Origin: a virus
DNA length: 24,989 nt
IMG/VR virus record: IMGVR_UViG_3300043446_001054
Span: 1 to 24,989 of that record
Reading direction: 5' to 3' (one strand)
Below the pieces are notes generated by a model. That model was given only the letters and a program-made list of their open reading frames with translations. It had not been told where the DNA came from and made no database searches. The translations under genes were made by a program, and so were the position numbers. Positions 1 to 24,989 of this stretch are shown here, piece by piece; position 1 is the first letter of the stretch, and each line of letters starts with the position of its first letter.

Positions 1-2
1 AC

Positions 3-140
3 GGCGTTAAATTTACTCGTGAAGTAATTATCGCTAATATCCGCAAATGGGCTGAGGATTCTATTCTTGGTGAAGAAGGAGTAATCATGGACAGTATTGC
101 AGATAAAATCGAATTTGGGACATTAGATAATGACCTCTGA
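3..140 (+). CDS. C-terminal end of an unidentified protein (cut by window edge)
   Basis: An open frame enters from the left edge and ends at TGA 138-140. The visible 45 residues start GVKFTREVIIANIRKWAED and are acidic toward the end, with no motif I recognise. It overlaps the next start codon by 11 bases, the same coupling seen through the rest of this rightward operon, so I take it as the tail of a real gene. Its true start is outside the window and its function cannot be judged. Confidence 0.55.
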   Translation, partial: GVKFTREVIIANIRKWAEDSILGEEGVIMDSIADKIEFGTLDNDL

Positions 141-324
141 GTGGATCAAATGTGACTCATGTTCAGCCCAAAGCTTATTCTTGGCTAGAGGTACTAGCGG
201 AGAATTATATTTCTGTGGCCACCACAGGAATAAATATTCAGAGACCCTTGACAAGTGGGCCTATGAAATTATAGAATATAACAAGGTCGAAGAGACACCA
301 CAACTAGAAAAGGAAGAGGTATAA
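130..324 (+). CDS. Small zinc-ribbon-like phage protein (DUF7455-like)
   Basis: A 64-residue protein with CDSC near residue 8-11 and CGHH near residue 29-32, followed by a short helical acidic tail. Two cysteines, then Cys-x-His-His after about 20 residues, is the pattern of the small actinobacterial and actinophage family I know as DUF7455, where it probably binds zinc. Function in the family is unknown. It overlaps the preceding gene by 11 bases and is followed 3 bases later by the next start, so it sits inside a coupled operon. The family assignment is from pattern memory. Confidence 0.7.
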   Translation: MTSEWIKCDSCSAQSLFLARGTSGELYFCGHHRNKYSETLDKWAYEIIEYNKVEETPQLEKEEV

Positions 325-327
325 ACG

Positions 328-732
328 GTGGGAGATAGAGCAAATTTCGGTTTTGTACAGCCGAACGGAAATACAATTGTACTGTACGGACATTGGGCAG
401 GATATCACATGCTTGCCAATTTAGCAGAGGCTATTGCTAAAGCGCAGCCACGTTGGTCGGACCCCTCATATGCAACACGTATCGCAATCAGTCACATGAT
501 TGGGGACGGTTGGTCTATGGAAACTGGATGGGGGCTCCATGTAAACGAGATTGGCGACAATGAGCACAAGATTGCTATTGTCGACTTTGCTCAGATGACG
601 TTCTCATTGCACGAGGAAGATTCATTCTACAACCAAGATAACAAAGTCAGAGGTATGAAGAATGAAGCCTTGTTCACAATGGACCTAAGAGCATTTGTAG
701 AGAAATACACAGACAGCCCTATTCTGGTATAA
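328..732 (+). CDS. Conserved phage hypothetical protein (GTG start)
   Basis: A 134-residue protein starting at GTG 328, 3 bases after the previous stop, with GGAAGAGG just upstream as ribosome binding site. It opens MGDRANFGFVQPNG, an N-terminus I associate with conserved phage proteins of unknown function, and is rich in aromatic residues with no signal peptide or membrane segment. The stop codon lies inside an extended -10 box (725-733) that may start a separate downstream RNA. Last visible gene of this transcription unit. Confidence 0.75.
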   Translation: MGDRANFGFVQPNGNTIVLYGHWAGYHMLANLAEAIAKAQPRWSDPSYATRIAISHMIGDGWSMETGWGLHVNEIGDNEHKIAIVDFAQMTFSLHEEDSFYNQDNKVRGMKNEALFTMDLRAFVEKYTDSPILV

Positions 733-733
733 T
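725..733 (+). promoter_or_regulatory. Extended -10 promoter (TGGTATAAT) at the end of the upstream gene
   Basis: TGG-TATAAT is a TGn-extended -10 box. No good -35 hexamer stands 16-18 bases upstream, which extended -10 promoters tolerate. Transcription would start near 740 and run into a structured 100-base region ending in a strong terminator. The same TGnTATAAT form recurs at 3528-3536, and on the minus strand at 6763-6771, 16134-16142, 18021-18029, 18889-18897 and 22087-22095. Confidence 0.5.
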
Positions 734-739
734 TATCTC

Positions 740-884
740 TACGGCTAAGGCCCATTTAAATGTAGGGTGCGGCTATAGGCATTCGCCAAGTCGCTAAGTA
801 AAGCAGTGTTTACTTAATTCCTTTCGTTTGACTAGCAGCCCTATATATTAATCCCCCAGTAATTGACGACTGGGGGATCTTATT
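740..884 (+). ncRNA. Candidate structured phage small RNA with anti-Shine-Dalgarno segment
   Basis: No ORF of note occupies this interval. TAGGGTGC (763-770) can pair with GCAGCCCTA (835-843) with one bulged G, closing a domain of about 80 nt. Inside it TAAGTAAA (795-802) pairs perfectly with TTTACTTA (809-816). An intrinsic terminator follows at 851-884 and an extended -10 box precedes it. Bases 817-830, left unpaired in this fold, are complementary to 990-1003, the ribosome binding region of the next gene, over 14 positions with one G-U wobble. RNA identity is inference; no known RNA family was recognised. Confidence 0.45.
851..884 (+). terminator. Rho-independent terminator
   Basis: ATCCCCCAGT (851-860) pairs perfectly over 10 bp with ACTGGGGGAT (869-878), with an 8-nt loop, and is followed by CTTATTTT. 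It ends the first rightward unit and the candidate small RNA. Confidence 0.85.
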
Positions 885-916
885 TTGCCCGCAGTAGCTG
901 GGGACCCTATTGATCA

Positions 917-945
917 TTTACGAGATCTAATATAATTTCCCGAAA
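917..945 (+). repeat. Bipartite intergenic element, copy 1
   Basis: TTTACGAGA (917-925), ten bases, then TTTCCCGAAA (936-945). It is one of four copies with identical 10-base spacing (others at 3270, 3863 and 3986), all in intergenic DNA of the rightward arm. The second half is a near-palindrome, as expected for a dimeric regulator's operator. It lies just upstream of the promoter of the 1007 gene and contains a TATAAT at 931-936. Confidence 0.55.
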
Positions 946-948
946 TTC

Positions 949-978
949 TAGACAAATGTCGGTGGCATGATATATAAT
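949..978 (+). promoter_or_regulatory. Sigma-70-type promoter for the 1007-3239 operon
   Basis: TAGACA (949-954), 18-base spacer, TATAAT (973-978). The predicted start leaves a leader of about 20 bases with the ribosome binding site AAAGGAA at 996-1002. It drives the coupled operon beginning at 1007. Confidence 0.65.
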
Positions 979-1006
979 ATGACAACATTCAAGCGAAAGG
1001 AATAAT

Positions 1007-1753
1007 ATGCCAAACTGGGTATATAACGGTTTGACGATTGAGGGAAATCCTGAATCTGTCAAGCAACTAATGGAACAACTAAATAAACCATTCAAGAAAG
1101 TCCATGATTCATGGAATATGGAAACTCAGCAAATGCAAAAGAAATTGCACACATATCCAAATCCTGTATTTGCATTTCACAATATCTATAATCATACAGA
1201 GGATAATGTCCCTGATGTAATATATGAATCACAACCTGTTCATACTCCAAATCAATCACCTGAAGAAATGTTTGCTGGTAATGATTGGTATTCTTGGAAT
1301 GTCAGAAATTGGGGAACTAAATGGGATGTAGCAGTTTCTGCTGATGATAAATATCCTGATACTAATATGGAAGATGCTCCTAATGGTGAGAATCATGTAG
1401 TTCATTATAATTTCAATACTGCTTGGTCTCCGCCTGTTCCTGCCGTCGCCAAATTGTCAAGCCAATATCCAACTCTTCTATTTACACTTAGTTATGAAGA
1501 AGAGACAGGTTGGGGTGGCGAAATGGAATTACTTCGTGGCAAAGTTATCTCAGAATCAGACTATGAATCTAAATGTAGAGATTGTGATGCAGAAGATACA
1601 TTAGATTATTGCGAAGAGGGCTGTGGTCAAATTTGCTCTGCTTGTAATTATATGGGCGAGGCAGACATTGATTGTGTCAAAGAATGTCAGACCCATAAGA
1701 TATACTTGGACGAAGAACATGTACCTGACTATAGAATGGAGCAAATAAAATGA
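1007..1753 (+). CDS. Api92/DUF1281-like phage protein with C-terminal cysteine cluster
   Basis: A 248-residue protein opening MPNWVYNGLTIEG and containing WNVRNWGTKWD near residues 103-113 and YNFNTAWSPPVPA near 134-146. These are the hallmarks of the ferredoxin-like-fold Api92/DUF1281 (YubB-like) family found on phages and plasmids, whose function is unsettled. Residues after about 190 form a separate cysteine-rich tail (CRDCD, CEEGCGQICSAC, C, C) that looks like a zinc-binding module and is not a usual part of the family. The ATG is preceded by AAAGGAA. It overlaps the next gene by ATGA. Translation could be controlled by antisense pairing with the RNA at 817-830. Confidence 0.8.
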   Translation: MPNWVYNGLTIEGNPESVKQLMEQLNKPFKKVHDSWNMETQQMQKKLHTYPNPVFAFHNIYNHTEDNVPDVIYESQPVHTPNQSPEEMFAGNDWYSWNVRNWGTKWDVAVSADDKYPDTNMEDAPNGENHVVHYNFNTAWSPPVPAVAKLSSQYPTLLFTLSYEEETGWGGEMELLRGKVISESDYESKCRDCDAEDTLDYCEEGCGQICSACNYMGEADIDCVKECQTHKIYLDEEHVPDYRMEQIK

Positions 1754-2019
1754 TTAGAGAAGTTGGAACATATCCAATAGAGCCACAAGGTTCTTTCCTA
1801 GAGAATGAGAATCAAATGGTAATAGACGCTGAGATTCAAACAATTTCAGAACAATTATTTGATGAATGGATGAATTCTAATTTAGATGAGGGAACATTTT
1901 TTGCAGATTATAGATTTGCTGAAATGTCTGATAGCAATTATCTAAAAGGTAGATTTAATCAGTTTTATGATTTGAAACCTGAAGACCAATATTACATTGA
2001 ATGGGATGAGGAGAAATAA
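1750..2019 (+). CDS. Hypothetical acidic phage protein
   Basis: An 89-residue acidic protein (ends EWDEEK) coupled to the previous gene by ATGA overlap and to the next by a TAATG overlap. It has no signal peptide, membrane helix or recognisable motif. Its coding character is supported by the perfect coupling and its position in a seven-gene run; function unknown. Confidence 0.65.
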   Translation: MIREVGTYPIEPQGSFLENENQMVIDAEIQTISEQLFDEWMNSNLDEGTFFADYRFAEMSDSNYLKGRFNQFYDLKPEDQYYIEWDEEK

Positions 2020-2174
2020 TGTTAGGTTATAAAGATACTGATGTAACTGATATGGTGTATGCTCTTGATTCCGCCCTTACTATGATTAATTCAGATGATG
2101 ACCCATGGTTATATAATAATGTTTGGCGGGCAAAAGATTTCCTTGAAGGCCTACTAGCGGAAGGAAGAATATGA
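2019..2174 (+). CDS. Small hypothetical protein, 51 aa
   Basis: This ORF starts at the TAATG junction with the upstream stop and ends at ATGA 2171-2174 shared with the next start. It encodes 51 residues beginning MLGYKDTDVTDMVYALDSAL and ending LLAEGRI, probably helical. GATGAGGAG just upstream serves as ribosome binding site. Without it there would be a 150-base hole in an otherwise gapless operon, so I consider it real. Function unknown. Confidence 0.6.
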   Translation: MLGYKDTDVTDMVYALDSALTMINSDDDPWLYNNVWRAKDFLEGLLAEGRI

Positions 2175-2368
2175 ATCAATTAATTGAATATCTTAAACTA
2201 CATATAATCTCTTTGAACCAGGACTTAGAGAATCTATCTAATAGAATGGATTCTTTGGACCCCGCCTCAAAAGATTTTATTGAATTAGATTTTGAATACA
2301 ACTATACAACTGGACAAGTTAATGCTTGTGACCATATTTTGTCAGTGGCAGAGGATATACTAGGATGA
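2171..2368 (+). CDS. Small helical hypothetical protein, 65 aa
   Basis: A 65-residue protein, predicted mostly helical with heptad-like spacing (LIEYLKLHIISLNQDLENL), coupled at both ends by ATGA overlaps. A GGAAGGA ribosome binding site stands 6 bases before the ATG. The family is not recognised, although short coiled-coil proteins of this kind are common in phage early operons. Confidence 0.65.
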   Translation: MNQLIEYLKLHIISLNQDLENLSNRMDSLDPASKDFIELDFEYNYTTGQVNACDHILSVAEDILG

Positions 2369-2640
2369 TGTACACAACCGAACTACCAGACAATCTCCAG
2401 AAGCAGGTCGACATGGGAATTCCTGGAACCGATATCTTGCACGGTGAACTCAAATGGCTAATGCTAGAGGCTGAAGAGCAACTGGAGTTGGCCCAAGAGG
2501 CAGAGGACAAATCAGGCGAAGCCATGGATTCCATGGACCGCAAATACTGGGAGGGACAATTGGACGCTCTCGCTCACGTATATGCTCTAACATATCAACT
2601 TGCATTTGCTATAACTGAAAGGATAAAAAAGAATGGCTGA
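2365..2640 (+). CDS. Hypothetical phage protein, 91 aa
   Basis: A 91-residue acidic, helix-rich protein (residues 30-60 are rich in Glu, Ala and Leu) linked to its neighbours by a 4-base ATGA overlap upstream and an 8-base overlap downstream. The upstream codons supply AGGATG as ribosome binding site. No domain recognised. It contains an isolated ATTCCTGGAA (2419-2428) resembling half of the bipartite intergenic element, without the partner half. Confidence 0.65.
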   Translation: MMYTTELPDNLQKQVDMGIPGTDILHGELKWLMLEAEEQLELAQEAEDKSGEAMDSMDRKYWEGQLDALAHVYALTYQLAFAITERIKKNG

Positions 2641-2995
2641 TATAGATCTACAAGAAGCAACACGTCGTGATGACGCTTATAATCAATTAAATACAATGAT
2701 TAGCGGGCTCAAAGAAGTATCCGTATTTCCTCCCCTAGTTTGGCTATGGGCATGGGACATTGTAGTTGATATCTACGAAAATCATAAATTTGAGGATGCC
2801 GCAGAATCAGACTATGATGTGATTCCACAAGATATTACTCTCAAACAAATCTGGGACAAGTTCTGGGAAGATGCAGATACAAATGGATTTACTTTAGAAT
2901 ATGGGACCGAATCATTGCATGAGGCAATTGATGATTGGATGCGGGAAAATGATTTTCTCGTAATTCTGGATGATGACGGGTGGCTAGATGACTAA
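2633..2995 (+). CDS. Hypothetical acidic phage protein, 120 aa
   Basis: A 120-residue strongly acidic protein rich in Trp (PPLVWLWAWDIV near residues 33-44, WDKFWED further on) and ending DDDGWLDD. Strongly acidic small phage proteins sometimes mimic DNA or inhibit host enzymes, but no such family is recognised here, so this is only a possibility. It overlaps both neighbours by 8 bases; GGATAAAAAAG precedes the start. Confidence 0.65.
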   Translation: MADIDLQEATRRDDAYNQLNTMISGLKEVSVFPPLVWLWAWDIVVDIYENHKFEDAAESDYDVIPQDITLKQIWDKFWEDADTNGFTLEYGTESLHEAIDDWMRENDFLVILDDDGWLDD

Positions 2996-3239
2996 GTATA
3001 AAGTATTTGGTGACATGTTATTTGAGTTCTATATAAACGTAGAAGCAAATACGGAGGATGAGGCATGGGACATTGCCTCTGCCGCCGAAACTCATAAGTG
3101 GACTCAGGTTGTCAAAGACAACACAATTGATGTGCATTTCGTGGAAGAGCTCAAAGATACATTAGATCTAGAAGATGGGTACCCATCTATGGAGAACGAA
3201 ATCATCGTAATGGACAAATCGGACAAAACAGACATATAG
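2988..3239 (+). CDS. Small DpnD/PcfM-like hypothetical protein
   Basis: An 83-residue protein whose first 45 residues (MTKYKVFGDMLFEFYINVEANTEDEAWDIA, read as two halves around residue 15) follow the beta-strand, VEA, then EDEAW helix pattern of small DpnD/PcfM-like domains. The family resemblance is tentative. It overlaps the upstream gene by 8 bases and ends the operon; no hairpin terminator follows before the next promoter. A similar short protein is encoded at 14821-14964. Confidence 0.6.
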   Translation: MTKYKVFGDMLFEFYINVEANTEDEAWDIASAAETHKWTQVVKDNTIDVHFVEELKDTLDLEDGYPSMENEIIVMDKSDKTDI

Positions 3240-3269
3240 GATTCTGTGGGCGGTGGGCCCATAGGGTGG

Positions 3270-3298
3270 GTTACGGGGGTATTTACAAATTCCCGAAA
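3270..3298 (+). repeat. Bipartite intergenic element, copy 2
   Basis: GTTACGGGG (3270-3278), ten bases, then ATTCCCGAAA (3289-3298). This is the most diverged first half of the four copies, but the spacing is identical. The second half lies inside the spacer between a -35 (3282-3287) and a -10 (3305-3310), an ideal place for a repressor to block RNA polymerase. Confidence 0.5.
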
Positions 3299-3310
3299 CT
3301 CATATATAAT
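3282..3310 (+). promoter_or_regulatory. Promoter of the Lsr2-like gene
   Basis: TTTACA (3282-3287), 17-base spacer, TATAAT (3305-3310), followed by a leader of about 23 bases with GAAAGGA as ribosome binding site before ATG 3340. The spacer carries the palindromic half of the bipartite repeat. Confidence 0.7.
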
Positions 3311-3339
3311 AAATACTGATCATAGAAAGGATCAATACA

Positions 3340-3486
3340 ATGGCAACAAAGCGTGAATATCTAGCTCAAAAGGGAATTACTGTTGGCCGCCGTGGCCGAT
3401 TCTCAGCTGCAGCTAAGCAGGCATTGTCAGAGGCGGAAAAGAATGGAATTAAGTTCACCGCTGAAGTCAAGACAGCTAAAAACTAA
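3340..3486 (+). CDS. Miniature Lsr2-like DNA-binding protein, 48 aa
   Basis: This 48-residue basic protein reads REYLAQKGITVGRRGRFSAA in its first half. It aligns with the C-terminal DNA-binding domain of actinobacterial Lsr2, where the pattern is R-E-(W/Y)-x5-G-x2-V-x2-R-G-R and the RGR loop enters the minor groove of AT-rich DNA. The Lsr2 oligomerisation domain is missing, so the protein is DNA-binding domain only. It has its own promoter, a GAAAGGA ribosome binding site and a terminator, which suggests high or independently timed expression. Silencing, or dominant-negative interference with host Lsr2, is inference. Confidence 0.7.
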   Translation: MATKREYLAQKGITVGRRGRFSAAAKQALSEAEKNGIKFTAEVKTAKN

Positions 3487-3500
3487 ATAATGATATTGGT

Positions 3501-3530
3501 AAAGGGCTGGCGCAAGTCAGCCCTTTCTGA
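3501..3530 (+). terminator. Hairpin terminator after the Lsr2-like gene
   Basis: AAAGGGCTG (3501-3509) pairs perfectly with CAGCCCTTT (3518-3526) around an 8-base loop. The following bases (CTGAT) are not a strong T-run, so termination may be partial. Confidence 0.6.
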
Positions 3531-3536
3531 TATAAT
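3528..3536 (+). promoter_or_regulatory. Extended -10 promoter for the 3567 gene
   Basis: TGA-TATAAT immediately follows the hairpin. No clear -35 is present. The predicted start is about 25 bases before ATG 3567, with AAGAAAGGCGG as ribosome binding site. Confidence 0.5.
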
Positions 3537-3566
3537 GAGCGGTTCTCTACAAGAAAGGCGGAAACA

Positions 3567-3782
3567 ATGAGACGGCGGACAAAAATAGACAAAGTAGTAG
3601 ACCAATTAGAAGAAATTCTAAATGACCACCACTTCCATCCAGCCCTAATGGCTAATATAATAACAACAAGTTATCCACCATATACTCAATCCAAACTAAT
3701 AGAACTAATTGAATATATCAAGGTGTATCACGAAAAAGAAAATGAGTTACATAGAAAAACTCGTACAGCGCAATATCGCTAA
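3567..3782 (+). CDS. Small helical hypothetical phage protein, 71 aa
   Basis: A 71-residue basic, largely helical protein with the central motif YPPYTQSKLIELIEY near residues 36-50. I have an impression of similar short proteins in other phages but no named family. It is the last rightward gene before the convergence zone, has its own extended -10 box and ribosome binding site, and is followed 12 bases later by a strong hairpin terminator. Confidence 0.65.
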   Translation: MRRRTKIDKVVDQLEEILNDHHFHPALMANIITTSYPPYTQSKLIELIEYIKVYHEKENELHRKTRTAQYR

Positions 3783-3794
3783 ATAAATAAAGAT

Positions 3795-3833
3795 AAGGTG
3801 CAAGTTGGACAAATGTCCGATTTGCACCTTTTG
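3795..3833 (+). terminator. Terminator of the rightward arm
   Basis: AAGGTGCAA (3795-3803) pairs with TTGCACCTT (3822-3830), and an inner GGAC (3807-3810) pairs with GTCC (3815-3818), separated by a symmetric 3-base internal loop. The 3' side runs into TTTT. It closes the rightward arm where it meets the leftward genes. Confidence 0.75.
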
Positions 3834-3862
3834 TCTTGAATAAAAGCGGGCAAGAATGCGCT

Positions 3863-3891
3863 TTTACGAGAATATATAAAAATTCCTGGAA
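3863..3891 (+). repeat. Bipartite intergenic element, copy 3
   Basis: TTTACGAGA (3863-3871), ten bases, ATTCCTGGAA (3882-3891). The second half is a perfect palindromic TTCC-tGGAA type site flanked by ATATATAA. It directly follows the hairpin at 3841-3866. Confidence 0.6.
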
Positions 3892-3985
3892 TATATAACA
3901 AAATGTTATAAAATAAATCAAAATAGATCTAATTTAATCCATTATCTGTCAAAATTTGTCGAATTTGAGCGATCCAAAATCGCTA

Positions 3986-4014
3986 TTTACGAGAGCTATT
4001 GACAAATCCTGGAA
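3986..4014 (+). repeat. Bipartite intergenic element, copy 4
   Basis: TTTACGAGA (3986-3994), ten bases, AATCCTGGAA (4005-4014). It again directly follows a small hairpin (3968-3984), and the ten-base gap contains a consensus TTGACA. A degenerate relative, ATTACGGGAAT, follows the second TTGACA at 4037-4042. Confidence 0.6.
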
Positions 4015-4126
4015 CATATGCATGCATATATGGCTATTGACAACATTACGGGAATATGATAAATGGGGTTCAATTACTCATATATCTATTTAGATAATAT
4101 ATAATAACATTTCGTTACTAAATGAT

Positions 4127-4166
4127 AACCACTTTACTCCACAATGCTCCACTATACTCCACTATA
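4127..4166. repeat. Four tandem 10-bp iterons
   Basis: The units are AACCACTTTA, CTCCACAATG, CTCCACTATA and CTCCACTATA, in direct tandem with period exactly 10, close to one helical turn. They follow an AT-rich tract (about 4076-4112). Iterons next to an AT-rich tract at a junction of opposing gene blocks are typical of replication origins or of cooperative regulator-binding arrays. The repeats are directly visible; their role is inferred. Confidence 0.6.
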
Positions 4167-4224
4167 AAATAGCCAGAATGGCCTATAAAGGGAGAAAATG
4201 GGAGGGGGGTAGGAGAGGTATCAG

Positions 4225-4347
4225 CTACTCTTCAAATGAAATTTGTGTAGCCCATATAGAGTCTTCTTCTACTCTTGGGCAATATTCTGGATTTCTATTG
4301 CATCTGGGAAATATATTAGACTTATCGCATTTACATAGATTTGTCAT
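4225..4347 (-). CDS. Tiny cysteine-rich protein, 40 aa
   Basis: An ORF from ATG 4347 to TAG 4225 encodes 40 residues beginning MTNLCKCDKSNIFPRC and ending ISFEE. The cysteine spacing C-x-C-x10-C-x6-C suggests a small metal-binding knuckle. AGGA lies 4 bases before the ATG. It overlaps the upstream gene by 17 bases, in the coupled style of this block, and is the last leftward gene before the non-coding zone. Function unknown. Confidence 0.5.
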   Translation of the reverse strand: MTNLCKCDKSNIFPRCNRNPEYCPRVEEDSIWATQISFEE

Positions 4348-4609
4348 TATTTCCTAAATATCCACCTATATTCGGATCCATCATATGATCTGGAACCTTA
4401 TATCCATCTGGATATACTTTATGTATTACATTAGGGTTATCTGGTATATAGTGATCTTGACAGACGAAGACTATCTTGTAGCCGTCCGAATTTATTCCAG
4501 TTGACTGCTTTTTACAGATATGACAGACAGATGCAATGCGAATATTGCGTTCTCTTAAATGCTGTAAATAGGCAGCCATTGCTGGATCTGATGGAAGAGG
4601 ATAACTCAT
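4331..4609 (-). CDS. Small zinc-binding-like hypothetical protein, 92 aa
   Basis: A 92-residue protein with CHIC at residues 29-32 and CQDH at about 50-53, a possible Cys-x2-Cys...Cys-x2-His zinc site, followed by a proline- and glycine-rich C-terminus. It shares its ATGA start with the stop of the upstream tiny gene. Function unknown. Confidence 0.6.
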   Translation of the reverse strand: MSYPLPSDPAMAAYLQHLRERNIRIASVCHICKKQSTGINSDGYKIVFVCQDHYIPDNPNVIHKVYPDGYKVPDHMMDPNIGGYLGNNDKSM

Positions 4610-4722
4610 TTATATATTACCCTAAAGGCATCGCCATTATCGTCTATAAAATCCCATTCAGAATAATCTGGATCTACCGTCCCAGTTCTTTCCCAATATC
4701 TATCTTCAGTAAAATTGCTCAT
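4606..4722 (-). CDS. Tiny acidic protein, 38 aa
   Basis: From ATG 4722 to TGA 4606: 38 residues, MSNFTEDRYWERTGTVDPDY at the start, acidic and aromatic. A strong GGGAGGG ribosome binding site stands about 8 bases upstream, and ATGA overlaps link it to the genes on both sides. The coupling and the strong ribosome binding site are the reasons for calling it. No family known. Confidence 0.55.
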   Translation of the reverse strand: MSNFTEDRYWERTGTVDPDYSEWDFIDDNGDAFRVIYK

Positions 4723-4841
4723 CGCTTTCCCTCCCCATTTCTACACATAACCATATGCCCTTCTAGCTTATGCCATTCCCAAAATATATCTGCATCAAAA
4801 TACATATTACATAAATCACATGTAGGTCTTTCCTGGTTCAT
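4719..4841 (-). CDS. Tiny zinc-finger-like protein, 40 aa
   Basis: From ATG 4841 to TGA 4719: 40 residues with CDLC at residues 8-11, then WEWHKLEGHMVMC. Two cysteines followed by histidines and a cysteine make a plausible treble-clef-type zinc site. AAAAGGAGCGG is the ribosome binding site, and ATGA overlaps join it to both neighbours. Function unknown. Confidence 0.6.
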   Translation of the reverse strand: MNQERPTCDLCNMYFDADIFWEWHKLEGHMVMCRNGEGKR

Positions 4842-5314
4842 ACCGCTCCTTTTAATTTATTAACCAATTGTAAAAATGGTCGACCAAAACTCTTTGAAAC
4901 TAAATAGAAGAAATCTTCATGCTTTCTCTCTCTATCGTATTTTTTTTCTATCTTCCATGAAGCTGAAAATGCGGTGGGAATAATGAACATCCCTCCTGTT
5001 TTTTGACTTACCATAACATAAGCCAAGGGCTTCTTTTCTTTTGCCTCATAGCCTGAAACTGTATCTACAATTAATTCATCATAGGGAAAGGATGATGGAT
5101 TATCTGTAAAGAATAGGTTTCTGCTCTTGACCTCAATTATTTCATCCCCCACGATAATATCCTTATCATTGAGAGTATAGTTTTTGATTTCTTCTTTTGA
5201 TTGAGCAAATGAGAACTCTGGAACTTCCGCCGAAATTCCTTCTGATTCTAGTCGCATAGCGACGATCTTATTGAAGGCATGGCCTGATTCCATCGCTGAT
5301 TTATAATCGAACAT
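4838..5314 (-). CDS. PD-(D/E)XK nuclease-like protein
   Basis: A 158-residue protein. After an N-terminal helix (GHAFNKIVAMRLESEG, residues 11-26) comes a strand with D52 (KDIIV) and the motif E61-V-K63 (EIIEVKSRN), matching the D-x(n)-(E/D)-x-K active site of PD-(D/E)XK nucleases, a fold used by restriction, recombination and resolvase enzymes. Size and motif order fit. The substrate is unknown; DNA processing or repair is inferred. Its start has AGAAGGCGG just before the ATG and a canonical promoter upstream at 5369-5397. It heads the 5314-4225 leftward transcript. Confidence 0.6.
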   Translation of the reverse strand: MFDYKSAMESGHAFNKIVAMRLESEGISAEVPEFSFAQSKEEIKNYTLNDKDIIVGDEIIEVKSRNLFFTDNPSSFPYDELIVDTVSGYEAKEKKPLAYVMVSQKTGGMFIIPTAFSASWKIEKKYDRERKHEDFFYLVSKSFGRPFLQLVNKLKGAV

Positions 5315-5368
5315 CCGCCTTCTCTCTTTCTCGCACTTTTCGCTTCACTTTTGGGCAATATAGTGTAT

Positions 5369-5397
5369 ATTATAGTAAATTAATATAAATTGGTCAA
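5369..5397 (-). promoter_or_regulatory. Canonical promoter for the nuclease-like operon
   Basis: On the minus strand TTGACC (5397-5392), 17-base spacer, TATAAT (5374-5369). The leader to ATG 5314 is about 48 bases. The -35 lies within an 8-bp inverted repeat (5391-5412). Confidence 0.8.
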
Positions 5398-5412
5398 TAG
5401 TTAGATTGACCA
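5391..5412. promoter_or_regulatory. Inverted repeat overlapping a -35 box (candidate operator)
   Basis: TGGTCAAT (5391-5398), 6-base spacer, ATTGACCA (5405-5412), a perfect 8-bp inverted repeat. One arm contains the -35 hexamer TTGACC; the other covers the last codons and stop of the upstream gene. It could be an operator or a weak terminator hairpin; no T-run follows on either strand. Confidence 0.5.
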
Positions 5413-5556
5413 CCAGCCACCATATCTAGCTTTTCCACTGGCTATCCATTCTTCGTGCATTTGCGCCTGGAAAGCCCAGTCTGTTTCATGGGTATCTTTG
5501 CCACAATAAGGGCAGATATCCTCTCCTAGAGTTTCGTATACGTGCTTACAAGCCAC
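5401..5556 (-). CDS. Small zinc-ribbon protein, 51 aa (GTG start)
   Basis: From GTG 5556 to TAA 5401: residues include ACKHVYETLGEDICPYCGKD and the C-terminal YGGWWSI. Cys3/His5 and CPYC (residues 15-18), followed by DTHETDW, form a zinc-ribbon pattern I associate with small conserved phage proteins. No ATG exists in frame upstream; the GTG overlaps the previous gene by 11 bases, with AGG about 10 bases before. Function unknown; nucleic-acid or protein binding is likely for such ribbons. Confidence 0.65.
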   Translation of the reverse strand: MACKHVYETLGEDICPYCGKDTHETDWAFQAQMHEEWIASGKARYGGWWSI

Positions 5557-5806
5557 GCTGAGATACCTGACAGTCCAAACAAAGACATGCGTCTGGATTT
5601 TCTACTTCTTCCAAGCCTAGATTAATTTCATGAATTACCTTAAATTGTTTTTCAACTCCATATGCATATTCTGGGGTAGCCATATTGATCATTCTAGCTC
5701 TACCGCATGGGCATGGTGGTACCTGATGGATGTATTTATCCTCTAATTCAGTCTCAATTGTCATTATTGTCTGGCAGTCTTTACATCGAAATAGATACTT
5801 ACGCAT
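5546..5806 (-). CDS. Zinc-ribbon protein with several CxxC motifs, 86 aa
   Basis: An 86-residue protein with CKDC (residues 8-11), CPCG (32-35) and a C-terminal CLCLDC (about 75-80). The first two pairs resemble an FmdB-type or rubredoxin-like zinc ribbon; the last cysteines may be a second site. It overlaps both neighbours (11 and 8 bases). The true FmdB-like gene of this window is at 18035-18217; this one is more divergent. Confidence 0.6.
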   Translation of the reverse strand: MRKYLFRCKDCQTIMTIETELEDKYIHQVPPCPCGRARMINMATPEYAYGVEKQFKVIHEINLGLEEVENPDACLCLDCQVSQRGL

Positions 5807-6005
5807 TCTTATTTCTCACTATATCTGCTACTAGAATCTTCATGCCTAATCCATTAAGCTTAACTAAATCTATTTTTTCTATTTCTGCAAGAATGCGTTC
5901 TTTTTCTTGTTTAACCGCCTTAGCACAACCATTGCAAGGACATTTCCATACTGTCTTTGCTGGTTCTTTTTTCTTATGATCTGTTTCTGCCGCCTGCAAA
6001 TCCAT
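5799..6005 (-). CDS. Small phage protein with CPCNGC motif, 68 aa
   Basis: A 68-residue protein with WKCPCNGCAKAVKQEKERIL at about residues 20-39. C-P-C-x-G-C followed by a long charged helix is a pattern I know from small conserved actinophage proteins of unknown role. It overlaps the downstream gene by 8 bases and shares a TAATG junction with a 28-residue ORF upstream. Alternative starts inside the ORF are possible. Confidence 0.6.
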   Translation of the reverse strand: MDLQAAETDHKKKEPAKTVWKCPCNGCAKAVKQEKERILAEIEKIDLVKLNGLGMKILVADIVRNKNA

Positions 6006-6091
6006 TATAATCCCACATTCTCTAAATTATCTATAGAATCATCGATAGTCTTATCGTGTTCTTTGGTGCAATCACCGCATTCTCTACACAT
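6005..6091 (-). CDS. Very small cysteine-rich ORF, 28 aa
   Basis: From ATG 6091 to TAA 6005: 28 residues, starting MCRECGDCTKEHDKTIDDSI. C-x2-C-x2-C plus His could bind metal. The stop overlaps the next ATG by one base. The ribosome binding site GGGGGAA (6104-6098) is one arm of a stable hairpin, so translation might be gated by RNA folding. Being so short it is uncertain as a gene. Confidence 0.4.
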   Translation of the reverse strand: MCRECGDCTKEHDKTIDDSIDNLENVGL

Positions 6092-6097
6092 AATAAG

Positions 6098-6133
6098 TTC
6101 CCCCACCACAGCTAAAAGCCATTAGCGGGGGAA
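6098..6133 (-). promoter_or_regulatory. Hairpin covering a ribosome binding site (or terminator)
   Basis: TTCCCCC (6098-6104) pairs with GGGGGAA (6127-6133), and an inner GCTAA (6111-6115) pairs with TTAGC (6122-6126). On the minus strand it begins 4 bases after the stop of the 6138-6347 gene, and its second arm is the GGGGGAA ribosome binding site of the 28-residue ORF. No T-run follows, so translational control or partial attenuation is as likely as termination. Confidence 0.5.
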
Positions 6134-6137
6134 TCCT

Positions 6138-6347
6138 TTATACTTTCTTTGGTCTAGTCTTCTTAGGTCCTACTGTTGTTTCCCTACGAATACCATGACG
6201 ATTACGATCTACAACAATAGATCTTTTATCTTGGATACCAGATCTAAATTTTCCTTGACTTGGATTCTTGCGTCCAACCTCTTGCGAAGTAACAGCACCT
6301 GATGGCTCACTGTTTAGAGGCGGAACCATTCCTGTTCCGTTACTCAT
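6138..6347 (-). CDS. Small basic hypothetical protein, 69 aa
   Basis: A 69-residue protein that is glycine- and serine-rich at first and strongly basic at the end (GPKKTRPKKV), probably disordered. A basic tail suggests nucleic-acid or virion-interior association, but no family is recognised. It overlaps the upstream 51-residue gene by 8 bases; the upstream codons give CAGGAGAGA as ribosome binding site. Confidence 0.55.
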   Translation of the reverse strand: MSNGTGMVPPLNSEPSGAVTSQEVGRKNPSQGKFRSGIQDKRSIVVDRNRHGIRRETTVGPKKTRPKKV

Positions 6348-6495
6348 TTATGAATCGCAATCTCTCCTGTTGAGTAGCAGTCATATTTAAAGTTAAACCT
6401 GCTTCTCCGTCACGTGTTACATCAAGCATTCCGCCTGGAATTTTTGACATTCCAGTTTGGCTGCCCACGTTTTCACAACCACATTCAACACACAT
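6340..6495 (-). CDS. Small hypothetical protein with CxxCxC motif, 51 aa
   Basis: From ATG 6495 to TAA 6340: 51 residues beginning MCVECGCENVGSQTG, then LDVTRDGEAGLTLNMTATQQ and RLRFINE. The N-terminal C-x2-C-x-C may bind metal; the remainder looks like a short beta-hairpin then helix. TAATG links it to the upstream gene and an 8-base overlap to the downstream gene. Confidence 0.6.
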   Translation of the reverse strand: MCVECGCENVGSQTGMSKIPGGMLDVTRDGEAGLTLNMTATQQERLRFINE

Positions 6496-6707
6496 TACAT
6501 ATTCTCTGATTCTGGATATGCGTTTGTTTCTTTGCGATTGCCCATATCATATGAACCTTCTGCATTGAATCCTGCGTTTCCTTGAGTTGAGACATCTTTT
6601 GCTGGAAATGCAGCTCTTGGAGCAGCAGCATACTGCTCTCCAATGTTGTGCTTTCCTGCTGGCTTACGGTTTGCAGTAAAGCCATCCAAATTGATTCCGT
6701 CTGTCAT
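6495..6707 (-). CDS. Small hypothetical protein, 70 aa
   Basis: A 70-residue protein rich in Ala, Gly and Asn, beginning MTDGINLDGFTANRKPAG, probably flexible. A clear ATAGGAG ribosome binding site lies 7 bases before ATG 6707. This frame is preferred over an overlapping 66-codon frame (6485-6685) because it has the ribosome binding site and ends in a TAATG junction. Function unknown; low-complexity proteins like this can be virion-associated. Confidence 0.6.
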   Translation of the reverse strand: MTDGINLDGFTANRKPAGKHNIGEQYAAAPRAAFPAKDVSTQGNAGFNAEGSYDMGNRKETNAYPESENM

Positions 6708-6717
6708 TTTATTTCTC

Positions 6718-6756
6718 CTATAGGTTATATTTAAGCGGGTCTAGAAGGCCGCTCAT
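6718..6756 (-). CDS. Possible 12-codon leaderless leader ORF
   Basis: ATG 6756 to TAG 6718 encodes MSGLLDPLKYNL. A perfect extended -10 (TGCTATAAT, 6771-6763) ends exactly 6 bases before the ATG, so the transcript would start at or next to this codon. Its stop overlaps the ATAGGAG ribosome binding site of the next gene, so translation of the short ORF could couple to that gene. The same TGCTATAATAGAGG-(A/C)-ATGAG sequence stands before the lipoprotein gene at 16127. Confidence 0.35.
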   Translation of the reverse strand: MSGLLDPLKYNL

Positions 6757-6863
6757 TCCTCTATTATAGCATTTTCATCATCTTCAAAATCAAATATGTC
6801 ATCTGGAAGGGCGTAGATCTTCTCTACCGCCCTCCAGATAATATCCGCTAGTCTCTGTATCAT
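6753..6863 (-). CDS. Small acidic hypothetical protein, 36 aa
   Basis: From ATG 6863 to TGA 6753: 36 residues, MIQRLADIIWRAVEKIYALP followed by an acidic tail (DDIFDFEDDENAIIEE). An amphipathic helix plus acid tail; no family known. It starts one base after the previous stop with only a weak ribosome binding site, so reinitiation is likely. The nucleotide sequence can fold into an imperfect GC-rich hairpin around 6808-6838. Confidence 0.45.
   Translation of the reverse strand: MIQRLADIIWRAVEKIYALPDDIFDFEDDENAIIEE
6763..6771 (-). promoter_or_regulatory. Extended -10 promoter, leaderless arrangement
   Basis: TGC-TATAAT on the minus strand (6771-6763), inside the 3' end of the 36-residue ORF. 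It stands 6 bases before ATG 6756 and drives the 6707-5401 block. Confidence 0.6.
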
Positions 6864-6864
6864 G

Positions 6865-6984
6865 CTATATCTTATATATATTATGCCAACATTGGTCGCA
6901 AACCATTATATATTTAGTTTCTGTGCTTGTCATACGATTAGCCTCATTATGACAACCTTTTATTTCACAGATTTCTTTAGACAT
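6865..6984 (-). CDS. Small zinc-binding-like protein, 39 aa
   Basis: From ATG 6984 to TAG 6865: 39 residues containing C-x4-GC-HNEA near the start and CDQCWHNIY near the end. Two cysteine pairs around 20 residues apart with nearby histidines make a compact zinc site. It shares a TAATG junction with the upstream 46-residue gene. Function unknown. Confidence 0.6.
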   Translation of the reverse strand: MSKEICEIKGCHNEANRMTSTETKYIMVCDQCWHNIYKI

Positions 6985-7124
6985 TACTTTGCGCCGTTTG
7001 CCTTTACACGATTATAACCAGTTTTCTTTTTATTCATAGATCCTGGTACTTTACCGCCTGGTCCTTTATGATTTCTTTTTCGGATTTCAAGCGATGCCGC
7101 AATTTTCTCGTGGTGTTTACCCAT
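6984..7124 (-). CDS. Small basic hypothetical protein, 46 aa
   Basis: From ATG 7124 to TAA 6984: 46 residues, highly basic, MGKHHEKIAASLEIRKRNHK then Gly/Lys-rich (GGKVPGSMNKKK). Likely nucleic-acid binding through charge alone; no fold recognised. It begins directly at the end of the PAKK-tail gene and ends at a TAATG junction. Two successive strongly basic small proteins are notable. Confidence 0.6.
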   Translation of the reverse strand: MGKHHEKIAASLEIRKRNHKGPGGKVPGSMNKKKTGYNRVKANGAK

Positions 7125-7319
7125 TTATTTCTTCTTTGGGGTTGACTTCTTAACAGTCTTCTTTGCTGGAGACTTCTTAGCTGGAGCCTTCTTCTTGGCT
7201 GGAGCTTTCTTTGCTGTTGCTTTTTTCACAACTGTCACCTTTCTTTCTGGCTCATCTAAAATTAGAGGAGTATATTTAAACTCTTCTGGGAAGAGCCATT
7301 GCTTTAATTTATTCCACAT
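7125..7319 (-). CDS. Small protein with histone H1-like PAKK tail
   Basis: A 64-residue protein. The N-terminal 25 residues are aromatic (MWNKLKQWLFPEEFKYTPLI). Residues from about 31 onward are almost only Lys, Ala and Pro with repeats KKAPAKK, KKSPAKK and KKTVKK, resembling the C-terminal tails of actinobacterial HU/HupB and histone H1-like proteins. DNA or RNA binding by the tail is likely; whether it condenses phage DNA or competes with host nucleoid proteins is inference. It shares a TAATG junction with the 42-residue gene upstream. Confidence 0.65.
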   Translation of the reverse strand: MWNKLKQWLFPEEFKYTPLILDEPERKVTVVKKATAKKAPAKKKAPAKKSPAKKTVKKSTPKKK

Positions 7320-7447
7320 TATTTTTTATCTATCTTTCTGATTATATAATCAATCACTTGATATGGCTTCCATTCTTCTGGAAGTTCAAGATTATTTATT
7401 TCTTTTATAATGTCCCGTCGAACTTTATTATTTAAATAATCTTCCAT
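7319..7447 (-). CDS. Small hypothetical protein, 42 aa, leaderless
   Basis: From ATG 7447 to TAA 7319: 42 residues, MEDYLNNKVRRDIIKEINNL then PEEWKPYQVIDYIIRKIDKK, helical and charged. No ribosome binding site, but TGC-TAGAAT (7462-7454) ends 6 bases before the ATG, the leaderless arrangement repeated in this phage. It is the first gene after the terminator of the surface-protein gene. Confidence 0.55.
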   Translation of the reverse strand: MEDYLNNKVRRDIIKEINNLELPEEWKPYQVIDYIIRKIDKK

Positions 7448-7453
7448 CTATAT

Positions 7454-7462
7454 ATTCTAGCA
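7454..7462 (-). promoter_or_regulatory. Extended -10 promoter (TGCTAGAAT), leaderless
   Basis: The minus-strand box ends 6 bases before ATG 7447 and directly follows the terminator at 7468-7499, so it probably restarts transcription for the small-gene array. Confidence 0.5.
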
Positions 7463-7467
7463 TTTAT

Positions 7468-7499
7468 AAAATAAAGGGGCAAGACCTAAGTCCTGCCCC
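7468..7499 (-). terminator. Strong rho-independent terminator
   Basis: On the minus strand GGGGCAGGAC (7499-7490) pairs with GTCTTGCCCC (7485-7476) around a TTAG tetraloop, with one G-T pair, followed by TTTATTTT. It ends the secreted surface-protein gene 15 bases after the stop. Confidence 0.9.
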
Positions 7500-7513
7500 A
7501 ATATTAAATTAGA

Positions 7514-8698
7514 TTACTTTACGAGAGCAACCTTGGCTTTTGGATTAGCCTTATTCCACTTTGCAGCAAGGGCATTGAATGCCTTCTTTACTGAAGCAAG
7601 AGCAGCATCGCTGTCCGCCTTAGCTTTAGCAAGTTCTGCAGTAGCAGCGGCCTGTGCGTCAGCAAGAGCCTTATCAGAAGCAACCTTAGCGGTTACTGCA
7701 TTAGCCTTGAGTGTTGCAATCTCAGCCTTGAGTGTTACAATTTCTGCATCAGCATTAGCCTTAGCAGTTGCAGTAGCAGCATTTGCAGTTGCTAGGGCAG
7801 CATCAAAGCCAGCCTTAGCAGTTGCAGAATCTGTAGCAGCCTTAGCAACAGCAGCAGCAAGCGCTGCATCAGCAGCATTCTTAGCATTTGTCATTGCGAG
7901 AAGTTCTGCAGCAAGATCACGTACTGCAATATTCTTTGCAACAGATGATGTAACAGTATTAAAACCAGTTACAGCAGTTGCTAGATCTGAAGAGTTTGTT
8001 ACCGAGAAAATAACAGCAGCCGAACCAGCGACTGGAAGGGTTACTTTAAAATCACGTGTTCCAAAATCTGTCAATCCTGTTCCAGTTGTAGCAGTTGTGG
8101 TATCAAGAGTACCATTTGCAACAACAGCAGTAATAGACTTTCCAGAAACCTTATTTCCGAATACGTCCTTAGCAGTAACAGTAAGAGTTACCTGAGTTCC
8201 AGAAGCGCCAACCTCAAGACCAGATACTGAAATATCGTTGATCTTTCCGACTGCACCTTGGACATAATAAACCTTGGTTTCGCCTTGGTTTGTAACAGAG
8301 ACTGTACCAACTGCGGTTGTCTTTGTGAATACGAAGAATGTTGCGGTAGTTCCAGTTCCTGTAGCAACGGATGCCGTAGCGGATCCTGATGCTGCTGTTA
8401 CTGGTGCTGCAGCAGTTGCTGTAGCAAGAATTACCGAAGCATTTGTTGCGCTAACAGAAACTGCAGTTCCAGTGTCTACTGTAACTACAAACTTAAGCGC
8501 ATCGGCAACATCAACTGAATTATCTGCAGGAACATTAAGTTCAATTGCAGTAGTAGTTGATGTACCTGCTGTTGCAGGTGCAGACCCATTTACAGTCAAA
8601 GCGACTGACATTGGAGCAGCACTTGCAGGTGTTGCAACGAGATTGCCCATAGCAAAGGCTGCAACCAAAGCTAGAGCGAGTTTCTTAAATGATTTCAT
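7514..8698 (-). CDS. Secreted Ig-like / alanine-rich coiled-coil surface protein
   Basis: A 394-residue protein. Residues 1-28 are a classic signal peptide (MKSFKKLALALVAAFAMG, then TPASAAP with an A-x-A cleavage site). Residues 30-260 are Thr/Ala/Val-rich beta repeats of invasin or bacterial Ig-like type, including the phrase VTAKDVFGNKVSG. Residues 262-375 are an alanine-rich coiled coil, with a basic end. This architecture resembles host-type S-layer or envelope proteins of actinobacteria, so a gene taken from a host is likely. It has its own AAAGGAG ribosome binding site and a strong terminator, unlike its leaderless neighbours. A role in envelope remodelling, adhesion or superinfection exclusion is inference. 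Confidence 0.75.
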   Translation of the reverse strand: MKSFKKLALALVAAFAMGNLVATPASAAPMSVALTVNGSAPATAGTSTTTAIELNVPADNSVDVADALKFVVTVDTGTAVSVSATNASVILATATAAAPVTAASGSATASVATGTGTTATFFVFTKTTAVGTVSVTNQGETKVYYVQGAVGKINDISVSGLEVGASGTQVTLTVTAKDVFGNKVSGKSITAVVANGTLDTTTATTGTGLTDFGTRDFKVTLPVAGSAAVIFSVTNSSDLATAVTGFNTVTSSVAKNIAVRDLAAELLAMTNAKNAADAALAAAVAKAATDSATAKAGFDAALATANAATATAKANADAEIVTLKAEIATLKANAVTAKVASDKALADAQAAATAELAKAKADSDAALASVKKAFNALAAKWNKANPKAKVALVK

Positions 8699-8717
8699 TT
8701 AATTTATTTCTCCTTTA

Positions 8718-8978
8718 TTATTCTGTCTCTATTGTTGAGTCAGAAACCTTTGTGTACGAATTCCGCCAATTTGATGGGGAATGGTTATCTTCTATTCTTT
8801 TTTTCATTTCAATGTCTTCGTACATACGAACAATATGCATACATGGATCTTGGCCTTCACCAAACTCCATGTCTTCTTCGTTAGACATTGGTAGTCCGTC
8901 ATGGGTATAACATACAGGAGGTCCGCACCAACCTTTTTCAATCCCATATGTCATCCATTCACTATATGTTAAATCCAT
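8718..8978 (-). CDS. Conserved phage hypothetical protein, 86 aa
   Basis: An 86-residue protein with YGIEKGWCGPPVCYTHDGLP (residues 12-31) and DPCMHIVRMY (about 44-53). The spacing C-x4-C-x2-H...C-x-H suggests a metal site, and I have seen this block in actinophage and freshwater phage proteins without a known function. It overlaps the thioredoxin gene by 10 bases. Confidence 0.7.
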   Translation of the reverse strand: MDLTYSEWMTYGIEKGWCGPPVCYTHDGLPMSNEEDMEFGEGQDPCMHIVRMYEDIEMKKRIEDNHSPSNWRNSYTKVSDSTIETE

Positions 8979-9271
8979 CCTTCAAACTCTTTCACGAGTT
9001 TGTGTTTAGGCTGTGCGCCAACCACTTTTTTAACTGGTATTCCATTTTCAAATACTAACAATGTTGGTATGGTTGAAATGTCATACTTTGCAGCCAAATC
9101 TTGTTGTTCATCTACATGAACTTTAGCAATTTGTATATTATACTCATTTGATATTTCATCTAATATTGGAGCAACCTTTAAACAAGGTCCGCACCAATCC
9201 GCCCAGAAATCTACGATGAGTATTTTGTTATCATCTAAAGCTTTACTAAAGGTCTCATTAGTTAGATTCAT
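8969..9271 (-). CDS. trxA: Thioredoxin
   Basis: A 100-residue thioredoxin with the active site WADWCGPC (Cys27 and Cys30 from this start), the cis-proline loop STIPTLLVFENG and a C-terminal helix, all at normal spacing and length. It reduces disulphides in the cytoplasm; in phages it can serve ribonucleotide reductase or a DNA polymerase, but neither is in the window. I chose ATG 9271 because GGAGG stands 6 bases upstream. ATG 9274 is equally in frame, and the longest frame (from 9316) would run far into the upstream gene. It overlaps both neighbours. Confidence 0.9.
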   Translation of the reverse strand: MNLTNETFSKALDDNKILIVDFWADWCGPCLKVAPILDEISNEYNIQIAKVHVDEQQDLAAKYDISTIPTLLVFENGIPVKKVVGAQPKHKLVKEFEGWI

Positions 9272-9743
9272 CATTGTCCTCCGCATGAGTTGGCCAGTAG
9301 TAACTGCAAGATTCACAGCAAGTATACCCTAGTTCACGATAGTCCGCAAACTCTGAATAGAAATAGTACTTGTCTGGATCTTTTTCGTACAATCTACCCT
9401 TGTGTGAGTAGTGTAAACGTTCATCTCCAAGCCACCAAGGCTCATTTGATTCAAGCATTAGGAAGTTTTCCTGATAAATTTGATCAAATGTTTCTCTTGT
9501 TGAATTCTTGTAACCTCTCATTAAGATTTCCTTAATGATTGCTTCATTATATAGGAATAGCCAATCTTCATGGCCCTCCCACATCTTAACTGCTGGATGA
9601 TTTACCCAAGCGCCTGACTCGTTGTAATATCCAGCCAATGATTTGAGAACCTGAAGATTCTCTACGCTTTGCTTAATAAGACGCTTACGATCTAAATGCT
9701 TAGCTGTCTTAGCAAAGTCCGCCTCTGGTAGAAATGTTTGCAT
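9258..9743 (-). CDS. Pyrimidine-dimer DNA glycosylase family protein (DenV/Pyr_excise-like)
   Basis: A 161-residue protein opening MQTFLPEADFAKTAKHLDRK and continuing RLIKQSVENLQVL, then WVNHPAVKMWEGHEDWL (about 46-62). These are the signatures of the DenV-related family (Pfam Pyr_excise) widespread in actinobacteria and phages. DenV of T4 cuts DNA at UV-induced pyrimidine dimers, which fits a phage of sunlit water. The C-terminal CCESC is an unusual extra. Activity in this long-N-terminus branch is less certain. The gene appears leaderless: TTGACT-N17-TAAGAT ends 6 bases before the ATG. It overlaps thioredoxin by 14 bases. Confidence 0.75.
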   Translation of the reverse strand: MQTFLPEADFAKTAKHLDRKRLIKQSVENLQVLKSLAGYYNESGAWVNHPAVKMWEGHEDWLFLYNEAIIKEILMRGYKNSTRETFDQIYQENFLMLESNEPWWLGDERLHYSHKGRLYEKDPDKYYFYSEFADYRELGYTCCESCSYYWPTHAEDNDESN

Positions 9744-9749
9744 AGTCCT

Positions 9750-9778
9750 ATCTTACTAAATAATATAAGGCTAGTCAA
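9750..9778 (-). promoter_or_regulatory. Leaderless promoter of the DenV-like gene
   Basis: TTGACT (9778-9773), 17-base spacer, TAAGAT (9755-9750), then 6 bases to ATG 9743. It is closely similar to the promoter at 10911-10939: both have ACTAGTATTGAC at the -35, ATTTAGTA before or into the -10, and ATAGG after it. Confidence 0.75.
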
Positions 9779-9780
9779 TA

Positions 9781-9993
9781 CTAGTCTTGATTTTTTAATT
9801 CTTCTGCTGCCTGATTGAATTTATCCATGAACATTTGAATTATAAATAAAGTAGTTTCTTGTGCGTTCTTTTTTAATGCTTCTTCTGCTACTTCATTTTT
9901 TTCTTCTACTGGCATTGCGTTATACCATTTTTGATACAACGCAATAGCAACATCTCCAATTATTTCTTCAAGAACTGTTACCTGATTAGCCAT
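9781..9993 (-). CDS. Small helical hypothetical protein, 70 aa
   Basis: A 70-residue acidic all-helical protein (MANQVTVLEEIIGDVAIALY at the start) with no motif. It overlaps the subtilase gene by 8 bases and ends just before the promoter of the DenV-like gene. Function unknown. Confidence 0.6.
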   Translation of the reverse strand: MANQVTVLEEIIGDVAIALYQKWYNAMPVEEKNEVAEEALKKNAQETTLFIIQMFMDKFNQAAEELKNQD

Positions 9994-10903
9994 TTAAAAT
10001 ATCCTTACTTACTACATATCCCAAAATAGTTTTACTTTTTACTGGATACGAGTTTAATTTCATAAAGTCTAAAATTTGTTGTTTTGTATACAATGGGTAT
10101 TTATTTTTTAATCCAACATATACAGAAGCAGCAACTTGAGTAGATACAGAAGTTCCATCTTCAGTAAAAATAAATCCATTAACATCAACTAATGGAAGTC
10201 TTCCAATGGCAAACATATCTGTTAATAATTTATCATAATTTGTATAAATTGCAGGACCATCTGTTACCGATACTGCAGATACTGCTACAGATTGTGGTAT
10301 GCATGCTGGCCAAAATACTCTAGTCAAATCTTTATTATTACCTGCTGGTAAAAATACTGGAACTCCTGAAGCATCCAATTGAGATATAACAGATTGTGTT
10401 TGTGGAGTTGATGGACAATAGTTAGATCCAGGCATAAAGTTTCCATGTCCTTGTGACATTGCTACTGCTGAAATATTATATTTATCTTTGTTTTTAAGAA
10501 CCCAAGTCAAAGCATTAACAAATGTAGGTTCATTAGTAATTTGACGAGAACCAGTAGAAGTAGCACCTACAATTCTAACAAATACAACCTTAATATTTGG
10601 ATTTGTAATAATAGATGCATGGGTCATCTTAGTTCCATGATTAAACCCATTTCTTGCCATCTGGTCTAACGGCATAGATGCTGCTCCTGGGCCCTCCATA
10701 AAATTAGATCCATTTGCACATGAATTCCATTCAAGAATACATACTTCTTGAACAATCTTATCTTTAAACACTGGTAAATTTACATTTAATGCTGTATCAA
10801 GAATTGCCACCGTTGCAGGTTTAGGCGTATCAGCCTTTACCATATTGATTGATGTAATAGAAAGTACTGCTGTCATTACGACAGTTATTAGTTTTTTATT
10901 CAT
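9986..10903 (-). CDS. Secreted subtilisin-like serine protease (S8)
   Basis: A 305-residue protein with an N-terminal signal peptide (about 1-24, ending MVKA). The catalytic triad of the subtilase family is visible: Asp36 in VAILDTAL, His89 in FNHGTKM, Ser252 in EDGTSVSTQVAA, with oxyanion Asn189 in LPAGNN. There is no obvious propeptide; the Asp motif follows the signal peptide almost directly, so it is shorter than most subtilases. Four cysteines may form disulphides. It is probably exported to the cell surface, where it could cut host envelope proteins. The promoter is leaderless (TTGACG-N17-TAGAAT-N7-ATG). Confidence 0.85.
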   Translation of the reverse strand: MNKKLITVVMTAVLSITSINMVKADTPKPATVAILDTALNVNLPVFKDKIVQEVCILEWNSCANGSNFMEGPGAASMPLDQMARNGFNHGTKMTHASIITNPNIKVVFVRIVGATSTGSRQITNEPTFVNALTWVLKNKDKYNISAVAMSQGHGNFMPGSNYCPSTPQTQSVISQLDASGVPVFLPAGNNKDLTRVFWPACIPQSVAVSAVSVTDGPAIYTNYDKLLTDMFAIGRLPLVDVNGFIFTEDGTSVSTQVAASVYVGLKNKYPLYTKQQILDFMKLNSYPVKSKTILGYVVSKDILNG

Positions 10904-10910
10904 GTTGCCT

Positions 10911-10939
10911 ATTCTACTAAATTACAACTAGATCGTCAA
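10911..10939 (-). promoter_or_regulatory. Leaderless promoter of the subtilase gene
   Basis: TTGACG (10939-10934), 17-base spacer, TAGAAT (10916-10911), 7 bases to ATG 10903 and no ribosome binding site. Confidence 0.75.
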
Positions 10940-10941
10940 TA

Positions 10942-11124
10942 CTAGTTATTAGGAATATCTGGGCGCTGTCTTTTAGATGAATACCATTTTCCAGAGTCCA
11001 TTTCTGGAGTTTTAAGTCCACCCAATTCAATTAAAGTTGAAAGCATTGCTTTTACATACTCTAATTCATAATTAATTCTAACTAATTCTAACTCTGCAAT
11101 TCTAAGTCTTTCTGATTTTCTCAA
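10942..11124 (-). CDS. Small coiled-coil hypothetical protein, 60 aa
   Basis: A 60-residue protein whose first 38 residues form a charged helix with regular leucines (RLRIAELELVRINYELEYVK), followed by a polar tail. ATGA overlap with the upstream membrane/zinc-ribbon gene suggests co-translation. No family recognised. Confidence 0.65.
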   Translation of the reverse strand: MRKSERLRIAELELVRINYELEYVKAMLSTLIELGGLKTPEMDSGKWYSSKRQRPDIPNN

Positions 11125-11471
11125 TTATCTAACCCTTCTGTGTGATCTACTGGTGTAGGAGCAGTAGCCAAACTACCGCAATTTGCACATTCCATATCAA
11201 GGAAATATGTAGCTATTTCATTTTCATAAAAAATTACTTTTACATTAAATATATTACATCCACATGGACAAACATGTGTTGGAGCACCTCTAAGATCCAT
11301 AGCATTATCATAATTTTCTGGTCTTAAGTTAACTATGTCGCCCAATTCTTCATCCTGTTCATCTTCTTCTTTATCAAAAACTACTATAGTATGTTTGTCT
11401 AGGAAGTCTCTTATTAATCCTACTGTAATTAGTCCAAACAGTAGGGCGGCTAAACGATTCAGCCACTTCAT
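11121..11471 (-). CDS. Membrane-anchored zinc-ribbon phage protein, 116 aa
   Basis: Residues 5-20 (NRLAALLFGLITVGLI) are a probable membrane anchor, followed by an acidic linker. A zinc-ribbon module has CPCGCN at about 68-73 and CANCGS at about 94-99, and the tail ATAPTPVDH is a phrase I recall from conserved phage proteins without the membrane segment. Having both anchor and ribbon is less usual. Leaderless promoter: TTTACA-N18-TATAAT-N6-ATG. Function unknown. Confidence 0.7.
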   Translation of the reverse strand: MKWLNRLAALLFGLITVGLIRDFLDKHTIVVFDKEEDEQDEELGDIVNLRPENYDNAMDLRGAPTHVCPCGCNIFNVKVIFYENEIATYFLDMECANCGSLATAPTPVDHTEGLDN

Positions 11472-11477
11472 ACTACT

Positions 11478-11507
11478 ATTATACCTCTATACCTCTATGA
11501 TTGTAAA
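11478..11507 (-). promoter_or_regulatory. Leaderless promoter within the end of the upstream gene
   Basis: TTTACA (11507-11502), 18-base spacer, TATAAT (11483-11478), 6 bases to ATG 11471. The -35 lies in the last codons of the Ntn-hydrolase gene. Confidence 0.75.
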
Positions 11508-12053
11508 GGGGCCTCTTACGCTCATAATGAACTTGGCCGCTGATTCTAACGCCATTCTAACACGTTTACGTGGAGTTTTAACTGCGCTTGTAGAAAATAA
11601 AGATCCTAATGCTACCTGTTGTCCGCTACCTTCCGCCAAGTAATCTACATCAACTTCAGATACATGATAATCAACATCCATTGTGAATATACGACCAGTA
11701 TTTTGAACTGCAATAATTATAATTCCGCCTTCATCGCCATCTTCTGTATTTTGTCCAAATCTTCCATATCCGTGTTCTTGATAAGCTTCTTTAACTGACT
11801 CAACAAATTTAGTACGCATAAACTTATCTAAATTTTTAAATCCTGCTGTTGGTTTATAAATTGGTGGCGTCCAATTGTATTGTAAAATTTGACCCATTCT
11901 AAAAGAATCAACAAAACCTATACCAAACTGACCCACTTTAAAAACTTTTGGATCTGTTGTTTGTAGGATTAAACCAGACTTTTCGTCAGATGCTGCGGAG
12001 TCTCCGCCGAGCACGACTTTATTTCCTACAGATAGGGCTACTATACAGGTCAT
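11487..12053 (-). CDS. Proteasome/HslV-like Ntn hydrolase
   Basis: A 188-residue protein beginning M-T-C-I-V-A. Once Met is removed, Thr1 would be the N-terminal nucleophile. Asp17 (in VVLGGDSAAS) and lysines at 35 and 38 of the mature numbering (TTDPKVFKV, near the usual Lys33) reproduce the HslV/proteasome beta catalytic layout, and GIGFVDSFRMG follows as in that fold. Length is normal for a beta subunit without propeptide. No unfoldase partner is encoded nearby, so it may act alone, self-assemble or use host ATPases. Actinobacteria commonly have a proteasome, so capture from a host is possible. Leaderless promoter upstream. Confidence 0.75.
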   Translation of the reverse strand: MTCIVALSVGNKVVLGGDSAASDEKSGLILQTTDPKVFKVGQFGIGFVDSFRMGQILQYNWTPPIYKPTAGFKNLDKFMRTKFVESVKEAYQEHGYGRFGQNTEDGDEGGIIIIAVQNTGRIFTMDVDYHVSEVDVDYLAEGSGQQVALGSLFSTSAVKTPRKRVRMALESAAKFIMSVRGPFTIIEV

Positions 12054-12060
12054 ATACCCT

Positions 12061-12089
12061 ATTGTACTATTTCTAATATTCCGAGTCTA
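12061..12089 (-). promoter_or_regulatory. Leaderless promoter of the Ntn-hydrolase gene
   Basis: TAGACT (12089-12084), 17-base spacer, TACAAT (12066-12061), 7 bases to ATG 12053; no ribosome binding site. The -35 lies inside the end of the upstream gene. Confidence 0.6.
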
Positions 12090-12381
12090 CATCCCTTAAT
12101 TCAATAATATTAAGCTGGACCAAAGCATTTTCTAATTCGGATTTAACCTGAATTAATTCCTGGATAGAATTATAATATTTATCCTTCCAGTCAGTTAATT
12201 CCTTTTCAAGCTGGTATAGGGCTATTTTGAGGTCTTTTATCTCTAATTTAAGATGATCCTGTTCCCGTTCAGCCTGCCGTCTTTTTTCTCTTTTAGCCTC
12301 TTTTAAGCCTGCTACAATTGCAGTTCCCATGCCAGAAAAAACGGCAGCCAATAAAGCAATTGTGATTGAGGTATAATCCAT
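12073..12381 (-). CDS. Single-pass membrane protein with long coiled coil, 102 aa
   Basis: Residues 6-25 (ITIALLAAVFSGMGTAIVAG) form one membrane helix, followed by a basic stretch (KEAKREKRRQ) that would stay inside, and a coiled coil to residue 95. The layout resembles small phage membrane proteins such as accessory holins or Rz-like proteins, but no specific family is recognised and the lysis genes lie elsewhere (14964-16341). TATAAT (12396-12391) ends 9 bases before ATG 12381. Confidence 0.65.
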   Translation of the reverse strand: MDYTSITIALLAAVFSGMGTAIVAGLKEAKREKRRQAEREQDHLKLEIKDLKIALYQLEKELTDWKDKYYNSIQELIQVKSELENALVQLNIIELRDVDSEY

Positions 12382-12390
12382 AATAAATTA

Positions 12391-12396
12391 ATTATA
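12391..12396 (-). promoter_or_regulatory. -10 box close to the start codon
   Basis: TATAAT on the minus strand, 9 bases before ATG 12381. The -35 is not convincing. It belongs to the leaderless-type set, with slightly longer spacing. Confidence 0.45.
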
Positions 12397-12409
12397 CCGT
12401 AAAATGGGC

Positions 12410-12646
12410 TTAAACTAATAGTTCAGATGCGGATATTTCATTTCCAATATACCGCTTTTTAAGAACAAATTCTCTGACTGCATCTGCTCCGTTTGATCTT
12501 CCCGCCAAAATAATTAACCAGCGTGGCTCAAGTTTTGCATCTATACACGATTCGCACATTAACAAATTAATTGGAAGCAAAGAAGATTTCTTTGCATTTA
12601 ATTTATGCTTACTTTTATTACAACTGTAGCATAATATCTTATCCAT
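12410..12646 (-). CDS. Conserved phage zinc-finger-like protein, 78 aa
   Basis: A 78-residue protein with CYSC (residues 6-9) and CESC (31-34) forming a four-cysteine zinc site, followed by WLIILAGRSNGADAVREF, a block I associate with conserved small phage proteins. Function unknown. Ribosome binding site GAGGAAA; 8-base overlap with the upstream gene. A 28-base gap with no terminator separates it from the next leaderless promoter. Confidence 0.7.
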   Translation of the reverse strand: MDKILCYSCNKSKHKLNAKKSSLLPINLLMCESCIDAKLEPRWLIILAGRSNGADAVREFVLKKRYIGNEISASELLV

Positions 12647-12839
12647 TATTTTCCTCTACATGATGAAATACGATTTCGTCTACTATAGCGAACTCGTCAT
12701 TTTCTAGCAATTCTTCGTAATCTATTCCCTCTTTGGTATACTTTACCATTGATGCAAAAGCTCCAAGTTTATCAACGGTGCCATATAATTTTTCTTCATA
12801 AATATATACAACATTAATTATCTCATAAAACTCTTGCAC
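12639..12839 (-). CDS. Hypothetical protein, 66 aa (GTG start)
   Basis: A 66-residue acidic protein, beta-rich then helical (VVYIYEEKLYGTVDKLGAFA). Starts at GTG 12839 with AAGGGG 6 bases before, overlapping the upstream gene by 17 bases. No motif recognised. Confidence 0.6.
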   Translation of the reverse strand: MQEFYEIINVVYIYEEKLYGTVDKLGAFASMVKYTKEGIDYEELLENDEFAIVDEIVFHHVEENNG

Positions 12840-13143
12840 TTGGAACCCCTTCTAACTCACATCTTACACCAAATGATTCTATTACTTTTTTAACTTTATC
12901 AACATAAGCAATTGCTTCTTCTTTTTTGATTCCATCTAATTGTAAAAAATTATCTTCGTATAATCTGATCGCTAGAAAGTCTGGATACATTGCTATATCC
13001 ATTAAAAGCATTCCAGGTTTTTTTAATTCTCTGATCTTTTTTTTCATTTCTGCATTGTAAAATACAGGTTTATTTGGTTCACCAGTCCATTGATTAATTC
13101 CATATTTAAAATGTTTATCGTCGTAAAAATGGTTAGATGACAC
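12823..13143 (-). CDS. Hypothetical protein next to whiB, 106 aa (GTG start)
   Basis: A 106-residue alpha/beta protein with KKPGMLLMDIAMYPDFLAIR in the centre and a C-terminal EAIAYVDKVKKVIESFGVRC. GTG 13143 has AAGGAG 5 bases upstream and overlaps the WhiB gene by 11 bases, so the two are translated together. The function is unknown; close coupling hints that it acts with WhiB. Confidence 0.65.
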   Translation of the reverse strand: MSSNHFYDDKHFKYGINQWTGEPNKPVFYNAEMKKKIRELKKPGMLLMDIAMYPDFLAIRLYEDNFLQLDGIKKEEAIAYVDKVKKVIESFGVRCELEGVPSARVL

Positions 13144-13444
13144 CTTTACTCCTTAACTTTTTCCAAGTTTCTGGTGTTTTGTGTAAATTTTTTGATTTAT
13201 CGATCTCTCCAGAAGATAAATAAACTCCACCCCAAACACCATACTCTGAATTGTCTACTCCAGACTGATAACACATTTTCATTACTGGACATGCCATACA
13301 TGCGTTATCAACACTTTTTGCTATATTAGTATCTACTTCATATTTATCATAAAATAGATTTGTGTCCATTCCACGACATATTGATAGATGCCACCAATCA
13401 AAATCTTCTGTATCTACACCTAAATCATTTAAAATATTTGACAT
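13133..13444 (-). CDS. whiB: WhiB-family iron-sulphur transcription regulator
   Basis: A 103-residue protein with the four WhiB cysteines C23, C49, C52 and C58 (C-x25-C-x2-C-x5-C) and the turn EYGVWGGVY at about 67-75. WhiB proteins bind a [4Fe-4S] cluster, contact the primary sigma factor and steer transcription; they are confined to actinobacteria and their phages. Phage versions such as WhiBTM4 are known to interfere with host WhiB2 function and septation. The basic end (TPETWKKLRSKG) is short compared with host proteins. It overlaps both neighbours, and the start lacks a strong ribosome binding site, so coupling is likely. Confidence 0.92.
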   Translation of the reverse strand: MSNILNDLGVDTEDFDWWHLSICRGMDTNLFYDKYEVDTNIAKSVDNACMACPVMKMCYQSGVDNSEYGVWGGVYLSSGEIDKSKNLHKTPETWKKLRSKGVI

Positions 13445-13658
13445 ACTTTATAGGTAGCTTCCATACTCCATTTTCGTTAACAGCTATTCTTTCAGCTATT
13501 CCCCATGAATTCTTTCGAAACATGCCGTTTTTGCTTGTATATCCATTTATGTTTTTACTCCATATTAAAAGATCATAATTTTCCCAAAAAGAATTTATTT
13601 TTTCTGACTGGGCTTTCTTTATGAAGATTTCTACACCTTGTAAATTTAGGTTTAACAT
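13425..13658 (-). CDS. Conserved phage hypothetical protein upstream of whiB, 77 aa
   Basis: A 77-residue basic protein with SFWENYDLLIWSKNINGYTS and a C-terminal NGVWKLPIKYVKYFK, a conserved-looking block I believe recurs in related phages. AAAAAGGAAA before ATG 13658 is the ribosome binding site. First gene after the strong promoter at 13700-13729 and 20 bases overlapped with whiB, so it heads the whiB operon. Confidence 0.7.
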   Translation of the reverse strand: MLNLNLQGVEIFIKKAQSEKINSFWENYDLLIWSKNINGYTSKNGMFRKNSWGIAERIAVNENGVWKLPIKYVKYFK

Positions 13659-13678
13659 TTTCCTTTTTATAGACTAAA

Positions 13679-13720
13679 CCGCAGCATCCCAATATATATA
13701 TTATACAGGAATTGCTGCGG
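13679..13720. repeat. Inverted repeat embracing a promoter (terminator or operator)
   Basis: CCGCAGCA (13679-13686) and TGCTGCGG (13713-13720) form a perfect 8-bp inverted repeat with a 26-base AT-rich gap that holds the -10 box. For read-through from 13733 it could form a terminator stem, followed by TTTAG; for the promoter it could be an operator. Confidence 0.5.
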
Positions 13721-13729
13721 CTATGTCAA
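13700..13729 (-). promoter_or_regulatory. Strong promoter for the whiB operon
   Basis: TTGACA (13729-13724), 18-base spacer, TATAAT (13705-13700). The spacer ends in ATTCCTG, resembling half of the operator-like palindrome in the rightward arm. The leader to ATG 13658 is about 35 bases. Confidence 0.85.
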
Positions 13730-13732
13730 TAT

Positions 13733-14821
13733 TTATTTCCAGTTTTCTGGAATCATATCTGATGCGCCTAGTGCCTTTGCACGACGCTTAATATGTGCTT
13801 TTACCTTTGGATCCGCTCCTCCACGACCCCAAGAACGAATTGCATTCATAAGGTCTGTGCGATTAGCTATTGGATATGATCCATCTGGCATAGCTTTTCC
13901 TTCTTCTGCCATGCGACGGCGTTGATCAGCGGAGAATTTGCGCTTAACTAAATCATATGGATCTAAGTTATTAAATAAAGATTTCTTTATTTTTGGCTCC
14001 TCAACAGTTTCTGTTGCTTCGTGTGCTTTTTCTACTGGGACACAATTTGGAACCATCCGTCCATTTTTTTCTTTCATGCCAACCTGTTTGTAACCAGACC
14101 AACATGCCTTAGTTATATTATCCCATTTATCTTCGTCTTCATTATCTGACTCGTAATCTTGCCCGTCAGTTGATTTAGATACTGGCCAATTTGTTTCATT
14201 TTTCATTGGGTCTCCAACTGGGGCTGGGTTTGATTCGTTGGCATCCTCTGATTCCATTTCTGGAGCCTCGGTTTTACCTTCCATATCATCTTCTTCTGGA
14301 ACCTCAATCATTCCCTCAATAGCTTCCATTAAATGCTCAATTACCATTCCTAATTGTTCTTTTGTAATTTCTGGGCGAAGAGCCTTTATAATTTCTTCGT
14401 CATCATCAATTTCAACAACTGTATCCGCTGGATTTACTACATCGTCCAACATATCTTTAATCTCTTCTACTAGCTCATCTTGTGTATATGATTTCTTCAT
14501 ATTTTTTTCTCTTTCCACAATCTTTCTAGACCAAGAGAAACCAGCGTCGCCGCCCCAGGCATCCCACATAATTCGACCATTACTGGGATTAGAAGTATTA
14601 TTAAAATCCTTACCTTTTTTGTCTACTTCATGTCTGGAAAAGAAGGAATACATACGTTTAACGGTAGACAAACTTAATGTCTCACCTCGTGCAAGTTGCC
14701 CTGCACGAGTCCAGCCTACTGCGGTTCCAGCACCTTTTGCTTTTCCTTGTTCTTTCCAACGAATAGCTCTTTTAGCTGCCGCCTTCATACCAGCGGTGGG
14801 CGTGTATCCTTCTTTAGCCAT
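13733..14821 (-). CDS. Virion-morphogenesis-type multidomain protein
   Basis: A 362-residue protein. The first 100 residues (GMKAAAKRAIRWKEQGKAKG, then STVKRMYSFFSRHEVDKKG and WGGDAGFSWSR) form a basic module, and the last 65 (FSADQRRRMAEEGKAMPDGS, then SWGRGGADPKVKAHIKRRA and IPENW) form another. Both recur in phage prohead-protease, portal or capsid-assembly polyproteins. Between them lies a very acidic linker (about 120-240), and a YKQVGMKEKNGRMVPNC motif stands near 245-261. No protease active site is evident, so I call it assembly-associated only. ATG 14821 is preferred over GTG 14824 for the AAGGAG spacing. Confidence 0.6.
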   Translation of the reverse strand: MAKEGYTPTAGMKAAAKRAIRWKEQGKAKGAGTAVGWTRAGQLARGETLSLSTVKRMYSFFSRHEVDKKGKDFNNTSNPSNGRIMWDAWGGDAGFSWSRKIVEREKNMKKSYTQDELVEEIKDMLDDVVNPADTVVEIDDDEEIIKALRPEITKEQLGMVIEHLMEAIEGMIEVPEEDDMEGKTEAPEMESEDANESNPAPVGDPMKNETNWPVSKSTDGQDYESDNEDEDKWDNITKACWSGYKQVGMKEKNGRMVPNCVPVEKAHEATETVEEPKIKKSLFNNLDPYDLVKRKFSADQRRRMAEEGKAMPDGSYPIANRTDLMNAIRSWGRGGADPKVKAHIKRRAKALGASDMIPENWK

Positions 14822-14964
14822 CACTTCTCCTTAACATTAACGACCTTGACTGATTTTACCTCATCATCAATGCCGAATATATCGTTCAAATAATCTACAG
14901 CGTCATTCTCGTCAAATGCCTGTACTTCTGCGTCTATCTCTAATTTTACCTTATAAGTCTTCAT
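14821..14964 (-). CDS. Small DpnD/PcfM-like protein, 47 aa
   Basis: From ATG 14964 to TGA 14821: 47 residues, MKTYKVKLEIDAEVQAFDEN then DAVDYLNDIFGIDDEVKSVK. The strand, turn, DENDA-helix, strand pattern resembles small DpnD/PcfM-like domains and the N-terminus of the 2988-3239 product. It is joined by TAATG to the endolysin and by TGATG to the next gene. Function unknown. Confidence 0.6.
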   Translation of the reverse strand: MKTYKVKLEIDAEVQAFDENDAVDYLNDIFGIDDEVKSVKVVNVKEK

Positions 14965-15467
14965 TATGCTTTAAATTTAGGACGTCCAAATCCAACAATT
15001 GAAATCATTACACCTTTTTTATTTTTCTTATAGGCACGAAGTTGCTTGCATACTTCTCCACCATTTCTCTGGCTACCCTTTTTATTTGAAGAAGTGTTGC
15101 CTTCAATACACCATACAGTTCCATCTTCATTATCTTTAACCACAATACCTACGTGACTAATACGGTCAACACCGTCCGCAGGAAAATCAAAATATGCAAT
15201 ATCTCCTGGCTCTGGATCTGCCAAATCTCCGTCAATCCATGAACCTTTTTTCTTAAATGCTGCTGCTCCTGCTGGGCAGTAAACAGTATTTGGAACTTTA
15301 ACTCCTGCTTCATTAGCACACCACATTACGAATGATCCGCACCATGGCTGGAAATTAGCTTTTGTAAATTTGCCATATTTAGTTTCGTTATCTTTTGGAC
15401 CTTCTACAGTACCAACTTCTGCAGTTGCTACTTCAATAAGTCTTGCTGCTGTACCCTGTTCTGCCAT
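14964..15467 (-). CDS. CHAP-domain endolysin
   Basis: A 167-residue single-domain enzyme. Cys43 in FQPWCGSFVMW, His105 in RISHVGIV and Glu122-Gly-Asn in CIEGNTSS reproduce the Cys/His/Glu(Asn) active site of CHAP amidase/peptidases that cut the peptide part of peptidoglycan. There is no signal peptide, so it needs a holin to reach the wall. There is also no separate cell-wall-binding domain; the basic C-terminus may do that work. It lies 2 bases after a two-helix membrane protein, the likely holin. AAGGA is the ribosome binding site. A virion-associated lysin is an alternative. Confidence 0.85.
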   Translation of the reverse strand: MAEQGTAARLIEVATAEVGTVEGPKDNETKYGKFTKANFQPWCGSFVMWCANEAGVKVPNTVYCPAGAAAFKKKGSWIDGDLADPEPGDIAYFDFPADGVDRISHVGIVVKDNEDGTVWCIEGNTSSNKKGSQRNGGEVCKQLRAYKKNKKGVMISIVGFGRPKFKA

Positions 15468-15469
15468 GA

Positions 15470-15913
15470 TTAATCCTTATCCCATTCTTCATCAACTTCA
15501 TGCTCATCTGGAACCTGTGCAGGATCCTTTGCAGCTCTACGTGCTGCAGCATCATCGATTTCGATCTGCATTTTCTTTTCTGCTAAATCAATTTCAGATT
15601 CAAGTTTTTTGTCTGCTTGTGTATTCTTAGCGTCAATTTCTTTATTATCCATTTGTGCCTTCATAATATCTTTAGCACCAGATTGACCAATTAATAAACC
15701 TGCAAGAGTTCCCGTAATAAATGTTGCTACACTACCAAGGACGTTAAAAAACATTTTATCATTTTCTGATTGTGCTCCAATTGGTTGAGTTACAAACAAT
15801 AGACCGTACAGAATTCCTATAGCGGTTAAAAATAAAATAGAACCAAGTGTGATTCCTAAAATAAATTTTAATCTAGCATCTAAATCTTGTGGAGTTAATC
15901 TTTCTTTAGCCAT
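15470..15913 (-). CDS. Holin-like two-helix membrane protein with coiled-coil tail
   Basis: A 147-residue protein with membrane helices at about 16-41 (FILGITLGSILFLTAIGILY) and 56-76 (GSVATFITGTLAGLLIG), then an amphipathic acidic coiled coil from about 85 onward. Two membrane helices and a charged tail immediately upstream of the endolysin is a standard holin arrangement. The tail is longer than in most class II holins. GAAGG precedes the ATG; 8-base overlap with the lipoprotein gene. Confidence 0.65.
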   Translation of the reverse strand: MAKERLTPQDLDARLKFILGITLGSILFLTAIGILYGLLFVTQPIGAQSENDKMFFNVLGSVATFITGTLAGLLIGQSGAKDIMKAQMDNKEIDAKNTQADKKLESEIDLAEKKMQIEIDDAAARRAAKDPAQVPDEHEVDEEWDKD

Positions 15914-16127
15914 TTTTTACCTTCGTCTTTTGGTACTCATCCCATACCGTTTTGCCAACCAAATCTCTAGAACATGTTCCGCTTGTTTCGCAAATTGGAG
16001 GATTACATTCTGGCTTTTCCCAATTAGCAGAATCTTGGCATTCATAACGATAGCCGCCATCATAATTACACGATGTAACCGTAACGACTAGTATTAAACT
16101 AATTAATGAGGCACCTAATTTTCTCAT
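15906..16127 (-). CDS. Small secreted lipoprotein, leaderless
   Basis: A 73-residue protein starting at ATG 16127. Residues 1-20 are a lipoprotein signal (MRKLGASLISLILVVTVTSC) with lipobox V-T-S-C and Cys20 as the lipidation site, followed by a short domain with five more cysteines (YECQ, PEC, PPICETSGTCS). The longer frame to 16178 is rejected because TGCTATAAT (16142-16134) ends 6 bases before ATG 16127, making this a leaderless start, and because the signal peptide begins here. It sits between membrane genes in the lysis cluster. In a Gram-positive host a spanin is not needed, so its role may be envelope or superinfection related. Confidence 0.7.
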   Translation of the reverse strand: MRKLGASLISLILVVTVTSCNYDGGYRYECQDSANWEKPECNPPICETSGTCSRDLVGKTVWDEYQKTKVKNG

Positions 16128-16133
16128 GCCTCT

Positions 16134-16142
16134 ATTATAGCA
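16134..16142 (-). promoter_or_regulatory. Extended -10 promoter, leaderless
   Basis: TGC-TATAAT (16142-16134), 6 bases before ATG 16127. It shares its sequence through AGAGG-(A/C)-ATGAG with the promoter before 6756. Confidence 0.65.
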
Positions 16143-16143
16143 T

Positions 16144-16341
16144 TTAGTCTTCTTCTTTTCGAAGGGGTATTGTGGCAAGCCAAATAATAGTTGCCGCTAC
16201 TGTGGCCACTCCTACTACCTGCTGGGCAGTTCCAGTAAGTGTTAACCAGGCTATAAAAAATCCAAGGAGGGTCCAGACTTGAGCAATACTCTCTTTAACT
16301 GCCTCCCATAGATAATTTAGGATACCTTTAATTATTTTCAT
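16144..16341 (-). CDS. Small membrane protein of the lysis cluster, 65 aa
   Basis: A 65-residue protein with hydrophobic segments at about 21-35 (VWTLLGFFIAWLTL) and 41-58 (VVGVATVAATIIWLA), and the ending IPLRKEED. It could be a second holin or antiholin; conserved phrases such as LTGTAQQVVG look familiar from phage membrane proteins. AAGGAGG is the ribosome binding site, and TAATG links it to the secreted gene upstream. Confidence 0.65.
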   Translation of the reverse strand: MKIIKGILNYLWEAVKESIAQVWTLLGFFIAWLTLTGTAQQVVGVATVAATIIWLATIPLRKEED

Positions 16342-17984
16342 TATATCCTCCTTGTCATGGCAGCAGCCACAATATTTGATGCAATAATTACTGGCACAAT
16401 TACTTCCTGTGCTTTTTCTCTTTGATCATCTGTCATATCCTTACCCCATTCGGAAGGGCTAAATACTTTTTCTAAATCTATATTAGTTAATGCTTTTATT
16501 GGATCAGATAAAAATTGTTCTGTTTGAGCTTCTGTAATAGCGTCTGCTACAGTGTATGGCATAGGGGCATTTATATTTTCTTTTGCCTTTTCAGAAAATG
16601 TAGCAATAGCTATTGCAACTGCTGGATTATCTTTTGCTGTTTCTGCAAGTATTTCTATTTCATTACTTTTTACGCCAAAATCTTTTGCAACTTCGGATTT
16701 TGCCTCATTTGTCAATGCCAATAATGTATTTCCAATTGCAGCCATTTGTTCTGATGTTAATTTAACTAATTTATTATCTTTACTAGTTAAATTAGCAATA
16801 ACTCTACTAAGGTCTTCTGTGGTTCCCTTGCCTTTTTCTGGAACTAATTCTGTGATAGCATTGTCTGATGATTCTTTCGAAGGTTCAACAGGAGTTAAAT
16901 CTGGTTCAGGAGTTGGCTCTGGATCTATATCCGATGGCAGAGGTGAAGGCTCTGGTGAAGGCTCAACAGTTTGCTCTGGCTCAGGGCTTGGTTCTGGCGT
17001 CGGTTCATTTGTGGTTTCAGAATTTGGAGTTGGAGTGGGATCGCTTGGTTCAGTTTGCCCTTCTCCATCAGGAAATCTAGGATCTTCTGGAGTAACTATC
17101 TCTGGTTCAACAACTATTACATTTGAATCATTGGTTGGTTCTGGTGTTGGTTGTATCGTTGGCTCTGGTGAAGGTTCAGATGTTGGTTCTGGATCTACTA
17201 CTGGTTCCACAACAACCTCATTACTTGCCGCAGCTATTGCATTTGCAATTAATGATGCTGTAACTCTTGCCTCTTCTTGAAATGCTATTTGTTCTTGCGT
17301 AGGTCCAGTAGGAGTTGGTGTAGGTTCTGCAATTGGTTCAGCGCTTAGGCTTGGCATAGGCTGTCCTGCAGTAATTTGTGTTGCACCCCATTCTTCAAGA
17401 GAAACTATAGATCCGTCATGAAGTCTCACACCAGTTCTAAGGTTAGGATATTCTGGTCCTTGATAACTATATGCTACAGAAATACCACCAGTATTTGTAA
17501 TAGCAACAATAATATTAATATTACTTGGAGTTGGCGTATTCCATTGTCCAAATGGAATAACTTCAAGATCTAATTGGAAACCGCCTTCAGAATAAGATAT
17601 ATTTAAGGTATCACGTGCATTATACCATCCAGAAACCCAGTCCATAGAATATAAAGAAATAGATGGCGTAGATGGATAAGTCCAATATGTTCCATCTGGC
17701 TGACCAAATGTAATTACTGAATTTGTTGTAGCATAAATATTAGAATATTGAACACCGTCAAATGTAATTGTTGTTGCTATAGGTATTTGATATGAAGTGT
17801 CATCCCCACCACAGGTGTCCATTGTATGAACTGTAGGCTCTTCATCGCCTTCATATGCCGCCGCTATTGCTTGAGACTGTATGTAATTAACACAGTCTGC
17901 GTATGCATTTTGTGGAACGAGAAATAGCCATCCAAATCCAAGAATGGCGGCTAAAGACAATCTCCATATTTTTGTTCCAGTCAA
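16341..17984 (-). CDS. Large secreted protein with PEPT-repeat linker (TTG start)
   Basis: A 547-residue protein. Residues 1-29 are a signal peptide (LSLAAILGFGWLFLVPQNAYA). Residues 30-215 are a beta-rich domain (TTITFDGVQYSNIYATTNSV near 72-91) that resembles surface-adhesion or carbohydrate-binding folds. Residues about 218-375 are a Pro/Glu/Thr/Ser linker with PTPEPSPEP repeats. Residues 390-547 are a helical domain that ends SEWGKDMTDDQREKAQEV and a hydrophobic stretch. The start is TTG 17984 with AAGGAG 7 bases before; no ATG fits the signal peptide. It may be a virion surface or secreted adhesin. It is coupled by TAATG to the membrane gene downstream. Confidence 0.7.
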   Translation of the reverse strand: MTGTKIWRLSLAAILGFGWLFLVPQNAYADCVNYIQSQAIAAAYEGDEEPTVHTMDTCGGDDTSYQIPIATTITFDGVQYSNIYATTNSVITFGQPDGTYWTYPSTPSISLYSMDWVSGWYNARDTLNISYSEGGFQLDLEVIPFGQWNTPTPSNINIIVAITNTGGISVAYSYQGPEYPNLRTGVRLHDGSIVSLEEWGATQITAGQPMPSLSAEPIAEPTPTPTGPTQEQIAFQEEARVTASLIANAIAAASNEVVVEPVVDPEPTSEPSPEPTIQPTPEPTNDSNVIVVEPEIVTPEDPRFPDGEGQTEPSDPTPTPNSETTNEPTPEPSPEPEQTVEPSPEPSPLPSDIDPEPTPEPDLTPVEPSKESSDNAITELVPEKGKGTTEDLSRVIANLTSKDNKLVKLTSEQMAAIGNTLLALTNEAKSEVAKDFGVKSNEIEILAETAKDNPAVAIAIATFSEKAKENINAPMPYTVADAITEAQTEQFLSDPIKALTNIDLEKVFSPSEWGKDMTDDQREKAQEVIVPVIIASNIVAAAMTRRI

Positions 17985-17994
17985 CTAAGTACTC

Positions 17995-18017
17995 CTTGTT
18001 ACATCTTTTGTAACAAG
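17995..18017 (-). promoter_or_regulatory. Leader hairpin before the PEPT-repeat gene
   Basis: On the minus strand CTTGTTAC (18017-18010), 7-base loop, GTAACAAG (18002-17995), a perfect 8-bp stem. The 3' arm overlaps the first bases of the AAGGAG ribosome binding site, so folding could limit translation in read-through RNA. RNA made from the -10 at 18021 would start inside the stem and escape it. Confidence 0.45.
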
Positions 18018-18020
18018 TTA

Positions 18021-18029
18021 ATTATAACA
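18021..18029 (-). promoter_or_regulatory. Extended -10 promoter of the PEPT-repeat gene
   Basis: TGT-TATAAT (18029-18021) in the gap after the FmdB-like gene, about 35 bases before TTG 17984. No convincing -35. Confidence 0.55.
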
Positions 18030-18034
18030 TGTAA

Positions 18035-18217
18035 TTACTTAGCGTTATCTGTTTTATAAAAGCCAGAGCCTTTAAACTGTATGCCGAATGTGCCAAACTG
18101 TTTGACCATTGCTGCTCCGCATTTTTCGCAAAGCTCTGTCATTGTTGCATCACTTATTGATCTGTGAACTTCTTTACTATGTTCACAGATGATGCATTTG
18201 TAATCGTATGCTGGCAC
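18035..18217 (-). CDS. FmdB-family zinc-ribbon protein (GTG start)
   Basis: A 60-residue protein with MPAYDYKCIIC at the start (CIIC at 8-11), CEKCG at about 30-34 and GIQFKGSGFYKTD at about 45-57. This is the full signature of the FmdB/CxxC_CxxC_SSSS family of putative regulatory zinc ribbons. Such genes are common in actinobacteria and many phages; the molecular role is unknown. GTG 18217 has AAGGAG with normal spacing. No upstream in-frame ATG. Confidence 0.85.
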   Translation of the reverse strand: MPAYDYKCIICEHSKEVHRSISDATMTELCEKCGAAMVKQFGTFGIQFKGSGFYKTDNAK

Positions 18218-18291
18218 TTCTTCTCCTTAAATTTTAATGAGCAGTTTATACACATGCTCAGGTGTATCCTAAGGCGTAACTATTAGCCCGT

Positions 18292-18307
18292 GTCCATCTA
18301 CATGGAC
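18292..18307. repeat. Small hairpin between Hsp20 and FmdB genes
   Basis: GTCCAT (18292-18297), loop CTAC, ATGGAC (18302-18307), perfect 6-bp stem. No T-run follows on the minus strand, so termination is uncertain. It occupies the 100-base gap together with a TATAAT (minus strand, just after the Hsp20 stop). Confidence 0.4.
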
Positions 18308-18319
18308 AGAACCATTATA

Positions 18320-18829
18320 CTATTTTTTCTTTTTACGCTTGAGCAAACCTTCTTTTTGTGCCTGCTCTAGCATTTCATCTTGTTCCGCTTCAGAAATTCT
18401 TCCCAGTTCATCACCATCGATAATTTCAAATACCTTTGGCTTTGCCTCTTCTGGAATTCTTTTTGTTAATGAAACAATAAGGAGACCATTCTTCATCATT
18501 ACAGAAGTTACTTCTACATATTCTGCAAGAGAGAATGTTCTTGAAAAGCTGCGTCCTCCAATGCCTTTATGAATATAACTTGTTGCATCTTCAGATTTGC
18601 TTTCTCCTGAAATTGTTAATACATTTTTTTCTTGCTGAACTTTAATATCTTCTGAATTAAAACCAGCGAGAGCAATTTCGATCAAATAAGAATCTTCACC
18701 AAACTGCTTTAAATTGTATGGTGGATAATTAGTTGAACTGTTCATTACTTTTTCTAGATTTCTAAAGTGGTTATCCCACCCAATAAAAAATGGATCTTTA
18801 AAAAGATCCAATGCGAAATGTGTTACCAT
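18320..18829 (-). CDS. hsp20: Hsp20 small heat-shock chaperone
   Basis: A 169-residue protein. The N-terminus (ALDLFKDPFFIGWDNHFRNL) and an alpha-crystallin domain from about 36 to 130 (YPPYNLKQFGEDSYLIEIAL, then GFNSEDIKV, GGRSFSRTF and NGLLIVSL) are typical of IbpA-like phage Hsp20 proteins, which hold unfolded proteins without ATP. The tail is longer than usual, with an acidic helix and a lysine end (KRKKKK). Phage Hsp20 genes are well known in large cyanophages; here it may help virion assembly. AAGGAGG is the ribosome binding site, and a strong promoter and hairpin leader precede it. Confidence 0.9.
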   Translation of the reverse strand: MVTHFALDLFKDPFFIGWDNHFRNLEKVMNSSTNYPPYNLKQFGEDSYLIEIALAGFNSEDIKVQQEKNVLTISGESKSEDATSYIHKGIGGRSFSRTFSLAEYVEVTSVMMKNGLLIVSLTKRIPEEAKPKVFEIIDGDELGRISEAEQDEMLEQAQKEGLLKRKKKK

Positions 18830-18859
18830 TTTATTCCTCCTTCAAGCGAATAAATTAAT

Positions 18860-18886
18860 ATGTGGGCCCCGAATGGCGACCCACAT
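18860..18886 (-). promoter_or_regulatory. 5'-leader hairpin of the Hsp20 mRNA
   Basis: ATGTGGG (18886-18880) pairs with CCCACAT (18866-18860) around a GC-rich 13-base loop that can pair further. It starts right at the predicted transcription start. It could stabilise the mRNA or sense temperature, but it does not cover the ribosome binding site. Confidence 0.45.
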
Positions 18887-18888
18887 AT

Positions 18889-18917
18889 ATTATAGCAAAG
18901 ACAAAAAGTTTTGTCTA
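18889..18917 (-). promoter_or_regulatory. Strong promoter of the Hsp20 gene
   Basis: TAGACA (18917-18912), 17-base spacer, TATAAT (18894-18889) with a TGC extension. The -35 overlaps the stop codon of the upstream gene and one arm of an 8-bp hairpin AGACAAAA/TTTTGTCT (18899-18906, 18909-18916), which could be a weak terminator or an operator. Confidence 0.8.
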
Positions 18918-19094
18918 GTAAATCTTCTTTTTTCTTTCCTGCATTTTTTGTTCATTTGCAGTGGCTGCATAAAGGGCTCTCATATGTGCTGATGCTCTTG
19001 ATTTGCTTGGATGGCATCCTTTTAGTTCACCCTTGTCATTTACGACAGCATATCCCTTGCATCCTGCCGCTCCTTGTCTAATGTTGTATGGCAT
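18915..19094 (-). CDS. Small conserved phage protein, 59 aa
   Basis: From ATG 19094 to TAG 18915: 59 residues including GCKGYAVVNDKGELKGCHPS followed by SRASAHMRALYAAT. The C-x-G-(Y/W)-A-V-V...G-C-H pattern is a small domain I have seen alone and fused to prohead proteases in actinophages and cyanophages; its role is unknown. AGGAGG stands before the ATG, making this one of the best-supported short genes here. Its stop overlaps the Hsp20 promoter. Confidence 0.75.
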   Translation of the reverse strand: MPYNIRQGAAGCKGYAVVNDKGELKGCHPSKSRASAHMRALYAATANEQKMQERKKKIY

Positions 19095-19102
19095 ATTTCC
19101 TC

Positions 19103-19408
19103 CTAATCGTTTGGCGTATCTGGAAAATTCATTTGAATCAATCCCATTTCCTTAGCCAGTTCTTGTCCTTCTGGACTTAAATGTAAAGTAGCTTCTAAAT
19201 TTTCATCGTACTCTACTTCCATTAAACCTTTTTCATAAAGTTTTATTAAAGACTCATCAACATGTTGTATATGTGCCTGCCATAGTTCTGGAGCTACTTC
19301 CTTAGCTTTTTCATGTATAGCGAAAATCATTTCTCCATTTTCATCCATACCTTCTAAAGTTATAGCGCCTATTTCTATATAGTATTGCAAGTCCATATCT
19401 TCATCCAT
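19103..19408 (-). CDS. Conserved acidic phage protein, 101 aa, leaderless
   Basis: A 101-residue acidic helical protein with YYIEIGAITLEGMDENGEM near the start and LSPEGQELAKEMGLIQMNF near the end. It looks like a winged-helix-like or adaptor-type small phage protein that I recall near terminase genes, without known function. TATAAT (19420-19415) ends 6 bases before ATG 19408 and there is no ribosome binding site, so it appears leaderless. Confidence 0.7.
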   Translation of the reverse strand: MDEDMDLQYYIEIGAITLEGMDENGEMIFAIHEKAKEVAPELWQAHIQHVDESLIKLYEKGLMEVEYDENLEATLHLSPEGQELAKEMGLIQMNFPDTPND

Positions 19409-19414
19409 GTCTAT

Positions 19415-19420
19415 ATTATA
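19415..19420 (-). promoter_or_regulatory. -10 box of a leaderless gene just after the tRNA
   Basis: TATAAT (19420-19415), 6 bases before ATG 19408 and 10 bases past the tRNA 3' end. Any -35 would fall inside the tRNA gene and is not a good match. Confidence 0.55.
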
Positions 19421-19430
19421 CTCTCTTTTG

Positions 19431-19504
19431 TGTGGCGTGTAGGACTTGAACCTACGACGACCAAATTATGAGTTTGGGGCTCTGACCAACTGAGCTAACG
19501 CCAC
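19431..19504 (-). tRNA. tRNA with CAT anticodon (Met elongator, possibly Ile2)
   Basis: A full cloverleaf on the minus strand: acceptor stem GTGGCGT/ACGCCAC (7 perfect pairs), D-arm GCTC...GAGC, anticodon stem CCAAA/TTTGG around CTCATAA, T-stem GTAGG/CCTAC with TTCAAGT loop, discriminator A. The CCA end is not encoded. G1-C72 pairing and lack of the GGG/CCC anticodon-stem run argue against an initiator tRNA. CAT could decode AUG, or AUA if the C34 is modified to lysidine by the host TilS. Confidence 0.93.
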
Positions 19505-19510
19505 AGGGTC

Positions 19511-19762
19511 TTATTGTATTGTCCCGTCCTCATTTTTGTCAATGGTGGTTTCCACTAACTGCTGTACATAGTCCGAGAAGTGTTTTCTAACACTTCCAGG
19601 TGGCCTTGCCCCAAGAGATTTCCACAGTCTCTTATATTCAATTACATTTGCAAATGTTGTAGGGCATAGCATATATCCAGAATACTCTTTTAAAGTAGTA
19701 GGTAATGGTACATGTTTCCCACAGCATTTACATTCTTTTGCTTTATCTTGATATATACTCAT
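19511..19762 (-). CDS. Conserved zinc-ribbon protein following the terminase, 83 aa
   Basis: An 83-residue protein with CKCCGKHVPLPTTLKEYSGY (about 11-30), then MLCPTTFANVIEYKRLW and GARPPGSVRKHFSDYV. The conserved-looking block next to the terminase suggests a recurring phage gene; the C-x-C-C...C cluster may bind zinc. It is joined by ATGA to the terminase stop, so probably expressed with the packaging genes. Function unknown. Confidence 0.7.
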   Translation of the reverse strand: MSIYQDKAKECKCCGKHVPLPTTLKEYSGYMLCPTTFANVIEYKRLWKSLGARPPGSVRKHFSDYVQQLVETTIDKNEDGTIQ

Positions 19763-21549
19763 AATACTTCCATTCCATCTAGTACATCCGCCAAATCTTT
19801 TGGTATTTTTGGAGGTCTAATTACATTTAATCTAACTTCTTCATCTTTATCATCTCGTCTTCTTGAAATTGAATCATAGGTATGAATATCAATTTCTTGA
19901 TTTGTTTCAAATTTAGTTCTACTAATTGCATTATATATAGAACCACACACAGCGTCAGCCAAATCTTTTGATCCCTTGCGTGGATGATCTACCTTATCAC
20001 GCATTATTTTAAGCTGTAGGAGTTCATCTATGAGCAGCGGTATATGTGGTCCAGTTAATCTATCCTCTGCAACAACCATTGCCATATCATCATAATGTTT
20101 TTTGGCGACTGAAAGAGTCTCTGTGTTAATTCCATACTGTTTTAATTGCTGCATCATATCGTGAGAATTCCAACGGTCAAATGTACAAAGTCTTATTTTA
20201 AATCCTTTTGTTCTTAAAGATAATATATAATCTTTTACCTCTGTAAAGTCTACAGATTTATCTGCTGTTGGTGTCCAGTATCTAACTGCATCTACTTCAA
20301 CAATTGGCGCAGGCTGGGAGTACGTGTCAGTTACTTTTACATTTACCCATTTTTGAACATGGGACATAGATACAGCACAATGGTCATGCTTTTGTGCAAG
20401 GTCTACATGTATAAAGTATTCTTTGTCGGGGTCTGGTGCGAACCAATTTTCAAATCTACCAAAAGTATCTACAGCTAAGGCCATGTTATTAAAAGCCTTT
20501 TCAATTTTTTCTCTTGATTTAAAAAATGCATCAATTGCTTCTGGTGGCATACAAGCAAATCTACCTAAAGCATCTGGCATATTCTTATAGAATTCTACTT
20601 TAAAATCTTCAATTTTCTTTGTAGGATTAATTTCCCATGTTGGTCTTTTTAGAGCATAAACCTTTGGTATCGTATAAGAAACAATATGATCTTCTTCCCA
20701 TTCAACTACAACTTCATTTCCTGAGGTTCCGTCTGGAAGATCGTCGTCCATCTTTAATGTTTTAGTTCTGATTACAGTTTCCTTTTCTGCTATAACTGAA
20801 TCATAAAATTTTTGTATTGGATCATTTTTAAATCGTGGAAAGGAAAGTAAAATTACTTTTCCATAGTCTGGGAAACGAGAAACAACAGATCCACGATACA
20901 TATCGTATATAGCATCAGCAGTTTTAGCTTGGTCATGTCCAGTTGTATTCTCTGTAGCAAAACCTGAAATTTCATCTAGAATAACGGCTATAACGTTATA
21001 ACCTTCCCATGCTTCACGTTCAGAGTGACCTGAATGTACAGTGATAGCTTTATTAAATTTCATTTCTGAAGCCTTCGCTTCATATTTGCCAATAAACCAA
21101 GGCGATCTATCTATGCGTGTTTTAAATCCCTTAAAGAAAACATTGTTTGCCTGTTGTGCGTTAATAGCAATATTAAGAATGTCTATGGAATCCCCAGGAG
21201 GTTTGCCATAATATGTTGCTGGATCTTTTAAACATAACAATAGGTAGACCATATATGATACTGCTATGGTGGAACAGTAGTCTTTACCGCTACCCTTCCC
21301 TAGCTGTGCTATTACTTCATTACATGTTTGTTTGTAGCGACGCTGACCTTCATCCTCTCCAAATAATTTGACAAGAGTGGATTGTTTATAGATTTGTGAG
21401 CTTTTTTCGATAAGCGTATATTGGTACTCCGAAAGTGGCGGTAGTCCAAGATAGTCTGGGCTTGTAACAAATGTTTGTAAATCGACTGGTCTTTCATCAA
21501 ACTCCTCTCCGTCTAGGATATCAATGAGATCATTAAAATTAAGATCCAC
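19759..21549 (-). CDS. terL: Terminase large subunit (DNA packaging ATPase/nuclease)
   Basis: About 600 residues. Numbered from the longest frame (TTG 21573): Walker A LGKGSGKD at 91-98, Walker B VILDE with D200-E201, and a RNase H-like nuclease with Asp391 (HVDLAQ), Asp466 (CTFDRW) and Asp540 (KDLADAV). This is the motor that drives DNA into the prohead and cuts concatemers. I place the start at GTG 21549 because GAGGA lies 6 bases before it; the TTG at 21573 has no ribosome binding site. It overlaps the small-terminase-like gene by 11 bases. No portal gene follows; small genes and a tRNA come next instead. Confidence 0.95.
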   Translation of the reverse strand: MDLNFNDLIDILDGEEFDERPVDLQTFVTSPDYLGLPPLSEYQYTLIEKSSQIYKQSTLVKLFGEDEGQRRYKQTCNEVIAQLGKGSGKDYCSTIAVSYMVYLLLCLKDPATYYGKPPGDSIDILNIAINAQQANNVFFKGFKTRIDRSPWFIGKYEAKASEMKFNKAITVHSGHSEREAWEGYNVIAVILDEISGFATENTTGHDQAKTADAIYDMYRGSVVSRFPDYGKVILLSFPRFKNDPIQKFYDSVIAEKETVIRTKTLKMDDDLPDGTSGNEVVVEWEEDHIVSYTIPKVYALKRPTWEINPTKKIEDFKVEFYKNMPDALGRFACMPPEAIDAFFKSREKIEKAFNNMALAVDTFGRFENWFAPDPDKEYFIHVDLAQKHDHCAVSMSHVQKWVNVKVTDTYSQPAPIVEVDAVRYWTPTADKSVDFTEVKDYILSLRTKGFKIRLCTFDRWNSHDMMQQLKQYGINTETLSVAKKHYDDMAMVVAEDRLTGPHIPLLIDELLQLKIMRDKVDHPRKGSKDLADAVCGSIYNAISRTKFETNQEIDIHTYDSISRRRDDKDEEVRLNVIRPPKIPKDLADVLDGMEVL

Positions 21550-22078
21550 TAGCTTCCTCTGTGTCAATAACAACTGGTTCTACCACTCCAGTTATTTGAG
21601 ATAAACGTTTAGCAACCTCCATTTTACATTTAGGACAAGTTGCAGTTACCTCTTTTAATATCTTTACGAGTATATCTTGTTTTCTTTCTGTTTCTGCTAC
21701 TTGAGCAGCTAATTCTTGATTATCTAACAGACCAACTTCTTGAAGCATGCCTATACGCTTGCCCTCAATATCTGCAATAAGCTTTAATGCCGTCGCTTTA
21801 ATATTTAATTGACCTGCTTGGTCTGCATCCTCTACGGTCTTCCAAGCCTCTTTTATTAGCATGGCGTAGTGTTGGTCTGCTCCAGATATGGCTTCTTTTG
21901 CCCTGTCACGAGCCCCAGAATCGTTTCTAACGACTTCTTTCCACTCGTCTATATATCCTAACACCTCTGCACGTTTAAAACCTGTTACAGTGGCAATCTG
22001 GGTGGGATTATTTCCTTTGAGTAGTTCTTCAACTACCTTATTCATGCGATCAAAATGATCGGCTAATTCAATATCCAT
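21539..22078 (-). CDS. terS: Terminase small-subunit-like HTH protein
   Basis: A 179-residue protein with an N-terminal helix-turn-helix (GNNPTQIATVTGFKRAEVLG, about 22-41), a long helical centre (about 60-135), and a CPKC pair (about 148-151) near the C-terminus. This plan and its place just upstream of the large subunit fit a small terminase that recognises packaging sites. The CPKC pair suggests a half zinc knuckle or oligomer contact. TGG-TATAAT (22095-22087) ends 8 bases before ATG 22078, so it is near-leaderless. Confidence 0.7.
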   Translation of the reverse strand: MDIELADHFDRMNKVVEELLKGNNPTQIATVTGFKRAEVLGYIDEWKEVVRNDSGARDRAKEAISGADQHYAMLIKEAWKTVEDADQAGQLNIKATALKLIADIEGKRIGMLQEVGLLDNQELAAQVAETERKQDILVKILKEVTATCPKCKMEVAKRLSQITGVVEPVVIDTEEASGS

Positions 22079-22086
22079 ATGTATAA

Positions 22087-22095
22087 ATTATACCA
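22087..22095 (-). promoter_or_regulatory. Extended -10 promoter of the terminase operon
   Basis: TGG-TATAAT (22095-22087), 8 bases before ATG 22078, in the 29-base gap after the Nmad-like gene. No clear -35. Confidence 0.6.
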
Positions 22096-22107
22096 TGTTT
22101 TAGTTGA

Positions 22108-22434
22108 CTAGGATCTAGACTTGGCTATTTTAAGCAGAACTAAATATCCAATTAAATCATCAATATCATTATCTCCTGGATATTCTGTACCCTTCATTAA
22201 TCTATTTAATTTATCATCAATACGAACATGGAGCTGTTCTCTTGGTCCCGCCTTTGAAAATATACGAACAGGGTCAAGGGCTGAATTTCCGTATGCAATA
22301 TTTTTCTTTACCAACATATGTGCAATTTCATGGCAGGTATTCCAAATTTCTCTACCAGCCTCTGTGCCTACCGTAAGTAAATATAAATCATTGCAATCAA
22401 ATTCTTTTCTATCTTCAAATACTGGTTCAAGCAT
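22108..22434 (-). CDS. Nucleotide-modification-associated (Nmad1/DUF1599-like) protein
   Basis: A 108-residue helical protein with the blocks KKNIAYGNSALDPVRIFSKA (about 43-62), EQLHVRIDDKLNRLM and DLIGYLVLLKI. The (D/A)YGNSA...R-x-DDK-x-x-R...D-x-x-GY-x-x-L series is how I know the DUF1599/Nmad1 group, related to all-alpha NTP pyrophosphatases and often encoded by phages with modified nucleotides. A role in nucleotide metabolism or base modification is therefore likely but not shown. TAATG couples it to the fusion gene upstream. Confidence 0.65.
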   Translation of the reverse strand: MLEPVFEDRKEFDCNDLYLLTVGTEAGREIWNTCHEIAHMLVKKNIAYGNSALDPVRIFSKAGPREQLHVRIDDKLNRLMKGTEYPGDNDIDDLIGYLVLLKIAKSRS

Positions 22435-23666
22435 TATCTTTTCCCTTTCACAAATGGATCTTCAATCCATCGAACATATCCTTCTTTCCATGTCTGACTT
22501 CCATACATGTGTTTTACGGCTTCAAAATGAAAAATTCTCCATCGTTCTCCTCCATATAGATAGAAACGATTTTCTTTAGCAATATCAGAATCATTTATTT
22601 TCTGATAATCGTCAATCAAATTAGTTCCATATTCCATATTTAAGGCGTTAAGTATACCATTTGACCAAGCAGTTGGTCCAGTATGTTCATGAATAAAATG
22701 CTGAATATTATAATTTGGATTTTCTAATTTACCTTTAATATAATCTAATACAGATTTAATAAATGGATGCTCTGGTGAGGCAGCAAATGTCCATTGACAA
22801 AAGTCTCTATTATTTTCTGGACAAACTATGAGCTTATGCTTATTACTAATCCAATTAAATACAGGCTCATTACATAAAGTATCTAAATCTGCATAAATTC
22901 CACCATATTTATATATAATCATATAACGCCATAAGTCTCCCCGCATAACTCCAACTGGAAGGCTATTAAATATGTCAAGCCATTCTTTTCCGTATTCTTT
23001 CAATACAAATTCTTTAGCCTGCTCATCATCCATATACCTATATTCATATTCTGGATTGTGATGTTTCCATGTGTTTACTGCATCTACCATGTAAGGTTGC
23101 AGTTTGTCGAATGGATCTTTATATGTTTGCCAAATTGTTTTTGGTATAAACTCATTTTCAAATTTAGCTATGAATACACCAGTAACTGGAAATTCTTGAT
23201 GATACTTAATTCCTTTAAAAGTTTTAAGTACTCTTTCAGTATTCCAGTCTTCTTCTACATGCACCTCATATGGGTTTCCATTTATTGCATCTTGATGATA
23301 ATGAATAATTGGAATAGATATAATTGCGTACTTAGCATTTTTTGATATTCTATCCCATAGTTCCACAGCATCTTTTTCTGGCATATGCTCTAATACATCG
23401 CCTAAAATAACTAGATCGTAATCAAATGTTTCCATTTCTCTGACATCCATTTGAAATAACTTATCATATCTTGCAACTAAATTAAATTGTTTGATATATG
23501 GATCCCATACCTCTACAGCATGAACAAATACATCTTCTGGCAATACTGCTCTAATTAAATCAAGATAAACACCTTGTCCAGCACCTACATCCAAAACAGT
23601 TTTTGGATTAATCTTTATGATTTCTTGCTGAGTCCAAGGCTTATTTGTTGGATCAGAAAATCCCAT
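22434..23666 (-). CDS. Methyltransferase-glycosyltransferase fusion (class I MTase + GT32-like)
   Basis: A 410-residue two-domain protein. Residues 1-168 are a Rossmann SAM methyltransferase: motif I VLDVGAGQG at 24-32 and LVILGDVLEHMPEKDA at 85-100. Residues 171-410 are an OCH1/GT32-like glycosyltransferase: FIPKTIWQT at 173-181, then VMRGDLWRYMIIYKYGGIYA with the DxD site D260-L-D262 that binds metal and sugar nucleotide. The acceptor is unknown; glycan or glycopeptide decoration of virion or host surface is most likely. It overlaps the GT25-like gene by 14 bases, so the two probably act in one pathway. Whether the fusion is common was not checked. Confidence 0.8.
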   Translation of the reverse strand: MGFSDPTNKPWTQQEIIKINPKTVLDVGAGQGVYLDLIRAVLPEDVFVHAVEVWDPYIKQFNLVARYDKLFQMDVREMETFDYDLVILGDVLEHMPEKDAVELWDRISKNAKYAIISIPIIHYHQDAINGNPYEVHVEEDWNTERVLKTFKGIKYHQEFPVTGVFIAKFENEFIPKTIWQTYKDPFDKLQPYMVDAVNTWKHHNPEYEYRYMDDEQAKEFVLKEYGKEWLDIFNSLPVGVMRGDLWRYMIIYKYGGIYADLDTLCNEPVFNWISNKHKLIVCPENNRDFCQWTFAASPEHPFIKSVLDYIKGKLENPNYNIQHFIHEHTGPTAWSNGILNALNMEYGTNLIDDYQKINDSDIAKENRFYLYGGERWRIFHFEAVKHMYGSQTWKEGYVRWIEDPFVKGKR

Positions 23667-24348
23667 CTATAATTTTCCTTTCATGTTTGTTTTGAAATGT
23701 TGATTCAAGTCTTGCTAATGTACAACCCTGTTCAACATCTGGCTTTATTGTAAATCCATTAAACTTATCTGTTTGTCTATAGTAGAACCAATCTAGCGGC
23801 AATGAAACTCCTTGTTGCATAACTTCCAGAGATTTTTGAGCACCCTTTCTACTCAAAACATAACACAAACAAGACCAATCTTGATATATGAATGATGTAT
23901 TTTCTCCATATGATTTATGTAAGCCATATTTATGATATTGATCAAATGGTACAAAGAATGAAAATATATCCCAATCTTCTGGTAACTCTAATATATATTT
24001 TTGAAGAAGAGGGAAAAAGTTATCACTAAAGGTTATATCATCTTCCATTAATATCAAAAAATCAAAATTTGTTTTTAAAAAATTTTTCCAAGCCGTATAG
24101 TTGCTGGCCCATATGCCAAGCTCTCCATATTTCCAACCTTGTTTTCCATCTAAACTATACCCATTCGGATCTATAAAAAAGTCTTTATTGTTATTATAAT
24201 AGTTAAGTAAATCTTCATTAGATCTTATTTGTACTGTTGGCGTATCTAATGGAGTTGAATGCTTTTCAAGATAAATATTTATTGACTCTACTAGCCATTC
24301 TCTATCAAAGTCAGATTCTATATGAAATACCTTATGTGCAAATTTCAT
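23653..24348 (-). CDS. Glycosyltransferase, GT25-like
   Basis: A 231-residue protein with ELGIWASNYTAWKNFL at about 76-91, then FLILMEDDITFSDNF (EDD at about 102-104) and CYVLSRKGAQKSLEV at about 162-176. These are the conserved blocks of LPS-type family 25 glycosyltransferases, which move galactose or glucose to surface glycans; the EDD is the nucleotide-sugar and metal site. Normal length for the family. It lies between a small HTH gene (ATGA overlap) and the methyltransferase-GT32 fusion, implying joint expression. Acceptor and sugar are unknown. Confidence 0.75.
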   Translation of the reverse strand: MKFAHKVFHIESDFDREWLVESINIYLEKHSTPLDTPTVQIRSNEDLLNYYNNNKDFFIDPNGYSLDGKQGWKYGELGIWASNYTAWKNFLKTNFDFLILMEDDITFSDNFFPLLQKYILELPEDWDIFSFFVPFDQYHKYGLHKSYGENTSFIYQDWSCLCYVLSRKGAQKSLEVMQQGVSLPLDWFYYRQTDKFNGFTIKPDVEQGCTLARLESTFQNKHERKIIDGIF

Positions 24349-24485
24349 TTAATCAGTCCATTATCTTTTAATGCACGATATATAGTCATAGTTGTTACTT
24401 TGCATTCTTTAGCTATTTCTTCCATAGTTTTCTTTTGAACTACATAGCGACGATATAGCCACTCTTTACTTTTATATAATTTCAT
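24345..24485 (-). CDS. Small helix-turn-helix protein, 46 aa
   Basis: From ATG 24485 to TGA 24345: 46 residues. W-L-Y-R-R-Y is followed by KKTMEEIAKECKVTTMTIYR and ALKDNGLI, a textbook helix-turn-helix of the resolvase or homing-endonuclease-associated kind. It is coupled by ATGA at both ends. It could be a small regulator or the surviving HTH of a longer mobile endonuclease; no nuclease part is seen in the flanking frames. Confidence 0.65.
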   Translation of the reverse strand: MKLYKSKEWLYRRYVVQKKTMEEIAKECKVTTMTIYRALKDNGLIK

Positions 24486-24989
24486 CGTTCTGTTAATACC
24501 GTGTTAGAATAATGCGCTATGCCGAATGCATCTGCCACATCAAAATCATCTAAGGATAGGTTATACTTTTTGTTAAAATAATCTACAGTCCTTTGTTTTC
24601 TGATCTCCCGCATTTTTGCTTTATACCAAGAGTCAGCGTATCCTGGATTTTCAAACCTAAGTTTGTCTTTCTCCAACTTTGTTGGGTTTTTATTTCCAAT
24701 ATATGCCTGCCAAGATGTAGGAGATATAGTGATAACACTAGCACCAGTAGACATAAGCTCAGCAATGACGACACCGTATACATAAGATAATTTTATCACG
24801 GCGTCTGGGGATTTGACAAATACTGCACCCTCAACAACAATGTAATCTGATCTAAGTTCTTTAAGCATTGAATGCATTTTAACTTTAGCATCATATATTT
24901 TTTCATAAATATCTGCCCCAGTAAATTCAATCTTTCCCCATTTTAATGGCTTATCATCTTCCATTAAACAAAATGCAACTGAGTTGGTG
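24482..24989 (-). CDS. ruvC: RuvC-like Holliday-junction resolvase (start outside window)
   Basis: The frame continues through the right edge, and the visible end reads TNSVAFCLMEDD before the first in-window ATG (24964). In RuvC-like resolvases such residues follow the first catalytic Asp, so that Asp is probably just outside. Inside are the second acid (E45 in YIVVEGAVF, from ATG 24964) and the C-terminal DVADAFGIAHY with the last acids. ISPTSWQAYIGNK is also typical. Phage RuvC cuts branched DNA before packaging, which fits the nearby terminase. ATG 24964 is not the true start. Confidence 0.8.
   Translation of the reverse strand, partial: TNSVAFCLMEDDKPLKWGKIEFTGADIYEKIYDAKVKMHSMLKELRSDYIVVEGAVFVKSPDAVIKLSYVYGVVIAELMSTGASVITISPTSWQAYIGNKNPTKLEKDKLRFENPGYADSWYKAKMREIRKQRTVDYFNKKYNLSLDDFDVADAFGIAHYSNTVLTER

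Follow-up and report, generated by a model that had tools for sequence, protein, structure and literature searches.

A phage-encoded structured RNA family predicted to act on the ribosome binding sites of a tagged phage regulon

Small RNAs with a conserved anti-Shine-Dalgarno segment include the CiaR-controlled csRNAs of streptococci. In mycobacteria, B11 lowers expression via pyrimidine-rich loops at ribosome sites (PMC10470900). The same source reports, citing Mai 2019, that 6C acts without chaperones. Among phages, P1 and P7 encode the antisense RNA c4, whose complementary loops block a phage ribosome binding site (PMC12197685). Phage T4 instead uses proteins: RegA silences the translation initiation regions of about 30 phage mRNAs and RegB cuts the GGAG Shine-Dalgarno sequences of early mRNAs (PMC3014915).

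The window analysed here is a viral DNA of 24,989 nucleotides (IMG/VR record IMGVR_UViG_3300043446_001054). The terminase is 60-64% identical to those of Streptomyces phages such as Gilson and BillNye and a WhiB-like gene is present in the window, so the host is probably an actinobacterium. Judging from sequence comparison, positions 740-884 quite likely encode an anti-Shine-Dalgarno RNA that acts in trans and, through a shared tag, represses a phage regulon (Table 1). The initial annotation had proposed a transcript at this position with an extended -10 box, a foldable domain of 80 nt (763-843), a strong terminator and no ORF, and all four elements were recovered. The -10 box occupies the extreme 3' end of the upstream gene, the terminator hairpin (851-878) is followed by CTTATTTT and no long open frame fills 740-884. 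The fold of this interval has a free energy of -51.6 kcal/mol (0 of 200 shuffles equally stable), and its conserved part is the 80-nt domain, which is kept across the family. A -10-like hexamer is found no more than 90 nt upstream of the RNA in 87 of 115 distinct family members and a terminator-like hairpin 3' of it in 80 of the 115. In the approximately 35 relatives that have no recognisable terminator, the RNA may be cut from a longer transcript.

Table 1. Features of the small RNA locus and its neighbouring genes in the window
Feature	Position	Strand	Evidence or remark
Upstream neighbour gene, phrog_31860-like, 134 aa	328..732	+	No target: GAAAG missing from 118/123 leaders
Extended -10 promoter box TGGTATAAT of the small RNA	725..733	+	Sequence; promoter scan TACACA-16-TATAAT with TG
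Predicted small RNA transcript (inferred start and end)	740..884	+	Promoter/terminator, fold z -4.08, family model match
P1 5' strand, pairs with 838-843	763..768	+	Covariation in alignment A1
P2 5' strand GCGGCT, pairs with 789-794	769..774	+	Covariation
P2 3' strand	789..794	+	Covariation
Junction J2/3 UAAGUAAA, conserved	795..802	+	UAARUAAN in family; CUAAG kept in Streptomyces phages
P3 5' strand, pairs with 831-836; arm bearing the target loop	803..807	+	Column pair 65-93: 33 both-side changes
Loop CUUUCGUU, near-invariant, complement of AACGAAAG	821..828	+	Family alignment
P1 3' strand	838..843	+	Covariation in alignment A1
Intrinsic terminator, 10-bp stem 851-878 and T-rich tail	851..884	+	Sequence scan
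Target gene promoter, class TGTC[AG]G-N10-TATAAT	957..978	+	Same element upstream of tagged genes in relatives
Predicted target site, 1 nt and the ribosome binding site CAAGCGAAAGGAAT; complement of 817-831	989..1003	+	Duplex prediction
Predicted target gene, DUF1281_C (Api92-like) protein, 248 aa	1007..1753	+	Pfam PF18406, E 1e-11

Relatives were fetched with the proteins encoded on either side of the RNA (62 and 80 viral loci). In nearly every locus of the first search, the same layout lies directly 3' of the homologue of the upstream gene: -10 box, hairpin, core domain, terminator, conserved spacer and second promoter. Window positions 885-956, 3' of the terminator, form a block conserved in nearly all relatives (GCCCGCA...GGGTA...TTTACG...TTTCCCGAAA) and related to stretches near 3271-3300, 3864-3895 and 3987-4015. 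Elsewhere in the window, a near-perfect hairpin of 16 bp at 3795-3830 (AAGGTGCAAGTTGGACAAATGTCCGATTTGCACCTT), followed by T-rich sequence, is probably a bidirectional terminator.

The family includes 115 distinct core sequences, 73 of which were aligned structurally (alignment A1). They form a three-way junction composed of P1, P2, a conserved UAARUAAN junction and P3, an arm of highly variable sequence and length that carries CUUUCGUU in its loop. The covariation score of these 73 distinct members is 0.372 versus 0.115 in shuffles (0/500), and 94.9% of cells are paired; as a control, sliding the partners by 1-3 columns reduces paired cells to less than 50%. The P2 column pair 16-50, for example, is GC in 35 members, CG in 26, AU in 10 and UA in 2, and is broken in 0 of 73. 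Columns 52 and 56 (window 794 and 798) switch between C/G and U/A almost always jointly (GCTAAGTAA or GTTAAATAA), which may point to a tertiary contact within the junction. The consensus fold differs from the single-sequence minimum free energy structure, which uses a local TAAGTAAA/TTTACTTA hairpin. Positions 756-850 score 90.7 bits with the family model, a trivially high value as the window row is in the model. The mean unpaired probability of the loop is predicted to be 0.62 versus 0.46 with shuffled flanks, so its accessibility is only moderate.

No Rfam family matches the 740-884 region at or above its gathering score, and at a permissive threshold only a chance match to NsiR1 was obtained. 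The Rfam covariance models of 6C/B11 and of the c4 antisense RNA do not match the window RNA either, and a blastn search of the first 8 kb of the window against phages gave no matches. A scan of bacterial genomes with the scaffold pattern gave 26 scattered matches, read as chance, among which no host or prophage was recognised. By its sequence and covariation, then, 740-884 is a member of a previously undescribed family of structured phage RNAs.

Within the window, 817-830 (ATTCCTTTCGTTTG) is complementary to 990-1003 with a single G-U pair, as the initial annotation had noted. The best duplex extends this pairing to 15 bp (-21.5 kcal/mol). Its energy is nearly unique: only 4 of 4160 window segments on both strands are as low, and those four are overlapping tiles. 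None of 2000 shuffled loops reached this energy, and one of 400 shuffled pairs had a complementary run of at least 14. The 1007 gene has the only visible target leader in the window, with AAGCG rather than AACG. Action in trans on its mRNA, as first suggested, gains support from relatives, in which the RNA and the complementarity are kept together; an interval present but with its pairing not conserved would have spoken against it, and was not what the relatives showed. Action in cis upon read-through was also raised at the outset; in most relatives a terminator separates the RNA from the downstream gene. Compensatory changes of loop and leader are few because the loop is nearly invariant. Two further leaders put forward at the outset, near 3320 and 3550, were rejected as targets: they pair weakly (-10.9 and -7.6 kcal/mol), the AAC extension is absent, and homologues of the Lsr2-like gene at 3340-3486 have AACGAAAG in 0 of 63 leaders of RNA-bearing loci. 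The Shine-Dalgarno sequence of this gene (window 3310-3340) lies in a short inverted repeat in many relatives (e.g. CTATCATAGAAAGGATAG and TATCTTGAAAGGATA), suggesting that it may be under its own translational or operator control.

The tag is found before many genes of the relatives. The fetched loci have 1043 occurrences of AACGAAAG, of which 864 precede start codons, in 67 protein clusters; many of the sites away from start codons are the RNA loops themselves. AAC precedes 832 of 1735 GAAAG leaders, well ahead of any other form. Each of 24 RNA-bearing records of 104-120 kb has 4-13 AACGAAAGG-ATG sites (0-2 with the reversed pattern as control); in most near-complete genomes the sites listed are on the strand of the RNA and within about 10 kb around its gene. 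The predicted target genes include those of DUF1281_C (the window 1007 gene) and DUF932 proteins, and most others encode small proteins of no known function. A TGTC[AG]G element, spaced 10 nt from the -10 box that follows it, lies no more than 60 nt upstream of 791 of 870 AACGAAAG..ATG sites. Tagged genes are thus mostly the first genes of transcription units with a common promoter signature, and their mRNAs are predicted to start just a few nt upstream of the tag. Lying between where the -35 and -10 boxes are usually found, the TGTC[AG]G element may serve as an activator site or an operator. Among the members inspected, the promoter of the RNA does not have this element, and so the RNA is probably controlled separately from its targets. 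The tag overlaps the Shine-Dalgarno sequence 6-13 nt from the ATG, while its distance to the -10 box is more variable. Based on these sites, the regulon would comprise about 4-13 transcription units per genome, mostly outside the 25-kb fragment, and would be larger than was initially apparent. A C before CUUUCGUU in the loop goes with G as the leader base in 94% of cases, and with A or U there, A is accepted in 27-30%; this covariation of flanking bases is weak and phylogenetically confounded.

The RNA and the tag are, with few exceptions, present or absent together. Some of the RNA-bearing records were gathered with a pattern that contains CTTTCGTT and with it the loop; the tag played no part in the choice of the RNA-negative records or of the leaders. 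When whole records were searched with the family model, 41 of 45 candidate negatives proved free of any RNA of the family; of the remaining four, G070 is a true positive and L336, L334 and L483 are scaffold variants whose loops differ. Records have 0-3 tagged leaders without the RNA versus 2-13 with it. The CGAAAG leader is found in RNA-positive versus RNA-negative records before 119/125 versus 0/24 orthologues of the DUF1281_C gene, 96/109 versus 1/20 of the DUF932 gene, 110/115 versus 3/21 of the 140-aa gene and 86/88 versus 1/9 of the 152-aa gene. At these genes RNA-negative relatives have different ribosome sites, often AGAAAGG. The Lsr2-like homologues in RNA-bearing loci provide an internal control, and their leaders are mostly TGAAAG or AGAAAG.

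In the DUF1281_C tree, RNA state and leader are concordant in 165 of 173 rows. RNA state changes on six well-supported independent paths; the leader follows in 4.4 of these on average and goes in the opposite direction in none. With so few supported transitions, a sign test on independent pairs does not reach significance (median p 0.125). Recombination that moves the RNA and a neighbouring leader together could also be a source of the co-occurrence. One record (L089/G069) has eight tagged leaders and no RNA, and its DUF1281_C protein is identical to that of an RNA-bearing relative. Its positions 3880-3960 show an apparent clean loss of the small RNA gene, apparently by recent deletion or through assembly collapse. 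The co-occurrence, together with the leader switch in orthologues, strongly supports maintenance of the RNA-tag pairing in evolution.

The proposed mechanism would operate as follows. The three-way-junction scaffold would present the unpaired CUUUCGUU loop on arm P3. This loop would base-pair with AACGAAAG(G), the tag that several phage mRNAs carry at their 5' end, overlapping the Shine-Dalgarno sequence. The targets would be the 1007 mRNA (CAAGCGAAAGGAAT) in the window and, in relatives, the first genes of the transcription units around the RNA gene. Pairing would mask the ribosome site, so that translation of the whole tagged set would be repressed at once. Conserved structure, conserved loop, matching tag on many genes and RNA/tag co-occurrence come directly from the comparison; from these we infer transcription of the RNA, duplex formation in the cell, the repressive effect and its timing. 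The RNA has three properties of a trans-acting anti-Shine-Dalgarno small RNA: a discrete conserved structure, a conserved unpaired segment complementary to a ribosome binding site and maintained pairing. That the effect is repression is suggested by the position of the site and by analogy with B11 (PMC10470900).

Several other explanations would account for parts of this pattern. AACGAAAGG might simply be the best Shine-Dalgarno sequence for the hosts, with the loop resembling 16S rRNA for that reason, as a decoy or by coincidence. GAAAGGA matches the actinobacterial 16S tail, whose usual end is CCUCCUUUCU, and many members have UCCUUUC in the loop; with a host 16S tail ending in CCUUUCGUU the tag would be an ordinary extended Shine-Dalgarno sequence. 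This is very unlikely, however, as the same RNA-bearing genomes use other Shine-Dalgarno sequences elsewhere (for example, before the Lsr2-like gene) and AGAAAG takes the place of the tag in close relatives that lack the RNA. The conserved AAC also lies beyond the Shine-Dalgarno pairing and would not be needed to pair with the actinobacterial 16S rRNA tail, and AACGAAAG is kept even where the Shine-Dalgarno sequence is shifted downstream (AACGAAAGAAGG leaders). A related idea, that the RNA mimics the 16S rRNA 3' end (GGUGCGGCU and CCUUUC), was abandoned, since GGCU changes from lineage to lineage along with P2. A shade less probable still is that CCTTTCGTT/AACGAAAGG is the DNA site of a phage transcription factor, present in leaders and, reversed, within the RNA gene. 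Transcriptional co-regulation does exist, as the leaders share a second conserved promoter element at fixed spacing, but the tag varies less in its distance to the ATG than to the -10 box, has the sense orientation in every leader and the antisense one in the RNA, and in the RNA forms the loop of a covarying, length-variable arm.

Other readings accept the pairing and differ in its outcome or its partners. The RNA might activate or stabilise the mRNAs by 5'-end protection, or deliver them to a scaffold-bound protein. Pairing would also cap the 5' end, given mRNA starts predicted a few nt before the tag, and the persistence of the scaffold without the loop in other phages points to a second function. 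However, pairing covers the Shine-Dalgarno sequence itself and the closest studied analogues repress (B11, PMC10470900; RegA, PMC3014915), which makes activation unlikely, though not negligibly so. Host mRNAs as the main targets, with phage leaders as sponges, are the least probable alternative: in the viral records compared, the tagged genes are phage genes clustered in cis, and loss of the RNA goes with loss of the tag, as would be expected of phage targets.

The scaffold appears to be older than the loop. The family model finds it in Gilson (28 bits, E 2.8e-4) and, weakly, in BillNye (19.5 bits, E 0.03), and Blast extends this to 25 and 10 records. The Streptomyces phage scaffolds have compensatory changes in P1 and P2 and keep CUAAG, and the CUUUCGUU loop is absent. 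These unannotated, covarying homologues in isolated phages (Stanwilliamsviridae; NC_048742.1, 107939-108015, and NC_042105.1, 115861-115938) occupy an intergenic gap located a few kb past the Lsr2-like gene. The three scaffold variants (L334, 2748-2818; L336, 2994-3059; L483, 7249-7328) have a P3 with a different or minimal loop (CTGGGGGTGTT, CCTCGAAAA and GCGCTTAGGCGC, respectively); no leader tag matching these loops and no clean compensatory loop swap was found in them. These sequences suggest an older RNA to which the targeting arm was added in a lineage-specific manner. There is perhaps an even chance that an ancient actinophage scaffold has an exchangeable targeting arm, and that one lineage evolved the loop and a cluster-wide mRNA tag as an RNA-programmed regulon switch while others have other loops or none.

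The family is common across freshwater viromes, with over 190 contigs matching the patterns, and the RNA-bearing viruses probably infect freshwater actinobacteria. The tag provides a ready prediction of every target, close relatives with and without the RNA offer a natural on/off comparison for the coevolution of small RNAs and targets, and the scaffold in isolated Streptomyces phages opens its function to bench study.

Of the known systems, the csRNAs are alike in their conserved anti-Shine-Dalgarno segment and differ in being host-encoded with an unrelated fold. Mycobacterial 6C/B11 are likewise actinobacterial structured small RNAs with unpaired pyrimidine loops, many ribosome-binding-site partners and repression (here proposed). 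They are, however, host RNAs with C-runs for G-rich sites, while the RNA described here is encoded by a phage, has another fold and the loop CUUUCGUU, and has targets with a co-evolving tag. Like c4 of P1 and P7, it is a phage RNA with loop complementarity to a phage ribosome binding site; c4 is described for one operon (ant) and for lysogeny and immunity, whereas many separate transcription units would be targeted here, and no prophage copies were recognised among the genome matches of the RNA. As with RegA of T4, one phage factor would serve many phage mRNAs. Unlike the proteins RegA and RegB, this factor would be an RNA using a common sequence tag, and if the model is correct, a lytic phage would dedicate an RNA to silencing a phage regulon through a tag at the ribosome site, as T4 does with the protein RegA.
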